DNA from: Curtobacterium sp. MCBA15_012
GTDB taxonomy: Bacteria; Actinomycetota; Actinomycetes; Actinomycetales; Microbacteriaceae
Direction: 5' to 3'
Assembly (NCBI RefSeq): GCF_001864935.2
Contig: NZ_CP126267.1
Span: 1,550,001-1,614,000 of the forward strand
DNA length: 64,000 nt
Part shown: in pieces, positions 1-64,000 of the stretch
Numbering within the stretch: the first letter of the stretch is position 1
Layout of the letters: the number at the start of each line of letters is the position of its first letter
Position numbers and translations under genes: made by a program
Notes under the pieces: model-generated
Told to the model about the DNA's origin: nothing
The model's database searches: none
Seen by the model: the letters and a program-made list of their open reading frames with translations, nothing else

Positions 1-1
1 C

Positions 2-598
2 GTCACGGTGCTCGACGCCCTCGGCACCGGTCCCGTCGACGTGGTCGGCCACTCGATGGGCGCGTTCGTGGGCCTCGAGACCGCCGTCGCGGCGCCGACG
101 CGCGTGCGCTCGCTCGGTCTCGTCTCGGGCACCACGACGGCGACGGTCCGGGCGGCACGGCACCCGGTCCGTGCCCTCGCCACGCTGCCGGCGTTCACGC
201 TGCTGCGCGCCGGGCTCGCGGTGACGGGTCCGACCGCCCGGTCGCTGCTGCGGGGGCTGGCCCGGGTCGGGGTGCTCCCGCTGCTCGCCGCACCGGTCTT
301 CGCACACGTCCGCCGACTCGACCCGAGCGTGCTCGACGCGTTCGTCGCCGAGTTCCGGCCGCAGCTGTTCTCCGCGGCGGCCCGCTCGGCGGCCGGGTAC
401 GACGTCGAGCGCTGGCGCGCGGTGACGAGCCCGGCGACGGCGGTCGTCGGCCGGCAGGACGTGTTCGCCCGGACGACCGACCTGGACGACCTGCGGGCGC
501 TGCTGCCCGGGGTCCGGACCGCGGTGCTCGAGGACTGCGGCCACTTCGCGCACGTCGAGCACCCGGACGCCGTCGCTGCGCTGCTCGGGCTCGCCTGA
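2..598 (+). CDS. alpha/beta hydrolase, 5' end outside the window
   Basis: Partial gene: the frame is open from the first bases and the true start lies upstream. The nucleophile elbow GHSMGAFVG is about 16 residues in, and a C-terminal GHFAHVEHP supplies the usual catalytic His; the Asp is probably in VVGRQDVF. These are hallmarks of the alpha/beta hydrolase fold (esterase, lipase, haloperoxidase-like), but the substrate cannot be told. No signal peptide can be judged because the N-terminus is missing. It is convergent with the membrane-anchored protein that follows, with about 115 nt of unassigned sequence between them. Confidence 0.8.
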   Translation, partial: VTVLDALGTGPVDVVGHSMGAFVGLETAVAAPTRVRSLGLVSGTTTATVRAARHPVRALATLPAFTLLRAGLAVTGPTARSLLRGLARVGVLPLLAAPVFAHVRRLDPSVLDAFVAEFRPQLFSAAARSAAGYDVERWRAVTSPATAVVGRQDVFARTTDLDDLRALLPGVRTAVLEDCGHFAHVEHPDAVAALLGLA

Positions 599-713
599 CC
601 CGCACCGTTCGGATCCGGCTGACCCGCATTGCTCGGGCTCGCCTGACCGCACCCGCCGGGCTCGCCGGGCGCGACCCGGTCGCGCCCGGCACCGACGACC
701 GACGTGCCGGACG

Positions 714-1322
714 TCAGCGGTACTGCGGCGGCCAGTCGAACGGCGCCGGCCGGTGGGCGACCTCGCCGATCGTCGTGACCGCGAGGACGACCTGCCGACG
801 GTCCTCGAGCGCGATGGTCCGGGGGTTGCCGAGGAAGCGGTGGCCGTCGACCCACACGGTCAGTTCCCCCCGCAGCCCGCCGACGTGCCCGGCGCCGAGC
901 GAGACGCCCCACTCGTCGAAGAACTGCCCGAGGGTGAACGTGCGGCGCTCCGGCGACTCGACGTGCAGGATGCCCGACGTGTCGTGCGTGTGCAGCTCCG
1001 CGGCGAACCGCTCGCGCGACGAGTGTCCGACGTTCCCGGGCACCGTGACCGGCACGTCCCCGTCCAGGATCGTCAGGTGGGTGTGCACGTGCTCCGCGAG
1101 CGGCTCACCCCACACGTTGCGCAGGCCCGCCGCGTCGGCCCGCGTCTGCAGGTCGGTCGGGGCCGGCCACGGAGGCGCGGACCGGGTCGTGCCCGCGGCC
1201 GGCGTCGAGCAGACGGCCAGCAGCAGGACGGCGACCGCCGCCACGACCACCACCGCGCGCGGCGCGGGGCGGGCGCCCGCACCGCCCGTTCGGCGACGCG
1301 GCCCGGCCGCGGTCGTGCTCAC
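714..1322 (-). CDS. membrane-anchored or secreted His-rich protein of unknown function
   Basis: 202 residues. After a basic N-terminus comes a hydrophobic segment (AVVVVAAVAVLLLAVC) that acts as signal or anchor; LAVC resembles a lipobox but Val before the Cys is unusual. The exported part has two His clusters, AEHVHTHLTI and ELHTHDTSGILH, which could bind a metal; that is inference from composition. The GTG start is chosen because it overlaps the TGA of the aldo/keto reductase in a GTGA junction, so the two genes are probably translationally coupled. I do not recognise a characterised family. Confidence 0.6.
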   Translation of the reverse strand: MSTTAAGPRRRTGGAGARPAPRAVVVVAAVAVLLLAVCSTPAAGTTRSAPPWPAPTDLQTRADAAGLRNVWGEPLAEHVHTHLTILDGDVPVTVPGNVGHSSRERFAAELHTHDTSGILHVESPERRTFTLGQFFDEWGVSLGAGHVGGLRGELTVWVDGHRFLGNPRTIALEDRRQVVLAVTTIGEVAHRPAPFDWPPQYR

Positions 1323-2299
1323 CACCGGTCGTGCACGGCGGCACGGAACCACCGGTCGTAGAGCTCGTGCACCGTGGCGTCGAGGCCGGGCACCTCGCCG
1401 AGGTCCGCGGCGCCCGCGTTCGAGCGGGCCTGCTCGGGGTTGCGCGCACCGGGGATCGCGGCCGTCACGCCGTCCTGGGCGACGATCCACGCGAGCGCCG
1501 CCTGCGGGACCGAGACGCCCTCGGGCAGGGCGGCGGCGAACGCCTGCGCCGCCTGCACGCCGTCCGCGAAGTCGACCCCGCTGAAGGTCTCGCCCTGGTC
1601 GAACGCCTCGCCGTGCCGGTTGTAGTTGCGGTGGTCCTGTTCCGGGAACGTCGTCTCGGTCGTGTACCCGCCGGACAGCAGCCCCGAGGCCAGCGGCACC
1701 CGGGCGAGGATGCCCACTCCCGCCTCACGCGCGGCGGGCAGCACGCGGTCCAGGGGCTTCAACCGGAACGCGTTGAGGATGACCTGCACGCTCGCGACAC
1801 CCGGCCGGGCGATCGCCGTCAGTGCCTGGTCCGCGGTCTCGACGGACACGCCGTACGCGGCGACCGACCCGTCGGCGACGAGGGCGTCGAGGGCGTCGTA
1901 GACACGGTCGTCCTCGAAGACCGCGGTCGGCGGGCAGTGCAGCTGGACGAGGTCGAGCGTGTCCTGCTGCAGGTTCCGCCGCGAGCGGTCCACCCACGCG
2001 CGGAAGTTCGCGGCGACGTAGTTCTCCGGCACCTGGTCGGCGCGACGGCCCATCTTGGTCGTCACGGTGAGCGGGACGTCGGGGTTGGCCCGTCGCCAGG
2101 CTCCGATGCGCTGCTCGCTCCGGCCGTCGCCGTACACGTCGGCGGTGTCGAACAGGGTGACGCCGGACTCGACCGAGGCGTCCATCACGGCGGCGGCGTC
2201 CTGCTCGCTGACGGGACCCCAGTCACCGCCGAACTGCCAGGTGCCGAGACCGACCACGGACACGGAGCGGCCGGTACGGCCGAGGGTGCGACTCTGCAT
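1319..2299 (-). CDS. aldo/keto reductase
   Basis: 326 residues starting at ATG (MQSRTLGRTG). The catalytic tetrad of the aldo/keto reductase superfamily is visible: Asp and Tyr in FDTADVYGDGRSEQ, Lys in TTKMGRR and His in LVQLHCPP. The enzyme should be a cytosolic NADPH-dependent (beta/alpha)8 barrel reducing aldehydes or ketones; the substrate is unknown. It precedes and overlaps by four bases the exported His-rich protein, so both are probably one transcript. An APC-family transporter starts divergently 84 nt away. In-frame sequence upstream of this ATG is antisense to that transporter and was not included. Confidence 0.88.
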   Translation of the reverse strand: MQSRTLGRTGRSVSVVGLGTWQFGGDWGPVSEQDAAAVMDASVESGVTLFDTADVYGDGRSEQRIGAWRRANPDVPLTVTTKMGRRADQVPENYVAANFRAWVDRSRRNLQQDTLDLVQLHCPPTAVFEDDRVYDALDALVADGSVAAYGVSVETADQALTAIARPGVASVQVILNAFRLKPLDRVLPAAREAGVGILARVPLASGLLSGGYTTETTFPEQDHRNYNRHGEAFDQGETFSGVDFADGVQAAQAFAAALPEGVSVPQAALAWIVAQDGVTAAIPGARNPEQARSNAGAADLGEVPGLDATVHELYDRWFRAAVHDRW

Positions 2300-2383
2300 G
2301 CCGTCGAGCGTAGTCACGGCCGGTGCGGGCGGTGCCCGGACCGTCCGGTCCGGGCACCGTCGTCGTGCGGCAGGATCGGCGAC

Positions 2384-3670
2384 GTGGACCGTCCCGCCGC
2401 CGCACCGCCCCAGCCGTCGCTCGCCCGCCGTCTGACCCTGCCCGACGCCGTGCTCATCGGGCTCGGGTCGATGATCGGGGCGGGCGTGTTCTCGGCGTTC
2501 GCACCCGCGGCCGCAGCCGCGGGCGCGTGGCTGCTCCTCGCCCTGGCGCTCGCCGGTGCCGTCGCGTTCTGCAACGCCACCTCGTCCGCCCAGCTCGCGG
2601 CGCAGTACCCGACCTCGGGCGGCACCTACGTGTACGGACGGGAGCGGCTGGGACCGTGGGCCGGGTACGCCGCCGGGTGGTGCTTCGTCGTCGGGAAGAC
2701 CGCGAGTGCCGCGGCCATGGCGCTCACCTTCGCGTCCCACGTCGCCCCGGGGCCCTGGACGAGACCGGTCGCCGTCCTCGCGGTGCTCGCGACCACCGGG
2801 GTGAACCTGCTCGGGATCACCCGGACCGCGCGGCTCACCCGCGTGCTCGTCGCGGTCGCCCTCGTCGCGCTCGTCACCGTCGTCGTGATCGGCGCGACGA
2901 CCACCGCCCCCGCCGCGGACGGACCAGCCGGGGGCCCGTCACCGCTCGGGGTGCTGCAGGCCGCGGGCTTCCTGTTCTTCGCGTTCGCCGGGTACGCCCG
3001 CATCGCCACCATTGGCGAGGAGGTCGTCGACCCCGCCCGGACGATCCCGCGCGCGGTCGTCCTCGCGCTCGGGCTCGCCCTCGTCGTCTACGCCGCGGTC
3101 GCGCTCGCCCTGCTGCACGCCCTCGGCCCGGCGGGCACGGCGGGCACGCCGACACCCCTCGCCGCCGTCGCCGCGCTCCCCGGCGGGCCGTGGCCGGTCG
3201 TCGTCCGCGTCGGGGCCGCCGCGGCCTCCCTCGGGGCGCTGCTCGCGATCGTCGCCGGCATCGGTCGGACCGCCCTCGCCATGGCCCGCGGCGGCGACCT
3301 GCCCGCGGCGCTCGCCGCCGTGCACCCCCGCCGCCGGGTGCCCCACCGCGCCGAGGCGCTCCTCGCCGTCGTCGTCTGCGTCCTCGTGACGACCGTCGAC
3401 CTGCGCGCGGCGATCGGCGCCTCGGCGTTCGGTGTCCTGCTCTACTACGCGGTCGCGAACGCCGCGGCGTGGACGCAGGACCGCGCGCACCGCCGCTGGC
3501 CCCGGGCGCTGGCGCTCGCCGGGGTGGTCGGGTGCGTGGTGCTCGTCGCCGCCCTGCCACCGTCGTCCGTGGTGGCGGGCACCGTGGTGCTGGCGGTCGG
3601 ACTCGCGCTGCGGTGGGTGCGGCTGCGCCGTTCCGCTCCACGGCGCCCGAGTCCGCCGCCGGGCGACTGA
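2384..3670 (+). CDS. APC superfamily amino acid permease
   Basis: 428 residues with about 11-12 hydrophobic helices. Residues 20-45 (LPDAVLIGLGSMIGAGVF) form the APC helix I signature with its unwound GSMIGAGVF segment, which binds substrate amino or carboxyl groups in characterised members. Likely a proton-coupled amino acid or polyamine symporter in the cytoplasmic membrane; specificity not predictable. The GTG start is preceded by CAGGAT seven bases upstream, fitting a leaderless mRNA. It is divergent from the aldo/keto reductase and convergent with the sigma-factor operon downstream. Confidence 0.85.
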   Translation: MDRPAAAPPQPSLARRLTLPDAVLIGLGSMIGAGVFSAFAPAAAAAGAWLLLALALAGAVAFCNATSSAQLAAQYPTSGGTYVYGRERLGPWAGYAAGWCFVVGKTASAAAMALTFASHVAPGPWTRPVAVLAVLATTGVNLLGITRTARLTRVLVAVALVALVTVVVIGATTTAPAADGPAGGPSPLGVLQAAGFLFFAFAGYARIATIGEEVVDPARTIPRAVVLALGLALVVYAAVALALLHALGPAGTAGTPTPLAAVAALPGGPWPVVVRVGAAAASLGALLAIVAGIGRTALAMARGGDLPAALAAVHPRRRVPHRAEALLAVVVCVLVTTVDLRAAIGASAFGVLLYYAVANAAAWTQDRAHRRWPRALALAGVVGCVVLVAALPPSSVVAGTVVLAVGLALRWVRLRRSAPRRPSPPPGD

Positions 3671-3742
3671 CGCTCGCGGGTGCGCCGGACGCCAGGGGAG
3701 CCCGGCCGATCACCGGGGTCGCGCCGCGCTCGGTCCCCGTCG

Positions 3743-4639
3743 TCAGTCCGCGGAGCGGGGGTCCGTCGACGGGTCGTACCGCTGGTCGCCCCAGGTCCCG
3801 TCGTCACCGGGTGGGGCCGGGTGCTCCGACTGCCAGGTGCTGCTCACGTCGTCGAACTCGGACGCGCCGCACCAGTCGCCCGCGGACAGGTCCGAGACGC
3901 CGAAGACCACGAACAGCGAGGACTCCGGCACGATGCCGAGGGACTCGCCCCTGGCCGTCATGCACCCCTGGAACCGGTGGAACGCCGCGAGGTACTCGCT
4001 CCGGGTGACGACGCCGTCCCGGACCGCCTCCTGCTGCGCGGCGCTGGGTCCGGGCAGCGGCGGAGCCCCGAGCCACCCCGTCGACAGTGTCCAGCGCGCA
4101 CCGGGAGTGGTGCGGACGACGACGGTGCGCGACGGCAGCGCTCCGACCGCGATCGTGCCCGTCACGGTCCGACCCGGGTCGCACGAGGGCACCGAGGACC
4201 CGCCTGCCTCCGATGCCGCGAAGCCGACCCGCGTCGCCCCGGCGTCGGACAGGCAGCGGAGTGACCAGGCGAGCTGCTCGGCGCCGGGCGGTGGTGCACC
4301 GACCGAGACCTCGTCGTCCCCCGACCCGAGCACGGCCTCGGGATCCCCGACGATCGGGGTGTACGGCATCGTCGTGCCCTGCACCGCGGCCCGGGCTCCG
4401 GCACGGGCGGCCGTGGCGTCGGCGTCAGGCGTCGCGGCGGCGGTGATCGCCCCGCCCACGGTCGCACCGGCGAGCACGCAGAGCAGCGCACCGCCGACGC
4501 TCGCGGACCGCCACCGCCGTCGCCGGGCGGTCTGCTCGACGGTCGTGACGAGCAGGGACCGCAGTGCCAGGGTCCGCTCGTCGACGGCGCCTGCCGGAGC
4601 GCCGCGGTCGTCGGCTCGGGGCTGGTCGTGGTGGGTCAC
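3743..4639 (-). CDS. single-pass membrane protein coupled to an ECF sigma factor
   Basis: 298 residues. A basic cytoplasmic stretch (TARRRRWRS) is followed by one transmembrane helix at about residues 47-68; the rest is a large extracytoplasmic domain with cysteine pairs. The GTG start overlaps the sigma-factor stop (GTGA), so it is translated with it. Position suggests an anti-sigma or sensor partner, but the usual zinc anti-sigma HxxxCxxC motif is absent, so that role is inference. The exported domain has no family I recognise. Confidence 0.65.
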   Translation of the reverse strand: MTHHDQPRADDRGAPAGAVDERTLALRSLLVTTVEQTARRRRWRSASVGGALLCVLAGATVGGAITAAATPDADATAARAGARAAVQGTTMPYTPIVGDPEAVLGSGDDEVSVGAPPPGAEQLAWSLRCLSDAGATRVGFAASEAGGSSVPSCDPGRTVTGTIAVGALPSRTVVVRTTPGARWTLSTGWLGAPPLPGPSAAQQEAVRDGVVTRSEYLAAFHRFQGCMTARGESLGIVPESSLFVVFGVSDLSAGDWCGASEFDDVSSTWQSEHPAPPGDDGTWGDQRYDPSTDPRSAD

Positions 4640-5310
4640 GGGCGTGCTCCGTTCGGTCGGGTCCGGCGTGCGGGCTGGTGCTGGTGCTGGTGCTGGTGCT
4701 GGTGCTGGTGCTCGTGGTGGTGGTCGTGGTGGTGGTCGTGTGGCTCCGCATCCGACGACCGCGCGAGCCGTGCCGCCAACCGGGCACGCGCACGGGAGAG
4801 TCGGGACTTGACGGTGCCCGGCGGGATCCCGAGCGCCTCGGCGACCTCCCGCTCGGCGTAGCCCTCCAGGACGACGAGGGTCAGGACCTCCTGGTCCCGG
4901 GGAGCAAGCGTGCGGAGGGCACGCACGGCCTCCCCGTCGGTCTCGCGGTCGGCGTGGTCCGGCGACGGCTCCGGTGGGGGCAGCCGGTCGAGCGCCGCCC
5001 GGTACCGGCGGGTCGCGCGGCCCTGGTTCCGCGCCGTGTTCGTCGCCGTGACGAGCAGCCACGGGAGCACGGACCCGTCGACGAGCCGCACACGGGCCCG
5101 GAGCCGCCACGCCTCGAGGAACACGACCGCGACCGCGTCGGCGGCGTCGGCCTCGACGGGCAGCAGTCGCTGCGCGTGCCGCAGCACACGGTGCCGGTGC
5201 CGGTCGAACACGCGGCCGAACGCCTCGCCGTCACCACCGAGGGCCCGGCCCCAGTCGACGCGGTCCTCGTCGGTGCTCGTGCCCGGTCTGCCGGGCTGCT
5301 CGTTCCCCAT
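4636..5310 (-). CDS. ECF-type RNA polymerase sigma factor
   Basis: 224 residues. Region 2 is recognisable from FGRVFDRHRHRVLRHAQRLL through AVAVVFLEAWR and VLPWLLVTATN; region 4 with its helix-turn-helix is AEREVAEALGIPPGTVKSRL. It should direct RNA polymerase to a small regulon in response to an unknown signal. The C-terminal tail is unusual: about 25 residues of alternating His and Gln (HDHHHDHHHEHQHQ...) encoded by a CTGGTG microsatellite, absent from typical ECF factors. It is first in a two-gene operon with the membrane protein it overlaps. Confidence 0.88.
   Translation of the reverse strand: MGNEQPGRPGTSTDEDRVDWGRALGGDGEAFGRVFDRHRHRVLRHAQRLLPVEADAADAVAVVFLEAWRLRARVRLVDGSVLPWLLVTATNTARNQGRATRRYRAALDRLPPPEPSPDHADRETDGEAVRALRTLAPRDQEVLTLVVLEGYAEREVAEALGIPPGTVKSRLSRARARLAARLARSSDAEPHDHHHDHHHEHQHQHQHQHQHQPARRTRPNGARP
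4675..4710. repeat. hexanucleotide microsatellite (CTGGTG)6
   Basis: Six uninterrupted copies of CTGGTG, followed by degenerate GTGGTGGTC units to about 4740. On the minus strand the array encodes the His-Gln tail of the ECF sigma factor, so slippage would change tail length in steps of two residues without breaking the frame. Confidence 0.9.
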
Positions 5311-5555
5311 GCCCAGGAGTGTCCGCTCGGTGCCGATCGGTTCCACTCCGTCCCGATCCGGTCCCGTCCCGCGTGTCGACCCCACCTGCGGAAGGCTCGC
5401 ACGACCCGTGCGGCCCCCCGTGGGGCGCGCCGCGCTCGCCGCGGACCGGTTGTGGCGGGGCCCCGAGGAGGCGGGTCGCGCCTCCCGGCCGGTCGCGGAC
5501 GACCGGACCCGCCGTGTCGGAGCCGAGCCGGGCCTCCAGACCGACGGCTGCGCCG

Positions 5556-6083
5556 TCAGGACGCGGTGGTGACCCCGCGGCGCAGCACCGCGCGCGCAGC
5601 GCGGGCACGGGGGATCACCCAGCAGGCCGACCACACGCCCATGCCGACCCACAGGCCGCTGAGCAGCAGCGTGAGGAGCAGTCCGTGCTGGTCGAGGGCC
5701 GACCAGGTCATCGCCGTCCACAGCACGCAGAGGACGATCTTGCTCCAGCCGGCGCCCTCGCGGTCGGCCTGCGCCTGCAGGAGGGGGATCCAGACGTCGG
5801 CGGTGACGTCGGGCGGGACCGCGCCGTCGGCGACCCAGCGCTGGGCGCGCACCGACTGCTCGTAGCCACCGCCGGAGCGCCAGCTGCGCAGCTGGGTCCA
5901 GACGCCGAGCGCGGCACCGAGCAGTCCGGCCGGGACCCCGACCGCGACCAGGAGACCCGTGGTGGGTTCCGCCCAGGACGAGGCGACGAGGACGACCAGG
6001 ACCGCGCCGAAGGCCGCGCCCGCGACCGCGGTACCGAGCAGGCGGAGCCGCCCGGCCTCGTCGAGCACTCCGACACCGTCCAC
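5556..6083 (-). CDS. four-helix membrane protein of unknown function
   Basis: 175 residues from the GTG chosen here. Four hydrophobic helices are visible, in two pairs (LRLLGTAVAGAAFGAVLVVL and TGLLVAVGVPAGLLGAALGV; then IVLCVLWTAMTW and LLLTLLLSGLWVGMGV), with a cytosolic-looking loop between pairs. The GTG leaves about 70 nt for two divergent promoters. An alternative ATG at 6143 has a purine-rich AGGAGGG upstream but would leave only nine bases to the acyl-CoA synthetase start. No recognised family. Confidence 0.6.
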   Translation of the reverse strand: MDGVGVLDEAGRLRLLGTAVAGAAFGAVLVVLVASSWAEPTTGLLVAVGVPAGLLGAALGVWTQLRSWRSGGGYEQSVRAQRWVADGAVPPDVTADVWIPLLQAQADREGAGWSKIVLCVLWTAMTWSALDQHGLLLTLLLSGLWVGMGVWSACWVIPRARAARAVLRRGVTTAS

Positions 6084-6152
6084 GGGGACGACCGTACCCG
6101 GCTCGGCGGGAGGGACGCTGCGCGCACGGCCGGGGTGCGGCATGATCGACCG

Positions 6153-7955
6153 GTGCCCTCCTCGAACCCGACCACGGCCTACCGCGCGGCGCGCGACGAG
6201 CTCCTCGCCGTCCTCGACGAGCACGACGCCGGCCGTGCCGAAGCAGCGCGCCGTGCCTTCCGGTGGCCCGACGTCGGCGAGACGTTCAACTGGGCGACCG
6301 ACTGGTTCGACGTCGTCGCCCGGGGGAACGACCGCGTCGCTCTCTGGATCGTCGACGGCGAGGGCGGGTCGCGCACGACCTACGCCGAGATGGCCGCACG
6401 GTCGGACCGCCTCGCGGTGCACCTCGACCGCCTCGGGGTCCGCAAGGGCGACCACGTGCTCGTCATGCTCGGCAACCAGCTCGAGCTGTGGGAGACGATG
6501 CTCGCCGTGATGAAGCTCGGCGCCGTGATCCTGCCGACCTCCACGATGCTCGACACCGCCGACCTGCAGGACCGCATCGACCGCGGTGGCGTCGCACACG
6601 TCGTGACGAACCACGGCGAGACCCCGAAGTTCGACGGTGTCACGGGAGCGCCGTCGCGCATCGTGATCGGCGGCGCGGCCGACGGCTGGACGACCTACCC
6701 CGACGACCTCGGCACCCCGACCGACACCGCCGCGCGCCCCGTCGTCACGACCCTGACGACCGACCCCTGCCTGGTGTACTTCACCTCGGGCACGACGTCG
6801 AAGCCGAAGATGGTCGTGCACACGCAGGCCTCGTACCCGATCGGCCACCTCAGCACGATGCACTGGCTCGGCATCCGGCCCGGCGACGTGCACCTGGCGA
6901 TCAGCTCGCCCGGCTGGGGCAAGCACGCCTGGAGCTGCTTCTTCGCGCCGTGGATCGCCGAGGCGACCGTGTTCGTGTACGACACCCCGCGGTTCGACCC
7001 GGCCGGGCTCCTCGACCAGCTCGATCGGGCCGGCGTCGACACCTTCTGCGCGCCGCCGACCGCGTGGCGCATGCTGCTGCAGGCTGACCTCGGACCGAAG
7101 CCGCGCGCGCTCCGCGAGGTCGTCTCGGCCGGCGAACCGCTCAACCCGGAGGTCATCGCCCGCGTGCAGGACGCCTGGGGCCTGACCATCCGCGACGGCT
7201 ACGGCCAGACCGAGACGACCGCGATCATCGCGAACGCGCCCGGCGCACCGGTCACACCCGGTGCGATGGGCCGACCGCTGCCCGGCGTCACCGTCACCCT
7301 GCTCGACCCGCTGACCGGTGCGCCCGTCGACGAGGGCGAGGTCTGCCTCGACCTGACCGAGCGGCCGACCAACCTGATGGCCGGGTACCTCGGCGACCCC
7401 GACCGCACCGCGGACGCGATGCGCGACGGGTTCTTCCACACCGGCGACGTCGCCTCGCGGGACGCCGACGGCCAGCTGACGTTCATCGGCCGGACCGACG
7501 ACGTGTTCAAGTCGTCCGACTACAAGGTGTCGCCCTTCGAGGTCGAGAGCGCCCTGCTCCAGCACGCAGCCGTGGCCGAGAGCGCGGTCGTGCCCGCGCC
7601 CGACGCGGCACGCCTCAACGTGGTGAAGGCCTACGTGACGCTCGCCGCCGGGTGGGAACCCTCCGAGGAGACCGCCCGCCGTGTGCTCGAGCACGCCCGG
7701 ACTGCGCTGCCCGCCTACGCACGGGTGCGTCGGGTGGAGTTCGGCGAGCTGCCGAAGACCATCTCGGGCAAGATCCGTCGCGTCGAGCTGCGGGAGCGCG
7801 AGGAGCGTTCCGCGGCGTCGGGGACGGCGGTGACGGGGGAATGGCGCGACGACCAGTTCCCCGAGCTGCGTGCGGTGGGGCGGCGCGCGGACGACCGGCA
7901 CGGGGCGGCGGGATCGGACGAGTCCGGGTCCGGGTCCGACGGATCCTCTTCGTGA
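6153..7955 (+). CDS. AMP-dependent acyl-CoA synthetase, medium-chain/acetyl-CoA synthetase-like
   Basis: 600 residues. Adenylate-forming motifs are in order: P-loop YFTSGTTSKPKMVVHTQ, DGYGQTE, TGDVASRDADGQLTFIGRTD hinge, and the catalytic C-terminal Lys in KTISGKIRR. It activates a carboxylic acid with ATP and transfers it to CoA. The FNWATDWFDVVARGN N-terminus resembles medium-chain acyl-CoA synthetases. The last ~50 residues are acidic and Gly/Ser-rich and probably disordered. The GTG lies six bases after CATGAT, a plausible leaderless start. Substrate is not predictable. Confidence 0.87.
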   Translation: MPSSNPTTAYRAARDELLAVLDEHDAGRAEAARRAFRWPDVGETFNWATDWFDVVARGNDRVALWIVDGEGGSRTTYAEMAARSDRLAVHLDRLGVRKGDHVLVMLGNQLELWETMLAVMKLGAVILPTSTMLDTADLQDRIDRGGVAHVVTNHGETPKFDGVTGAPSRIVIGGAADGWTTYPDDLGTPTDTAARPVVTTLTTDPCLVYFTSGTTSKPKMVVHTQASYPIGHLSTMHWLGIRPGDVHLAISSPGWGKHAWSCFFAPWIAEATVFVYDTPRFDPAGLLDQLDRAGVDTFCAPPTAWRMLLQADLGPKPRALREVVSAGEPLNPEVIARVQDAWGLTIRDGYGQTETTAIIANAPGAPVTPGAMGRPLPGVTVTLLDPLTGAPVDEGEVCLDLTERPTNLMAGYLGDPDRTADAMRDGFFHTGDVASRDADGQLTFIGRTDDVFKSSDYKVSPFEVESALLQHAAVAESAVVPAPDAARLNVVKAYVTLAAGWEPSEETARRVLEHARTALPAYARVRRVEFGELPKTISGKIRRVELREREERSAASGTAVTGEWRDDQFPELRAVGRRADDRHGAAGSDESGSGSDGSSS

Positions 7956-8000
7956 GCGCGGACTGACCTGGCGTTCGCCCGGGGCGTCGGCAGCCGTGTC

Positions 8001-8027
8001 GGGCTGATCGCGCTGGTCCGATCAGCC
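8001..8027 (+). terminator. hairpin after the acyl-CoA synthetase gene
   Basis: GGCTGATCG (8002-8010) pairs with CGATCAGCC (8019-8027) around an 8-nt loop, 46 nt past the stop. There is no U-run, as is common for actinobacterial terminators. Confidence 0.55.
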
Positions 8028-8047
8028 GGCCCGCACGGACGGGTCGG

Positions 8048-8218
8048 TCAGGCGGCCCGGAAGAAGTCGCCGTAGGACGGGTCGCGCGGCACGTCGCCGA
8101 GCGTGCGGTGGTGCACGAGCGCCTCGATCTCGTCGGGGTGCCGCATGCCGCGGCGGTGCCACTCGTGCGGGTCGCGCTGCAGGGCGCCGAGGTCGCTGGT
8201 GTGGACCACGCGGCTCAC
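8048..8218 (-). CDS. 56-aa hypothetical protein, second gene of a micro-operon
   Basis: Begins at GTG (VSRVVHTSDLGAL) that overlaps the stop of the 49-aa membrane protein upstream in a GTGA junction, and ends in YGDFFRAA. It is charged and His/Arg-rich (DPHEWHRRGMRHPDEIEALVHH), hence soluble. I recognise no family. The overlap with a gene that has its own strong ribosome-binding site is the main reason to call it real. Expected to be co-transcribed with that gene and with it under the neighbouring MarR regulator. Confidence 0.55.
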   Translation of the reverse strand: MSRVVHTSDLGALQRDPHEWHRRGMRHPDEIEALVHHRTLGDVPRDPSYGDFFRAA

Positions 8219-8364
8219 GCTCCCAGGGTGACGACGCTGACGGCGGCGGCGGTGACCGTCACGGCCACGATGCCGACGGAGGTCGCGACCGCGGCGAGCA
8301 GGCGCCCGTGTGCCGCTTCCCGGACCTCGGAGAACTGCGAGTGTGTCGCGTCGATGGTGCTCAT
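8215..8364 (-). CDS. 49-aa single-pass membrane protein
   Basis: Starts at ATG (MSTIDATHSQFSEVREAAHG) with a strong AGGGAGGG ribosome-binding site about 9 nt upstream. After ~20 polar residues there is one long hydrophobic helix (LLAAVATSVGIVAVTVTAAA) running to the C-terminus. Its stop overlaps the GTG of the 56-aa gene. The leader begins just downstream of the palindrome TAGTTTGTCTAACTA next to the MarR gene, so MarR control is likely. Function unknown; small membrane proteins beside MarR genes are sometimes exporter accessories, which is only a guess here. Confidence 0.65.
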   Translation of the reverse strand: MSTIDATHSQFSEVREAAHGRLLAAVATSVGIVAVTVTAAAVSVVTLGA

Positions 8365-8431
8365 GGCCGGGCCCTCCCTGTGTCGTCGCACCCGCTGCTG
8401 CGGTGCTGGGACCAGACTGCGCCTGTTTCCC

Positions 8432-8446
8432 TAGTTTGTCTAACTA
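8432..8446. promoter_or_regulatory. candidate MarR operator
   Basis: TAGTTTGTCTAACTA is a perfect inverted repeat (TAGTT-N5-AACTA), strikingly AT-rich for this genome. It overlaps the stop codon of the marR-type gene and lies 68-82 nt upstream of the 49-aa gene start, where a promoter for the micro-operon would be. Size and symmetry fit MarR-family operators. Confidence 0.6.
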
Positions 8447-8986
8447 CCGACTTGGATGCGTACGCATATGGGACATCGGGTCGCCCACCTCCGACCCGTC
8501 GGCGTCCATCGCATCGATCACGTCCGCGAAGAACGCGCGCATCTCGTCGATCGTCTGCGGGGACAGCCGCTCCGCCGCGGCGATCATCCGGGCGTGCACG
8601 TCGGTCAGTTCGGTCCGCACCTCGTCGTCGGTGTGGCCGGTCGCGACCAGGAGCACCCCGCGGCCGTCGTTCGGGTCGGCGCGCCGCTCGACGTGCCCCG
8701 AGGCGACGAGTCGCTTGAGCACCGCGGTGGTCGACGCCGAGGTGATCCCGAGGTGTGCCGTCAGGTCACCCGGGCGCACCTGCTGGCCGCGTTCGCCGGC
8801 GCGGAGCAGGAACCGCACGGCCTCCATGTCGGTGGCGTTCATGCCCATCGACCGGCGCGTGCGTTCCCGCATCGCGACCTCCGAGGCGCGGTAGCGCCGC
8901 ATCATCGTCAGCAGCTCGACACCGCTCCGACCGGGACGGCCCGGGTACCAGTACCCCGTCGCGCCGTACGTGTCGTCCTCGCTCAC
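8444..8986 (-). CDS. MarR-family transcriptional regulator
   Basis: 180 residues from GTG with GGGAGGTGG upstream. The winged helix-turn-helix is clear: MNATDMEAVRFLL, then LTAHLGITSASTTAVLKRLV (recognition helix), then the wing VERRADPNDGRGVLLVA with the Asp-x-Arg of MarR wings. MarR proteins are dimers that release DNA on binding small phenolic or lipophilic ligands or on oxidation. A near-perfect palindrome over its stop codon and upstream of two tiny genes on the same strand is the likely target. The ligand is unknown. Confidence 0.88.
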   Translation of the reverse strand: MSEDDTYGATGYWYPGRPGRSGVELLTMMRRYRASEVAMRERTRRSMGMNATDMEAVRFLLRAGERGQQVRPGDLTAHLGITSASTTAVLKRLVASGHVERRADPNDGRGVLLVATGHTDDEVRTELTDVHARMIAAAERLSPQTIDEMRAFFADVIDAMDADGSEVGDPMSHMRTHPSR

Positions 8987-9081
8987 CCCGCACCACCTCC
9001 CGCAGTGGCCCAGACGGTACCGGGGTCCGCTCGCAGGTCGGGGTACAGATCCACGGTCGTCCCACCGTCGGGACACCCCCG

Positions 9082-9183
9082 ACCCGTCGGCGCGGCACGC
9101 CTGACCCGTCGCCGCGGCGCGCCCCACCCGTCGGCGCGGCACGCCTGACCCGTCGCCGAGGCGCGCCCCACCCGTCGGCGGGG
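9082..9183. repeat. 44-bp tandem repeat, 2.3 copies
   Basis: Two copies (9082-9125 and 9126-9169) differ at one position; a partial third follows. Each unit is itself two ~22-bp half-units starting ACCCGTCG. The array fills the space between the divergent MarR and FadD-like genes. Confidence 0.85.
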
Positions 9184-9255
9184 CACCCGTCCGCCGGAGC
9201 GGCACGGACCGTATGCTCCGGGGTGAGCACTCGTCACACGAGACGGAAGGTCGGC

Positions 9256-10845
9256 ATGACCAGCACCGCACCCACCCCCGACACCACGGCGACCCCCGTC
9301 CGCCGTACCCAGGCGACCGCGTCGGTCGCCGCGATCCTCGCGGAGTCCGCCGCCCGGTTGCCCGACGACGTCGCCGTCGTCGTGGGGGACGAGCGCACGA
9401 CCTATTCGGAGCTGTGGGCGCAGACGCTCGCGTACGCCGGTGCGCTCCGTGCGCGCGGCATCGGCGAGGGCGACCGGGTCGCCATGCTCGTCCCGAACGT
9501 CGCGGACTTCGCCCGCGTCTACTACGCGACCCTCGCGCTCGGCGCGGTCGTCGTGCCCGTGCACGCACTCCTCAAGCGCCGCGAGATCGAGTACGTCCTG
9601 CAGGACAGCGGCGCAGCCGTCCTCGTCTGCGCGGCGCCGCTGCTCGCCGAGGGGGCCGCGGGTGCGGCCCTCGCCGGTGTCGACGTGGTCACCGTGCTCG
9701 CGCCGGCCGACGCCGACACGGGGCACGACGGCCTGGAGGCGCTGGCCGCCGCCGCCACGCCCCTCACCACGTACACGCCCCGCGATCCCTTCGACACCGC
9801 GACGATCCTGTACACGAGCGGCACGACGGGGCGGCCCAAGGGTGCCGAGGGGTCGCACTTCGCGCTCCTCGCCCAGGTCGACACGAACCTGATGAGCACG
9901 TTCGACATGCGCCGCGGTGACGTCCTGCTCGGCGCGCTCCCGCTCTTCCACACGTTCGGGCAGACCTGCACGATGAACACCGGCTTCCGCGCCGGCGCCA
10001 CCATCGTCATGCTGCCGAGGTTCGACGGCGACGCGGCCCTCGCGGCGATGGTCGAGCACGAGTGCGTGATCTTCATGGGGGTGCCGACGATGTACATGGC
10101 GCTCCTCGACGCCGCGAGCCGGAGCGACGCGCGCCCGGCCCTGCGCTACGCCATCTCCGGGGGAGCCTCCCTGCCGCTCGCCGTGCTCGAGCGCTTCCAG
10201 CAGGTGTACGACGCTCCGATCCACGAGGGCTACGGCCTGACCGAGACCTCGCCCGTCGCGTCGTTCAACCACGTCGGCACCGCACCGCGGCCCGGGACCA
10301 TCGGCACGCCCGTCTGGGGCGTCGACATCGAGATCGCCGACCCCGAGGTCCAGGACGCCGTGCACTTCCTGCCCCGTGGCGAGATCGGCGAGCTCGTCAT
10401 CCGCGGGCACAACCTCATGAACGGGTACCTGAACCGCCCGGAGGACACCGCCGCGGTCATGGTGGAGGGGTGGTTCCGCACCGGCGACCTCGGGACGAAG
10501 AGCGAGGACGGGTACCTCACCATCGTCGACCGGACGAAGGACATGATCATCCGCAACGGCTACAACGTGTACCCGCGGCAGGTCGAGGAGGTCCTCGCGA
10601 CCCACCCCGACGTGACCATGGCCGCGGTGTTCGGCGTGCCGCACGAGGTGCACGGCCAGGAGGTCGCCGCCGCCGTCGTCCTGCGCGGTGGAGCGACCGT
10701 CACGCCGGAGGAGCTCGTCCGGTTCGTCGCCGACGAGATCGCCGCGTACAAGTACCCGCGCACGGTCCACGTCGTCGACGCGCTCCCGCTCGGCCCGAGC
10801 GGCAAGGTGCTCAAGCGCGAGTTGGTCGAGCGCTTCGGCCGGTAG
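9256..10845 (+). CDS. long-chain fatty acid--CoA ligase (FadD-like)
   Basis: 529 residues from ATG, with GGAAGG upstream. Adenylation motifs: TILYTSGTTGRPKGA P-loop, EGYGLTETSPV, TGDLGTKSEDGYLTI, then RTKDMIIRNGYNVYPRQVEE and the C-terminal catalytic Lys in GPSGKVLKREL. It converts fatty acids to acyl-AMP and then acyl-CoA, feeding beta-oxidation or lipid synthesis. The N-terminus has no signal. Its stop TAG is also the first part of the TAGGAT box before the tRNA gene. It is divergent from MarR, which could also control it. Confidence 0.87.
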   Translation: MTSTAPTPDTTATPVRRTQATASVAAILAESAARLPDDVAVVVGDERTTYSELWAQTLAYAGALRARGIGEGDRVAMLVPNVADFARVYYATLALGAVVVPVHALLKRREIEYVLQDSGAAVLVCAAPLLAEGAAGAALAGVDVVTVLAPADADTGHDGLEALAAAATPLTTYTPRDPFDTATILYTSGTTGRPKGAEGSHFALLAQVDTNLMSTFDMRRGDVLLGALPLFHTFGQTCTMNTGFRAGATIVMLPRFDGDAALAAMVEHECVIFMGVPTMYMALLDAASRSDARPALRYAISGGASLPLAVLERFQQVYDAPIHEGYGLTETSPVASFNHVGTAPRPGTIGTPVWGVDIEIADPEVQDAVHFLPRGEIGELVIRGHNLMNGYLNRPEDTAAVMVEGWFRTGDLGTKSEDGYLTIVDRTKDMIIRNGYNVYPRQVEEVLATHPDVTMAAVFGVPHEVHGQEVAAAVVLRGGATVTPEELVRFVADEIAAYKYPRTVHVVDALPLGPSGKVLKRELVERFGR

Positions 10846-10848
10846 GAT
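10843..10848 (+). promoter_or_regulatory. -10 box of the tRNA-Val gene
   Basis: TAGGAT ends 9 nt before the first base of the tRNA and overlaps the stop codon of the upstream ligase. It matches the TANNNT boxes seen before other starts in the window. Confidence 0.55.
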
Positions 10849-10857
10849 CGGCCGGGA

Positions 10858-10930
10858 GGGCCTTTAGCTCAGCTGGTAGAGCGCCACGTTTACACCGTGG
10901 ATGTCGTCGGTTCGATCCCGGCAGGGCCCA
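10858..10930 (+). tRNA. tRNA-Val (anticodon TAC)
   Basis: Acceptor arm GGGCCTT pairs with AGGGCCC (one G-U pair), the D arm is AGCTCAGCTGGTAGAGC, the anticodon stem CCACG/CGTGG closes the loop TTTACAC with anticodon TAC, and the T arm carries GTTCGAT. Discriminator is A; CCA is not encoded. It reads GUA and, with modification, other Val codons. No integrase or repeated 3' end is seen nearby, so there is no sign of it serving as an integration site here. Confidence 0.95.
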
Positions 10931-11091
10931 CTGGAGAAACCCCCGAGCAGGAGCCGGACGGCGCCTCGCACGGACGCCGCGGGCCGTGCCGGGAGCACCG
11001 ACCGGCCACCTCCGGGTCAAGCGCTGTTCACCGGCTGCCACTACCTCTGCTCGTCGGAACCTCGTCCGAGGCTCCCGACATCGGAGAACCC

Positions 11092-12897
11092 ATGAACGCG
11101 CGCACCGCACTGTCCTGCTTCGCCGTCACCGCCCTCGCGTCGCTGGCGCTCGCGGTACCGGCACACGCCGACGACGCCCCCTCCCTCAGCAGCAAGCAGC
11201 CCTACGTCGCCCCCAGCCCGTCGGACATCGGTGCCTACTCGCCCGCTCCGGACGGCTACGCACCCGTCGCCACGGAGTCGGTCGCCCGACACGGCTCCCG
11301 GGGGCTCTCCTCCTACAAGTACGACGCGCTGCTGCACCGCCTCGCCGCGACGGCGCAGGCCGAGAACGGGTTCCTGACGCCGGAGATCGGGAGGGAGTTC
11401 TCCGCGAACCTGGACGCCATCACGGCCGCGAACGTCGAGAACGGCTACGGCATGCTCACGGGTCAGGGCGCCGCCCAGCACCGTGGCATCGGCGCGCGGG
11501 CCGCACAGCGCAACGCGCAACTGTTCGCGGACGCGGCGAAGACGGGTGGGCGTGTCGTCGCCGAGACCTCGGGTGAGCAACGCGCCACCGAGTCGGGCGA
11601 GAACTTCCTGGCGGGCTTCGGGATGCCGGGTGTCGCGCTCGTGCCGCGTCCGGATCTGCTCTACTTCCACGAGGTCCAGAACCCGGACGGCACCGACAAG
11701 GCCGTGGGGTCGCCCGAGCGTGCGCGTGCCCAGGCGTACGAGGACTACATCGCCCGACAGACCGGTGCCGGCGGCACGATCGCCGCGGCGCTGCAGTACA
11801 TCGAGAGCCGGCCGCGATCGGTCGCGGCGGCCGACGACCTGCTCTCCGGCATCTTCACGCCCCGGTTCATCGCTGCGATCGGCACGGACGCGGCGCACGT
11901 CTGGTACGACACCGCCGACGGCACCAAGGGTGGCGGGGTGACGTGCGCGCCCGGCGCCGACAGGACGGCGGACCCCGACGCCTGCGGCGATCCGAAGAAG
12001 TCGATCAAGACCCCGGTCGATGCGGCGATGGCGTTGTACAACCTGGACATCATCGCGGCGGACATGCACGACGAGGACGTCGCTCCGCACGAGTTCGACT
12101 TCACCCAGTACTTCGCAGGCCGATCGGCGGATGCCGAGTGGTTCGCGTACCTGCTCGACGCCGAGGACTTCTACGAGAAGGGCCCGAGCCTCGCCGGGCA
12201 CGACGAGACGTACTCGATCGCCGAGCCCCTGCTCGACGACTTCTTCGCGACCATCGACGCCCGCGTTGCCGGCGGCGACGTGGTCGCGACCTTCCGCTTC
12301 GCGCACGCCGAGACGATCATCCCGTTCGCTGCGCTGCTGCGTCTTCCGGGATCCACGGTCGCCGCACCCGACGATCCTGCTCCGGCGTCGGATGCCGACG
12401 TCTACGACTCCGCCACCAACCCGTGGCGAGGGTCCCAGGTGACACCGATGGCCGCGAACGTGCAGTGGGACGTCGTGGCGCGAGCGGGCATCGACCCCGC
12501 CACCGGAGCGGCCTACACGCCGCTGGTGCGCATGCTCTACAACGAGCGTGAGATCGCGTTCGCCGCCGGGTGCCGTGCGGTCGCCGCCGGGTCGAACTGG
12601 GTCAAGGAAACCGAGCTCAAGCGCTGCCTCACCGGCGCGGCGATGTCCGAGAGCCCGCTGATCGCTGCTGCCACGCCGGGACCGGCGGGGACGCCCGCCT
12701 CGTCGCCCTCCCCGATGCCGGCCGTGACCACGACATCAGCGGCTCAGGGCGCCGGCACGCCGGTGGTCCCGGCGACGGGCACGCTGGCCGCGACCGGAGC
12801 ACCGTCGCCCCTCGGGCCGGCGTCGCTCGCAACGCTGCTCCTCCTCGCCGGTACCGCAACGCTGGTGCTGCGTCGCCGGCGTCGGCGCACCGAGTGA
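11092..12897 (+). CDS. secreted, sortase-anchored histidine acid phosphatase (MINPP/phytase-like)
   Basis: 601 residues. Signal peptide 1-26 (cleavage near AHADDA). The phospho-accepting motif is ARHGSRG (His67) and the proton donor is in FAHAETIIPF (His405-Ala-Glu407); HAE rather than HD is typical of multiple inositol polyphosphate phosphatases. The product should hydrolyse phosphomonoesters such as phytate outside the cell. The C-terminus has LAATG (565-569), a hydrophobic helix and six Arg, the sorting signal of LAxTG-type (class E) sortases, so it is probably covalently wall-bound. A Thr/Pro/Ala-rich linker precedes it. Confidence 0.85.
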   Translation: MNARTALSCFAVTALASLALAVPAHADDAPSLSSKQPYVAPSPSDIGAYSPAPDGYAPVATESVARHGSRGLSSYKYDALLHRLAATAQAENGFLTPEIGREFSANLDAITAANVENGYGMLTGQGAAQHRGIGARAAQRNAQLFADAAKTGGRVVAETSGEQRATESGENFLAGFGMPGVALVPRPDLLYFHEVQNPDGTDKAVGSPERARAQAYEDYIARQTGAGGTIAAALQYIESRPRSVAAADDLLSGIFTPRFIAAIGTDAAHVWYDTADGTKGGGVTCAPGADRTADPDACGDPKKSIKTPVDAAMALYNLDIIAADMHDEDVAPHEFDFTQYFAGRSADAEWFAYLLDAEDFYEKGPSLAGHDETYSIAEPLLDDFFATIDARVAGGDVVATFRFAHAETIIPFAALLRLPGSTVAAPDDPAPASDADVYDSATNPWRGSQVTPMAANVQWDVVARAGIDPATGAAYTPLVRMLYNEREIAFAAGCRAVAAGSNWVKETELKRCLTGAAMSESPLIAAATPGPAGTPASSPSPMPAVTTTSAAQGAGTPVVPATGTLAATGAPSPLGPASLATLLLLAGTATLVLRRRRRRTE

Positions 12898-13053
12898 CAC
12901 CGGTGTAGAGCGTCGGCATCCCCGGGGTCGCCGCTCCGTCGTCCCGCAGCCGGCGTCCTCCGCGCGTGGCGCTGCGGGCAGGATGAGCCCACCACTCTCG
13001 GCTGGTCACATCGCGACCCGAGCGGCCACCGGGACCCGATGGTGCTGGCTCCG

Positions 13054-13536
13054 TCAGATCCAAGCGGTCTCGTACGAGAGGTGCTCGCCGCGCTCCAGTT
13101 CGTCGAGGCCCCGACGGAGGGACTCCAGCCGTCCACGACCGACGACGGAGCAAGCCACGAGGCGCCCGCGCGTCTCGACCGCTGCGCAGTGGGTCGTGAG
13201 CAGGTCCCGCAACGCGGCGACGTCTCCGTCGGGTGCGAGGAGGACGCGAAGCGACCAGTGATCGCTCCGCTCCAGGACGTCCCCAGGGGTCAGGCCGATC
13301 TCGGCGTCGTCCGCGAGCGCGACGACATCACCGAGGCAGAAGCCGTAGGTGAAGAACGGGATGCAGCACAGCCGGTAGCGCTGGTCACGGAGCTTCTCGA
13401 AGAGCAACTGTTCGAACCGGAGCGACCCTGGGCCGCTGTCATCGAACGTCGTGTTCGCAACGAAGTCGACCTTGTCGCCCCACGCCGGAGCGGGGTGGAG
13501 GACCCACTCGTCCGGATTCGACGGCAGCGGCAACAT
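13054..13536 (-). CDS. DUF4265-like protein
   Basis: 160 residues from the ATG preceded by GGAAGGGA; a GTG five codons upstream is an alternative. The conserved core CCIPFFTYGFCLGDVVAL is the signature I associate with the DUF4265 family, small soluble proteins of unknown role sporadically found in actinobacteria. No membrane helix or signal. It stands alone between the phosphatase (convergent) and an SDR gene on the same strand. Family assignment is from memory of the motif. Confidence 0.65.
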   Translation of the reverse strand: MLPLPSNPDEWVLHPAPAWGDKVDFVANTTFDDSGPGSLRFEQLLFEKLRDQRYRLCCIPFFTYGFCLGDVVALADDAEIGLTPGDVLERSDHWSLRVLLAPDGDVAALRDLLTTHCAAVETRGRLVACSVVGRGRLESLRRGLDELERGEHLSYETAWI

Positions 13537-13641
13537 GATTCCCTTCCACACTGACCGACGGCCGACGGCCGGCGCCCGCGAGCAAGCGTACTGAGCGTCG
13601 AGCGCGGGAGCGGCTCAGGAGAGAGCGGCCCTCCGAACGGG

Positions 13642-14535
13642 TCAGGGACGTCCCGGCAGTCGGAGGTCCCGCCACGTGAAGCCGCCTCGGGGTGGGAGTG
13701 CGGCCAGGATGTGATCACTGTCGAAGCGGGCCTTCGGTGCCAGGTCGTCGGGCAGTTCCCCGGCGGGCTGTGTCGCCTCCGTGACACCCTCGGCGAGCAT
13801 CCGCACCTGCGCCTTGGCGACGAGTGGCACCCGCATCGTCCACTCGGTGACCTGCGCGAGCACCCGGTGCGCCCAGACCGGTGCCGGGAACACCCACACC
13901 GGCCGACCGACCACGCCGGCGACACGGCGGACGGCCTCGCTGAGCAGCAGCGCCTCGCCGCCGCGGACCGCGACGGTCCTGCGTGACAGTCGTCCCTCCA
14001 GTGCGCCGACCAGCACGTCCACGAGTTCAGCGACCGGGATCGGGCTGATCGTCTTCTCGCGCAGACCGACGGAAGCGAACAGCGGCACGGTCTGCACGGT
14101 GTGGCTGAGATGGTCGACGAGGTGGTCACCGTGGCCGTAGATCATGCCGGCCTTGAGCACGGTGTAGTCGAGCCCAGAGGCGCGGACCATCTCCTCCGCT
14201 GCCCACTTCGTCTCGTGGTACGGAGACCCCGTGCCCGGTCGCGCCCGCAGGAAGCTCAGGAGGACGACTCGCTGCACCCCTGCCCGGTGCGCTGCTTCGA
14301 GCACGGCGGCCGTCCCGCGGATGTGCACCCGCTCGAACGACTGGTCACCGATCTCGCGGTTGATGCCCGCGCAGTGCGCCACGGTGTCGACGCCCGCGAA
14401 CGCCTCGGTGAGCGCGTCGACGTCGTCGATCTCGATCCCGGTCCGACGGGAGACGATCACCACGTCCTCGGGGTCGTACCGCTCCGCGAGGTGCCGTCCG
14501 ACGAAGCCGGTCCCGCCCGTGATCGCAACCCGCAT
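13642..14535 (-). CDS. atypical SDR / NAD(P)-binding epimerase-like protein
   Basis: 297 residues. The N-terminal MRVAITGGTGFVGRHLAE is a GxxGxxG Rossmann fold; VAHCAGIN and LSFLRARPGTGSPYHETKWAAEE carry the cofactor and catalytic region, with YHETK giving a YxxxK pair. Resembles the NmrA/NDUFA9-like atypical SDR group that binds NADP and acts on or senses redox substrates. The final third (VFPAPVWAHRVLAQVTEW) is hydrophobic and may touch the membrane. Substrate unknown; no clear operon partner. Confidence 0.8.
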   Translation of the reverse strand: MRVAITGGTGFVGRHLAERYDPEDVVIVSRRTGIEIDDVDALTEAFAGVDTVAHCAGINREIGDQSFERVHIRGTAAVLEAAHRAGVQRVVLLSFLRARPGTGSPYHETKWAAEEMVRASGLDYTVLKAGMIYGHGDHLVDHLSHTVQTVPLFASVGLREKTISPIPVAELVDVLVGALEGRLSRRTVAVRGGEALLLSEAVRRVAGVVGRPVWVFPAPVWAHRVLAQVTEWTMRVPLVAKAQVRMLAEGVTEATQPAGELPDDLAPKARFDSDHILAALPPRGGFTWRDLRLPGRP

Positions 14536-14724
14536 GCGTCTCTCTTCCGTCAGGGACGCCGCGCGTCCTCGATTCGAACTCTAGGGCGTTCGGGACCGTT
14601 CGACGGCGCTCCACATCGGGCGGCGCGCTCGACTCCACGTGCACGGTCGAGGACCGAGCCGTCCCGTGCCAGCCCGAGCTCCCCGCCGACTCGTGGGCCC
14701 GATCCGGTGTCCGGTGCCGATCGA

Positions 14725-14865
14725 CTACCGGGCGCCAGTGGTGTCGCCTGGTCCGGAGCGGTGGTCGTGCCCCACGGGGCAGTCGCACCAGACGAGGATC
14801 TGCTCACCGGTCGCGATGCCGGTGAACGTCTCGACGTGGCGGGATGGGGACGGTGTGTTCGTCAT
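14725..14865 (-). CDS. 46-aa Cys/His protein, hypothetical
   Basis: Starts at ATG with an excellent CAGGAG ribosome-binding site five bases upstream. The product begins MTNTPSPSRHVETFTGIATG and contains VWCDCPVGHDHRSG, a tight C-x-C-x4-H-x-H cluster that could hold a metal ion. No signal peptide or membrane helix. Not a family I recognise. It stands alone between the SDR and the Sua5-like gene, both on the same strand. Evidence is the ribosome-binding site plus the compositionally meaningful motif. Confidence 0.6.
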   Translation of the reverse strand: MTNTPSPSRHVETFTGIATGEQILVWCDCPVGHDHRSGPGDTTGAR

Positions 14866-14934
14866 GGTGACTCCTGATCCGACGGGTGGCTGGGTGGTCG
14901 CGGGTGATCCCGCGCTGCGGAACCCTTCCCGCGA

Positions 14935-14964
14935 CTCGTGCTCGTGCTCGTGCTCGTGCTCGTG
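14935..14964. repeat. hexanucleotide microsatellite (CTCGTG)5
   Basis: Five perfect copies in the 220-nt gap between the 46-aa gene and the Sua5-like gene. No coding role is evident. It resembles the CTGGTG array in the sigma-factor tail. Confidence 0.85.
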
Positions 14965-15086
14965 AGGACAGTCGGTGCACCCGCTCCTGCGGGCGGTCGC
15001 GATCGGGGACTTCGGACGGACGCGTCCCGACGCGATCGACGAGTTCGGACGGCGTGCTCCCGGTCCTCACTCGGTCGGACGCCTGC

Positions 15087-15863
15087 CTAGTGGTACTGCC
15101 CGTGGCGGTGGTCCCAGCTCGGGAACTGGTCGGACAGGAACCGCATGATGCGGTCGAGGTCGAGTCCCTTCCGGATGAGCGTCGGAACCGGAGCGACCGA
15201 GCGGGCTCCGTGTTGCTCGGGCACGAGGTGCCCGCCCTGGTCGACCATCGACACCATGACGCCCTGTTCCCAGCGGGTGTCAGCGTCGCGGTCGGGCTGG
15301 ACGGAGGCGACGTAGTCGTCGGCCTCGACGAGGAGGTCCGCTGCGCCAGCGATCCGATCGCCGATCCCGGCGAGGACACCGCGGTTCCCCTGCCCGGACG
15401 GGTTCGCCGAACTCGCGAACGAGAGCAGTTCGTGCTGCTCCCAGAGGTCTCGCGCGATCGATTCGGCCGGCACTCCGAAGCGGATGACGAAGCACGACGT
15501 CGCCCGGCTGTCCATCACGAGTTCGCGGGAGCCGTCGTCGGGGATGTGTCGCAGTCCGTCCGGGCGCCAGGGGAGGATGCAGCCGAGCAGGACGTCCTCG
15601 TTCCAGCAGCGTTCGTAGAGTGCGTCGATCTCCGGCGTCGTCTCGGCCAGTCGATGCACCATCTCGAGCGAGCTGACGAGGACCACCCCGGGCTTCGACA
15701 GGGGCCGCTGCTTGGCGTCGAACTTCCGCTCCAGGCCACGTCGATCGGTCGTCATCACGATGTAGCCGACCTTGGTGGGGGCGACGATCATGCCACCCGG
15801 GGCCACGAGGCGCTGCGCTGCCGCTGCCTGCACGTCGTCACTCCATCGCACTGCTGTGGTCAT
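15087..15863 (-). CDS. Sua5/YciO/YrdC family protein
   Basis: 258 residues. The N-terminal half has GGMIVAPTKVGYIVMTTD (nucleotide-binding strand) and KFDAKQRPLSKPGVVLVSS with the KxR-type basic cluster; later FASSANPSGQGNRG matches the TSANxSG motif of threonylcarbamoyl-AMP synthases. Known members make threonylcarbamoyl-AMP for tRNA t6A or act in carbamoyl transfer. This gene stands alone and is divergent from canonical sequence, so it may be a paralogue with another acceptor. A TACGAT box about 47 nt upstream is a likely promoter. Confidence 0.75.
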   Translation of the reverse strand: MTTAVRWSDDVQAAAAQRLVAPGGMIVAPTKVGYIVMTTDRRGLERKFDAKQRPLSKPGVVLVSSLEMVHRLAETTPEIDALYERCWNEDVLLGCILPWRPDGLRHIPDDGSRELVMDSRATSCFVIRFGVPAESIARDLWEQHELLSFASSANPSGQGNRGVLAGIGDRIAGAADLLVEADDYVASVQPDRDADTRWEQGVMVSMVDQGGHLVPEQHGARSVAPVPTLIRKGLDLDRIMRFLSDQFPSWDHRHGQYH

Positions 15864-15902
15864 CGGCCCGGCCTCGTCCCTGACAGATCATCGGTCTTCG
15901 TC

Positions 15903-15920
15903 AGACGATCGTATGGCGAA
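15903..15920 (-). promoter_or_regulatory. 18-bp element shared with the 26.3-kb small-gene promoter
   Basis: AGACGATCGTATGGCGAA on the plus strand is identical to 26301-26318. Read on the minus strand it contains TACGAT, a plausible -10 for the Sua5-like gene 40 nt downstream. Identity beyond the -10 suggests a shared regulator or sigma factor. The rest of the 343-nt gap to 16206 shows only the palindrome at 16082-16095 and a ribosome-binding site. Confidence 0.45.
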
Positions 15921-16081
15921 CGATGGGGCCACCGCTGCTGATTCCCAGCGTGCACGCGGGCTGTCGGCGCAGACGGAGAGGTCGTTCAGCGAGCCGGCGG
16001 CGGCCGTGCCATCGGGCGGTGCGGCCTGCTGACCTGCACGACCAGGATCGCGTCGGGTCGCGCCGCTGAACGCGCACTCAC

Positions 16082-16095
16082 CAGACGTTCGTCTG
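16082..16095. promoter_or_regulatory. inverted repeat upstream of the secreted-protein gene
   Basis: CAGACGTTCGTCTG has perfect 6-bp arms (CAGACG/CGTCTG). It lies 112-125 nt before the ATG of the secreted protein, in the promoter region, and may be an operator. Confidence 0.4.
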
Positions 16096-16206
16096 ACCGT
16101 CACCCCGAGTTGGTCGGCGGAGGGGTCGTCCTTCGGCCGTACGTCGGTTCCGGCACCGACGATCCCGACGGGTGATGGTCACCCCTCGTCAGCAAGGAGA
16201 ACAGTC

Positions 16207-16872
16207 ATGGGAACCCTCGTTCCGACTCGTGCCACCGAGCGCCGGCGCACCACGCTCCTCGCGCTCACCGTGTCGACCCTGGCGGTCCTGCTCGCGGTGC
16301 TCGTCGCGCCCGGGCCGGCGTCCGCGTCGACGACCACTCCGTCGGATGCACGAGCGGCAGTGGTCCGCTCGATCGAGCGCGGCACCGTCCTGGTGGACAT
16401 CCGGTCCGGGGCGCTCTCGTCGACGATGCTCGACCAGGTCGCGACGACTGGCTTCAGCGTCGGTGGACAGACGATGCGCCACTGGACCGACCTGACCACG
16501 CAGGAGGACGCGGAGGCGCGTGCGACGGCATCGCGGATGACGCCGCAGCAGCTGCTCGGCACCTCCGGTGACGGTGGTGCCGTCGCCGCGCCGCGCACCG
16601 CGGCCGGGGACCCGGCCGCCGAGATCGGGGAGAGCAAGCACTGGTGGAGCAACCACGAGTACTTCCTCTCCGGCCAGGTGGTCCGCACGATCGTCACCGT
16701 CGGTGCGGGCGTCTACCTCGCCGCCGTCTGCATCAGCCTCGACCTGTCGAAGACCTCGTGCACCGCCCTCGGGGTCCTCGTCGCCGGTGCGGCGGAGTTC
16801 ATCAAGAGCGGTGGATGCGGTCGCGGGTACTGGTTCGACTTCCCGCAGGTCTGGAAGTCGCACTGCGGCTGA
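16207..16872 (+). CDS. secreted protein of unknown function
   Basis: 221 residues with AAGGAGAACAGTC upstream of the ATG. Residues 1-40 are a long Sec signal (RRR then LLALTVSTLAVLLAVLVAP, cleavage near SASTT). A polar middle region is followed by a hydrophobic, glycine-rich C-terminal ~70 residues (TIVTVGAGVYLAAVC...) with five cysteines, two at the very end (GGCGRGYWF, KSHCG), suggesting disulfides or membrane insertion after export. No family recognised. The hydrophobic Cys-rich C-terminus loosely recalls bacteriocin-like domains, which is speculation. Confidence 0.75.
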   Translation: MGTLVPTRATERRRTTLLALTVSTLAVLLAVLVAPGPASASTTTPSDARAAVVRSIERGTVLVDIRSGALSSTMLDQVATTGFSVGGQTMRHWTDLTTQEDAEARATASRMTPQQLLGTSGDGGAVAAPRTAAGDPAAEIGESKHWWSNHEYFLSGQVVRTIVTVGAGVYLAAVCISLDLSKTSCTALGVLVAGAAEFIKSGGCGRGYWFDFPQVWKSHCG

Positions 16873-16886
16873 GGTGCGACACGCGC

Positions 16887-16916
16887 GTGGGCGGCGTGCT
16901 CCGGCGCGCCGCCCAC
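16887..16916 (+). terminator. hairpin after the secreted-protein gene
   Basis: GTGGGCGGCG (16887-16896) pairs perfectly with CGCCGCCCAC (16907-16916), 15 nt past the stop codon. Confidence 0.6.
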
Positions 16917-16937
16917 CGGCGCTCCGGAGGGACGATC

Positions 16938-16997
16938 GTCGCCGGTCGCCGGTCGCCGGTCGCCGGTCGCCGGTCGCCGGTCGCCGGTCGCCGGTCG
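16938..16997. repeat. 7-bp tandem repeat (GTCGCCG)n, about 8.5 copies
   Basis: Perfect head-to-tail copies in the intergenic space between the secreted-protein gene and the convergent bioY. A seven-base unit argues against a coding role. Confidence 0.9.
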
Positions 16998-17062
16998 CGG
17001 TGAGCGGAGGGAGCGGACGCCCCGGACAGGATCCGGACGGGACGCGTGCGCCGCGGAAGGAC

Positions 17063-17713
17063 TCAGGCGGAAGGTCCGCTGGTCCGTCGACCCTGGTGTG
17101 CCCGGCGCGGACGGCGGGGGACGAGTCGCCAGGTCAGTCGCCAGGTCAGCGGGAGGAGTCCGGCGGCGAGCAGGGCCTTGAGCGCGTCACCGACGAGGAA
17201 CGGCACGAGTCCTGCGCCGAGGACGGCTGCGGGGGAGTGCGGAGCGCCGAGGTGCGTGAGGCTGATCGCGAGCCAGGGCAGCGCGACGGCGTACATCGCG
17301 GCGGAACCGAGCCCGAACGCGGCGAGGGAGCGCAGCGGTGTGCGGTCCCAGCCTCGCTCGGCGAGGAAGCCGACGAGGGCGGCGGCGACGACGAAACCGA
17401 CGAGGTAGCCGCCGGAGGGCATCGCGAACGGGTTGCCGGAGGCGCCGCCGGTGAAGACCGGCAGACCGACGGTGCCGGCGACGAGGTAGAGGCTGGTGGC
17501 GGCGGCTGCCCGGCGGGTGCCGAGCGCGGCGCCGAGGACGAGGACCGCGAACGTCTGACCGGTGATCGGTACGGGCCACAGCGGGACGGTCAGCTGCGCT
17601 GCCGCTGCGAAGAGACCGGTCCCGGCGACGACGGTGGCGACGTTCGCAGTGGTTCCGCGGGCGACGAGATCGCCGAGGACGTGCGGCGTGGTGGTGGTGC
17701 TGGTCGTGGTCAC
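17063..17713 (-). CDS. bioY: BioY biotin transporter
   Basis: 216 residues from GTG with GGAGG six bases upstream. Six hydrophobic helices and the BioY signatures PLWPVPITGQTFAVLVLGAALG and NPFAMPSGGYLVGF are present. BioY is the S-component that binds biotin; no energising EcfA/EcfT genes are in the window, so it works alone or with a shared ECF module. It is divergent from the NCS1 transporter and next to a biotin-dependent urea carboxylase, so it probably supplies cofactor for that enzyme. The divergent arrangement leaves room for shared control by the downstream GntR regulator. Confidence 0.9.
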   Translation of the reverse strand: MTTTSTTTTPHVLGDLVARGTTANVATVVAGTGLFAAAAQLTVPLWPVPITGQTFAVLVLGAALGTRRAAAATSLYLVAGTVGLPVFTGGASGNPFAMPSGGYLVGFVVAAALVGFLAERGWDRTPLRSLAAFGLGSAAMYAVALPWLAISLTHLGAPHSPAAVLGAGLVPFLVGDALKALLAAGLLPLTWRLTWRLVPRRPRRAHQGRRTSGPSA

Positions 17714-17980
17714 GGTAGGCCTCCGGGTCTGTTCCTGGACGGGTGAGGTGCACCGAGCGTCGCACGACCGGGCCCGCGAAGTTGTGTACAACAGTGTGTC
17801 CAGCGCTGTCGACACAGGAAAGTTCGTTCCGGGGAACATGCCGGAAACATCCCGTCGCCAGGCTCGTTGCCACGCCCCCGGTCGTGTCCCGGTGGCGTCG
17901 CCCGGTCCACTCCGATGACGTGGTGTGTGTCGTTCCGGGTCTTCACCTCAGCCGTGCACCACCGATCGAAAGGGTTCGCC

Positions 17981-19675
17981 GTGTCCACTGACGTCGAGGC
18001 ACCTCACGACGGCACCATCACTGTTCCTGGCTCCTCCGCATCGTCCGACACCCGCGCTGCGACGCGGGAGAGCCTGGAGGACTACACGCTGCGCTTCGCT
18101 CCTCGCTCCTACCGGAAGTGGGGCGCAGGAGTCGTCGCGACGAGCGCACTGGGCGGGATCGCGTACCTCGCCGACTTCTCGATCGGCGCGAACGCCGGCA
18201 TCGCCTACGGGACGACGAACGCGCTGCTGGGCATCCTCGTCGCCGCGGTGGTCATCTTCGTCACGGGGATCCCGCTGGCGTACTACGCCGCCCGGTACAA
18301 CATCGACCTGGACCTCATCACCCGGGCGTCGGGTTTCGGGTACTACGGCTCGGTGATCACGAACGTGGTCTTCGCCACCTTCACGTTCATCTTCTTCGCC
18401 CTCGAGGGGTCGATCATGGCGCAGGGCCTGGAGCTCGGGCTGCACGTGCCGCGGCCGCTCGGGTACGCCGTGTCCACGCTGATCGTCATCCCGCTGGCCG
18501 TGTACGGGATGAAGGCGCTCTCGAAGCTGCAGGTGTGGACCACCCCGTTCTGGTTGGTGCTCATGGTGGTGCCGCTGGCCTACCTGCTCGTCTCCGACCC
18601 GTCGTCGCTGTCGACCTTCTTCGCCTACGCGGGCAAGGACGGCTCCGGGACCGGGGTCAGTCCCGCATCGGTCATGCTCGCTGCGGGTGTGTGCCTGTCG
18701 CTGATCGCGCAGATCGCCGAGCAGATCGACTACCTCCGGTTCATGCCGCCCCGCACCGACGCGAACCGTCGCTCGTGGTGGCGTGCGGTGATCATCGCGG
18801 GCCCGGGTTGGGTGGTGTTCGGCGCGTTGAAGCAGGCGATCGGCCTCTTCATCGCCGTCTACCTGATCGCGACGCTCGACCCGGCAGCGTCGGCGACGGC
18901 GAACGAGCCGGTGCACCAGTTCCTCGGCGTGTACGAGCGGATGATGCCGGGGTGGCTGGCCATGACGCTCGCCGTGGTCCTGGTGGTGCTGTCGCAGATC
19001 AAGATCAACGTCACCAACGCCTACTCCGGCTCGCTGGCGTGGACGAACGCCTTCACCCGGGTCACCCGCGCGTACCCGGGCCGGCTCGTGTTCGTCGTCG
19101 TCAACCTCGCGATCGCGTTGGCGCTGATGGAGCTGAAGATGTTCGACTTCCTCAACACCATCCTCGGCTTCTACGCCAACTGCGGGATGGCCTGGATCGT
19201 GACGGTCGCCGTGGACATCGCCGTCAACAAGTACCTGCTGGGCTTGTCGCCGAAGCACCCGGAGTTCCGCCGCGGCATGCTGTACGCCTGGAACCCGGTC
19301 GGGGTGGTGTCGCTCCTGCTCGCCGCCGGCGTCTCGATCGCGGTCTTCTTCGGTGCGTTCGGTCCCGGCGTCGCTCCGTTCTCGGCGATCTTCGCCGTCG
19401 CGATCCCGATCGTGGTGACGCCCCTGACGGCGGTGCTGACCCGCGGGCGGTTCTACCTGCGCCGCACCGACGACGGCATCGACCTGCCGATGCTCGACGC
19501 CGACGGGAACCCCAGCGGGGAGCTGCTGCGCTGCCACGTCACGGGCCTCGAGTTCGAACGCCCGGACATGCTGCTCTCGGCAGAACGCGCTCCGGACGGG
19601 TCGGCGCAGTACATCTCGTCCCTGGCGTTGGCGACGGACAAGACGGGCCGGTACGTCCTGCCGGAGCAGCGATGA
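17981..19675 (+). CDS. NCS1-family nucleobase/allantoin-type permease
   Basis: 564 residues from GTG with GAAAGGG upstream. About 12 helices, beginning WGAGVVATSALGGIAYLADF, with helix 3-6 segments such as GYYGSVITNVVFATFTFIFF typical of purine-cytosine permease (NCS1) transporters, which import nucleobases, allantoin or hydantoins with Na+ or H+. The C-terminal ~90 residues are cytosolic. It heads the cluster and its stop overlaps the GntR start (ATGA). Genomic context with urea carboxylase and allophanate hydrolase suggests a urea-yielding nitrogen compound as substrate; that is inference. Confidence 0.82.
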   Translation: MSTDVEAPHDGTITVPGSSASSDTRAATRESLEDYTLRFAPRSYRKWGAGVVATSALGGIAYLADFSIGANAGIAYGTTNALLGILVAAVVIFVTGIPLAYYAARYNIDLDLITRASGFGYYGSVITNVVFATFTFIFFALEGSIMAQGLELGLHVPRPLGYAVSTLIVIPLAVYGMKALSKLQVWTTPFWLVLMVVPLAYLLVSDPSSLSTFFAYAGKDGSGTGVSPASVMLAAGVCLSLIAQIAEQIDYLRFMPPRTDANRRSWWRAVIIAGPGWVVFGALKQAIGLFIAVYLIATLDPAASATANEPVHQFLGVYERMMPGWLAMTLAVVLVVLSQIKINVTNAYSGSLAWTNAFTRVTRAYPGRLVFVVVNLAIALALMELKMFDFLNTILGFYANCGMAWIVTVAVDIAVNKYLLGLSPKHPEFRRGMLYAWNPVGVVSLLLAAGVSIAVFFGAFGPGVAPFSAIFAVAIPIVVTPLTAVLTRGRFYLRRTDDGIDLPMLDADGNPSGELLRCHVTGLEFERPDMLLSAERAPDGSAQYISSLALATDKTGRYVLPEQR

Positions 19676-20388
19676 CCGCCGCGGACGACCGGGCCCCCGC
19701 GACGGGTCGGCGGGGGCGTTCCCGCACCGACGTCGTCTACGAGCACCTCCGGGAACAGCTGATGAACGGCCGGTACGCGCCGCGCAGCCGACTCCGCGAG
19801 GACGCGATCGCGCACGAACTGCAGGTGTCCCGCACGCCGGTCCGGACGGCGCTGTTCATGCTCCGTGCCGACGGGCTGATCGACAACGACGAGTACGGGT
19901 ACCGGGTGGTGCTGCCGGACCTGCACCACCTGGCCGAGCTGTACGAGCTCCGCGTCACGATCGAGATGCGCGGCGTGCAGCGCACCGTCGAACGGGAGCT
20001 CGCCGGCTACGACTTCGCGCTCCTCGGCGCGGAGCTGGACCGGTGGCGGGAGCTGCGACGATCGCCCCCGTCGCCCACGCCCCAGTTCGTGATGGACGAC
20101 GAACGCTTCCACGTCACACTGTGCCGCGCCGCCGGGAACGAAGCCCTCGTCGAGGCGCTGGAGAGCGTCAACCACCGCATCCGCGCGGTCCGCATGTACG
20201 ACTACGTGACCGAAGACCGCATCACCGCCACCATCGACGAACACCTCGCGATCGGTGACCTGGTGGTCGCCGGACACCTCGAGCAGGCCAAGACCGCGCT
20301 CGGGGAACACATCGGCGAGTCCATGGACACGGTGATGGCGCGCGCGACGCGCGCGATCACCAACATGGTCACCCGCGGCGTCCTCTGA
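19672..20388 (+). CDS. GntR-family regulator (FCD domain)
   Basis: 238 residues. N-terminal winged helix-turn-helix: VVYEHLREQLMNGRYAPRSR, AIAHELQVSRTPVRTALFML. The C-terminal all-helical FCD ligand domain (LAELYELRVTIEMRGVQRTV, FHVTLCRAAGN, EHLAIGDLVVAGHLEQAKTA) contains the Asp/His residues that bind metal and carboxylate ligands. Coupled to the NCS1 transporter by a four-base overlap, it is the obvious local regulator of the nitrogen cluster, probably a repressor relieved by a pathway metabolite. Confidence 0.88.
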   Translation: MTAADDRAPATGRRGRSRTDVVYEHLREQLMNGRYAPRSRLREDAIAHELQVSRTPVRTALFMLRADGLIDNDEYGYRVVLPDLHHLAELYELRVTIEMRGVQRTVERELAGYDFALLGAELDRWRELRRSPPSPTPQFVMDDERFHVTLCRAAGNEALVEALESVNHRIRAVRMYDYVTEDRITATIDEHLAIGDLVVAGHLEQAKTALGEHIGESMDTVMARATRAITNMVTRGVL

Positions 20389-20400
20389 CCCCACCCCGAC

Positions 20401-20436
20401 CGCCGCCCGCGCCGCCGTCGGTCGGCGCGGGCGGCG
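20401..20436 (+). terminator. GC-rich hairpin between gntR and urea carboxylase
   Basis: CGCCGCCCGCGCCG (20401-20414) pairs perfectly with CGGCGCGGGCGGCG (20423-20436). It could end or attenuate the upstream transcript before the urea carboxylase gene. Confidence 0.5.
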
Positions 20437-20479
20437 CCCCTCCTCCGTCTCGCCACCACCCGGGAAGGCAACCACCACC

Positions 20480-23400
20480 ATGCCTGAGCAGCAGCCTGCG
20501 TTCGAGAGCGTCCTGATCGCCAACCGCGGGGAGATCGCCCGCCGCGTCATCCGCACCGCGAAGCGGATGGGCCTGCGCACCATCGCGGTGTACTCCGACG
20601 CGGACCGTGCCAGTGCCCACGTGCGCGAGGCCGACGAAGCGCACCGCCTCGGCCCGGCCGCCCCGGAGCAGAGCTACCTCGACGTCGACCGCATCCTCGC
20701 CGCCGCGCGGGCGTCCGGGGCCGGCGCCGTCCACCCGGGCTACGGGTTCCTGTCCGAGAACCCCGGGTTCGCCCGAGCCGTCGAAGCCGCCGGGCTGGTG
20801 TTCATCGGTCCGACGTGGCAGCAGATCGAGGCGTTCGGACCGAAGCACACCGCCATCGCGATCGCGACGGAGTGCGGGGTGCCCTGCGTGCCCGGGTCGG
20901 GACTGGTCGACACCGTCGACGAGGCGGCGACGGCCGCGGAGCGGATCGGCTACCCGGTGATGGTCAAGGCCTCCGGCGGTGGTGGCGGCGTGGGGATCTC
21001 CACCTGCTGGAACGAGGCCGACCTGCGGGCAGCGTTCGGGTCCGTGACCCGACTGGCGGCTGCGAACTTCGCCACACCGGGGGTCTTCGTCGAGAAGTTC
21101 ATCGCCCGTGCGCGCCACCTCGAGGTGCAGGTCTTCGGCGACGGCGACGGGACCGTCCGGATCCTCGGCGACCGGGACTGCAGCCTCCAGCGCCGACACC
21201 AGAAGGTCGTCGAGGAAGCCCCCGCCCCGGACCTGCCCGGACACGTCCGCACGCTGATGCACGCCAGCGCGACCGCACTGGCCGAGCACGTCGGCTACCG
21301 GTCCGCGGGGACGGTCGAGTTCGTCTACGACACCGACACGCAACAGGTGTACTTCCTCGAGCTCAACACCCGCCTCCAGGTCGAACACCCCGTCACCGAG
21401 CAGGTCTTCGACGTCGACCTCGTCGAGTGGATGCTCCGCGTCGGACTCGGCGACACCGGCCCGTCCGGCTTCCTCGCCGGCACCACACCCGTCCCGAACG
21501 GTCGTCACGCGATCGAAGCGCGGGTCTACGCCGAGGACCCGGTGAAGCACTACCAGCCCTCCACGGGGCTGCTCACCCGGGTCCGGTTCCCCGACACCGA
21601 CGGTGCGGAGCGCGGCGACGTGCGGATCGAGACGGGCGTCGAGACGGGCGACGAGGTCTCCCCGGTCTACGACCCCATGCTCGCGAAGGTGATCGTCACC
21701 GCCGACGACCGTCGCACCGCCTTCGCCGCCCTGCAGCGCGCCCTGTCGGACACCGAGGTCGCCGGCATCGAGTCGAACCTCGGCCTGCTGGGGGCGATCT
21801 GCACCACCGACGCGGTGCTCGACGCGGCCGTGACCACGAACCTCCTCGAGGACGTCTCCGATCCCCGGCCACGCATCGACGTGCTCCGGGGCGGCGCATC
21901 GACGACCGTCCAGGACTGGCCCGGCCGGATCGGTCTCTGGCAGGTCGGCATCAGCCCCGGCGGCCCGATGGACGACCGCTCCTTCCGGGCGGCGAACACC
22001 GCCGTCGGCAACCCGGAGGGCGCCCCGGCCCTGGAGTGCACCGTCTCCGGACTGGCGCTGCGGTTCACGGAGGAGACCGTCGTCGCCGTCACCGGCGCAC
22101 CCGCACCCGTCACGGTCGGCGGGGTCGCCGTCCCGCAGTGGGAGCCGATCACCGTCCCCGCGGGCGGCACGCTCGACGTCGGCACCGTCCGCGGGACCGG
22201 GGTGCGCACCTACCTCGCCGTCCGCGGCGGCCTCGACGTGCCCAGCTACCTCGGCAGCGCAGCCACCTTCGAGCAGGGCCGCTTCGGCGGGCACGGCGGC
22301 CGCCCGATCGCCACCGGGGACGTCCTCCGTGCCACCACCACCACGTCGCTGGCCACGCCGACCGTCATCGATCCCGCCGCCCGGATCAGCACGAGCAGCA
22401 GCTGGGAGCTGCACGTCACCGAGGGCCCCCAGCCCGCCCCGGAGTACTTCACCCGGGAGGACGTGCAGCAGCTCTACGACGCCACGTGGACCGTGCACTT
22501 CCACGCCGCCCGCACGGGGGTGCGCCTGATCGGCCCGAGACCGACGTGGGCGCGCAGCGACGGTGGGGAGGCCGGCCTGCACCCCTCGAACCTGCACGAC
22601 AACGCGTACTCCGTCGGCGCCGTCAACTTCACCGGCGACACCCCCTCCGTCCTCGGCCCGGACGGGCCGAGTCTCGGCGGGTTCGCGTGTCCGGTCACCG
22701 TGGTGAGCGCGGACCGCTGGAAGCTCGGCCAGCTCCGCCCCGGCGACACCCTCCGGTTCGTCCCCGTCGACAGCACCCAGCTGCCCGCGATCGCCGAGGC
22801 GAACCGCACGAACACCGTCTTCACGCCGACCCTGAGCCGTCGCGACGACGACGACGGCGTCCTGGCCGCCCTGCCCGCCACCGGGACGACCCCGGCGGTG
22901 GTGTACCGGCGCGGCGGCGACGACAACGTGCTCGTCGAGTACGGGCCGATGACGTTGGACCTCGGCCTGCGCATGCGGGTCCACGCCCTGATGCAGGGCC
23001 TCCGCGAGGCGGCGCCGGCCGGGCTCGTCGACCAGACCCCCGGCGTCCGGTCACTGCACCTGCACGTCGACCCCGCGGTGCTGCCGATCCGACGCCTCGT
23101 CGACCTGCTGGTCGAGATCGAGCAGCACCTGCCCGCCACGGACGACCTCGTCGTCCCGAGCAGGGAAGTGCACCTGCCGCTCTCGTGGGACGACCCGACC
23201 GTCGCCGAGGCGATCGCCCGCTACGGCTCCCTCATCCGCGACGACGCCCCGTGGAACCCCTCGAACATCGAGTTCATCCGCCGCGCCAACGGGCTGGAGA
23301 CCACCGACGACGTGCAACGCATCGTCACCGAGGCCGAGTACATGGTCCTCGGACTCGGCGACGTGTACCTCGGCGCCCCCGCCGCCGCGCCGCTGGACCC

Positions 23401-24139
23401 CCGGCACCGACTCCTGACCACCAAGTACAACCCGGCCCGGACCTGGACGGCAGAGGGAACCGTCGGCATCGGCGGCACGTACATGTGCATCTACGGCATG
23501 GACAGCCCCGGCGGCTACCAGCTCGTCGGGCGCACCGTCCCCATCTGGGCCGGCCTCCGAGCGCGACGGACGTCCTTCACCGACGGACACCCCTGGCTGC
23601 TGCGGTTCTTCGACCGCATCAGGTTCCACCTCGTCAGCCCCGACGAACTCACCGACCTGCGCGCCGAGATGGCAGCGGACCGGCTGCAGCTCGACATCCG
23701 CCCCGGCGAGTTCTCCCTCCGGCAGCACCAGGAGTTCCTCACCCGACACGCCGCGGACATCGAGGCGTTCCGCGCCCGTCAGGCCGCCGCGTTCGAGACC
23801 GAGCGCCTCGCGTGGGAAGCCGCCGGCGAGTTCGCACCGCGCGACGACGGAGCGGCCGCTGCGACGACCACGGACGACGTGTACAGCCGCCTGCCCGACG
23901 GAGCGACCGTCGTCGAGGCACCGATGGCCGGGGCCGTCTGGCGGGTCGACGCCGCCGCGGACGACGTCCTCGACGACGGCGCGGACCTGCTGGTGCTCGA
24001 GGCGATGAAGATGGAGACACCGGTCCGGGCGCCGCACCACCTCACCGTGCTGGAACTGCTCGTCGCCCCCGGGGACACCGTGGCGGCGGGCCAGCCCCTC
24101 GCCGTCGTCACCGCAGCCGACGTCCACGCCGACGTCTGA
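20480..24139 (+). CDS. urea carboxylase (biotin-dependent)
   Basis: 1219 residues. Order: biotin carboxylase (1-~450; ATP-grasp KASGGGGGVGI, carboxylase end HPVTEQVFDVDLV), KipA/AHS2 (~465-770; DVLRGGASTTVQDWPG), KipI/AHS1 (~805-1050; DDNVLVEYGPMTLDL), and a biotinyl domain ending in VLEAMKMETPV with biotin on Lys1177. This layout is urea amidolyase component A: ATP + bicarbonate + urea to allophanate. Related enzymes carboxylate guanidine, but their DUF1989 partner proteins are absent here, favouring urea. Upstream GGGAAGG lies rather far from the ATG. Works with the allophanate hydrolase next to it. Confidence 0.92.
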   Translation: MPEQQPAFESVLIANRGEIARRVIRTAKRMGLRTIAVYSDADRASAHVREADEAHRLGPAAPEQSYLDVDRILAAARASGAGAVHPGYGFLSENPGFARAVEAAGLVFIGPTWQQIEAFGPKHTAIAIATECGVPCVPGSGLVDTVDEAATAAERIGYPVMVKASGGGGGVGISTCWNEADLRAAFGSVTRLAAANFATPGVFVEKFIARARHLEVQVFGDGDGTVRILGDRDCSLQRRHQKVVEEAPAPDLPGHVRTLMHASATALAEHVGYRSAGTVEFVYDTDTQQVYFLELNTRLQVEHPVTEQVFDVDLVEWMLRVGLGDTGPSGFLAGTTPVPNGRHAIEARVYAEDPVKHYQPSTGLLTRVRFPDTDGAERGDVRIETGVETGDEVSPVYDPMLAKVIVTADDRRTAFAALQRALSDTEVAGIESNLGLLGAICTTDAVLDAAVTTNLLEDVSDPRPRIDVLRGGASTTVQDWPGRIGLWQVGISPGGPMDDRSFRAANTAVGNPEGAPALECTVSGLALRFTEETVVAVTGAPAPVTVGGVAVPQWEPITVPAGGTLDVGTVRGTGVRTYLAVRGGLDVPSYLGSAATFEQGRFGGHGGRPIATGDVLRATTTTSLATPTVIDPAARISTSSSWELHVTEGPQPAPEYFTREDVQQLYDATWTVHFHAARTGVRLIGPRPTWARSDGGEAGLHPSNLHDNAYSVGAVNFTGDTPSVLGPDGPSLGGFACPVTVVSADRWKLGQLRPGDTLRFVPVDSTQLPAIAEANRTNTVFTPTLSRRDDDDGVLAALPATGTTPAVVYRRGGDDNVLVEYGPMTLDLGLRMRVHALMQGLREAAPAGLVDQTPGVRSLHLHVDPAVLPIRRLVDLLVEIEQHLPATDDLVVPSREVHLPLSWDDPTVAEAIARYGSLIRDDAPWNPSNIEFIRRANGLETTDDVQRIVTEAEYMVLGLGDVYLGAPAAAPLDPRHRLLTTKYNPARTWTAEGTVGIGGTYMCIYGMDSPGGYQLVGRTVPIWAGLRARRTSFTDGHPWLLRFFDRIRFHLVSPDELTDLRAEMAADRLQLDIRPGEFSLRQHQEFLTRHAADIEAFRARQAAAFETERLAWEAAGEFAPRDDGAAAATTTDDVYSRLPDGATVVEAPMAGAVWRVDAAADDVLDDGADLLVLEAMKMETPVRAPHHLTVLELLVAPGDTVAAGQPLAVVTAADVHADV

Positions 24140-24177
24140 CCACCGGCCAGCGCCCCGAAACGGAGACGACCCGCACC

Positions 24178-25926
24178 ATGAGCACCACCACTCCCACCTT
24201 CCGTCCCACGGCCGCCGCTCCCACGCCGGACCCGGTCGCCCGCGTCACCGCGGCCTACGAGCGGATCGCGTCCGTCGACCGACCGGAGGTCTGGATCACC
24301 CTCCGGGACCGGGACGACGCGCTGGCCCGGGCACGCACCGTGCAGGAACGCCTGGACACGGTCGGTGCCGAACGCCTCCCGCTGGCCGGCACGGTGATCG
24401 CCGTCAAGGACAACATCGACGTCGCGGGACTGCCCACGACGTGCGCAGCACCGTGGACCGGGTTCGTCCCCGACGAGAGCGCGACGGCCGTCGCCCGCCT
24501 CGAGGACGCCGGTGCGGTCGTGATCGGCAAGACCAACCTCGACCAGTTCGCCACCGGTCTCGTCGGTACCCGCAGCCCCCACGGCGTCGTCCGGAACGCG
24601 TTCGACCCGGGACTCGTGTCCGGCGGGTCCAGTTCCGGGTCGGCGGTCGCCACCGCGCTCGGCATCGTCGACGCCGCCCTCGGCACCGACACGGCAGGGT
24701 CCGGTCGGGTCCCGGCCGCGTACAACCGGCTCGTCGGCATCAAGCCGACCCTCGGACTGGTGCCCGCTCGCGGCATGGCCCCTGCGGCTCCGTCCTACGA
24801 CACCGTCACGGTGTTCGCTCCCACCCTCGCCGTCGCCGAGCACGTCGCCGCCGTCATCACCGGGGTCGATCCGCTCGACCCCACCAGCCGTGCGTGGGAC
24901 CCGGCTGCTCCCGCCGCCGCGCCGCCCACGTCGCGGCTGGCGATCGCGCGGGAACCGGACCTCGCGCCGCTCAGCCCCGCGTGGCGCGCCAGCTACGACC
25001 AGACGCTCGAGGTGTTGCGCGCCGCCGGCGCGGAACTGGTCGAGACGGACATCACCCCGCTGCTGGACGCTGCGAAGCTGCTCTACGACGGTGCGCTCGT
25101 CGCCGAGCGCACGTACGCCGTCGGCCACCACCTCGACGCCGACCACGGATCGGGGGACCCGAGTGTGACCGCGATCATCCGGGGCGGGCACGGTCCGAGT
25201 GCCGTCGACCTGGTGGCCGACCAGCAGACCCTCCGGCGCGCGGCCCTGACCGCTCGGACACTCCTCGGCGAGGTCGACGCGCTCCTGCTGCCCACCGCGC
25301 CCGGCCACCCGAGCATCGCCGACGTGCAGGCCGACCCGATCGGCGTGAACTCGTGGGTCGGGACCTTCACCAACTTCGTCAACCTGCTCGACCTCGCGGC
25401 GATCGCGGTCCCCGGAGCCGAGGCCGACGGCCGACCCTTCGGCGTCACGCTCATCGGTCCGGCCTTCTCCGACGCAGCCCTCGCCGACCTGGCCGACCGG
25501 TTCCTCCTGCACGAGACGGGGCGATCTGCGCCGTGGCGTCCGCCGACGATCGACATCGCCGTGTTCGGAGCCCACATGAGCGGACAACCCCTGAACCGGC
25601 AGCTCACCGACCTGGGTGCCGTCCACGCCGGACCCGCGGTCACCGCGCCGCGCTACCGCCTCCACGCCCTCCCGACGACGCCGCCGAAGCCCGGCCTGGT
25701 CCGCGTGCACGACGGCGGCGCCGCGATCACGGGGGAGCGGTGGTCGATCCCCGCCGCACGCGTCGGCACCTTCCTGACGCAGCTCGTCGCGCCGATGACC
25801 GTGGGCGTCGTCGAGCTCGGGTCCGGCGACACGGTCCTCGGCTTCCTCTGCGAACCGCTCGCGACCGTCGACGCACCGGACATCACCGACGCGGGGTCCT
25901 GGAGGTCCCACCTCGCGGCGCGGTAG
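24178..25926 (+). CDS. atzF: allophanate hydrolase
   Basis: 582 residues. Amidase-signature domain: Lys77 in AVKDNIDVAGLPTT, the cis-Ser in GGSSSGSAVA (~152) and nucleophile Ser175 in DTAGSGRVPA. The C-terminal ~120 residues (IAVFGAHMSGQPLNRQL ... VGVVELGSGDTVLGFLCE) are the extra domain of AtzF/DUR1-type allophanate hydrolases, completing hydrolysis of allophanate to ammonia and CO2. Length fits family members. It lies 38 nt after urea carboxylase, surely one operon, and ends the nitrogen module. Gene symbol follows the well-known bacterial family name. Confidence 0.92.
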   Translation: MSTTTPTFRPTAAAPTPDPVARVTAAYERIASVDRPEVWITLRDRDDALARARTVQERLDTVGAERLPLAGTVIAVKDNIDVAGLPTTCAAPWTGFVPDESATAVARLEDAGAVVIGKTNLDQFATGLVGTRSPHGVVRNAFDPGLVSGGSSSGSAVATALGIVDAALGTDTAGSGRVPAAYNRLVGIKPTLGLVPARGMAPAAPSYDTVTVFAPTLAVAEHVAAVITGVDPLDPTSRAWDPAAPAAAPPTSRLAIAREPDLAPLSPAWRASYDQTLEVLRAAGAELVETDITPLLDAAKLLYDGALVAERTYAVGHHLDADHGSGDPSVTAIIRGGHGPSAVDLVADQQTLRRAALTARTLLGEVDALLLPTAPGHPSIADVQADPIGVNSWVGTFTNFVNLLDLAAIAVPGAEADGRPFGVTLIGPAFSDAALADLADRFLLHETGRSAPWRPPTIDIAVFGAHMSGQPLNRQLTDLGAVHAGPAVTAPRYRLHALPTTPPKPGLVRVHDGGAAITGERWSIPAARVGTFLTQLVAPMTVGVVELGSGDTVLGFLCEPLATVDAPDITDAGSWRSHLAAR

Positions 25927-25942
25927 GACCCGCGACGCGCGA

Positions 25943-25980
25943 CGGCCGGGGCGGCGGCGACACGCCCCCCGCCCCGGCCG
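25943..25980. terminator. bidirectional hairpin at the end of the urea operon
   Basis: CGGCCGGGGCGG (25943-25954) pairs perfectly with CCGCCCCGGCCG (25969-25980), between the convergent allophanate hydrolase and 64-aa genes. Confidence 0.65.
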
Positions 25981-25992
25981 ACGTGCGACGCG

Positions 25993-26187
25993 TCACCAGT
26001 GCACGTGCCACCCGATCGAGTTGTTGGTCGAGCCCCCGTGCGCCGACTCGGCGTGGGCGGTCGTCGGGGTCGCGGGCCCGCCGAGTGCAGCCGTCGCCGC
26101 GACGGCCACCGCCGCGGCGACGAGGCCGATCCGGGGCACGAGCGCCCCCAGGGACGCGAGGGACGGGGTCGAGGTCGAGGTCGTCAT
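25993..26187 (-). CDS. 64-aa exported peptide, hypothetical
   Basis: ATG with a very strong GGAGGAGAACCTG leader. After a Ser/Thr-rich start there is a signal-like hydrophobic stretch (IGLVAAAVAVAATAALGG) and a likely signal peptidase site at TAHA/ES. The mature part would be only ~18 residues, ESAHGGSTNNSIGWHVHW, with an aromatic/His C-terminus. No family recognised. An 18-bp promoter element identical to that before the Sua5-like gene lies 114 nt upstream. Could be a secreted peptide or a wall-associated small protein. Confidence 0.7.
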   Translation of the reverse strand: MTTSTSTPSLASLGALVPRIGLVAAAVAVAATAALGGPATPTTAHAESAHGGSTNNSIGWHVHW

Positions 26188-26200
26188 CAGGTTCTCCTCC

Positions 26201-26230
26201 GGACGGACGGACGGACGGACGGACGGACGG
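26201..26230. repeat. tetranucleotide repeat (GGAC)7
   Basis: About 7.5 copies directly upstream of the ribosome-binding site of the 64-aa gene, followed by degenerate copies to ~26255. Being in the 5' leader, length changes could alter its expression. Confidence 0.85.
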
Positions 26231-26300
26231 TCGGATGGGCGGACGGTCGGATCGGACAGGAACGGATCCGAACGAGCAGTGCAGGCCGCACCGCCTCGCG

Positions 26301-26318
26301 AGACGATCGTATGGCGAA
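26301..26318 (-). promoter_or_regulatory. 18-bp promoter element, second copy
   Basis: Identical to 15903-15920. On the minus strand it carries TACGAT and faces the 64-aa exported peptide gene, separated by the GGAC repeat. Confidence 0.45.
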
Positions 26319-26491
26319 TCCTGCATCGCGAGCCCTGAGAACCCGACCAGCCACCGGTCGTCCGCGCCGCCAGGACGGCCCGCAGCCGGGACGCGTGGCA
26401 GGGTTGACCTGTCCGTCGAGCGCGCGGCTCCGGGTGGTCGACGCCGACCGGAGCCGACCGCCACCGCACGTCGTCACGCACGAGGAGACCC

Positions 26492-27334
26492 ATGTCCCGC
26501 AAGACCATCGTCATCACCGGGGCCAGTGACGGCATCGGTGCCGCCGGCGCACGTCAGCTCGTCGCGGACGGGCACGACGTCGTGGTCGTCGGCCGTTCAG
26601 CCGACAAGACGCGCGCTCTCGCGGAGGAACTGCACGTGCCGTTCCACCTGGCCGACTTCGCCGAGCTGGAGCAGGTCCGCACCCTCGCCGCGGCGCTCCG
26701 GTCCGAGCACGCCCGCATCGACGTGCTGGTGAACAACGCCGGCGGGATCTTCGGTGACCGGGCCCGCACCGCGGACGGGTTCGAGAAGACGCTCCAGGTC
26801 AACCACCTCGCCCCGTTCCTGCTGACGAACCTGCTGCTCGACACCCTCCTCGACAGCCACGCGACCGTGGTCAACACGTCGAGCATCGCGGCACGGCTGT
26901 TCGGCCGGATCGACCTCGACGACCTCGGCAACGAGCGGCGGTACTCGTCGAACAAGGCCTACGGCGACGCGAAGCTGGCGAACGTCCTGTTCACCAAGGA
27001 ACTGCACCGGCGCTTCCACGCCGACGGGCTGTCCGCCGCCGCGTTCCACCCCGGGGTGGTCCGCACCAACTTCGCCGCCGACACGACGAGCCTCATGCGC
27101 TTCGTGTACCGCACCCCGCTCGCCCGCGTGTTCGGCTTCATCGGCCCCGAGGCCGGCGCGGCGCCGATCTCGCAGTTCGCCGAGGGGGAGCCCGGCGTCG
27201 ACTGGACCTCCGGCGAGTACTACGAGAAGGGCGTCGTGGCGCGGACCAACCCGCAGGCAGCCGACCCTGCCCTCGCCGCAGGACTCTGGGAGCGGAGCGC
27301 CGCGATGGTCGGACTGGCGTCCTCCGGACGCTGA
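26492..27334 (+). CDS. short-chain dehydrogenase (retinol dehydrogenase-like)
   Basis: 280 residues, ATG with CGAGGAG upstream. Classical SDR motifs: TGASDGIG cofactor loop, NNAGG, NTSSIA with catalytic Ser, and YGDAKLANV giving the YxxxK pair. The pattern FEKTLQVNHLAPFLLTNLLL and the AFHPGVVRTNF segment resemble the retinol/WW-domain oxidoreductase-like SDR group common in bacteria. NAD(P)-dependent alcohol/ketone oxidoreductase, substrate unknown. Single gene, ended by the palindromic terminator at 27411. Confidence 0.85.
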   Translation: MSRKTIVITGASDGIGAAGARQLVADGHDVVVVGRSADKTRALAEELHVPFHLADFAELEQVRTLAAALRSEHARIDVLVNNAGGIFGDRARTADGFEKTLQVNHLAPFLLTNLLLDTLLDSHATVVNTSSIAARLFGRIDLDDLGNERRYSSNKAYGDAKLANVLFTKELHRRFHADGLSAAAFHPGVVRTNFAADTTSLMRFVYRTPLARVFGFIGPEAGAAPISQFAEGEPGVDWTSGEYYEKGVVARTNPQAADPALAAGLWERSAAMVGLASSGR

Positions 27335-27410
27335 CCCGGCGACGCCGGGGCCGGACCGGTGACGGGTGACCGGTCGTCGGGGCCGACACCCGTGAGCGGG
27401 ACGGACGCCG

Positions 27411-27460
27411 GGACGGACGGGAGGCGCGGTGCGGGCCCGCACCGCGCCTCCCGTCCGTCC
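27411..27460. terminator. perfect 25-bp-arm palindrome, bidirectional terminator (family copy 1)
   Basis: Arm 27411-27435 is the exact reverse complement of 27436-27460. It sits between convergent SDR and TetR genes. The outer arm GGACGGACGGGAGGC and inner stem GCGGTGC recur in five other copies in the window. Confidence 0.75.
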
Positions 27461-27509
27461 TCCGGTCACCGACCGAAGCCGTCATCGCGGCGGCGCGCAG
27501 GCGGCGCCG

Positions 27510-28139
27510 TCAGCGCTGCGGGACCGGTTCCGTGAGGCCGAGGATGCAGCCCTCCACCGCCGCGATGCGGACGCGCTCGGTGTCGTCGTGCAGGACGCTC
27601 TGGCTGACCGCGCCGACGTGCGCGGCGACGACGGCGCGGGTGAACAGTGCCGGGTCGACGGTCGGTCGTCGCCCGATCCGCGCGAGGCTGCCGACGAGCA
27701 GCGGCTGCAGGGTGTCGTGGAAGTGGTCGGTGTGCTCGCGCAGCAGCCGGTTCAGCGCCTCGTCGTGCCGCGCGCGGGTGATCAGCACCGAGCGGATCGC
27801 GTACCACTTCTCCTCCGGCGGGAGCCCCGACACGACGCCGCGGACGACGTCGTCGATGGTCGGGTCGTCGGCGGTCTCGGCGCGCTCGAGCACGCCGCTG
27901 AGCAGCTCGAACACCAGGGCCGCCTGCTGCTCGTACACGGCGAAGAAGAGCTCGTCGACACTGCTGAAGTTCGAGTAGAACGCGCCGCGGGTGAACCCCG
28001 CGCGGCTGACGACCGCCTCGACGCTCACCGCCGTGGTGCCGGTCTCGTCGAACACCGCCTCGGCGGCCGCGACGAGCTGCGCCCGGGTGCTGCTGCGCCG
28101 TCGGACCGGTCGCGCGGCTGCCGGAGGGGGAGTGCTCAT
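27510..28139 (-). CDS. TetR-family regulator
   Basis: 209 residues. N-terminal helix-turn-helix: LVAAAEAVFDETGTTAVSVEAV, SRAGFTRGAFYSNFSSVDEL (the GAFYSNFSSKEEL-like recognition helix). The rest is the helical ligand domain. It lies 9 nt downstream of the acetoacetate decarboxylase gene on the same strand, so they are co-transcribed, and it most likely controls the divergent decarboxylase and dehydrogenase promoters through the 16-bp repeats at 28928-28959. Confidence 0.88.
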   Translation of the reverse strand: MSTPPPAAARPVRRRSSTRAQLVAAAEAVFDETGTTAVSVEAVVSRAGFTRGAFYSNFSSVDELFFAVYEQQAALVFELLSGVLERAETADDPTIDDVVRGVVSGLPPEEKWYAIRSVLITRARHDEALNRLLREHTDHFHDTLQPLLVGSLARIGRRPTVDPALFTRAVVAAHVGAVSQSVLHDDTERVRIAAVEGCILGLTEPVPQR

Positions 28140-28148
28140 GCGTCCACG

Positions 28149-28907
28149 CTACTGAGCCGTCGGCGGCACCGCGGCGAGGTAGTCGTGGACGGGCCGGACC
28201 GGGGCCAGGGTCAGGTCGGTCAGGACGTGCGACGCGCTCACGACCTCGAGGACGGGCAGGTCGGCCATCGGTGCCATGACGTGCTCGAAGAGCTGCAGTC
28301 GCGCCGGTCCGGTCCAGGCCTCCTTGACCGTGACGTCGGTGATCTCGGTGCGCACGAGGTGTGCGGCCCGCAGGCCCTGGGTGAAGACGTCGGGCACGAA
28401 CTTCACCATGAACGTCGGCACCGCGATCTGCGCCCGCGCCTCGTCGAGGTCGAGCGGTTCCCACTCGTACGCCATCGTCGCGGTCGCCACACGCTCGGCG
28501 CCGCGGTCGAGCGTCCCGACCAGGGCGCCCTCGTCGACGCGCAGCCGCGGGGTGCCGAGCACCTTCGGGTACGCGCTGAGCTCGCGGCCGGAGACCGTGG
28601 CGGCGAAGTTGTCGAGGTACATGGCGTGCAGGTACTCGCCGTGCTCGCCGTCGTGGGTGACCTGGATCGCCTGCCCGGACTCGACGTAGGGGCCGTAGCC
28701 GTCGACCTCGCCCATCTTCATGACCTCGAACCGGACGAGGGGCTCCTCGACGACCAGTGGTTCGGGCACGACCGCGCGGAGCGCCTCGGGGTCGGTGCGG
28801 TAGACGACGTTGAGGTACTCGCGGTCCCGGAAGCGCGTGGCGCGCAGCGGGTACACGGGGGCGGTGAGCGGGGTGGTGCCGCGGCGCAGCGCGTCGAGGG
28901 GATCCAT
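28149..28907 (-). CDS. acetoacetate decarboxylase family protein
   Basis: 252 residues; ATG with GGAAGGA upstream. The family core GRELSAYPKVLGTPRL followed by VATATMAYEWEPL aligns with clostridial acetoacetate decarboxylase, where a first Lys forms the Schiff base and a second Lys right after it lowers its pKa. Here the first Lys is kept but the second is Val. It may be a decarboxylase with altered chemistry or an ADC-like aldolase/dehydratase. Divergent from a hydroxyacyl-CoA dehydrogenase, pointing to short-chain keto/hydroxy acid metabolism. Confidence 0.82.
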   Translation of the reverse strand: MDPLDALRRGTTPLTAPVYPLRATRFRDREYLNVVYRTDPEALRAVVPEPLVVEEPLVRFEVMKMGEVDGYGPYVESGQAIQVTHDGEHGEYLHAMYLDNFAATVSGRELSAYPKVLGTPRLRVDEGALVGTLDRGAERVATATMAYEWEPLDLDEARAQIAVPTFMVKFVPDVFTQGLRAAHLVRTEITDVTVKEAWTGPARLQLFEHVMAPMADLPVLEVVSASHVLTDLTLAPVRPVHDYLAAVPPTAQ

Positions 28908-28927
28908 GGGTCGTCCTTCCGATTGCA

Positions 28928-28959
28928 GTACAGATCGTATCGAGTACAGTCTGTATCGA
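28928..28959. promoter_or_regulatory. candidate TetR operator: two abutting 16-bp direct repeats
   Basis: GTACAGATCGTATCGA (28928-28943) is followed at once by GTACAGTCTGTATCGA; the second contains the palindrome TACAGTCTGTA. On the minus strand TACGAT gives a -10 for the decarboxylase. It lies between the divergent decarboxylase and dehydrogenase genes, with the TetR gene in the same operon as the former. Confidence 0.65.
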
Positions 28960-29030
28960 GAGGTCCGGAGTGACAAGTCCCGGGCCCCATCCGTCCCCAC
29001 GAGGGACCCCGCACCCGAGAGGAAGCCCAG

Positions 29031-29894
29031 ATGGCGTACCAGCTGCCCGCAGACCACCGGTCCCGCCCCGTCGCCGTGATCGGAGGCGGCACGCTCGGCC
29101 GCCGCATCGCGCTCATGTTCGCGAGCGGGGGTGCCGAGGTCCGCGTCCACGACCGCTCCGAGCAGGTCCGGGACGACGCGGTCGCCTACGTCGAGGCCAC
29201 GCTGCCCGAGGTCGTCGCGGCGCGGGACGGCGCGGTCGCCGGTTCGGTCCGCGGTGACGGCGACCTCGCCTCGGCCGTCGAGGGCGCCTGGCTCGTCGTC
29301 GAGGCGATCCCCGAGCGCCTCGACCTGAAGACGCCGCTGTTCGGACAGCTCGACCGGCTCGTCGCCGCCGACACGATCCTCGCCACGAACTCGTCGTCGT
29401 ACCCGTCGCGGCTCGTGGTCGACGAGGTCGAGCACCGCGAGCGGGTCCTCAACGTGCACTTCTCCATGCCGCCCCAGCAGAACGCCGTCGACCTGATGAG
29501 CGACGGTGAGACCAACCCGGGGATCATGACGTTCCTGCAGGAGCACCTGCCCCGCTACGGCGTCTTCCCGTTCGTCGCGCGCCGGGAGTCGACCGGGTTC
29601 ATCTTCAACCGGATCTGGGCGGCCATCAAGCGCGAGTCGCTGGCGGTCGTGGCCGACGGCGTCTCGACACCCGAGGACGTCGACGCCATGTTCCGGATCA
29701 ACTCGGGTGCCCCGGCCGGGCCGTTCCGGATGATGGACCAGGTCGGTCTCGACGTCGTGCTCGACATCGAGGACCACTACGCCGCCGAGGACCCGCACCT
29801 GCCGGAGGGGCCGCGTCGGCTGCTGCACGAGTACGTCGACGCCGGGCACCTCGGCGTGAAGACCGGTCGGGGGTTCTACCGCTACGACGACTGA
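29031..29894 (+). CDS. 3-hydroxyacyl-CoA dehydrogenase (3-hydroxybutyryl-CoA dehydrogenase-like)
   Basis: 287 residues, ATG after GAGAGGAAGCCCAG. NAD-binding VAVIGGGTLGRRIALMFASGG, the Glu of LVVEAIPERLDLK, the NSSS loop and catalytic His in VLNVHFSMPP are present, as is the C-terminal GVKTGRGFYRYDD. It oxidises L-3-hydroxyacyl-CoA or a related hydroxy acid with NAD. Divergent from acetoacetate decarboxylase under a shared candidate TetR operator. MPP rather than NPP after the catalytic His is a mild deviation from the typical family sequence, so the substrate may differ. Confidence 0.85.
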   Translation: MAYQLPADHRSRPVAVIGGGTLGRRIALMFASGGAEVRVHDRSEQVRDDAVAYVEATLPEVVAARDGAVAGSVRGDGDLASAVEGAWLVVEAIPERLDLKTPLFGQLDRLVAADTILATNSSSYPSRLVVDEVEHRERVLNVHFSMPPQQNAVDLMSDGETNPGIMTFLQEHLPRYGVFPFVARRESTGFIFNRIWAAIKRESLAVVADGVSTPEDVDAMFRINSGAPAGPFRMMDQVGLDVVLDIEDHYAAEDPHLPEGPRRLLHEYVDAGHLGVKTGRGFYRYDD

Positions 29895-29974
29895 GCCGCG
29901 GCCGCCTCCGCCTCCGCGTCCGCGGCCGCGGGCGCGGACGAGGACCTGGACCGGTGAGCCGACCGCGAGCGGTC

Positions 29975-30022
29975 GCGGACGGGAGGCGTGGCACCGGACC
30001 GGCACCGCGCCTCCCGTCCGTC
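29975..30022. terminator. palindromic terminator (family copy 2, imperfect)
   Basis: CGGACGGGAGGCGTGGCACC pairs with the arm ending at 30022 with a few G-U or mismatched positions. It lies between the convergent dehydrogenase gene and the katG remnant and touches the remnant's stop codon. Confidence 0.6.
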
Positions 30023-30830
30023 AGTCGACCACGGTCAGACCGACGATCGCCCGCTCAGGCCGCCATCGGACCGGAGCGGCGGTGCCCGCGCGGACGTCGA
30101 AGCGGTCGAGCATCATCACCTTGTGCCAGACCGCGACGAAGGCGCGGACGAACCGCTCCTGGCCGTCGCTGCCGGCGTCGACGTCGGCGACGGCCCGCAG
30201 CTGCGCGTTCGACCCGAACACCAGGTCGGCGCGCGAGGCCGTCCACCGTGCCTCGCCGGACGCCTGGTCCCGGCCGGTGAAGGGCGTGGCCGCGTCGTCG
30301 TCCTTCGTCCACACCAGCGCCGTGTCGGTCAGGTCGACGAAGAAGTCCGTCGTGAGCACGCCCACCCGGTCGGTGAGCACGCCCGTGTCCGAGCCGTCCC
30401 AGTTCGCGCCGAGCACGCGCAGTCCGCCGGTCAGGACGGTCCACTCGGGTGCCGTCAGCGTGAGCAGGTTCGCCCGGTCGAGGAAGACCGCCTCGGGCGC
30501 GACGCCCGCCGCGAAGTCGTCGTACCGCGGGGAGACGAAGTTCCGGAAGCCGTCGGCGACCGGGCGGAGCCACTCGAACATCTCGACGTCGGTGCGGTCC
30601 TGCGTGGTGTCGACCCGACCCGGTGTGAACGGCACGGTGGTCTCGGTGCCGGCGGCCCGTGCCGCCTGCTCGACGCCGACGCACCCGGCGAGCACGACGA
30701 GGTCGGCGAGCGAGACCTGCCGGCCGCCGGAGGTGCGGGCGAAGTCCGCCTGCACGCCACGCAGGGCCTCGACGACGGGGACGGTCCGGCGATTGACGGC
30801 CCAGTCCTTCTGCGGGGCCAGGGCGCGCTT
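30021..30830 (-). pseudogene. katG: katG (catalase-peroxidase) C-terminal remnant
   Basis: The frame encodes about 265 residues matching only the C-terminal domain of catalase-peroxidase: [98 protein letters not shown]. The N-terminal heme domain with the Trp-Tyr-Met adduct and active-site Arg/His is missing; the homology stops abruptly upstream in low-complexity repeats, with no plausible start. So it cannot be a working peroxidase. The frame itself has no stops, so decay seems recent or a small domain protein persists. Confidence 0.8.
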
Positions 30831-30896
30831 CGCTCCGTGACTGGGAGGAGCACGTGAGACCGGCCGCTCGGCGCTGTGGATCCGGTCACGAGCGAG

Positions 30897-30985
30897 CACC
30901 CGCCGGGCGTCCACAGGGCCCCGCCGGGCACCCGCCGGGCGTCCGTCGGGCACCCGCCGCGCACCCGCCGGACTTCCGCCGGCGG
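30897..30985. repeat. degenerate ACCCGCCGGGCGTCC-type tandem repeats
   Basis: About six imperfect 11-15-bp units built on CCCGCCGGGC, exactly where katG homology ends. They may mark the breakpoint of the deletion. Confidence 0.6.
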
Positions 30986-31049
30986 CGACGACCTGCCAGC
31001 ATGGTCCCCACCGGACGACGACGTCCGTCAGACCCGAAGGGACCCCGCC

Positions 31050-31463
31050 GTGTCCGTCACGCTCAACCCGTACATCGGCTTCCGCGACCAGGCCCGCGAG
31101 GCCCTCGACTTCTACCACCGCGTCTTCGGCGGGGAGCTCAAGACGATGACCTTCGCCGAGGGCGGCATGGTCCAGGACCCGGCCGACGCCGACAAGGTCA
31201 TGCACGGCCAGATCGTCGCCGAGGACCTGACGCTGATGGCCTCGGACGCCCCGGCGAGCATGCCGACGCCGACCGAGAGCAACATCTCGGTGTCCCTCAG
31301 CGGCGACGACGAGGCACGGCTCACCGGCTACTGGGAGGGCCTCGCCGACGGCGCGACGGTCATCGAGCCGCTGACGAAGGCGCCGTGGGGCGACACGTTC
31401 GGCATGCTCACCGACCGCTTCGGGGTCACCTGGCTCGTGAACGTCAGCGGCGTCCCGGCCTGA
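31050..31463 (+). CDS. VOC/glyoxalase-fold protein, PhnB-like
   Basis: 137 residues from GTG with GAAGGGA upstream. [26 protein letters not shown] is the typical N-terminal strand-helix of PhnB/YjdN-type vicinal oxygen chelate proteins; [10 protein letters not shown] and [19 protein letters not shown] complete the fold. Members bind or modify small molecules, sometimes with a metal; function cannot be assigned. Single gene ended by the 31494 palindrome. Longer in-frame sequence upstream is repeat-derived and was excluded. Confidence 0.85.
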
Positions 31464-31493
31464 GCGGGCCGGGTCGCGGTCCGCGGGACCACG

Positions 31494-31541
31494 GACGGAC
31501 GGGAGGCGCGGTGCCAGCCGGCACCGCGCCTCCCGTCCGTC
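31494..31541. terminator. palindromic terminator (family copy 3)
   Basis: 22-nt arms 31494-31515 and 31520-31541 pair perfectly around a 4-nt loop, between convergent VOC and 46-aa genes. Confidence 0.75.
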
Positions 31542-31609
31542 GATCGGTGCTGACCACCGACCGGAGCTGACCGACGGTCAGCGCCGATCCGCGATCAGTG
31601 CCGTCCGTC

Positions 31610-31660
31610 GATCAGTGCTGACCGTTGATCAGTGCTGACCGTTGATCAGTGCTGACCGTT
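31610..31660. repeat. 17-bp tandem repeat, three perfect copies
   Basis: GATCAGTGCTGACCGTT at 31610-31626, 31627-31643 and 31644-31660, with degenerate copies upstream to ~31550. The third copy supplies the last codons and stop of the 46-aa gene. Confidence 0.92.
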
Positions 31661-31786
31661 GATCTGGCCGAGCCAGCGACCGAAGGTCGCCTCGTGCTCG
31701 TCGTGCAGCACGCGCAGCGTCGTGGTGGTGGGGTTCCAGCGTCGCTCGGTGTCGGCGCCGTGCCCCTCGTGGAGGTCCAGGCTCAT
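31646..31786 (-). CDS. 46-aa hypothetical protein
   Basis: ATG preceded by GAAGGAGCACATC, a strong ribosome-binding site. The product begins MSLDLHEGHGADTERRW and ends GRWLGQINGQH; it is hydrophilic with several His and no signal. No family recognised. Its last five codons and stop lie inside a 17-bp tandem repeat array, so repeat copies downstream look like duplications of the gene's 3' end. It is followed upstream on the same strand by the SDR gene and may share its transcript. Confidence 0.6.
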   Translation of the reverse strand: MSLDLHEGHGADTERRWNPTTTTLRVLHDEHEATFGRWLGQINGQH

Positions 31787-31847
31787 GATGTGCTCCTTCG
31801 CAGGTCTGTGGATGGTTCGACGCCGGGGGCGGCTCCGGCATTCCCGA

Positions 31848-32786
31848 TCACGGCGTGACCATGCCGCCGTTGACGTTCAGGGTCTCGCCGACGACGAAGC
31901 TCGACTCCTGCGAGGCGAGGAACACGTAGGCCGGCGCGAGCTCGGCGGGCTGCGCGGCGCGGCCCATCGGCGACTCGCTGCTGCCGAACTCGGGGAGCGA
32001 CTCGGGGTCGACACCGCCGCTCGGCTGCAGGACGGTCCAGGTGGGCCCCGGAGCGACGACGTTCACCCGGATCCCGCGCTCCACGAGGAGCTGCGACAGC
32101 CCCTTCGAGAAGTTGTTGATCGCGCCCTTCGACGCGGCGTAGTCGAGCCGGTCGGGTGCCGGCTGGTACGCCTCCATCGACGCGGTCGTCGTGATGGTCG
32201 ACCCGGGCTCGAGGTGGGGGAGCGCGGCCTTCACGAGCCGGAACAGCCCGAACACGTTGACGTCGAACGTCGCCTCGAACTGGTCGTCGGTGATGTCGAG
32301 CAGGTCGGGCTGCCAGCGCTGCTTGCCGGCGACGCTCACGACCGTGTCGATCCCGCCGAGGTCCGCCACGGCGCGCTCGATCAACTCGCCCGCGTACGCC
32401 TTGTCGCGCAGGTCACCCGGCACCGTCACGGCGCGGCGACCGGCGGCCTCGACCTGCTCGACCACGTGGTCGGCGTCGGACTGCTCCTCGGGCAGGTAGG
32501 CGAGGACGACGTCGGCACCCTCGCGGGCGAAGGCGATCGCGACGGCCGCGCCGATGCCCGAGTCAGCCCCGGTGATGACCGCACGTCGCCCCTGCAGCCG
32601 TCCGGTGCCGCGGTAGGAGCCCTCGCCCAGGTCGGGGACCGGGGTCATCTGCGACTGCAGGCCCGGCTCGTCCTGGGTCTGCGGCTCGGGGGAGACGTTC
32701 GGGTAGCGGGTCCGCGGGTCGCCGAACACGAACTGGTCGACGGGTGCTGCCTGGTCGTCGGGCGCGTGCCCGTCCTGCTCGGTCAT
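31848..32786 (-). CDS. SDR oxidoreductase, general-stress-protein-39-like
   Basis: 312 residues; ATG with GAAGGAG upstream. A ~50-residue N-terminal extension (DQFVFGDPRTRYPN...) precedes the Rossmann motif TGADSGIGAAVAIAFAREGAD; active site is TTASMEAY and LDYAASKGAINNF (YxxxK); C-terminus VVGETLNVNGGMV. The extension and order match the YdaD/GSP39 group, often sigma-B controlled in Firmicutes; similar stress induction here is inference. Divergent from a DUF3140 gene, with a 14-bp direct repeat GTTCCGGGGGACAC at 32814 and 32879 between them. Confidence 0.85.
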   Translation of the reverse strand: MTEQDGHAPDDQAAPVDQFVFGDPRTRYPNVSPEPQTQDEPGLQSQMTPVPDLGEGSYRGTGRLQGRRAVITGADSGIGAAVAIAFAREGADVVLAYLPEEQSDADHVVEQVEAAGRRAVTVPGDLRDKAYAGELIERAVADLGGIDTVVSVAGKQRWQPDLLDITDDQFEATFDVNVFGLFRLVKAALPHLEPGSTITTTASMEAYQPAPDRLDYAASKGAINNFSKGLSQLLVERGIRVNVVAPGPTWTVLQPSGGVDPESLPEFGSSESPMGRAAQPAELAPAYVFLASQESSFVVGETLNVNGGMVTP

Positions 32787-32937
32787 GCTCGTGTGGCTCC
32801 TTCGACGGTGGGTGTTCCGGGGGACACACAACCCGTCCACCCCTGGAAGCACCTGCAGTGGCGTCCGTTGTGCGCACCGTTCCGGGGGACACGGGCTCCT
32901 GCGCGGCCGCCCAGGCTGCACGGGCAGCGTGACCGCC

Positions 32938-33279
32938 ATGAGCGACGACCAGCACGACGAGCAGCAGACCCGCGACGACTTCGCCGACGCCGTCAACATG
33001 ACCGCGTCGGAGCTGCAGCGGTGGCTGGACTCCGACGAGTCGAAGGAGGTCGGGCAGAAGCCGTCGAGCGGCGGCGAGTCCACTGGGCACGAGAGCGGGC
33101 GCCACATCGTCCGGATCCTCGAGAAGCAGCAGGGCGACTACACCGACGACGACTACGCGCACATGCGCAAGGTCGTCGGGTACGTGGCCCGGCACAGCAA
33201 GCAGGAGCCGAAGGGCGACGCGCACGACTCGAAGTGGCGCTACTCGCTCATGAACTGGGGCCACGACCCCGAGAAGTGA
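32938..33279 (+). CDS. DUF3140-like protein
   Basis: 113 residues, small, acidic and soluble. The core TASELQRWLDSDESKEVGQK and GRHIVRILEKQQGDYTDDDYAHMRKVVGYVARH matches the DUF3140 family, which is of unknown function and often lies near stress genes in actinobacteria. A GTG three codons upstream is an alternative start. Divergent from the stress-type SDR, with shared 14-bp repeats in the gap, so joint regulation is likely. Confidence 0.8.
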   Translation: MSDDQHDEQQTRDDFADAVNMTASELQRWLDSDESKEVGQKPSSGGESTGHESGRHIVRILEKQQGDYTDDDYAHMRKVVGYVARHSKQEPKGDAHDSKWRYSLMNWGHDPEK

Positions 33280-33344
33280 GCACGACCGACCGACCGGGCC
33301 CGGCCCGGCACCGTGCCCGGGCCGCGATCGGGCAGGATGGACCC

Positions 33345-33554
33345 GTGGACGACTCCGGCATGCCCCGTTTCCGTCGCGTCTGGTCGACGATCCAGGTCGG
33401 CGTGCTCGCCGCGGCCGTCGTCTTCTGCGTCGTGATGCTCGTGATCGGCCAGGGCAAGCTCGACCGCGTGTACGCCGTCGCCGCGGTGTTCTTCGGCCTG
33501 GCCCTGGTCGGGCACGCGACGTACCTCTGGCTGCTGGCGCGGTCGCGCCGCTGA
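33345..33554 (+). CDS. 69-aa two-helix membrane protein
   Basis: GTG start six bases after CAGGAT, a leaderless layout. Two transmembrane helices (VGVLAAAVVFCVVMLVIG and VYAVAAVFFGLALVGHATYL) joined by a short polar turn, with basic N- and C-termini. No family recognised. Downstream sequence to 33698 holds two imperfect copies of GAGGCGGCCGTCCGG-like units and then the palindromic terminator. Confidence 0.65.
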   Translation: MDDSGMPRFRRVWSTIQVGVLAAAVVFCVVMLVIGQGKLDRVYAVAAVFFGLALVGHATYLWLLARSRR

Positions 33555-33698
33555 GGCGGCCGTCCGGATCCCGCCGCTGAGGCGGCCGTCCGGGTCGCTC
33601 CGGATCGCCGGCCGCGCGGATCCCGCCGCTGCGGCGGCGGTCAGCCGCCGTCGGCCGTCCTGTGGGCGGGTCCGGTCGTGTGGTCCACGTGACCGCGA

Positions 33699-33746
33699 GA
33701 CGGACGGGAGGCCCGTGGCGGCGTCGCCACGGGCCTCCCGTCCGTC
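33699..33746. terminator. palindromic terminator (family copy 4)
   Basis: 22-nt arms 33699-33720 and 33725-33746 pair perfectly. The inner stem is CCGTGGCG/CGCCACGG rather than GCGGTGCC, a compensated change. It lies between convergent membrane-protein and GH16 genes. Confidence 0.75.
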
Positions 33747-33769
33747 CCGTGCCGGGCCGGACCGTCCTG

Positions 33770-34651
33770 CTAGGCGAGCTGCGAGACGCGTACCCAGTCG
33801 ACGAGCATCTGCTGCGGGAACCGGGTCGTCGCGTCGGGCGACCCCGGCCACGTGCCGCCGACGGCGACGTTGAGGAGCACGAAGAACGGCTTGTCGAACA
33901 CCCACGGGTTCGCGCCGACGTCGGCACGGGTGACCGTCCGCTGCGCGACCCCGTCCACCAGCCACGTGATCGAACCCGGGCGCCAGTCGACACCGAAGAC
34001 GTGGAAGTCGTCGGCGAAGGCCGCGCCGGTCGGGTTCGTGTACGCGGCCGACAGGCCGGAGGCGCCGGAGTAGCCGGGGCCGTGCACGGTCGCGTGGACG
34101 ACCGTCGGCTCGTACCCGACGTTCTCCATCACGTCGATCTCACCGCAGGCCGGCCAGCCGACCTGGCCGATGTCGGCGCCGAGCATCCAGAACGCCGGCC
34201 AGATGCCCTGCCCGCGCGGGATGCGGATGCGGGCCTCGACCCGGCCGTACTGGGCGGTGAAGGTGCTCTCGGTCTTCAGCCGGGCGGAGGTGTACGACCC
34301 GTCGGCCTCCCGGATCGCCGTGATGACGAGGTTGCCGTTGCCGTCGAGGGCGGCGTTCCGGCGGGAGTCCGTGTAGGTCTCGAGCTCCGCGTTGCCCCAG
34401 CCGCCGGCGCCGGTGTCGAAGCGCCAGATGCCGGGGTTCGGGGCGGTCCCGGCGGGGCCGTTGAACTCGTCGGCGGCGAGGAGCGCGGTGGTGGTGCCGG
34501 CCGTCGGCGTCGTGCTCGTGGTCCGACGGGTCGCGGCGGACGCGCTGTCGGTCGCGAGGAACGCGGAGCCGGCCACGGCCGCGGTGGCACCGCCGGCGAG
34601 GCCGAGGGTCAGGAAGCGACGGCGGTCGAGCGCGTCGTGGTGCTGGGGCAT
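33770..34651 (-). CDS. secreted glycoside hydrolase family 16 beta-glucanase
   Basis: 293 residues. Tat signal: DRRRFLTLGLAGGATAAVAG. The GH16 active site GEIDVMENVG gives nucleophile and acid/base Glu (E-x-D-x-x-E); GIWPAFWMLG and HVFGVDWRPGSITWLVDG are also typical of laminarinase/lichenase-type members. It should cleave beta-1,3 or beta-1,3-1,4 glucans outside the cell, useful on plant or fungal walls. Folded export via Tat is indicated by the twin Arg. Single gene. Confidence 0.9.
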   Translation of the reverse strand: MPQHHDALDRRRFLTLGLAGGATAAVAGSAFLATDSASAATRRTTSTTPTAGTTTALLAADEFNGPAGTAPNPGIWRFDTGAGGWGNAELETYTDSRRNAALDGNGNLVITAIREADGSYTSARLKTESTFTAQYGRVEARIRIPRGQGIWPAFWMLGADIGQVGWPACGEIDVMENVGYEPTVVHATVHGPGYSGASGLSAAYTNPTGAAFADDFHVFGVDWRPGSITWLVDGVAQRTVTRADVGANPWVFDKPFFVLLNVAVGGTWPGSPDATTRFPQQMLVDWVRVSQLA

Positions 34652-34951
34652 GGGGTGGTCCCTGTGCTGGACCGGACGGGTGCTCCGGCGGGTGTGGGTG
34701 GGGGGCTGGAGGATCTTGTCCCCTCCGAGCCCGGTGCGCCAGTCCGTGTTCGGGGGGCACCCGGACGAGGGAGGTCGGCGTGCCGCTGCGCCTCGCGGCC
34801 GGCCGGGGATGCGTGGTGCCGGGGCTGCACCGTCCGGCGTGTCGCGGGTCCGGTCCGGCTGCGCTTTCCGGCCCCGCGCGGAGGCCGAGCGACGTCTCGC
34901 GTCACGCTGCGTCGGGCGGTGTCGGGCTGTGTCGGCCTGCGTCGGGCGGTG
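34652..34951. other. 300-nt intergenic region
   Basis: Holds the GH16 leader (AGGGACC before the ATG) and, at about 34895-34955, imperfect copies of TGCGTCGGGCGGTGTCGGG. No small gene with a ribosome-binding site was seen. Confidence 0.5.
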
Positions 34952-36259
34952 TCAGGGGCGGTAGCCGACGCACAGGACGGTCACGTCGTCCGGGTGGTCA
35001 CCGGCGTGGGCGAGCTCGGCGATGCCGTCGACGATCTGCTGCGGGTGCTGCCGTTCCGCGACCCAGGCCTCGAAGCGCTCGACCGCGTCGAGGTCGCCGC
35101 CGAACAGGTCGAGCACGCCGTCGCTCACCGCCACGACGACGTCGCCGGGCTCCAGGTCGGTCTGGTCGGCGGTCCACTCGGTGCCGACGCCGATCGGCAG
35201 GTGCGCCGCGCGCAGGGGGTGGACGGTGCCGTCGGCCCGGCGGAGCACGGCGAGCCCGTGTCCGGCGTCGACCCACCGCGCCCGGCCGTCCCGGGCGACG
35301 CGGAAGTGGAAGCAGGTGGTGAACTGCCCGCTCGTCAGGTCGGAGACGCCGGTCGCCAGCCCCGTGGCAGCGCGACGGACCGCGACGGCCGGGTCGGACT
35401 CGTCGACGGTGCTGCGGATGAGGGAGCGCACCGCGGCGGCGATCATGCCCGCGCCGACGCCCTTGCCCATCACGTCGCCGAGGGTGAACGCTGCACCGTC
35501 GGCGGTGGGGAACCAGTCGTAGAAGTCGCCGCCGACGGTCCGGGCCGGGATGCAGACCCCGACGGCGCGGAACTCGTCGGGCAGCCCGGCGGCGGTCGTC
35601 GGGAGCAGGGACTGCTGCACGAGCGCCGCGCGACCGATCTCGCCCTCGGCGATCCGGCGGCGGCGCTGCGCGGTGTCGAGCTGCAGCCCGGACAGGCGTG
35701 CGAGCTCGTTCGTGACCGCTGCCGCGGCGGCGTAGACGAGCAGGGCGAGCACGAGTCGGACGAGTTCGCTCGGCTGCGGGGTCCGCGGCGCGATCGCGTA
35801 GGACAGCATGAGCGTCGCGGCCGTCCCGACCAGGGGGTACACCACGTGCTGCCGGCCCGGGTTCGTCGCCATCCAGATCACCGGGAGCACGACGATCGCC
35901 AGGAACACCGACCGAGCGTCGCCCGTGCCGTAGCGGAGGAGTCCGATCGCCAGGAAGTCGAGTGCGGGGACGAGCAGTTCGAGACGGGTGACCGCGGGCC
36001 ACCGTGCCATCGCCCCCGCGGCGACCAGCCCGACGAGCGCGAGGCCGACGCCGGACCACATGGCACGCGCGTCGGTGACGTCGAGTCCCTGCACGACCGT
36101 GCTCGTCACCGCGGCGGCGACGATGAGGACCGCGACCACGGTCTGCTTCGCGAGCGGGTGCCACGACGCGCGCAGGGCGCTCAGGACGATCGGCCCCGTG
36201 TCGTCCCGGACGGACGCCGTCCACGTGGGGGAGGCGTGGCTGCCGGTGGTGCTCGTCAC
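34952..36259 (-). CDS. SpoIIE-type PP2C phosphatase with membrane domain
   Basis: 435 residues. About six transmembrane helices (residues ~35-200) feed into a coiled-coil-like helix (LQLDTAQRRRRIAEGEIGRAALVQ) and a PP2C domain: GGDFYDWFPT, LGDVMGKGVGAGM, VSDGVLDLFGG, HPDDVTVL, with metal-binding Asp residues. Such RsbU/SpoIIE phosphatases dephosphorylate STAS anti-anti-sigma factors in partner switching. The STAS/kinase pair at 62.4-63.1 kb is a possible partner. GTG start is inferred. Confidence 0.88.
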   Translation of the reverse strand: MTSTTGSHASPTWTASVRDDTGPIVLSALRASWHPLAKQTVVAVLIVAAAVTSTVVQGLDVTDARAMWSGVGLALVGLVAAGAMARWPAVTRLELLVPALDFLAIGLLRYGTGDARSVFLAIVVLPVIWMATNPGRQHVVYPLVGTAATLMLSYAIAPRTPQPSELVRLVLALLVYAAAAAVTNELARLSGLQLDTAQRRRRIAEGEIGRAALVQQSLLPTTAAGLPDEFRAVGVCIPARTVGGDFYDWFPTADGAAFTLGDVMGKGVGAGMIAAAVRSLIRSTVDESDPAVAVRRAATGLATGVSDLTSGQFTTCFHFRVARDGRARWVDAGHGLAVLRRADGTVHPLRAAHLPIGVGTEWTADQTDLEPGDVVVAVSDGVLDLFGGDLDAVERFEAWVAERQHPQQIVDGIAELAHAGDHPDDVTVLCVGYRP

Positions 36260-36450
36260 GCGCCCGAGTCAATCGGGTCGAGCATCACTCGGCAAGTCCG
36301 CGTTCAGGGGTGTCGCGCAGGTTGGACTGGTATCGGCGACGTTGGACGACGGGCGTCGCCCGGTCGTGCGCGGGGCGTCGCGCGTTCACACGAAGGACGT
36401 GGCGGGTCCGCACGCGGGGCGTCGCGGCATCGCCCAGGGGCGTCGCCGGG

Positions 36451-36717
36451 TCAGACGCCGAGGCGGAGCAGCAGGGGCCCGAGGAGGCCGACGACCCAAA
36501 CGAGCACCATCACGAGCGCCCCGCCGACGATGAACCGACGGCGCCGACGCAGGCGCGGACTGCGGTCGTCGTCGCCCCACATCTGCGCCCGCACGAGCGT
36601 GCGGTTCGCCTGCTCGACGACCTTGCGCACCTCGGGGTCGTCGAGCGGGAGCGCCCCGGACCGGGCGTGTTCCGCGATCGCCGTCGCTTCGGCGACGGTC
36701 AGCTCGTCCTTCGGCAT
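36451..36717 (-). CDS. 88-aa membrane protein
   Basis: MPKDELTVAEATAIAEHARS then a polar stretch (DPEVRKVVEQANRTL, MWGDDDRSPRLRRRRR) and one C-terminal helix FIVGGALVMVLVWVVGLLGPLLL. A tail-anchored small protein with basic residues just before the helix, so the N-terminus is cytosolic. No named family. It lies 51 nt downstream of the TetR gene on the same strand. The 190 nt after it hold GGGGCGTCGC repeats. Confidence 0.65.
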   Translation of the reverse strand: MPKDELTVAEATAIAEHARSGALPLDDPEVRKVVEQANRTLVRAQMWGDDDRSPRLRRRRRFIVGGALVMVLVWVVGLLGPLLLRLGV

Positions 36718-36768
36718 GGGGCCATCGTCCCACCCCGTGCCGTGCGGCGGCCAGGAGCCCTGACGGGT

Positions 36769-37401
36769 TCAGCGGGTCGGGCCGCCCTCGGCCCGCAGGC
36801 GAGCGAGTTCCTCGGCCAGGAGCTCGCGTGCCCACCCGACGTCGTCCTGCCGGGGACGGTGCGCCAGGTGCAGGGCGAGCCCGTCGAGGAGGGCGTGGAG
36901 CCGCGCGACCCGGCGCTCGGTCGGGGCCGGTGCTCCGCTCCCGGTCCCGGACGGGTTCAGCAGTGCGAGGAGCGACGCGCACGCGGACCGCACCGCGCGG
37001 TCGGCCTCGTCCCACGCCGCACGCACCCCGGGATCGGTCAGGGCGACGGACCCGAGGGTGAGGAACACCTCGGTCTCGGTACGGCGCTCGTCGTCGAGCG
37101 GCAGCAGCTGCTCGAGGCACCGGGAGACGAGGGGGACCGGGTCGACCTCGGGCGCGGGCAGGGAGGGGTCTGCGAACACCGCGTCCATGCGCTCCTGGAC
37201 CCGTGCGGCCACGCGCCGGAGGCAGGCCACGCGCAGGGCGTCCTGGGTCGGGTAGGCGCGGCGCAGCGAGGCGGTCGCGATGCCCGCCTCCTCGGCGACG
37301 TTCCGGACCGAGAACGCCACGAGCCCGTCGCGCGTGAGGACCCGCCAGGCTGCGTCGCCGATCTGCCGGTCGCGTTCGTCGTGGTCGATCAGGCGGGGCA
37401 C
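36769..37401 (-). CDS. TetR-family regulator
   Basis: 210 residues from GTG (VPRLIDHDERDRQIG). Helix-turn-helix: FSVRNVAEEAGIATASLRRAYPTQDAL. The GTG is six bases behind TACGAT, so a leaderless mRNA is likely; an upstream GTG at 37416 is the alternative. Divergent from a small membrane protein, with two identical 13-bp sites between. Autoregulation plus control of that membrane protein is the simplest reading. The ligand domain is not informative. Confidence 0.85.
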   Translation of the reverse strand: MPRLIDHDERDRQIGDAAWRVLTRDGLVAFSVRNVAEEAGIATASLRRAYPTQDALRVACLRRVAARVQERMDAVFADPSLPAPEVDPVPLVSRCLEQLLPLDDERRTETEVFLTLGSVALTDPGVRAAWDEADRAVRSACASLLALLNPSGTGSGAPAPTERRVARLHALLDGLALHLAHRPRQDDVGWARELLAEELARLRAEGGPTR

Positions 37402-37412
37402 GTGCCGATCGT

Positions 37413-37454
37413 ACACAGTCGTACTAGCATCGCCGTTGTGAACACAGTCGTACT
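37413..37454. promoter_or_regulatory. candidate TetR operator: two 13-bp direct repeats
   Basis: ACACAGTCGTACT occurs at 37413-37425 and 37442-37454, 29 bp apart centre to centre, covering the divergent TetR and membrane-protein promoters including the TACGAT box. Confidence 0.6.
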
Positions 37455-37484
37455 CAATCGGTCCTCCGGTACCCAGGGGTTCCC

Positions 37485-38012
37485 GTGCTGATCGCCGTCA
37501 TCGTCGCCTGCGAAGCGGGTTTCTGGGTGGCGGTGCTCGGCGGCCTGGTCCTCCGGTACGTCGTCGGACTCCGCCGGACCGGAGCGGTCCTGCTCGCCCT
37601 CGGGCCCGTCCTCGACGTCGTCCTGCTCGCGGTGACCGCACTCGACCTCGCCCGCGGAGGGACGGCCGACTGGATGCACGGTCTCGCCGCGCTGTACGTC
37701 GGCGTCTCCCTCGCGCACGGGCGCCGCATGGTCGCCTGGGCCGACGCGCGCTTCGCCCACCGGCGGACGGGGCGTCCGCTCCCGGAGCGCAGGACCGGGT
37801 GGGCGTACACCCGTGCGTGCTGGGCCGACGTGCTCCGGACCGGCCTCGGCGTCGTCGTCGCGGCCGGCGTCATCGGAGCGTTCGTGCTCGCGTTCGGTAC
37901 CGGGGAGCGCACGGCAGCCCTCGTCGCGTGGCTCCCGGTCCTCGCGGTCGTGCTCGGCGTCGAACTCCTGTGGGCCGTCAGCTCCACGGTGTGGCCGAAG
38001 CGCGCACGCTGA
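37485..38012 (+). CDS. membrane protein under TetR control
   Basis: 175 residues from GTG with AGGGG upstream. Five hydrophobic helices: LIAVIVACEAGFWVAVLGGL, TGAVLLALGPVLDVVLLAV, MHGLAALYVGVSLA, LGVVVAAGVIGAFVLAF and VAWLPVLAVVLGVELLWAV. The loop GRRMVAWADARFAHRR is basic and cytosolic. No family recognised with confidence; TetR-paired integral membrane proteins of this size are often of unknown function. Control by the divergent TetR is inferred from the repeated 13-bp sites just upstream. Confidence 0.72.
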   Translation: MLIAVIVACEAGFWVAVLGGLVLRYVVGLRRTGAVLLALGPVLDVVLLAVTALDLARGGTADWMHGLAALYVGVSLAHGRRMVAWADARFAHRRTGRPLPERRTGWAYTRACWADVLRTGLGVVVAAGVIGAFVLAFGTGERTAALVAWLPVLAVVLGVELLWAVSSTVWPKRAR

Positions 38013-38187
38013 CGGTGCCCGGTCGTCGCGACACCCGACGACCGCGCACGATGCCGGAGCGCGGTCGTGACGACCCCGCCCGGCTCGTGCGCTCGCCGCG
38101 GCCGTCGCCCGTCGCCCGTCGACGTCGGGTGTCCGGTGGACGACCCGCTGGACGGCACCGCAGGCCGCACCGGGTACCGATGGGGAC

Positions 38188-39150
38188 ATGGCACATCGGT
38201 TCCGCGGGAAGATCGTCGTCGTCACCGGAGCATCGAGCGGCATCGGGAGGGCCGCCGCGCACGAGTTCGCGCGGCAGGGCGCGACCCTCGTCCTCGCCGC
38301 TCGCGGCAGGGAGAGCCTCGAGGCGGCGGCGCAGGAGTGCCGCGACCTCGGTGCCGAGGCGGTGGCGATCCCGACCGACGTCGCCGACGAACACCAGGTC
38401 CGTGACCTCGTCGCCACGACGACCACGCGCTTCGGCCGCATCGACGTCTTCGTCGGCAACGCCGCCCTGTTCGTGTACGGCCTGTTCGAGCAGACCCCCG
38501 TCGAGGCCTTCAAGCGGGTCGTCGACACGAACCTGCACGGGCACGTGCACGCCGTGAAGGCGCTCCTGCCGCACTGGAAGCAGCGCGGCGAGGGCACCTA
38601 CGTGCTCGTCGGCTCAATCCAGTCGCTGCTGTCCGCGCCGTACCAGTCGGCGTACGTGACGAGCAAGCACGCAGCCCTCGGCCTGATGGACGTGCTCGCC
38701 GACGAGCACCAGGGCACCCGGATCCGCTTCGGCGCGGTGCTGCCGTCGACGATCGACACCCCGATCTACCAGAACGGCGCCAACTACACCGAGAAGGCGT
38801 CGCACCCGCTGCCGCCGACCGTGTCGGTCGAGCGCGCCGCGAAGGCCGTCGTCCGCCAGGCGCTGCACCCGAAGCGCAACCGCTACGTCGGACGCCTGCA
38901 GGCGGCGCTCGTCCCCGCCGAGTTCATCGTCCCCGGGATCTTCCACCGGATCACCCGTCCCGCTGTCGAGGTGTTCGCGCTCCGCGGTCGCCAGGCGCCC
39001 ACCGACGGCAACCTCTACGCGCCCGCCGACCACGCGAACGCGACCGACGGTGGCTGGGTCGCGAAGCGCCGCCGCGTCACCCGCCCGCTCCTGTGGGCGG
39101 GCATCGCCGCGGTGGTGGGCACGGTCGTGCTCGGCCGCTCGCGTCGCTGA
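38188..39150 (+). CDS. SDR oxidoreductase with C-terminal membrane anchor
   Basis: 320 residues. Rossmann motif VVVTGASSGIGRAAAHEFARQG, NAALF, SIQSLLSAPYQSAYVTSKHAAL (Ser and YxxxK). After the ~250-residue catalytic domain there is a linker and a C-terminal hydrophobic segment (PLLWAGIAAVVGTVVLGRSRR), so it is probably tethered to the membrane. Resembles DhbA/YdfG-like SDRs that act on lipids or quinols; substrate unknown. Single gene ended by the palindromic terminator. Confidence 0.85.
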   Translation: MAHRFRGKIVVVTGASSGIGRAAAHEFARQGATLVLAARGRESLEAAAQECRDLGAEAVAIPTDVADEHQVRDLVATTTTRFGRIDVFVGNAALFVYGLFEQTPVEAFKRVVDTNLHGHVHAVKALLPHWKQRGEGTYVLVGSIQSLLSAPYQSAYVTSKHAALGLMDVLADEHQGTRIRFGAVLPSTIDTPIYQNGANYTEKASHPLPPTVSVERAAKAVVRQALHPKRNRYVGRLQAALVPAEFIVPGIFHRITRPAVEVFALRGRQAPTDGNLYAPADHANATDGGWVAKRRRVTRPLLWAGIAAVVGTVVLGRSRR

Positions 39151-39160
39151 CGCACTACCG

Positions 39161-39208
39161 GACGGACGGGAGGCGCGGCACCGGTCGGTGCCGCGCCTCC
39201 CGTCCGTC
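39161..39208. terminator. palindromic terminator (family copy 5)
   Basis: Arms 39161-39182 and 39187-39208 pair perfectly over 22 nt around GGTC, between convergent SDR and RidA genes. Confidence 0.75.
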
Positions 39209-39281
39209 ACCCGGTCGCGTCACGGACGCGGCCCACCGGACCGGGTCGGCCCGTGCCCGGCCGTCGCGACCGGGCGTCCCG

Positions 39282-39713
39282 TCAGGCCGCGCGCTCGACG
39301 CGCGGGCCGTCGAGCACCGCGGCCACCGCCTCGATCTCGACCAGTTGGTCGTCGTAGCCGAGGACGGTGACGCCGAGCAGCGTGCTCGGCACGTCGTGCT
39401 CCCCGAAGGCGTCGCGGACGACCTGCCACGCGGCGACGAGGTCGGCCTGCCGCGTCGAGGCCACGAGCACCCGGGTCGAGACGACGTCCTCGAGGGCGGC
39501 GCCGGCGTCCGCGAGCGCCTGGCGCAGGTTCGCGACGCAGGCGGCGGCCTGCCCGGCGTGGTCGCCGACGGCGACCGTGCGGCCGTCCGCGTCGAGTGGG
39601 CAGGCCCCCGCCAGGAAGACGAGCCGCGCATCGGCCGGTGCGGTCGCGGCGTAGGCGTACTCGGCGACCGAGCTGAGGGACGAGGACCGGATGAGCTGCA
39701 CAGCGCTGACCAT
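39282..39713 (-). CDS. RidA/YjgF-family protein
   Basis: 143 residues; ATG with GGGAGGATG upstream. Family features: LVFLAGACPLDADGRTVAVGDHAGQAAACVANLRQAL, then STRVLVAS and the final strand EIEAVAAVL. The canonical Arg that binds enamine/imine carboxylates (in the R(V/L)xV strand) is present in STRVLVA. RidA hydrolyses reactive 2-aminoacrylate-type enamines. It lies 38 nt after the histidine phosphatase gene and may be co-transcribed. Confidence 0.85.
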   Translation of the reverse strand: MVSAVQLIRSSSLSSVAEYAYAATAPADARLVFLAGACPLDADGRTVAVGDHAGQAAACVANLRQALADAGAALEDVVSTRVLVASTRQADLVAAWQVVRDAFGEHDVPSTLLGVTVLGYDDQLVEIEAVAAVLDGPRVERAA

Positions 39714-39751
39714 GACGCCATCCTCCCCGAGGCCGGCACCTCCGGCTCGGG

Positions 39752-40354
39752 TCAGGGGTCGAGGCGGGTCCAGCCGCTCAGCGCCCGCCAGGTGCGCGGG
39801 TCGAACGTGAACACGCTGCCCATGCCCGGCTGGTCCAGGCGCCGCGAGACGGGCTCGCCCCGCAGGTCGGCGAGGAGCAGCGCCCCGACAGCGCCGTGGG
39901 CCACCACGGTGACGTCCGTGCCCCGACCGGCGGCGGCGGTGAGGTCGCGGACCGCCCCGACGATCCGGCGCTGCGCGTCGACCGCCCGCTCCCACCCTCG
40001 CACCGACTCCTCGGGCCGCGCGAAGAACGCGTCGACCACCGGTTCGAACGCCTCGGGAGGCAGGTAGCCGGTCGCGCTCCGGTCGATCTCGCCGAGCCGC
40101 GCGTCCTGCTCCGGCACCACACCGACCGCCGCGCCGAGGACGGCCGCGGTCTCGACGGCCTTGCGCTCGGTGCTCGAGACGATCCGGCGCACCCCGGGTG
40201 CCCACGCGACGCGGTGCGCGCCGGACGCCCGGGCGCGGCCGGAGTCCGACAGTCCCCAGGACTCGATCGGGACCGCGGGGTCGACGACGACCTCGGCGTG
40301 GGTCAGGAAGAACGACGGCACCGGCACAGCCTGGCAGACCCGTCCCGCCACCAC
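39752..40354 (-). CDS. histidine phosphatase superfamily protein (degenerate RHG)
   Basis: 200 residues. Phosphoglycerate mutase-like fold: FFLTHAEVVVDP with the phosphorylatable His but Thr in place of Arg in RHG, RIVSSTERKAVETA (second Arg pocket) and VVAHGAVGALLL with the distal His. The loss of the first Arg suggests weak or altered catalysis. Starts are GTG codons; the longest is given, and GTGs at 40327 or 40321 (VPSFFLTHAE) would fit family length better. Divergent from the retron, only ~16 nt from its promoter. Confidence 0.75.
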   Translation of the reverse strand: MVAGRVCQAVPVPSFFLTHAEVVVDPAVPIESWGLSDSGRARASGAHRVAWAPGVRRIVSSTERKAVETAAVLGAAVGVVPEQDARLGEIDRSATGYLPPEAFEPVVDAFFARPEESVRGWERAVDAQRRIVGAVRDLTAAAGRGTDVTVVAHGAVGALLLADLRGEPVSRRLDQPGMGSVFTFDPRTWRALSGWTRLDP

Positions 40355-40369
40355 GGCAGGGGTCGGTCG

Positions 40370-40375
40370 TATGGT
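40370..40375 (+). promoter_or_regulatory. -10 box of the retron transcript
   Basis: TATGGT lies six bases before the first base of the outer arm (40381). With the TANNNT-N6/7 spacing seen at other starts in this window, transcription would begin at or next to the arm. No convincing -35. Confidence 0.5.
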
Positions 40376-40380
40376 GTGCT

Positions 40381-40543
40381 CGTGGAGTTCCCGGGGGAGG
40401 CGGACGGCGCGCGTGACGCGTCGACCTCTCCGGGGTCACCCCGGGGCACGCAGGACCAGCAGGACCACACGCCCCGAGAGGCGCGGCGCGCTCCGCGCAC
40501 CAGCCCTCACGGAGGCACCGACAGGTCCCCCGGGAACCCCACG
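40381..40543 (+). ncRNA. candidate retron msr-msd RNA
   Basis: Outer arm a1 (40381-40398, CGTGGAGTTCCCGGGGGA) is complementary to a2 (40526-40543) at 17 of 18 positions. Between them: hairpin 40405-40423 (7-bp stem, loop CGTGA, one G-U), hairpin 40428-40446 (8-bp stem, loop TCA), then after a GGACCAGC/AGGACCA repeat a hairpin 40481-40498 (6-bp stem GCGCGG/CCGCGC). Short msr hairpins after a1 and a template part before a2 are the retron plan; the reverse transcriptase follows 19 nt later. The branching G would be 40399 or 40400 (in AGGC), by analogy only. The same interval is open in the RT frame, so a longer protein is the rival reading. Confidence 0.7.
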
Positions 40544-40561
40544 CACGCACCGCTCCCGGTC

Positions 40562-41872
40562 GTGGCGCAGGCGCTCGCCGACGCCTTCCTCGCCGCCGAC
40601 GACTGGAGCCGCGACGCGCTGACCGCCGCCGGGTACGACGTGCTCGGGGTGGAGCGGACGTACGTCGGTGTCGCGGTCGGGACGGCGCTCGACGCGTACC
40701 CACGGCCGCCCGTCGACGCGCCCCGGCAGCTCGCCGCGGTGCTCGCGACCGCCCCGCGCCTCGTCCGCCTCCACGACAGCCGCGGACCACGACGGCCCGT
40801 CCGGGTCCTGGCCCGGCAGGCCACCGCCGTGCGGGCGCGCCCGGTGACGGACAGCCCGCTGCTCGTCGACACGCTGCCCGAGCTCGCCCGAGCGCTCGAC
40901 CTGACGGTGGGGCGGTTGCTCTGGCTCGCCGACACCCGCGGGTGGAACCGCCGTCCGGGTGCGTCGAGTCCGCTCCACCACGTCCGGCACGAGTGGGTCG
41001 CGCGGCCCGGGCGGACCCCGAGGCTCCTCGAGAAGCCGATGGCGATGCTCCGGCGCACCCAGCGGACCGTCCTCGACGACCTGCTCGCGGCGCTGCCGGT
41101 CCACGACGCAGCGCACGGCTTCGTGCCCGGGCGCAGCGTCGTCACCGGTGCCGCCGGGCACGTCGGACGCCGGGTCGTCCTGACCGCCGACCTCACGTCG
41201 TTCTTCGCCACGGTCCGAGCGCCGACCGTGTACGGCGTGTTCCGCGCCGCGGGGTACGCCGAGCCGCTGGCGCACGTCCTCACCGGGCTCTGCACGCACC
41301 GGGTCCCGGTCCACGTCCTCACGGCGATGCCGCCGGGTGGGAGCATCGACGAGCGTCGGGCGCTCCGGGACGCCCTCGTCGAGGCGCACCTGCCCCAGGG
41401 AGCCCCGACGTCGCCGGCGCTCGCCAACCTGGCCCTCCGACACCTCGACGCCCGACTGGCCGGGTGGGCGACCGCAGCGGGGGCGACGTACACGCGGTAC
41501 GCCGACGACCTGACCTTCAGCGGCGACGACCGCCTCGCTGCCCGCGCCGACGCGTTCCTCCGCGGTGTCGAGCGGATCGTCGCCGACCAGGGCCACACGC
41601 TGAACCCCCGGAAGACCCGGGTCCGGCCCGCCGGGGTGCGGCAGTCGGTCACCGGTGTGGTCGTGAACGAGCGCACCGCACCCGGCCGCCGCGAGGTCGA
41701 CCGTCTCAAGGCCGTGCTGCACAACTGCGTCGTGCACGGTCCGGCGTCGCAGGACCGCGCGGGGCACGCGGACTTCCGGGCGCACCTGCTCGGCCGGATC
41801 GGCTGGGTCGGTCAGGTGCACCCGGACCGGGCAGCGAAGCTCCGGGCGCTGTTCGCCCGGATCGAGTGGTGA
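40562..41872 (+). CDS. retron-type reverse transcriptase
   Basis: 436 residues from GTG (VAQALADAF). Residues ~1-140 are a family-specific N-terminal region; then RLLEKPMAMLRRTQ, AHGFVPGRSVVTGAAGH, motif A VVLTADLTSFFATV, a ~35-residue insert with LCTHRVPVHV, LPQGAPTSPALANLAL, motif C YTRYADDLTFSGDD (YADD at 313-316), KTRVRPAGVRQ and the retron hallmark VTGVVVNE. The order, insert and LTGLCT segment recall myxobacterial Mx162-type retron enzymes. The NAxxH motif of retrons reads GAAGH here. No maturase, HNH or integrase domain. A GTG at 40382 would add 60 low-complexity residues over the RNA region. It copies the upstream RNA into msDNA; no effector gene adjoins. Confidence 0.88.
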   Translation: MAQALADAFLAADDWSRDALTAAGYDVLGVERTYVGVAVGTALDAYPRPPVDAPRQLAAVLATAPRLVRLHDSRGPRRPVRVLARQATAVRARPVTDSPLLVDTLPELARALDLTVGRLLWLADTRGWNRRPGASSPLHHVRHEWVARPGRTPRLLEKPMAMLRRTQRTVLDDLLAALPVHDAAHGFVPGRSVVTGAAGHVGRRVVLTADLTSFFATVRAPTVYGVFRAAGYAEPLAHVLTGLCTHRVPVHVLTAMPPGGSIDERRALRDALVEAHLPQGAPTSPALANLALRHLDARLAGWATAAGATYTRYADDLTFSGDDRLAARADAFLRGVERIVADQGHTLNPRKTRVRPAGVRQSVTGVVVNERTAPGRREVDRLKAVLHNCVVHGPASQDRAGHADFRAHLLGRIGWVGQVHPDRAAKLRALFARIEW

Positions 41873-41976
41873 GACGAGCCCCAGCGCACGGAACCACCCG
41901 GTAGCGGCGCTCGTCCGAGCGCCGACCCCGGACCGCGCCCCTGGCCCCGCACCGGTGTGCTCGCTACCGTGACGCC

Positions 41977-42225
41977 ATGACAGCGCACCGCGTGACCGCA
42001 CCGCAGCCGCCGGCGGACGGCACGAAGCCGAAGGGGCCGGCGTCGTACTTCCCGAGCATCGAGAAGACCTCCGGCCGTCCGGTCCAGGAGTGGCTCGACC
42101 TCGTGGCCGACCGGCTCGACACCCACCGGCACATGGAGGTCGTGACCTGGCTCAAGGAGGAGCACGGCCTCGGGCACGGCCACGCGAACGCCCTCGTCGC
42201 CTACGTGCGGCACGCGCTCGCCTGA
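41977..42225 (+). CDS. DUF4287-like protein
   Basis: 82 residues. GPASYFPSIEKTSGRPVQEWLDLVAD and HMEVVTWLKEEHGLGHGHANALVAYVRH match the DUF4287 family (small soluble proteins of unknown function, common in actinobacteria). ATG six bases after TACCGT, so likely leaderless and independently transcribed, 104 nt after the reverse transcriptase. As the nearest gene to the retron it could be considered an accessory, but its family is widespread away from retrons. Confidence 0.78.
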   Translation: MTAHRVTAPQPPADGTKPKGPASYFPSIEKTSGRPVQEWLDLVADRLDTHRHMEVVTWLKEEHGLGHGHANALVAYVRHALA

Positions 42226-42319
42226 CCCCGGGACAGCGCCGCACGTCACACGACGCAACGCACGGTCACGTGCCGCAACACCCGCCGACGCGGGCCGGGG
42301 CGCGTCGTAGCGTCACCGC

Positions 42320-42748
42320 ATGACCGACTACCTCGACCGCGAGCGGGACAAGACCTTCACCCGGGTCTACAAGCAGCAGACCCCGGACATCCTGCAGGCC
42401 TTCGTGCAGTTCGACGCCGCGGTGTTCCAGCCCGAGGGGCGCGCGATCCCACTGCGGTACCGGGAGCTCATCGCGCTCGCGGTGGGGATCACCACGCAGT
42501 GCGTGTACTGCATCGACGCGCACAGCCAGCGCGCGGTGGCCGCCGGCGCGACGGAGGCCGAGCTCGCCGAGGCCGCCTGGGTCGCGACCGCCATCCGCGC
42601 CGGCGGTGGCTTCGCCCACGGGCGACTCGGCTTCAAGTTCGGCGCCGACGCCACCCCGCCCGAGCACGCCTCGCAGCCGCAGACGCAGGGCCAGCCCGAG
42701 CCGCACGACCACGGCGCGAGCCAGCCGCACCAGGGGACGAACCCGTGA
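42320..42748 (+). CDS. carboxymuconolactone decarboxylase/AhpD-like protein
   Basis: 142 residues. IPLRYRELIALAVGITTQCVYCIDAHSQRAVAAGATEAEL is the AhpD-type core with the redox CVYC and the downstream His (CxxC-x3-H), which in AhpD family members reduces peroxides or alkyl hydroperoxidase partners. A Gln/His/Pro-rich tail (~30 residues) is disordered. TAGCGT six bases before the ATG suggests a leaderless mRNA. Its stop overlaps the GTG of the following luciferase-like gene, so it heads a four-gene operon. Confidence 0.85.
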   Translation: MTDYLDRERDKTFTRVYKQQTPDILQAFVQFDAAVFQPEGRAIPLRYRELIALAVGITTQCVYCIDAHSQRAVAAGATEAELAEAAWVATAIRAGGGFAHGRLGFKFGADATPPEHASQPQTQGQPEPHDHGASQPHQGTNP

Positions 42749-43989
42749 GCACGCGCCCCGTCCTGGTGACCGCACTGCAGGGCGCCGGCTGGCACCCGGC
42801 CGCCTGGCGCGTCGCCGGACCCGCCGCGCGCCGTCTGACGAGCCTGCGCCACTGGCGCGACGTCGTCGTCGAGCAGGACCGCGCGGGCACCGACGCCGTC
42901 ACCCTCGAGGACTCCTTCACCGCCGGACCCCTCGACCCGGACGGGGACCTCGAGACCCGCACGGTCGTCGGGCGACTCGACGCGCTGCTCGTCGCCAGTG
43001 CGGTCGCCCCCGCGACCCGCGCCGTCGGTCTGGTGCCGACCGTCTCGGTGACGCACACCGAACCGTTCCACGTCGCCACGGGCCTCCAGACCCTGGACCA
43101 CGTCTCCGCGGGGCGAGCCGGGTGGCGGATCCAGGTGAGCCCGACGGCCCGCGAGGCCGCGCTCTTCGGCCGCCGCCCCGGCGGCGACGACGCGGCCACG
43201 CTGTTCGCCGAGGCACGGGAGGTCGCCGAGGTCGTCTCGCGGCTCTGGGACAGCTGGGACGACGACGCGATCATCCGCGACGTCGCCACCGGTCGTTTCA
43301 TCGACCGCGACCGCATCCACGGGGCCGCGTTCGTGGGCGAGCACGTCTCGGTGCACGGTGCGTCGATCGTGCCGCGCTCGCCGCAGGGACGGCCGCCGGT
43401 GTTCGCGCTCGCGCACCGCGCCGACGCGGCGGCGTTCGCGGCCGACGCGGCGGACGTCGTGCTCGTCACGCCGGGTGGGGCCGGTCCGTCGGGGAGCGCC
43501 GGTCCGACGGGTGGGCCCGGTCCGTCGCACGGAGCCGGCCTGGAGGCGCGGGGTGCGCTGGCGCTCGTCCGTGACGCCGAGCAGGCGGCCGGGTCCGACG
43601 TCCGCCGTCCGGTCCTCGCGGACCTCGCGGTCCTCGTCGGGGCGTCCGCGTCCGAGGCCGCCGACGCCCTCGCCGCGCTCGACGCGGCCGCGGGCTCGTC
43701 GTACGCAGAGGCGTCCGACGCTCCGGTGCTCGCCACCACCGTGCCCGAGCTGGTGTCCCTGGTCGGGGACCTCGCGTCCCTCGGGTACGCCGGCGTCCGG
43801 CTCCGGCCGCTCCGCATCCCCGAGGACAGCACCGCCGTCGCCCGCCGACTCGTGCCGGCGCTCGTCGCCGCCGGGTTGCGCGCCGACGTGGCCTCCCGTC
43901 CCACCGCCGACCTGCGCACCCGACTCGGCGTCGCGCCCGCGGTCAGCCGGTACGCCCGCACCACCGCCGACCAGGAGGTCCCGGCATGA
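42745..43989 (+). CDS. luciferase-like (LLM) flavin oxidoreductase, divergent
   Basis: 414 residues from a GTG overlapping the upstream stop. LLM features: GTDAVTLEDSF, HVATGLQTLDHVSAGRAGWRIQVS, EVVSRLWDSWDDDA, SVHGASIVPRSPQGRPPVFALA. It differs from its two neighbours in a Gly/Ser/Pro-rich insertion (VTPGGAGPSGSAGPTGGPG) in the second half, and its C-terminus is shorter. Likely FMNH2-dependent monooxygenase or an inactive partner subunit. Coupled by overlaps to genes on both sides. Confidence 0.75.
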   Translation: MSTRPVLVTALQGAGWHPAAWRVAGPAARRLTSLRHWRDVVVEQDRAGTDAVTLEDSFTAGPLDPDGDLETRTVVGRLDALLVASAVAPATRAVGLVPTVSVTHTEPFHVATGLQTLDHVSAGRAGWRIQVSPTAREAALFGRRPGGDDAATLFAEAREVAEVVSRLWDSWDDDAIIRDVATGRFIDRDRIHGAAFVGEHVSVHGASIVPRSPQGRPPVFALAHRADAAAFAADAADVVLVTPGGAGPSGSAGPTGGPGPSHGAGLEARGALALVRDAEQAAGSDVRRPVLADLAVLVGASASEAADALAALDAAAGSSYAEASDAPVLATTVPELVSLVGDLASLGYAGVRLRPLRIPEDSTAVARRLVPALVAAGLRADVASRPTADLRTRLGVAPAVSRYARTTADQEVPA

Positions 43990-45350
43990 GCACGAAGCGT
44001 CAGGTCCACCTCGCCGCCCACTTCCCGGGCGTCAACAACACCACCGTGTGGAGCGACGACCGCGCGGAGAGCCAGATCGCGTTCTCGTCGTTCGAGCACT
44101 TCGCGCGGAACGCCGAGCGGGGGTGCTTCGACTTCCTGTTCCTCGCCGAGGGGCTCCGGCTCCGCGAGCAGAAGGGGCGCATCCACGACCTCGACGTGGT
44201 CGGTCGACCGAACACGCTCGCGATCCTCGCGGCGCTCGCCGGCGTGACGTCGCACATCGGCCTGGTCGGGACGCTGCAGACCACGTTCAACGAGCCCGTG
44301 GAGCTCGCGGAGCAGCTCGCCACGCTCGACCACCTGACCGACGGGCGCGCCGGCTGGAACGTCGTCACGAGCTCCGACGCCTTCCACGGCGCGAACTTCC
44401 GCCGCGGCGGGTTCCTCGACCACGCCGACCGGTACACGCGGGCCGACGAGTTCGTCACCCTGGCGCGCGAGCTGTGGGACTCGTGGGCGCCCGACGCGGT
44501 CGTCGCCGACGCCGCGGGCGGGGTGTTCGCCGACCGCTCCCGCATCCGCGACGTCGACCACCACGGGCCGCAGTTCGACGTGCGCGGGACCTTCCCGGTG
44601 CCGCGGAGCCCGCAGCGGCACCCGGTCGTCGTGCAGGCGGGGGACTCCGACGAGGGCCGCGACCTCGCCGCCCGACAGGCCGAGGTGGTCTTCTCGCTGC
44701 ACACCGAGTTCGACGACGCCCGCGCCTTCCGCGCCGACCTCACGGAGCGGCTGGCGCGCGTCGGCCGCTCGGAGGACGAGCTGCTCGTCCTGCCCGGGGC
44801 GACGTTCGTCCTCGGCGACACCGCGGCGGACGCCGAGGAGCGGTCCCGCGCGATCCGCCGCGCCCAGGTCAGCCCGGCCACGGCGATCGCCTTCCTCGAG
44901 CAGGTGTGGAACCGCGACCTGTCCGGCCACGACGTCGACGGGCCGCTGCCCGACGTCGAGCCCGACGTCGACGCCGAGACGATCACGCGCGGTCGGGTCC
45001 GGCACGTCCGCGACCCACGGGCGACCGTGCAGGCGTGGCGCGACCGGGCCGACGCCGAGCACCTGTCGACCCGGGACCTCGTCATCGCGGTCTCGACGCG
45101 GGGCGGCTTCGTCGGGACGCCGTCGCACATCGCGTCGGAGATCGACCGGTACGTGCAGGAGCGCGCGTCCGACGGCTTCGTCGTCGTCCCGCACACGAAC
45201 CCGTACGGCCTCGACGAGTTCGTCGACCGCGTCGTCCCGCTGCTGCAGGAACGCGGCGTGTACCGGCAGGCGTACGACGACGGTGCCACGCTGCGGTCGA
45301 CGCTCGGGCTGCCCGGCCACGTCCTCGACCGCCAGGAGGTCTCCGCGTGA
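43986..45350 (+). CDS. NtaA/SnaA/DszA-family LLM monooxygenase
   Basis: 454 residues. HLAAHFPGVNNTTVWSDD, GCFDFLFLAEGLRLREQKGRI, TTFNEPVELAEQLATLDHLTDGRAGWNVVTS and RYTRADEFVTLARELWDSW are characteristic of the NtaA/SnaA/DszA group, which use reduced FMN from a separate reductase to oxygenate nitrilotriacetate, sulfones or similar compounds. Middle gene of the coupled operon (ATGA and GTGA junctions). With a convergent ABC importer next door, it may take part in scavenging organic sulfur or nitrogen compounds. Confidence 0.88.
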   Translation: MSTKRQVHLAAHFPGVNNTTVWSDDRAESQIAFSSFEHFARNAERGCFDFLFLAEGLRLREQKGRIHDLDVVGRPNTLAILAALAGVTSHIGLVGTLQTTFNEPVELAEQLATLDHLTDGRAGWNVVTSSDAFHGANFRRGGFLDHADRYTRADEFVTLARELWDSWAPDAVVADAAGGVFADRSRIRDVDHHGPQFDVRGTFPVPRSPQRHPVVVQAGDSDEGRDLAARQAEVVFSLHTEFDDARAFRADLTERLARVGRSEDELLVLPGATFVLGDTAADAEERSRAIRRAQVSPATAIAFLEQVWNRDLSGHDVDGPLPDVEPDVDAETITRGRVRHVRDPRATVQAWRDRADAEHLSTRDLVIAVSTRGGFVGTPSHIASEIDRYVQERASDGFVVVPHTNPYGLDEFVDRVVPLLQERGVYRQAYDDGATLRSTLGLPGHVLDRQEVSA

Positions 45351-46477
45351 ACGCCGTCCCGCTGTCCGTCCTCGACCTCGTCCCGGTGTCGTCCGGGTCG
45401 TCCTCGGCGACGGCCCTGCGCAACACCCTCGACCTCGCCCGGGCCGCCGAACGCGCCGGGTACGCGCGGTACTGGCTCGCCGAGCACCACCTCAACCCCG
45501 GGGTCGCCGGCAGCGCGCCGAACGTCGTCATCGGGGCCGTCGCGGCCGTGACCTCCCGGATCCGCGTCGGCAGTGCGGCGACGCTCGTCGGGAACGTCCG
45601 CGGGCTGCAGATCGCCGAGACCTTCGGGACCCTGACCGGCCTGTACGGTCCCCGGTTCGACCTCGGGCTCGGGCGCTCCGGAGCGCCGGCACCCGGGACG
45701 CCGAAGCCGCCGTCGCTCGCACCGCGGGCCGACGAGGTCGTCGACGGGCTGCTCGTCCCGGCGCCCTTCGACCTCCGGATCGCGCCGGGGTCGAAGTTCG
45801 CGCTGCAGGGCGAGCTGCTCGGTCGGGTGCCCGGCGACGTCGAGCGGTTCGACGGCGACCTCGCGCTGGTCCGGGAGCTGTTCGCCGGCACCTGGACCCG
45901 CGACGGTGCGGTCGTCGAGGCACCCCCGGCGACCGGTGCCGACGTCGAGCTCTGGATCCACGGGTCGACCGGCGGCGAGAGCGCCCGGGTCGCCGGGTCC
46001 CTGGGCCTGCCCTACGGCGCGAACTACCACTCGTCACCCGGGACCGTCCTGGCCTCCGTCGCGGCGTACCGGGCGGCGTTCCGACCCGGCGTGCTCGCGG
46101 CGCCGCACGTGATCGTGTCCGCCGACGTGGTCGTCGGTCGCACCACCGAGGAGGCCGACGAGCTCGCCGAGGGCTACGGCCCGTGGGTGCACTCGATCCG
46201 CTCGGGCACGGGTGCGATCCCGTACCCGACGCCCGACGCGGCCCGTGCGACGCCGCTCCCGGACGACGCCGCTGCCGCCGTGCGGGACCGTCTCGCGACG
46301 CGGTTCGTGGGCGACGCCGGCCACGTCGCCGACCGGCTCGAGGTGCTCCGTCGCGTCACCGGGGCGGACGAGCTGCTCGTCACGACCATCACGCACGACC
46401 ACGACGCCCGGGCCCGCTCGTACGAGCTGCTCGCGGCCGAGTGGGCGCGGCGGGCCGCGGTCGGCGAGCCCGCCTGA
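45347..46477 (+). CDS. MsnO8-type LLM oxidoreductase
   Basis: 376 residues from GTG. PLSVLDLVPVSSGSSSATALRNTLDLARAAERAGYARYWLAEHH is the signature N-terminus of the MsnO8/YhbW-like single-domain LLM group; AATLVGNVRGLQIAETFGTL and LGLGRSGAP follow. Flavin-dependent, substrate unknown. Last gene of the LLM operon; its stop is followed at 46517 by a hairpin terminator shared with the convergent ABC transporter operon. Confidence 0.87.
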   Translation: MNAVPLSVLDLVPVSSGSSSATALRNTLDLARAAERAGYARYWLAEHHLNPGVAGSAPNVVIGAVAAVTSRIRVGSAATLVGNVRGLQIAETFGTLTGLYGPRFDLGLGRSGAPAPGTPKPPSLAPRADEVVDGLLVPAPFDLRIAPGSKFALQGELLGRVPGDVERFDGDLALVRELFAGTWTRDGAVVEAPPATGADVELWIHGSTGGESARVAGSLGLPYGANYHSSPGTVLASVAAYRAAFRPGVLAAPHVIVSADVVVGRTTEEADELAEGYGPWVHSIRSGTGAIPYPTPDAARATPLPDDAAAAVRDRLATRFVGDAGHVADRLEVLRRVTGADELLVTTITHDHDARARSYELLAAEWARRAAVGEPA

Positions 46478-46516
46478 CGCGCACCGCGCACCGCGCATCG
46501 CGCACCGCCACACGGA

Positions 46517-46553
46517 GGACACCCCCGTGACCACGACGGTCACGGGGGTGTCC
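46517..46553. terminator. bidirectional hairpin between LLM and ABC operons
   Basis: GGACACCCCCGTGACC (46517-46532) pairs perfectly with GGTCACGGGGGTGTCC (46538-46553). The sequence is unrelated to the GACGGACGGGAGGC family. Confidence 0.75.
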
Positions 46554-46570
46554 GACGATCGGAGCCCCGC

Positions 46571-47629
46571 TCAGCCGTTGTCGAGCGGCAGCCCCTCCGG
46601 GTTCACCTGCGAGGTCTGCACGGCCTCGTTCGACAGGTTGTACGCCCGCAGCCACTTCGCGTAGGTCCCGTCCGCGATGAGCGCGTCGATCGCGTCGGCG
46701 ATCGGCTCCGCCAGCCCGCTGTCCTTCTTCGTCGTCGCCGCGATGAGCCCCTGCAGCGTCGAGCCGGCGCCCGAGTACGTCCCCGCGGTCTTCGTCGGGT
46801 GTGCGCTGCCGGCGCTCTGCGTGTTCGCGTACGCGATCGTCGGGTTCGGGCCGAAGTAGCCGTCGATCTTGCCGGAGCCGAGCGCGAGCTGCACCGCGTT
46901 GCCGTCCGGGTAGTACTTGACGTCGATGGTCTTCCCCTGCTGCTCGAGGTCGGCCTTCCACTCGAGCAGGATCTTCTCCTGGTTCGTCCCGGAGCTCACC
47001 GCGATCGTCCTGCCGGCGAGCACGGACGGGTCGCCGTCGAACGCGAGCTTCGAGGTCGCGAGCACCTGGAGGGCGAGGTTGTCCTGGCGGTAGGACGCGA
47101 AGTCGTACTTCTCCTTCCGCTGTTCGGTCACGGTGACGTTCGAGAACCCGGCGTCGATCTTCCCGCCGTCGATGCCGACGAACAGGTTGTCCCACGTGGC
47201 GTTCCGCACGTCGGCCTCGAGCCCGAGCTTCGCGGCGACCAGTCGTCCGAGGTCCGGTTCCGAACCGGTCAGCGTCCGCTGGTCGTCGCCCGTGAAGGCG
47301 AGCGGCGGGAACCCGGCGGGCAGCGCGCCGACACCGATCACGAGCTTCCCCGAGGACTTGACGGCGGCCGGTAGCTCGTCGTGCAGCGTCGTGTCCTCGG
47401 CGACCCGGACCGTCGTCTCGGTGGCCGCACCGTTCGACGCGGCGCCGATGGTCACGGAACCGCGCGAGGACCCCTGACCGCTGCCGGTGGCGGCGGCGCC
47501 CGACGAGCAGCCCGCGAGGGCCACGACGACCCCGGCGGCGAGGACGAGGGCGCCGGCGCGGGCGCGCCAGCGAGTGGGCGGTGCGGCGGGCGGTGCGTCG
47601 GACGTGGGGGAGAGGGCGGTGGTGGGCAA
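46571..47629 (-). CDS. ABC transporter substrate-binding lipoprotein (polar amino acid type)
   Basis: 352 residues from an unusual TTG start with GAAGGAG six bases upstream. Signal ends in lipobox LVLAAGVVVALAGC, so it is lipid-anchored. The periplasmic-binding fold of family 3 is clear: GKLVIGVGALPAGFPPLAF, DLGRLVAAKLGLEADVRN, NLFVGIDGGKIDAGFSNVTVTEQRKEKYDFA, LAGRTIAVSSGTNQEKIL. It captures an amino acid or related compound for the permease/ATPase pair upstream in this operon. Ligand not predictable. Confidence 0.88.
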   Translation of the reverse strand: MPTTALSPTSDAPPAAPPTRWRARAGALVLAAGVVVALAGCSSGAAATGSGQGSSRGSVTIGAASNGAATETTVRVAEDTTLHDELPAAVKSSGKLVIGVGALPAGFPPLAFTGDDQRTLTGSEPDLGRLVAAKLGLEADVRNATWDNLFVGIDGGKIDAGFSNVTVTEQRKEKYDFASYRQDNLALQVLATSKLAFDGDPSVLAGRTIAVSSGTNQEKILLEWKADLEQQGKTIDVKYYPDGNAVQLALGSGKIDGYFGPNPTIAYANTQSAGSAHPTKTAGTYSGAGSTLQGLIAATTKKDSGLAEPIADAIDALIADGTYAKWLRAYNLSNEAVQTSQVNPEGLPLDNG

Positions 47630-47655
47630 GACGGACTCCTTCGGTGGGTGCGGGT

Positions 47656-48429
47656 TCACCGGACGCGGGACAGGAAGTCCCGGGTCCGGGCGTGCTGTGG
47701 GGCGTCGATGACCCGGGCGGGCGGCCCCTGCTCGACGACGCGCCCGTGGTCGAGGAAGACGACGTGGTCGGCGACCTCGCGGGCGAACGCGACCTCGTGC
47801 GTGACGACCACGAGGGTCGTTCCCGACGCGGCGAGGTCCCGGACGACGCCGAGCACCTCGCCGACGAGCTCCGGGTCGAGCGCCGACGTGGGCTCGTCGA
47901 GGAGCACGACCGACGGGTCGAGCGCGAGCGCCCGGGCGATCGCGACGCGCTGCTGCTGGCCGCCGGACAACTGCCGGGGCCGGGACGCGCCGCGGTCGCC
48001 GAGCCCGACGCGCTCGAGCAGCTCCTGGGCGCGAGCGCGCGCCGCTGCGACCGGGACCCCGGCGGCGACCGGCCCCTCGGCCACGTTCTCGAGCGCCGTG
48101 AGGTGCGGGAACAGCTCGAAGTGCTGGAACACGAACCCGATCCGGGAGCGCTGCCGACGGATGTGCCGCTCGGGCAGCTCCTGGTACCGGACGCGCCCGT
48201 CCCGCCCGGTGCGCAGCCGGACCCCGATCGTCTCGCCGCCGACCGTGACGACGCCCCGGTCGAGCGGTTCGAGGTGGTTGATCGTGCGGAGCAGGGTCGA
48301 CTTGCCCGAACCGGACGGCCCGAGGACGACGGTGACGCTCCCGGCGGGCAGCGACAGGTCGACACCGTCGATCACGACCTGGTCGCCGAACGCCTTGACC
48401 GCGCCGTGGACGCCGATCGCCGCGCTCAC
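47656..48429 (-). CDS. ABC transporter ATP-binding protein (polar amino acid type)
   Basis: 257 residues. Walker A GPSGSGKSTLL, signature LSGGQQQRVAIARALAL, Walker B VVLLDEPTSALDP and switch His in VVTHEVAFA. It resembles GlnQ/HisP-type ATPases and includes the ~15-residue loop (RTGRDGRVRYQELPERH) some homologues have after the Walker A helix. GTG start overlaps the permease stop (GTGA). Powers the importer with the lipoprotein and the fused permease. Confidence 0.92.
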   Translation of the reverse strand: MSAAIGVHGAVKAFGDQVVIDGVDLSLPAGSVTVVLGPSGSGKSTLLRTINHLEPLDRGVVTVGGETIGVRLRTGRDGRVRYQELPERHIRRQRSRIGFVFQHFELFPHLTALENVAEGPVAAGVPVAAARARAQELLERVGLGDRGASRPRQLSGGQQQRVAIARALALDPSVVLLDEPTSALDPELVGEVLGVVRDLAASGTTLVVVTHEVAFAREVADHVVFLDHGRVVEQGPPARVIDAPQHARTRDFLSRVR

Positions 48430-50021
48430 CGGGCGCTCCGGGCGTCGGCGGTGAGCACCCGGGCACCGCGCGCCGACGACGGAAGGCGACCCGCGCCTCC
48501 CGTCCGTCGCCGGACCGCACCGCGCACCCGCTGCCACGGCGTCGGCGGGAGCGAGCGCGCGGACCCGCGGTTCGTCCAGCGCTCGACGTGGTACTGCACG
48601 ACCGACACCGCGCTGGTCAGCGCGAGGTACCAGAGCGTCGCGACCACGAGCAGCGGGATGATGTCCGTCGGGTAGGTGCTCGACAGGTTCTGGACCACGC
48701 CGAACAGGTCGAGCAGCGAGACGTAGAACAGCAGCGACGAGGCCTTGAGCAACCCCACCACCTGGTTGACGAACGCGGGCACGATCGACCGCAGCGCCTG
48801 CGGCAGGACGACCCGGACGAACTGCCGTCGCGGGGGGAGCCCGAGCGCCCGTGCCGCCTCGAGCTGGCCGTGGTCGACCGCGAGCACCCCCGCCCGCACG
48901 ATCTCGGACGCGTAGGCGACCTCGCTCAGGCTCAGTGCGAGGACGCCGATCGCCAGGTCGCCGAGGACGTCCGCGGTGGGCACCGTGACCTGCGGGCCGA
49001 ACGGGACGCCGATGCCGATCGTCGGGTACAGCGACCCGAGGTTGTACAGGAAGACGAGCACGAGGATGAGCGGCACGGACCGGAACAACCACACGTACCC
49101 CCACGCCAGCCCGGACAGCACCGGGTTCCGCGACAGCCGCGCGAGCGCGACCAGGACCCCGCCGGCGAAGCTGATCACCGCGCTCAGGCCGGTCGCCACG
49201 AGCGTGAGCTGCAGCCCGGTCAGGATCGCCGGGCTGAACAGCCACTTCCCGACCGCGGGCCAGCCCCAGGCCGGGTTCGTGAACAGCGTCTCGACGCCGT
49301 TCAGCAGGAGCACCAGCACCACCGCGGCGGCGATCCACCGCACGGGGTGGCGCAGCGGCAGGACGGGGCGGTCGAGCGCGGCGCGTGCGGCCGCGTCGAT
49401 GGTCGGGGCGACCGGACGGGAGGCGCGGCCCCCCTCCGCAGCGCGGGTCGCCCCGGCAGGGTGGCCGGGTCGCGTGCCGCGGTCACCGTCGGCGGGGCGG
49501 GGCGCGAGGGTCTTCTCGAACGCGTGCACGCCGACCTCCTCGGCCGGTCTGCTGACGTCGTACAGCGGGGTGTAGCCGGCGCGCCGGTACAGGGCCACGG
49601 CCTCGGGTTGGCGCGGGCCGGTGGTCAGGACGACCCGGCGGGAGCCCCGGCGACGCGCTTCCTCCTCGAGCTCGGCGACCACGCGGCCGGCCAGGCCCCG
49701 CCCGCGGGCACCGGGCGCGGTCCAGATCCGCTTCAGCTCGACGGTCTCGTCGTCGTGCGGCATGAAGGCACCGCCGGCCACCAGTCGGTCGTCCTCGTGG
49801 AGCAGGAGGAACACCCCGCGCGGGGCCACGAAGTCCTCGGCGGGGTAGCGGGCGAGCTCCGCCGCCGCACCCCCGTCGAGCTGGTCGCCGTAGCGCGCGT
49901 CGTACTCGCGCTCGAGGTCGGCCAGGAGCGGAGCGGCGGCGGGGTCGTCCGGGTGGACGACGCGGAACACCAGCTCGCCACGCCGCGTCGAGCGGGTGGT
50001 CACGTCTGCCGTGTCGGTCAT
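48426..50021 (-). CDS. GNAT acetyltransferase-ABC permease fusion
   Basis: 531 residues. Residues ~1-175 are a GNAT domain: FRVVHPDDPAAAPLLADLE, RIWTAPGARGRGLAGRVVAELEEEARRRG (acetyl-CoA loop), VVLTTGPRQPEAVALYRRAGY. A ~60-residue Arg/Ala/Pro linker leads to a His/Glu/Gln-family permease: SPAILTGLQLTLVATGLSAVIS, FRSVPLILVLVFLYNLG, EVAYASEIVRAG, and the EAA loop EAARALGLPPRRQFVRVVLPQALR. No stop or second start with a good ribosome-binding site separates the halves. The linker and C-terminus contain arms of the palindromic repeat family. An acetyltransferase may act on the imported ligand. Confidence 0.85.
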   Translation of the reverse strand: MTDTADVTTRSTRRGELVFRVVHPDDPAAAPLLADLEREYDARYGDQLDGGAAAELARYPAEDFVAPRGVFLLLHEDDRLVAGGAFMPHDDETVELKRIWTAPGARGRGLAGRVVAELEEEARRRGSRRVVLTTGPRQPEAVALYRRAGYTPLYDVSRPAEEVGVHAFEKTLAPRPADGDRGTRPGHPAGATRAAEGGRASRPVAPTIDAAARAALDRPVLPLRHPVRWIAAAVVLVLLLNGVETLFTNPAWGWPAVGKWLFSPAILTGLQLTLVATGLSAVISFAGGVLVALARLSRNPVLSGLAWGYVWLFRSVPLILVLVFLYNLGSLYPTIGIGVPFGPQVTVPTADVLGDLAIGVLALSLSEVAYASEIVRAGVLAVDHGQLEAARALGLPPRRQFVRVVLPQALRSIVPAFVNQVVGLLKASSLLFYVSLLDLFGVVQNLSSTYPTDIIPLLVVATLWYLALTSAVSVVQYHVERWTNRGSARSLPPTPWQRVRGAVRRRTGGAGRLPSSARGARVLTADARSAR

Positions 50022-50152
50022 GGCGAGGACCGTACGAGCGGCGGTCCGGGCGCGGCAAGCACCGGCGCAACACGACGGCACACGACGGAACACGGCGTCA
50101 CACTCGTCCCGTCGTCGGTGTGGTCGTGTCCGCGTGCCGAGTGCTCCCGAGA

Positions 50153-50201
50153 GGTTGACGGAGTTGTCGAAGCACGGTCCCCCGTGGTTGACTGGGTTGA
50201 C
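50153..50201 (+). promoter_or_regulatory. direct repeats before the toxin-antitoxin operon
   Basis: GGTTGACGGAGTTGTC (50153-50168) and GGTTGACTGGGTTGAC (50186-50201) share GGTTGACnGnGTTGnC at 33-bp spacing, ending 10 nt before the antitoxin ATG. Likely autoregulatory operators; the TTGAC units could also act as -35 boxes. Confidence 0.55.
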
Positions 50202-50211
50202 AGGAGGAACC

Positions 50212-50769
50212 ATGGCTGCGACCACACAGGCACGACACGAGCAGGCCGGGCGTCCGGGCGTCGGGGCGGACGGTGCCGCACTGCTCGACGCGCTCCGACG
50301 CCGCATCGAGAGCGGACGCGCGGCCGGGGCGCTCGACTCCGGCGTCGACGTCGAGCTGCTCGCCGACCGGATGGTCGCGGCACTCCCTTCGGTCAAGCAC
50401 GAGGCCGACGCCCTGATCGGGCCGTTCTACGACACGCCGACCCTCGCGGCGTGGCGCGGGGTGACCCGCCAGGCGCTCAGCAAGGCGACGGCGAAGCGCG
50501 ACCTCATCGGCCTGAAGATCGGCGACGGCAGCCTCGTCTTCCCGTCGTTCCAGTTCGGCGTGTCCGGCAGCCCGTTGCCGCACCTGCGCCAGGTCCTCGC
50601 GCTCGTCGACCCCGACCGCATCGACCCGTGGGGGAGTGCGCTCTGGCTGAACACCGAGGCCGAGGAGTTCGGCGGGACCACGGCCGCCCAGGCGCTCCGC
50701 GACGGCCGCGAGGAACAGGTGCTCGCGGCGGCCCGTCGGGCGGCGACCGCGTGGGCGGCCGACGCGTGA
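50212..50769 (+). CDS. antitoxin of a RES-type pair (Xre/MbcA/ParS-like, DUF2384)
   Basis: 185 residues; ATG with the ideal CAGGAGGAACC leader. The middle TPTLAAWRGVTRQALSKATAKRDLIGLKIGDGSLVFPSFQF is a helix-turn-helix; the C-terminal part PWGSALWLNTEAEEFGGTTAAQALRDG is the DUF2384 (antitoxin Xre/MbcA/ParS) toxin-binding domain. It should neutralise the downstream RES toxin and repress the operon. Overlaps the toxin start by GTGA. Confidence 0.85.
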   Translation: MAATTQARHEQAGRPGVGADGAALLDALRRRIESGRAAGALDSGVDVELLADRMVAALPSVKHEADALIGPFYDTPTLAAWRGVTRQALSKATAKRDLIGLKIGDGSLVFPSFQFGVSGSPLPHLRQVLALVDPDRIDPWGSALWLNTEAEEFGGTTAAQALRDGREEQVLAAARRAATAWAADA

Positions 50770-51434
50770 CACCGGACCGCAACGAGGTCGCCCAGCGGCG
50801 CCCGCGACCCGACCTCGACCTGACCGACTTCCCGGCCGAGGAGTCGCGGGGCACGACGTTCTACCGGGCGAAGCGGCACGACCGTGGCGCGTGGTGGTTC
50901 GCGAGCACCGAGCCCGACGCCGACGGTGTCGACGGCGGCCGGTTCGACCTCGCCGTGCCGCGGGGCACCTGCTACTGGGCGGACGCGGTCGAGGTCGCCG
51001 TCCGGGAGCGCCTGGCGCACCACGTGCTCTCGACGAACACGGTGTTCGCGTCGCGGGCCCGGGAGATGGTCGTCGTCGCGGCCCGGGCGTCCCGCGGGCG
51101 ACGCTTCGCCGACGTCACGCACCCGGCGGCCGTGCGCTCCGGGGTGGGCGCCGAGCTCCAGACGATGGGCGACTACCGCGTGCCGCAGGCCTGGGCGCGC
51201 GCGTTCGACGCCGCGGGGTTCGCGGGGGTGCGGTACAGCACGCGCTTCACGAGCGCCGCGGCCGCGAACGCCTGGGCGGTCTTCGGGGCGGCCGGTGTGC
51301 CCCGCCGTCCACGACCCGAGCGGGTGCACCGCGACGGGGTCACCGCCTGCCGCGAGGCCGGGATCCGGGTGCTCGACGACGGGTCCGAGTCCGGGCCGGA
51401 GCGCTTCACCTTCGCGACGCCGCCGCAGGACTGA
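50766..51434 (+). CDS. RES-domain toxin (NAD+-degrading)
   Basis: 222 residues. RES features: GTTFYRAKRHDRGAWWFAS (Arg), GRFDLAVPRGTCYWADAVEVAVRERL (Arg, Tyr, Glu) and FAGVRYSTRFTSAAAANAWAVF (Ser, Arg). Known members (RES/MbcT) are ADP-ribosyltransferase-like enzymes that destroy NAD+ by phosphorolysis or hydrolysis and kill or arrest the cell. Coupled to the Xre-like antitoxin. Length and catalytic residues look intact. Such pairs can also act in phage defence; no phage genes are nearby. Confidence 0.87.
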   Translation: MTPDRNEVAQRRPRPDLDLTDFPAEESRGTTFYRAKRHDRGAWWFASTEPDADGVDGGRFDLAVPRGTCYWADAVEVAVRERLAHHVLSTNTVFASRAREMVVVAARASRGRRFADVTHPAAVRSGVGAELQTMGDYRVPQAWARAFDAAGFAGVRYSTRFTSAAAANAWAVFGAAGVPRRPRPERVHRDGVTACREAGIRVLDDGSESGPERFTFATPPQD

Positions 51435-51442
51435 CCCGCGGG

Positions 51443-51498
51443 CACGAGCGACCGGACGCGGGCGGGACCGGTCGCGCGGCCGGTCGCGCGCTCGTGCG
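51443..51498 (+). terminator. hairpin after the toxin gene
   Basis: GCACGAGC (51443-51450) pairs with GCTCGTGC (51491-51498), with further ACCGG/CCGGT pairing inside. Confidence 0.5.
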
Positions 51499-51541
51499 GC
51501 GGCGGTCGGCGCTGTCGGTGGCGGTGCCTACGGTGGCCCAC

Positions 51542-52639
51542 GTGGTGGAACCCGTGGACGCCTGGTGGCGCCGGCGACAGTGGTCGCGCGGCACAGCCGT
51601 GCCGTACGCCGTCGGGACCTTCCGTGAAGCGTGGGCCTCGTACCCGGTCCTGGTCCGGCAGTACCACCCGGAGTGGAACCACGGGGTCGTCCTGACCCAG
51701 GTGCCGCCGCTCGCCGAGGTCCTGCTCACGTGGGAGTGCGACGTCGGCCACGTCTTCGTCGCGACCCCCGCCGAGCAGCGCTCCCGGCCGGGCCGCGAAC
51801 GCCGCCGCTCGGTGTGGTGCCCGGAGTGCCAGGTCCAGGCACAGCCGCAGCGGTGGCCCGTGCTGCCCGAGGACTGGCCGGCGTCGGTGCCCGTCCCGCA
51901 GCGCGCCGTCCGGAGCGTCGGGCGCCAGACCCTGCCGTCGGCGCGCGGGGGAGCCGCAGCCGCGCGCGGACCGGCGGCCGTCGGGGCGCTGCCCGGTGCC
52001 GTCCCGTCCGGCGGCCTCCCGCCCGGTGCGGTGGCCTCGACCCGTCGTCGGCCCGTCCGTGGCGGTGCGCCCGTCCGCGGTGGTGGCCCCGTCCGGGGTG
52101 GCGGTGCGCCCGTGCGCGGTGGCGGACCGGTCGGCGGTGGCGCACCGGTGCGTTCCGGGCAGCCGATCCCGCGGGTCGTCTGCCCGAAGACCCCGCGACT
52201 GCCGTCGGGCGAGTCCTTCACGAGCACGTGCGCGCCGGCCACCGCGTCCGCGGTCGAGGCGGACCTCCGCGCGGCCCTGCAGGAGCGCTTCGCGTTCACG
52301 TTCTCGCACACGGCGATCCGCCTCGACCGACCGTTCTTCGACCACGTCGAGGCCTGGCCGGACATCGTCCTGCCGGAGCTCCGCGTCGCGATCGAGTACG
52401 ACAGCACGGGCCGCCACGGGCTCGAGCACGTCGGTCCGCGGCAGGAGACCGACCGGCGGAAGGACCGTGCGGTGCGGAGTGTCGGCTGGGAGGTCGTCCG
52501 CATCCGCACCGGACGCCTGCCCGCGCTCGGCCCGTACGACCTGCAGGTGTCGGGCATCTCCCGGCGGACCGTCGACCAGCTCGCCGACACGCTGCGCGAC
52601 CTGCGCGGACCGCTGTTCGTCGACGCCTACGCCCGGTGA
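51542..52639 (+). CDS. zinc-ribbon/endonuclease-fold protein with Gly-rich repeats
   Basis: 365 residues; GTG seven bases after TACGGT. Residues ~55-100 form a treble-clef-like zinc site (WECDVGHVFVATPAEQR ... VWCPECQ). A disordered Gly/Arg/Pro repeat region (GGAPVRGGGPVRGGG..., ~165-205) follows. The C-terminal domain is a PD-(D/E)xK/Vsr-DUF559-like nuclease: ELRVAIEYDSTGRHGLEH (E-x-D) and DRRKDRAVRSVGWEVVRIRTG. It probably cleaves or binds DNA; no methylase lies nearby. Family assignment beyond nuclease fold is uncertain. Confidence 0.68.
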   Translation: MVEPVDAWWRRRQWSRGTAVPYAVGTFREAWASYPVLVRQYHPEWNHGVVLTQVPPLAEVLLTWECDVGHVFVATPAEQRSRPGRERRRSVWCPECQVQAQPQRWPVLPEDWPASVPVPQRAVRSVGRQTLPSARGGAAAARGPAAVGALPGAVPSGGLPPGAVASTRRRPVRGGAPVRGGGPVRGGGAPVRGGGPVGGGAPVRSGQPIPRVVCPKTPRLPSGESFTSTCAPATASAVEADLRAALQERFAFTFSHTAIRLDRPFFDHVEAWPDIVLPELRVAIEYDSTGRHGLEHVGPRQETDRRKDRAVRSVGWEVVRIRTGRLPALGPYDLQVSGISRRTVDQLADTLRDLRGPLFVDAYAR

Positions 52640-52737
52640 CCGCGCCCTCCGCCCGCGCCGCCGACGACCGCGGTCGGGGTACGGCAACGGGGTACGCCAG
52701 CCTGAGACCGACGCCGAGCCGCCGGTAGGAACGAACG

Positions 52738-54078
52738 ATGACTGCGACCGTGTTCTGCCTCCACGCCCTCGGGTCGAGTTCGGAGGAGTTCGTGCTGCTC
52801 CGGTCCGAGCTCGCCGGCGACCTCGACCTGGTCGGGATCGACCTCCCCGGCTTCGGTCGCAGCCCGGCCTCGGCCGGCACGACGGTCGAGGAGATGGCCG
52901 TCGCCGTCGAGCGCGCCGTCGGGGCGAGCGGCGCCACCGAGTGGGTGCTCGTCGGCCACTCGATGGGCGGCAAGGTCGCCACGGTGGTCGCGGACCGCAC
53001 CGTCTCCGGTGCGAACGGCCTGTTCGGGCTCCGCGCCGTCGTGCTGCTCGCGGCCTCGCCGCTGTCGCCCGAGCCCATGGCCGAGGACCGTCGCGCTTCG
53101 ATGCTCTCGTGGGCCGAGGACGGTCGCATCCGCCCGGACCACGCCGCCGCGTTCGTCGACGCGAACACCGCCGAGGTCCTGCCGCCCGACCGGCACGAGA
53201 TGGCCGTGCACGACGTCGAGCGCACGGACCCCCGCGCCTGGCGGGACTGGCTGCTCCGCGGCAGCCGCGAGGACTGGTCGGCCGACGCCGTGCCGAACCC
53301 CGTCCCGACGCTCGTGATCGCCGGGGCCGAGGACGGCGACCTCGACGCCGACGCCCAGCGACGCCTGACGATGCCGCACTGGCCCGCCGCCGAGCTGCAC
53401 GTCGTCGACGGTGCGGCGCACCTGCTGCCGTGGGAGCGTCCGCTCGAGGTCGCTGCGGTCGTGCGTGACTTCTGGAACCGCCGGGTCGCGCACGCGCCGG
53501 CCGTCCCCGCCGGCGCGGTGCGCGTGATCGCCTCGCCCCGGGTCAGCGCCCGCACGCGCGGCGTCTTCGCGGTGCGCTCCCTCGCGGACGACCCCGCCGC
53601 CGAGCCCGCCGCGCTCACCCGTCGGCAGCTCGACACCCTGCGCGCCGTGGCCCGCACGGTCGTCCCGCAGCCCGGCCCGCACCACGTCGACCTGGCCCTG
53701 CGCGTGGACGCCCAGCTCGCCGCCGGCGCGGGCGACGGCTGGCGGCCCGACGGTCTGCCGACCGACGTCGAGGCGTACCGGGCGGCACTCGACGTGCTCG
53801 CCCCGGTGGTCGACGGCGGGGACCTCGATGCGGTCCTCGAGGCCGTCGCCGCCGGTCGCCACCGGTCGGACGGCCCGCTCGACGCCGGGGCGCTGCGCGC
53901 CTGGTTCGAGGACGCCAGCGTGGACCTGGTGAAGCAGTGGTTGGCGCACCCCGCGACCATGTCCGAGATCGACTACGACGGCTACGCCAACGGCGGCGAC
54001 GGCGTCCGCAAACAGGGCTTCCAGTTGCTCGGAGCCGGGCAACGCGAAGCATGGGAACCAGAGGGAGCACGACGATGA
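52738..54078 (+). CDS. alpha/beta hydrolase fused to a GMC oxidoreductase small-subunit domain
   Basis: 446 residues. N-terminal hydrolase: CLHALGSSSEEF (oxyanion), VLVGHSMGGKVATVV (nucleophile Ser), VIAGAEDGDLD (Asp) and GAAHLLPWERP (His). From ~residue 275 a second domain, RQLDTLRAVARTVVPQPGPHHVDLALRVD ... VDLVKQWLAHPATM, resembles gluconate 2-dehydrogenase subunit 3, the small partner of GMC dehydrogenases. Its stop overlaps the start of the GMC large subunit (ATGA). Joining a hydrolase to the small subunit suggests the two-gene unit hydrolyses an ester or lactone and oxidises the sugar or alcohol. Confidence 0.8.
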   Translation: MTATVFCLHALGSSSEEFVLLRSELAGDLDLVGIDLPGFGRSPASAGTTVEEMAVAVERAVGASGATEWVLVGHSMGGKVATVVADRTVSGANGLFGLRAVVLLAASPLSPEPMAEDRRASMLSWAEDGRIRPDHAAAFVDANTAEVLPPDRHEMAVHDVERTDPRAWRDWLLRGSREDWSADAVPNPVPTLVIAGAEDGDLDADAQRRLTMPHWPAAELHVVDGAAHLLPWERPLEVAAVVRDFWNRRVAHAPAVPAGAVRVIASPRVSARTRGVFAVRSLADDPAAEPAALTRRQLDTLRAVARTVVPQPGPHHVDLALRVDAQLAAGAGDGWRPDGLPTDVEAYRAALDVLAPVVDGGDLDAVLEAVAAGRHRSDGPLDAGALRAWFEDASVDLVKQWLAHPATMSEIDYDGYANGGDGVRKQGFQLLGAGQREAWEPEGARR

Positions 54079-55664
54079 GACTCGACGCACAGCGCCGCTA
54101 CCAGGACGACGAGGTCGTCGACGTGGTCGTCGTGGGCACGGGTGCCGGCGGTGCTCCGCTGCTCGCCCGGCTCGCCCGCGAGGGCCTGACCGCGGTCGCC
54201 CTCGAGGCCGGCCGCAACACCGAACCCGAGGACCACCTGCCCGACGAGGTCGAGGCGCCGGCGGACATCAACTGGATGGACGAGCGGATCAGCGGCGGGT
54301 CCGCCCCGACCGCGTTCGGCCCGAACAACAGCGGCACGGGCGTGGGCGGGTCGACCCTGCACTGGGGCGCGTTCACCCCGCGGCCGAGCACCCACGACCT
54401 GCGCCTGCGCACCGAGTCCGGGCAGGGCGAGGACTGGCCGGTCGACCACGCCGAGCTGACCGCGTACATCGAGCGCGTGGAGCACGAGGTCGGCGTCGCC
54501 GGCCCCGCGCACTACCCGTGGGACCCCGCACGCCGCTACCGGATGGGCCCGCCCGCCCGGAACGCGTCCTCGGACATGATGATGCGCGGCACCGCGGCGC
54601 TCGGCATCACCGCCACCGACGCCCCGGTCGCGCTCACCACCGAGGACCGGCACCAGGAGCACCACGGCCTCCGCCAGGCCTGCGTCTCGTGCGGGTCCTG
54701 CCACCAGGGCTGCCGCAACGGCGCGAAGGTGTCGATGGACACCACCTACCTGCCCGCCGCCGTGGCGTTCGGCGCGGAGATCCGACCCGGCTCGTTCGTG
54801 CACGGCATCGAGCTCGACGGGTCCGGACGCGTCAGCGCCGTGCTCTACACGCGCGACGGCCAGGAGCGCCGCCAGCGCTGCCGGTCCCTCGTGCTCGCAG
54901 CGGGCGGGGTCGAGACGGCACGCCTGCTCCTGCACACGGGCCTGGCGAACAGCAGCGGCCAGGTGGGCCGGAACTTCACGGCGCACGGTGCGACCCAGGT
55001 CTGGGCGACCTTCGACGAGTCGATGCGCTCCTACCGCGGGTACCCGTCGTCGATCATCACCGAGGACTTCGTCCGCCCGGCCGACGCCGACTTCGCGGGT
55101 GGCTACCTCATCCAGAGCCTGGGGGTGCAGCCGCTGACCTTCGCCACGACGCTCGTGCGCGGCGGCGGGCTGCGCGGCGCCGAGTTGGTGCGGGCGATGC
55201 GCGACTACCCCCGGACGGCCGGCGTCGGGATCAACGCCGAGTGCCTGCCGTACGTCGACAACCGGCTCGTGCTGTCCGACGAGCTCGACGAGCACGGTGT
55301 CCCGCGGGCCCGGGTGTCGTTCTCGCCCGGCAGCAACGAGGACGCCATCCGCGCCCACGCCGTCCGCACCATGACCGCGATCGTCGAGGCGGCGGGCGGC
55401 ACCGACGTCCGCGTGCTCGAGCGCACGGCGCACACCATCGGCACCGCGCGCATGGGGGCCGACGGCGGCAGCTCGGTCGTCGACCCGGCAGGCCGGTCGT
55501 GGGACGTGCCGAACATGTGGATCTGCGACAACTCGGTGTTCCCGAGCGCGGTCATCGCCAACCCGGCGCTGACGATCATGGCGCTGTCGCTCCGCACGGC
55601 CGACCGGTTCCTCCGTGACGACGCCGCGGCGGACCGGGCGGGAGCGGCGACCGTTGCCGCCTGA
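54075..55664 (+). CDS. GMC-family FAD oxidoreductase (gluconate-dehydrogenase-like large subunit)
   Basis: 529 residues. FAD-binding VVVVGTGAGGAPLLARLAREG, GVGGSTLHWGAFTPR, ETARLLLHTGLANSSGQVGRN, and C-terminal THIGTARMG-like HTIGTARMGADGGSSVVD with WICDNSVFPSAVIANPALTIMAL. A Cys cluster ACVSCGSCHQGCRNGAK occurs in this subfamily. It oxidises sugar acids or alcohols with FAD and passes electrons on via its small subunit, here fused to a hydrolase upstream. No Tat signal is visible; the complex may be cytosolic. Confidence 0.9.
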   Translation: MRLDAQRRYQDDEVVDVVVVGTGAGGAPLLARLAREGLTAVALEAGRNTEPEDHLPDEVEAPADINWMDERISGGSAPTAFGPNNSGTGVGGSTLHWGAFTPRPSTHDLRLRTESGQGEDWPVDHAELTAYIERVEHEVGVAGPAHYPWDPARRYRMGPPARNASSDMMMRGTAALGITATDAPVALTTEDRHQEHHGLRQACVSCGSCHQGCRNGAKVSMDTTYLPAAVAFGAEIRPGSFVHGIELDGSGRVSAVLYTRDGQERRQRCRSLVLAAGGVETARLLLHTGLANSSGQVGRNFTAHGATQVWATFDESMRSYRGYPSSIITEDFVRPADADFAGGYLIQSLGVQPLTFATTLVRGGGLRGAELVRAMRDYPRTAGVGINAECLPYVDNRLVLSDELDEHGVPRARVSFSPGSNEDAIRAHAVRTMTAIVEAAGGTDVRVLERTAHTIGTARMGADGGSSVVDPAGRSWDVPNMWICDNSVFPSAVIANPALTIMALSLRTADRFLRDDAAADRAGAATVAA

Positions 55665-55687
55665 CGCCTGACGCCTGACGCCTGACG
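55660..55687. repeat. 7-bp tandem repeat (CCTGACG)4
   Basis: Four perfect copies beginning in the last codon of the GMC gene; its TGA is in the first copy, and every copy carries a TGA. Confidence 0.9.
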
Positions 55688-55728
55688 CTGACGCCGGGCA
55701 CGCGCACCCGAGCGAGAGCGAGCGCGAG

Positions 55729-55757
55729 CGTGCCGGCACCGCACCGGTGCCGGCACG
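55729..55757. terminator. hairpin between convergent GMC and GIY-YIG-like genes
   Basis: CGTGCCGGCACC (55729-55740) pairs perfectly with GGTGCCGGCACG (55746-55757) around a 5-nt loop. Confidence 0.7.
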
Positions 55758-55810
55758 GGCACGGCCCCGCCCCGACGCCCGCCGACCACCCGTTCGGCGG
55801 GCGTCGTGCG

Positions 55811-56425
55811 TCACCCCCGCAGGGCCAGCGCCTCGCTCGTCCACCGCGCGTGCAGCGCCCACGGGTCGGTGACCCCGGCCCCGACCACCGCGACGTGCGC
55901 GAGCAGTGCCGGGGTCGTCCGGAACCACTCGGTGCGCGGGTACCGGTCGGCCGCGAACGCGCGGTGCCGTCGGCGTTCGAGCGTGCGGTCGCCCCGTTCG
56001 AACGCCAGGAGCTCCTGGTGCGGGACCGCCGCCAGGCGCTGCCGCGGGTTCGTCGTCGTGCCGATCTTGATCCGGTCGCCGAAGTCGTCGCGCTGCCGCA
56101 GGTAGTAGACGACGTCGACGCGGGGCGGCGCGAGGTCGCCGTCCGGCACGTCGCCCCACGGCCACTCGCACACGGCGCACAGGCTGCCCGACGGGAACCG
56201 GACGCCGCTCCGCGACCCGCACAGCGGGCACGGCCCGGGCAGCACGTCCTCGACACCGGTGTGCTCGGCGGCCAGGTCGGCCACGAGCGCGACGTGCCCC
56301 GCGCACAGCGGCAGCACGGCCGCGACGGCGGGCAGTGCGTCGCCGTCGCACCCGGGGATCGCGCACCGCGCGCGGTCGCCCGCACGGCCGTCGGGGACGG
56401 GAGGGGTGCGCTTCGCGGTGACCAC
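55811..56425 (-). CDS. GIY-YIG-like (T5orf172/MUG113-type) protein with Cys clusters
   Basis: 204 residues from GTG. N-terminal half has cysteine/histidine clusters (RCAIPGC ... LCAGH; GPCPLCGS ... LCAVC) likely to bind zinc. The C-terminal half DVVYYLRQRDDFGDRIKIGTTTNPRQRLAAVPHQELLAFERGD ... HRAF resembles the phage T5orf172/MUG113 branch of GIY-YIG nucleases (VYY, KIGTT, Arg, Glu region). Nucleic-acid binding or nicking is likely; target unknown. Convergent with the GMC gene. Confidence 0.7.
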   Translation of the reverse strand: MVTAKRTPPVPDGRAGDRARCAIPGCDGDALPAVAAVLPLCAGHVALVADLAAEHTGVEDVLPGPCPLCGSRSGVRFPSGSLCAVCEWPWGDVPDGDLAPPRVDVVYYLRQRDDFGDRIKIGTTTNPRQRLAAVPHQELLAFERGDRTLERRRHRAFAADRYPRTEWFRTTPALLAHVAVVGAGVTDPWALHARWTSEALALRG

Positions 56426-56554
56426 GCGCCGGACGCTAGCCGCACCCACCGACGTGCACCGCGCCTCCCGGCCGCACCGGAGCGCGCAGCCGCGACGACA
56501 GCGACCGCGGCGGCCGCAGCCCACCGCGACCGCGGCGGCCGCCGCGCGCCCGCG

Positions 56555-57400
56555 TCAGTCCGGGAACACCATGCCGACGGGTTCGCGCTTCTCCTCCTGG
56601 AACCGGTCCTCGGCACGGCCGAGCGCCCAGTACGCCGACAGCGACAGGTCGGCCTTGTCGAGTCCCCAGTCGTCCTGCAGCAGCCGACGGATCGCCTTGA
56701 CCGCGGTCCGCTCGCCGTGCGCGAAGACCCGGACCGGTCGGGAGGCGCGGGGCAGTGCGCGCGCCGCCGCCAGCAGGAGCGTGCCCGGCTCGGCGCCGGT
56801 GGCGTCGCGGTGCAGCCACCGCAGGTCGACCCCGGCGGGCACCACGAGCGCCTGCTCGTCCTCGGCACCGGCCACCTCGACGAGCGCGACGCCCTGCGCG
56901 GTGGCGGGCATCGCCTCCAGGGCGGCGCCGATCGCGGGCAGGGCGCTGTCGTCGCCGAGCAGCACGTGCGTGACGGCCGGTTCGGTGGACGGCGTGTACC
57001 CGCCGCCCGGGCCGCTCAGCGCGAGCAGGTCCCCGGGACGGGCGGCGGCCGCCCAGGGCCCGGCGAGGCCGTCGTCGCCGTGCACGACGAAGTCGATCGC
57101 GATCGTCCCCGCCGCGTGGTCGACGGCGCGCACGGTGTACGTGCGGCGCGCGGGCCGCTCGTGCTTCGGCAGGGCGGTGCGGAGCGCCTCGAGGTCGTAC
57201 GGCGGGGTGAGCCCGGACGACGGCGGGGCGAGCAGCAGCTTGACGTACTTGTCGGTCGCCGCGAGCCGGTCCGGGTCGGTGCCGTCGACGAAGTCCCGGA
57301 AGGCCGGCCCGCCGAGGTGGACGCGGACCATGTGCGGCGTCAGCCGTTCGGTCCGCTCGACGACGAAGACGTGCTGCTGGCGCTTCGGGCTGGGGGTCAT
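56555..57400 (-). CDS. siderophore-interacting protein (FAD-dependent ferric-siderophore reductase)
   Basis: 281 residues. LTPHMVRVHLGGP, DKYVKLLLAPP, RPARRTYTVRAVD (FAD-binding RxYTxR), GPWAAAARPGDLLALSGPGGGYTP and C-terminal DLSLSAYWALGRAEDRFQEEKRE are diagnostic of the SIP/ViuB family. It reduces ferric siderophores in the cytosol with NAD(P)H and releases iron. Divergent from the heme oxygenase-like gene with an iron box between them, so both are expected to rise when iron is scarce. Confidence 0.92.
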   Translation of the reverse strand: MTPSPKRQQHVFVVERTERLTPHMVRVHLGGPAFRDFVDGTDPDRLAATDKYVKLLLAPPSSGLTPPYDLEALRTALPKHERPARRTYTVRAVDHAAGTIAIDFVVHGDDGLAGPWAAAARPGDLLALSGPGGGYTPSTEPAVTHVLLGDDSALPAIGAALEAMPATAQGVALVEVAGAEDEQALVVPAGVDLRWLHRDATGAEPGTLLLAAARALPRASRPVRVFAHGERTAVKAIRRLLQDDWGLDKADLSLSAYWALGRAEDRFQEEKREPVGMVFPD

Positions 57401-57442
57401 CGGGGGACTTCCTGTCAGTGGGCTGCTTGACGTTCCGAGCAC

Positions 57443-57461
57443 TGAGGTTAGCTTTACCTCA
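57443..57461. promoter_or_regulatory. DtxR/IdeR-type iron box
   Basis: TGAGGTTAGCTTTACCTCA has perfect 6-bp half-sites TGAGGT/ACCTCA and agrees with the DtxR consensus (TTAGGTTAGGCTAACCTAA) at 14 of 19 positions. It lies between the divergent siderophore-interacting and heme oxygenase-like genes and touches the ATG of the latter, which favours repression by iron-loaded DtxR/IdeR. Confidence 0.8.
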
Positions 57462-58114
57462 TGGGTGCGACCGTGACGACGTTCTCCGAGCTGCTGCGGC
57501 GGCGGGCGGGCCGATCGGACGCGGCCGCCGGCACGTCCGGGGCCCACGGACTGCTCGCGGGGGAGTGCGAGGTCGCCGACTACGCCGACCTGCTCGGACA
57601 GTACGCCGTCGTGTACGCCGCACTCGAACGGGCCGCCGAACGGATGGCGGACCACCCCGTCGCGGCGCCGTTCGTCACGGCGCAGCTCACCCGGCTGCCC
57701 GCGATCCGCGCCGACCTCGAGTACCTCGTCGGCCCGGACTGGTCGGAGCTGTGCTGCCCGACGCCCGCCACCACGGCGTACGTCCGACGCCTGAACGAGG
57801 TCGCGGCGACGTCGCCCGGCGGGTTCGTGGCGCACCACTACACGCGGTACCTCGGCGACCTCAGCGGCGGCCCGTCGCTCGCCCGGCTGCTCGAGGAGCG
57901 GTTCGGCTTCGACACGAACGGCGTGCTCTTCACGATCTTCGACCAGGTCGCCGACCCGGCGGCGTTCGAGGACACCTACCGTGCCGAACTCGACGCCGCC
58001 CCGTGGTCGGCCGAGGAGCGCGAGGCCGTCCTCGCCGAGGTCGACCTGGCCGCGTCGCTCGACCGTGCGGTGCTGCGGTCCATCGGGCACGGCGCCCCCG
58101 CCGCGACGGCCTGA
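57461..58114 (+). CDS. heme oxygenase-like protein (biliverdin-producing type)
   Basis: 217 residues. The distal helix FVAHHYTRYLGDLSGGPSLAR with the GDLSGG kink and FDQVADPAAFEDTYRAELD are typical of bacterial heme oxygenases (HmuO/HO-1 fold), which free iron from heme. At the N-terminus, where HmuO has AQAHEKAEH with the proximal heme ligand His, this protein reads GRSDAAAG, so the ligand seems to be Ser or supplied elsewhere. An in-frame GTG at 57473 would clear the operator. Iron-box control fits heme-iron use. Confidence 0.8.
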   Translation: MGATVTTFSELLRRRAGRSDAAAGTSGAHGLLAGECEVADYADLLGQYAVVYAALERAAERMADHPVAAPFVTAQLTRLPAIRADLEYLVGPDWSELCCPTPATTAYVRRLNEVAATSPGGFVAHHYTRYLGDLSGGPSLARLLEERFGFDTNGVLFTIFDQVADPAAFEDTYRAELDAAPWSAEEREAVLAEVDLAASLDRAVLRSIGHGAPAATA

Positions 58115-58241
58115 GCACCGGCGCCGTCGCACCGCTCGGAGTCCGTCCGGACGGTCCTCGTCACGCGTCGTCACGCGTCGCCGTCCGCCGGTACGCTGCT
58201 GGGGACCCGGGCCGCGTGCCCGGCGGACGTGAGAGGAACCC

Positions 58242-60899
<2,658 letters not shown>

Positions 60900-60926
60900 C
60901 CGGGTCGGGTCGCGCCGCGACCCGGT

Positions 60927-60974
60927 GACGGACGGGAGGCACGTGGCGGGTCCGCCACGTGCCTCCCGTCCGTC
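60927..60974 (+). terminator. palindromic terminator after ppc (family copy 6)
   Basis: 22-nt arms 60927-60948 and 60953-60974 pair perfectly; the inner stem is ACGTGGCG/CGCCACGT. The only one of the six copies at a tandem rather than convergent gene end. Confidence 0.75.
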
Positions 60975-61122
60975 CGGGGTCGCCCCGCGCGCCCACCCGC
61001 GCCGCCTGCCGCTCTCGTGCGGCACGTCCGCTGTCGTCCGACGGCCGCGGTGTCGCACGATGCGCACGCATCCGCGGCCCTGGTCCCGTCGAACCGATTC
61101 GATGGCGCGTACCGTGGCGCGC

Positions 61123-62340
61123 GTGACGACGGAGCGCGCAGGGACCGGTTCGACGGCCACCACCGGGGCCGCCCTGCCCCCGATCGTCCCGCTCGCCCTC
61201 ATCGTCGGGGTCTCGCCGTTCGCGACCGACATGTACATCCCGGCGCTGCCGGCGATCGCACGCGAACTCGGCACGACTCCGGGCGCCGTGCAGCTGTCGC
61301 TGACCGCGTTCCTGGTGGCGTTCGCCGTCGGCCAGCTCCTCGCCGGTCCGGTCAGCGACGGCATCGGCCGCCGCCCGCTGCTGCTCGTCGGGACGGTCGG
61401 GTTCGCGCTCGCCTCGGTCGGGTGCGCCGTCGCCCCCGACGTCGGGACGCTGGTCGCCGCGCGCGTGGTCCAGGGCCTGGCAGGGGCCGCGGGTGCCGTC
61501 GCCGGGCGGGCGATGGTGTCCGACACGACGACCGGCGCGCGGACCGCCCGCGTGTTCGGCACCCTGGCGGCGATCAACGCCCTCGGCCCGGTCGTCGCAC
61601 CGCTGGCCGGGGGAGCGGTGCTGACGGTGTCGACCTGGCGGGCGATGTTCGTGGTGCTCGCCGCGCTCGGGGTCGTGTTCGCGGTCGCCGTGGTCCTGCG
61701 CTTCCGGGAGACGCTCCCGCGGTCGGCCCGGGGCGGGACGGGGTTCCGCGCGAACGGTCGACGCATCCGCGACCTGCTGGCGATCGGGAGGTTCCGCGCC
61801 TACGTGCTGACGGGGGTGCTGTCCACCATGGGCTTCTTCGCGTACATCGCCACGAGCTCGTTCGTGTTCCAGCAGCAGTTCGGCTTCAGCGAGCAGCGCT
61901 ACACGCTCGTGTTCGCCACGAACGCGACGGCGATGGTGGTGACGACCCTGGTGTTCCGCCGCGTCGTCGGCCGGTTCTCCGAGGACGCGCTGCTCACCAC
62001 CGGCCTGCTCGTCGGCGCGGTCGGCAGCTCGGTCGTGCTCGTCGCGGCGTCGACCGGTGCCGGACCGGTGCCCGTGTGGTGCGGTCTCGCCGTGGTGACC
62101 GGCGCCTGGGGGTTCGTGCTGCCCGCCGCGATGACGAGGACCCAGCACGTCGGGGCCGCGCACCCCGGGACCGCGGCGGCGCTCCAGGGCGGGCTGACGT
62201 TCGGACTCGGCGGGCTCGGCACCCCGCTCGCGGGCGCGCTCGGCGGGACGGCACTCGCGATGGGCGGCGTGATGGCGGTGCTCATCACGGCCGCGCTCGT
62301 CGTCCAGGTCCTCGCCACGCGGAGGAACCGTACCGGCTGA
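61123..62340 (+). CDS. MFS drug resistance transporter, Bcr/CflA type
   Basis: 405 residues from the GTG seven bases after TACCGT; an ATG at 61102 is the alternative. Twelve helices. FATDMYIPALPAIARELGT and AFAVGQLLAGPVSDGIGRRPLLLVG (DHA1 motif A) are signatures of Bcr/CflA multidrug exporters, H+-antiporters for drugs such as bicyclomycin, or for cysteine. No regulator adjoins. Its stop is 56 nt from the STAS gene, which has its own ribosome-binding site. Confidence 0.88.
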   Translation: MTTERAGTGSTATTGAALPPIVPLALIVGVSPFATDMYIPALPAIARELGTTPGAVQLSLTAFLVAFAVGQLLAGPVSDGIGRRPLLLVGTVGFALASVGCAVAPDVGTLVAARVVQGLAGAAGAVAGRAMVSDTTTGARTARVFGTLAAINALGPVVAPLAGGAVLTVSTWRAMFVVLAALGVVFAVAVVLRFRETLPRSARGGTGFRANGRRIRDLLAIGRFRAYVLTGVLSTMGFFAYIATSSFVFQQQFGFSEQRYTLVFATNATAMVVTTLVFRRVVGRFSEDALLTTGLLVGAVGSSVVLVAASTGAGPVPVWCGLAVVTGAWGFVLPAAMTRTQHVGAAHPGTAAALQGGLTFGLGGLGTPLAGALGGTALAMGGVMAVLITAALVVQVLATRRNRTG

Positions 62341-62396
62341 CGGCACCGACCCGGTAGGTTGCTGGGTGCACCGACACTGATCAGGAGGGCGGCTGC

Positions 62397-62735
62397 ATGG
62401 ACATCCAGGTACACGAGGTCTCGTCGGACACGGCGGTGCTGGAGTGCAGCGGCCGGCTCAACATGGTGAGCGCGGGGACGTTCCGCGAGACCGTCGCGAC
62501 AGTGGTCGACGGTGGGCGCGCTCGGCTCGTCGTCGAACTGTCCGGCGTCGAGTTCATGGACTCCTCCGGCCTCGGCGCCCTGGTCGGCTGCCTGAAGACC
62601 GCGCGACAGGCCGGCGGTGACCTGCGCATCGCGGCACCTTCCGAGCAGGTGCAGATGGTGCTCAAGCTCTCGAACATCGACAAGATCCTGCGGACGTACC
62701 CGGACGGGGACGTCGCGGTGACGAACTGGGGATGA
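62397..62735 (+). CDS. STAS-domain anti-sigma factor antagonist
   Basis: 112 residues; GGAGGGCGGCTGC before the ATG. ECSGRLNMVSAGTFRETV and FMDSSGLGALVGCLKTARQAGG make a complete STAS domain with the phosphorylatable Ser in the DSSG loop. It works in partner switching: unphosphorylated it binds the anti-sigma kinase and frees a sigma factor. Overlaps the kinase gene by ATGA. The sigma factor is not in this operon. Confidence 0.9.
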   Translation: MDIQVHEVSSDTAVLECSGRLNMVSAGTFRETVATVVDGGRARLVVELSGVEFMDSSGLGALVGCLKTARQAGGDLRIAAPSEQVQMVLKLSNIDKILRTYPDGDVAVTNWG

Positions 62736-63145
62736 GCCCCGTCATGGGCGGCCACGTGCTCGACCTCGCCTGCCCGCCGGACGACGTCACGGCGGTGCAC
62801 ACGTTCCTCGAGTCCGTGTGGGACCGCGAGCCCGACGTGTCCGTCGAGGACCGGATGGCCCTCGAGCTGGCGCTGGTCGAACTCGCCTCGAACGTGATCG
62901 AGCACGGCGCCGGCGGACGCCCGGTCTCCTGTTCGCTCCGCCTCGACGTCGGGGCGGACGACGTGCGGGTGCTGCTCACCGACGACGGGGTGCCGGTTCC
63001 GGTCGACCCCGCGAAGGCGCACCTGCCCGAGGGGCTCGCCGAGAGCGGCCGCGGGCTCGCGCTCGTGCAGATGGTCGTCGAGGACCTCCGCTACGAGCGT
63101 GTCGGCGACGGGAACCGCTGGACCGCGCACCGCGGCCGGCACTGA
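62732..63145 (+). CDS. anti-sigma factor serine kinase (HATPase, RsbW/SpoIIAB-like)
   Basis: 137 residues. GHKL ATPase boxes: ELALVELASNVIEHGAG (N box), VLLTDDGVPV (G1) and LAESGRGLALVQMVVEDL (G2). Kinases of this type phosphorylate the STAS partner and hold a sigma factor when the STAS protein is phosphorylated. Coupled to the STAS gene. The SpoIIE-type phosphatase at 35 kb could complete the switch. Confidence 0.9.
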   Translation: MSPVMGGHVLDLACPPDDVTAVHTFLESVWDREPDVSVEDRMALELALVELASNVIEHGAGGRPVSCSLRLDVGADDVRVLLTDDGVPVPVDPAKAHLPEGLAESGRGLALVQMVVEDLRYERVGDGNRWTAHRGRH

Positions 63146-63275
63146 CCCCTGCCCGGTACCGCTCGTCACCCGAGCGGGGGCGGCGGTCATCCACTTCCCG
63201 CACGGCGGGAGACGGTCCACGCACGCTGGACGGACACGCCGGACACCGCCCGTGCCGGGTGGGACGCTCCCCCTG

Positions 63276-64000
63276 ATGACCATGCAGACCCCCGCCGACC
63301 CACGGACGCGCTTCGAGACGGCGGGCACCGACCTCGGTGACGCCCTCGACACGTTCGGACGGGCGTACGACGGCTCCGGGTTCGTCGGGTCGCGCACCGA
63401 ACGTCCGTTCTCGTACCGGTTCCGGGTGGTCGGCGACCAGACGATGTCGTTCCGCTCGACGCTGTTCGACGCGCGTGCCGCCGGAGAGGCCGGCACCGAC
63501 GACGAGTACGTCGTGATGTGGACCTCGCAGGGCGGTGGCACGATCACGGCCGGCGGCGAGGAGGTCAGCTACGCGCCGGGCACACCCGTCGTGTTCCCGA
63601 CCGAGGGGTCCTTCCGCTTCGAGCTCCAGGACGTCCGCGAGAGCCTGGTGCACTTCGACCGGGGCTACCTCGAGGGCATCGCGGCCGAGCTCGGACAGAC
63701 CACCCCGGGTCCGCTCGTGTTCGACCACGCGCAGACCCCGCGGGCCGAGGACCTCCGCGCCTGGAACGCCCAGGTGCGTCGGGCCGCGCAGACCGTGCTC
63801 GGGTCGGCACCGGTGTCGCCGATCGCGATGGCCGAGACCGCACGCGACACCGCCCTCGCGATGCTCCGCACGTTCCCGCACCGCCAGCTCGCCCCGACGG
63901 CACCCGTGCCCGAGGGAGCGAGCAGCCGTGTGCGCGAGGCGATCGAGTTCCTGCACGCCTTCGCGCACACGCCGATCACGACGACCGACGTCGCCGAGCA
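63276..64000 (+). CDS. AraC-family regulator, 3' end outside the window
   Basis: Open to the window end (about 241 residues seen). The N-terminal ~190 residues form an AraC_binding_2-like sensor domain (FRVVGDQTMSFRSTLFDAR, VVMWTSQGGGTITAGGEEV, GTPVVFPTEGSFRFELQD, VHFDRGYLEGIAAEL); VREAIEFLHAFAHTPITTTDVAE is the start of the AraC DNA-binding domain. The rest lies beyond the edge. Two possible starts, ATG 63276 and ATG 63282; the first is given. Ligand unknown. Confidence 0.8.
   Translation, partial: MTMQTPADPRTRFETAGTDLGDALDTFGRAYDGSGFVGSRTERPFSYRFRVVGDQTMSFRSTLFDARAAGEAGTDDEYVVMWTSQGGGTITAGGEEVSYAPGTPVVFPTEGSFRFELQDVRESLVHFDRGYLEGIAAELGQTTPGPLVFDHAQTPRAEDLRAWNAQVRRAAQTVLGSAPVSPIAMAETARDTALAMLRTFPHRQLAPTAPVPEGASSRVREAIEFLHAFAHTPITTTDVAE

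Follow-up and report, generated by a model that had tools for sequence, protein, structure and literature searches.

Comparison of related loci indicates that the chromosomal retron of Curtobacterium sp. MCBA15_012, beside which no effector gene was recognised, probably makes a leaderless, translated retron RNA that ties the synthesis of its reverse transcriptase (RT) to RNA folding. The locus lies in a stretch of 64,000 nucleotides (the window), to whose positions all coordinates refer. Retron RNAs are generally regarded as non-coding. Here, the "non-coding" RNA apparently doubles as the coding start of the message for its own RT, and folding and translating should compete. If this is true for a large actinobacterial clade, the RT starts and RNAs annotated in that clade need to be revised, expression of its retrons may carry built-in feedback, and engineering of these retrons must keep the reading frame as well as the fold. 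The locus is also a testable entry to the control of retrons without a linked effector. The features are as follows.

40370-40375, + strand: -10 promoter box TATGGT (TANNNT), ending 6 nt ahead of the start codon
40382-40384, + strand: GTG, predicted to be both the transcription start and the leaderless start codon for the RT frame
40382-41872, + strand: fused reading frame of 496 aa, from the RNA start codon through the RT (residues 1-54, predicted translated retron RNA; ~58-134, helical N-terminal domain; ~150-496, RT)
40382-40542, + strand: retron RNA (msr-msd), 161 nt, from the covariance model R1 and covariation
40383-40398, + strand: arm a1, 16 model pairs (wider arm 40373-40398), from arm complementarity and the consensus fold
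40399, + strand: candidate branching guanosine, the first G past a1, invariant in the 18 seeds of R1; the 2'-5' link itself leaves no trace in sequence
40402-40426, + strand: msr hairpin 1, in which 9 of 9 modelled pairs change on both sides somewhere
40428-40446, + strand: msr hairpin 2, nearly invariant UCUCCGGGGNNACCCCGGGG, from the consensus fold and covariation
40474-40512, + strand: msd stem-loop with the tip GCGCUCCGCGC, from the consensus fold and covariation
40526-40541, + strand: arm a2 (wider arm 40526-40551), from arm complementarity and the consensus fold
40562-41872, + strand: RT as first assumed, 436 aa from GTG 40562

An initial annotation of this DNA had described a retron RT with YADD, LPQGAPTSP and VTG motifs, and all three were found in the RT frame (LPQGAPTSP from 41390, YADD at 41498-41509 and VTG at 41648-41656). 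This RT is the one RVT_1 match in the genome. With the PADLOC profiles (PADLOC-DB 2.0.0), RT_other was best (569 bits, E 2.4e-171), followed by RT_outgroup (1e-161) and RT_XIII (287 bits), and retron type XIII was rejected on its score against that of RT_other. The curated NCBIfam retron models match the RT, but below their own cut-offs. Positions ~21 to 70 of the RT_other profile PDLC02949 align with residues encoded by the retron RNA. The AlphaFold model of the protein has a mean pLDDT of 89.3, and the solved structures closest to it are retron RTs (Ec86, Ec67/Eco2, Eco8, Ec78/Eco7 and Ec83), which fill the top 18 Foldseek rows and the top 14 VIA-align rows with this model as the query. Taken together, the retron RT profiles, the retron-type fold and the covariation in the arms and hairpins all agree, and by its sequence and modelled fold the locus is a retron of the PADLOC RT_other clade. 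The initial annotation had also placed the RT among the Mx162-type enzymes with an N-terminal extension; the extension was borne out, but membership in the Mx162 group stays putative, RT_other being the best match in a comparison made against profiles.

The RNA was supported by comparison with relatives. The TATGGT box reported six bases before the first arm is in place, the conserved part of the arm starting at 40382, and the complementary arms reported upstream of the RT extend over 26 nt with 85% complementarity. The 12-mer GTTCCCGGGGGA occurs twice in the window at one mismatch or fewer, both times in the arms, and at least 2 occurrences were found in 16 of 100 shuffles; this repeat alone is weak evidence, and the case is carried by the relatives. 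The folding energy of 40376-40570 is -111.6 kcal/mol (z -3.1), which none of 200 shuffles equalled. The consensus fold built from 18 diverse RNAs comprises 48 pairs, of which 30 changed on both sides, and R1 scores 40382-40542 at 127.8 bits (E 4.5e-23), partly by construction because the same locus (L002) is 1 of the 18 seeds. When 97 RNAs (92 distinct) were aligned to the model, 95.1% of the cells pair and 36 of the 48 pairs change on both sides, although this alignment is fitted to the model and thus biased towards it, and the covariation expected in the arms and hairpins was found. As a control, slides of 1-3 columns gave 40-49% pairing and scores below 0.1. R1 at E<=0.01 matched 97 of 100 loci and then 37 of 47 further loci, mostly from other phyla; most of its 18 seeds are among the loci matched, and the remaining 18 of the 165 loci are near copies or same-genus loci. 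Upstream of related RTs, the retron RNA is found again both in Actinobacteria and in further phyla. Rfam had no match within 40300-40640, not even with the threshold at E 10.

In Curtobacterium, the reading frame of the RT takes in the RNA. The GTG at 40382, overlooked in the initial annotation, follows the -10 box after six bases and is in phase with the RT. An in-frame start codon is found at the RNA 5' end in 42 of the 43 Curtobacterium loci (TTG in L030 and ATG in L039; absent in L043), and in these 42 the frame stays open across the RNA. In the alignment, 33 of 42 distinct Curtobacterium loci have GTC at the codon corresponding to 40562; GTG 40562, first taken as the start of the RT, is not a conserved start, and an open frame runs through 40382-40561 into the RT. 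The N-terminal extension is real, but its first ~54 residues would be translated retron RNA. In addition, the first codon of the RNA is in phase with each adjacent RT in the genus groups g1 (Curtobacterium), g5, g8 (with Subtercola) and g68 (with Naasia), despite gaps of 13, 19, 40, 43, 58, 64, 76, 85 and 88 nt (the gap length of L158 is poorly placed). The RT_other score increased from 569.2 to 581.3 bits once the RNA-encoded residues were added, and this gain of 12 bits suggests that gene models in the RT_other family already contain translated RNA. In L043, the RNA lies 2.1 kb upstream of the RT, which seemingly has its own TAGCCT-6 nt-GTG start. Between the two (reversed coordinates ~2702-4784) are toxin-antitoxin-like genes, named by eye, whose products resemble a PIN toxin, an antitoxin of the helix-turn-helix type and a phosphotransferase-like protein.

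At loci where the RT is separate, the RNA frame appears to be coupled to the RT. A TANNNT box starts 12-16 nt ahead of the RNA 5' end in 89 of 97 loci (85 of 93 distinct); L051 and 7 other distinct loci are without it, and in L051 the frame is open but the nearest in-frame start is at -6. When the RNA has a start codon and the RT is separate, the stop of the frame overlaps the RT start (as ATGA/GTGA or TGATG) in 32 of 42 distinct actinobacterial loci, compared to 2 and 1 in the control frames of the same loci. A later-fetched test set gave this overlap in 13 of 20 loci, with 0 and 2 in the other frames. These counts are deduplicated (33/42 and 15/22 before), L182 and L188 having been dropped from the test set as their RNAs are identical to those of first-set loci, and they include L142, L095, L091 and L111 (E 0.00068-0.0087), which were left out of the stop, gap and ORF-length counts and of the overlap count before deduplication. 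The exact overlap is absent in 10 of 42 and 7 of 20 loci, two of the latter 7 having an overlap in frame 2 instead. Exceptions are L049/L165 (one locus), where the stop is inside the RNA, L104 and L123, where it is early, and L101, L124, L137, L129 and L143, which have no exact overlap. On a quick tree of 81 RTs, separate loci occupy deep actinobacterial branches, and the fused state needs 6 changes, at least 5 of them forced by starred branches (shuffled mean 25.1); we read this as pointing to more than one fusion, in the Curtobacterium clade and in the Subtercola group. For L151, which has an RNA of 162 nt and starts later, the fusion state is ambiguous. Taken together, a start codon, an open frame and a stop overlapping the next start are all found, and as judged by locus comparison the RNA holds a putative translationally coupled leaderless uORF, with the frames fused instead in Curtobacterium.

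We propose that one promoter would give a leaderless transcript, the first 161 nt of which would form the folded msr-msd RNA, and that ribosomes would translate through the retron RNA ahead of its folding or in place of it. In other genera, they would terminate at the stop of the RNA frame and then re-initiate on the RT, and in Curtobacterium they would run on into the RT, which would carry a disordered tail of ~54 residues. AlphaFold gave no confident structure for this RNA-encoded peptide, and the low pLDDT of the tail is partly because no other alignment row covers it. The start codon usually pairs in the a1/a2 stem (GTG:CAC or ATG:CAT): where the codon lies at -3, all three pairs are present in 27 of 47 loci, and where it lies at 0, in 31 of 33. 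Leaderless initiation requires a free 5' end, and retron priming needs a closed a1/a2 stem. Since a1 emerges 127 nt ahead of a2, ribosomes could start ahead of stem closure, and since the start codon is paired inside the priming stem, one RNA molecule would be either template or message. RT bound to the folded RNA would limit its own synthesis, a negative feedback. The cellular role of this retron is presumably defence. A further, tentative step, which we regard as possible but rather doubtful, is a two-state RNA that when closed traps the start codon and is copied to msDNA and when open makes RT. The balance between closed and open would then depend on the RT level, or on infection disturbing host translation, the RNA fold serving as a sensor. 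The Curtobacterium RT would be born joined to a peptide from its own template, which could favour loading in cis. The leader might also be translated merely to protect the transcript from premature termination or decay, with no switch between folding and translation. We consider this unlikely: an open frame and coupling would be selected likewise, but the pairing of the start codon in the a1/a2 stem is left unexplained, though it may serve priming alone.

The stops in the RNA bear on whether it is translated at all. In 62 RNAs of 161 nt, 1 stop was seen in frame 0 against 17.0 expected (0 of 500 shuffles as low), while frames 1 and 2 had 13 (15.8 expected) and 36 (34.8 expected); the expectation is from letters shuffled within columns, which ignores relatedness, so these are not probabilities, and the related sequences compared here are not independent. 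Frame 1 is low too when the 43 fused RNAs are taken by themselves (2 stops against 5.4). Frame-0 stops were found in 3/40 and 0/45 of the loci with a start codon, and in 18 of 34 loci without one (12 and 12 in frames 1 and 2); 24 of these 34 are outside Actinobacteria. By these counts, the stop depletion is confined to loci with a start codon, with none in relatives without one. In an ordinary retron, the RT would begin past a2, and high GC would explain the open frame through the RNA as a side effect. Stops are indeed often missing from frames 1 and 2 as well (in 19 and 22 of 42 separate loci), and 15 of 45 distinct fused loci from all genera carry a later in-frame start, the window's GTG 40562 included. 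However, the other 30 have no later in-frame ATG, GTG or TTG ahead of the conserved protein region, the stop depletion and the stop/start overlap are both frame-specific, and the relatives without a start codon show no depletion, which makes an ordinary retron quite improbable. In the genus group g45, 6 of 7 loci carry the RNA in inverse orientation to the RT, and 6 of 6 are without the start codon, the RTs there seemingly having their own start; since no frame of the six inverted RNAs has a stop, they are uninformative on the frame. In these six loci (L058, L060, L061, L062, L063 and L066), the RNA is on the strand opposite the RT, and the palindromic box AGCCTAGGCT is seemingly a common divergent promoter of the two.

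No third-codon-position excess was found in the RNA region, where Curtobacterium pairwise differences are 0.113, 0.100 and 0.104 per codon position, and a codon-position signal is absent both inside and outside the RNA stems. The peptide is therefore not visibly selected, and because there is neither a third-position excess nor peptide conservation, the translation reading rests on frame maintenance. Continuous protein-level conservation through 40382-40561, which the initial annotation had set against the retron RNA, was thus not seen; the frame is nonetheless kept open there, which that annotation had not foreseen. A functional small protein (a toxin, antitoxin or RT cofactor), with the peptide itself selected, would account for the open frame and for the ORF length of 54-107 codons at the majority of separate loci that have a start codon, but the lack of a codon-position signal and of a confident AlphaFold structure makes this very improbable. 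In DRT2, an RT has an upstream RNA carrying a stop-free frame, as is also found here, but the NCBIfam Drt2 profile gave 34.9 bits against a cut-off of 390, on which DRT2 was rejected, and in the primary transcript the frame is linked to where the RT starts, so that its reading as a new gene from reverse-transcribed DNA is scarcely credible.

Retron effector models (PADLOC) had no match among 10 neighbour proteins; two of these, a RidA-like protein and an oxidoreductase, have weak matches to other models. Six RT-less genomes were compared at the neighbouring SDR gene. In one of them (G003), the histidine-phosphatase and DUF4287 regions align with 38 bases between them, in place of 40316-41961 of the window, and this empty site holds no extra gene, which suggests a cassette made up there of the promoter, the RNA and the RT; the remaining five genomes are more divergent and have no such clean site. 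When flanking ORFs were clustered, those repeatedly next to the RT lie upstream among the clusters listed that span at least 5 genera, and we read them as the retron RNA (one example has 70-107 aa and ends 59 nt ahead of the RT). The clusters are unannotated, and no downstream ORF family repeated across genera was found among the matches listed. The RT is present in 44 of 66 genomes of the genus, with a split copy in G035 and a fragment in G022. In G035 (L044), the genome search gave two overlapping matches, as if frame-shifted, and the upstream RNA still scores 133.7 bits. Another Curtobacterium genome (G061, L045) has a second, distant RT at 32% identity. An RT match at E<=0.001 was found in 57 of 398 genomes of the family sample, some through distant RTs alone, and the retron RNA in 12 of 394 genomes of the class sample, the window's own included. 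Among 80 viral-contig relatives, the row with the best E-value has 35% identity, the highest identity is 45% over 99 residues, and none matches query residues 1-74. The N-terminal helical domain of the RT (40544-40783; ALAxAFLAAxxW ... YPRPPxDAPRELA) is conserved mainly in Actinobacteria and was modelled as five helices (pLDDT 82.1). It had 0 Foldseek PDB matches at E<=0.001, which is no proof of a new fold, and no Pfam family common to two of 46 members.

Among known systems, the RT_other and RT_outgroup profiles match this RT over their whole length, and the RT_other profile is without description and silent on RNA, translation or coupling. Among the matches listed, the open-access literature held no account of translated, leaderless or overlapping retron RNA, none of translated retron RNA in this RT clade, and no statement that RT_other gene models include RNA-encoded residues. 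Compared to Retron-Ec86 (Eco1), the present locus has no recognised effector gene, an RNA that would be read as coding, and an extra N-terminal helical domain. Mx162, as reported, resembles it in the N-terminal extension and in its occurrence across closely related species, but its transcript is reported as 241 nt (PMC6868368), compared to 161 nt here. Among the myxobacterial RTs scanned, RT_XIII was the best profile of two out of three (L148 and L140) and RT_other that of L097, whereas here RT_other is best. In Mycobacterium tuberculosis, leaderless TANNNT transcripts are reported to be common (PMC3898074). A similar arrangement is reported for ppe2 of the same species, where a B12 riboswitch leader combines structured RNA, a translated uORF and AUGA termination-reinitiation across overlapping frames (PMC11260477). 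The ppe2 RNA is, in that account, a riboswitch, whereas the RNA here would be a template for reverse transcription, with the frames fused in Curtobacterium.
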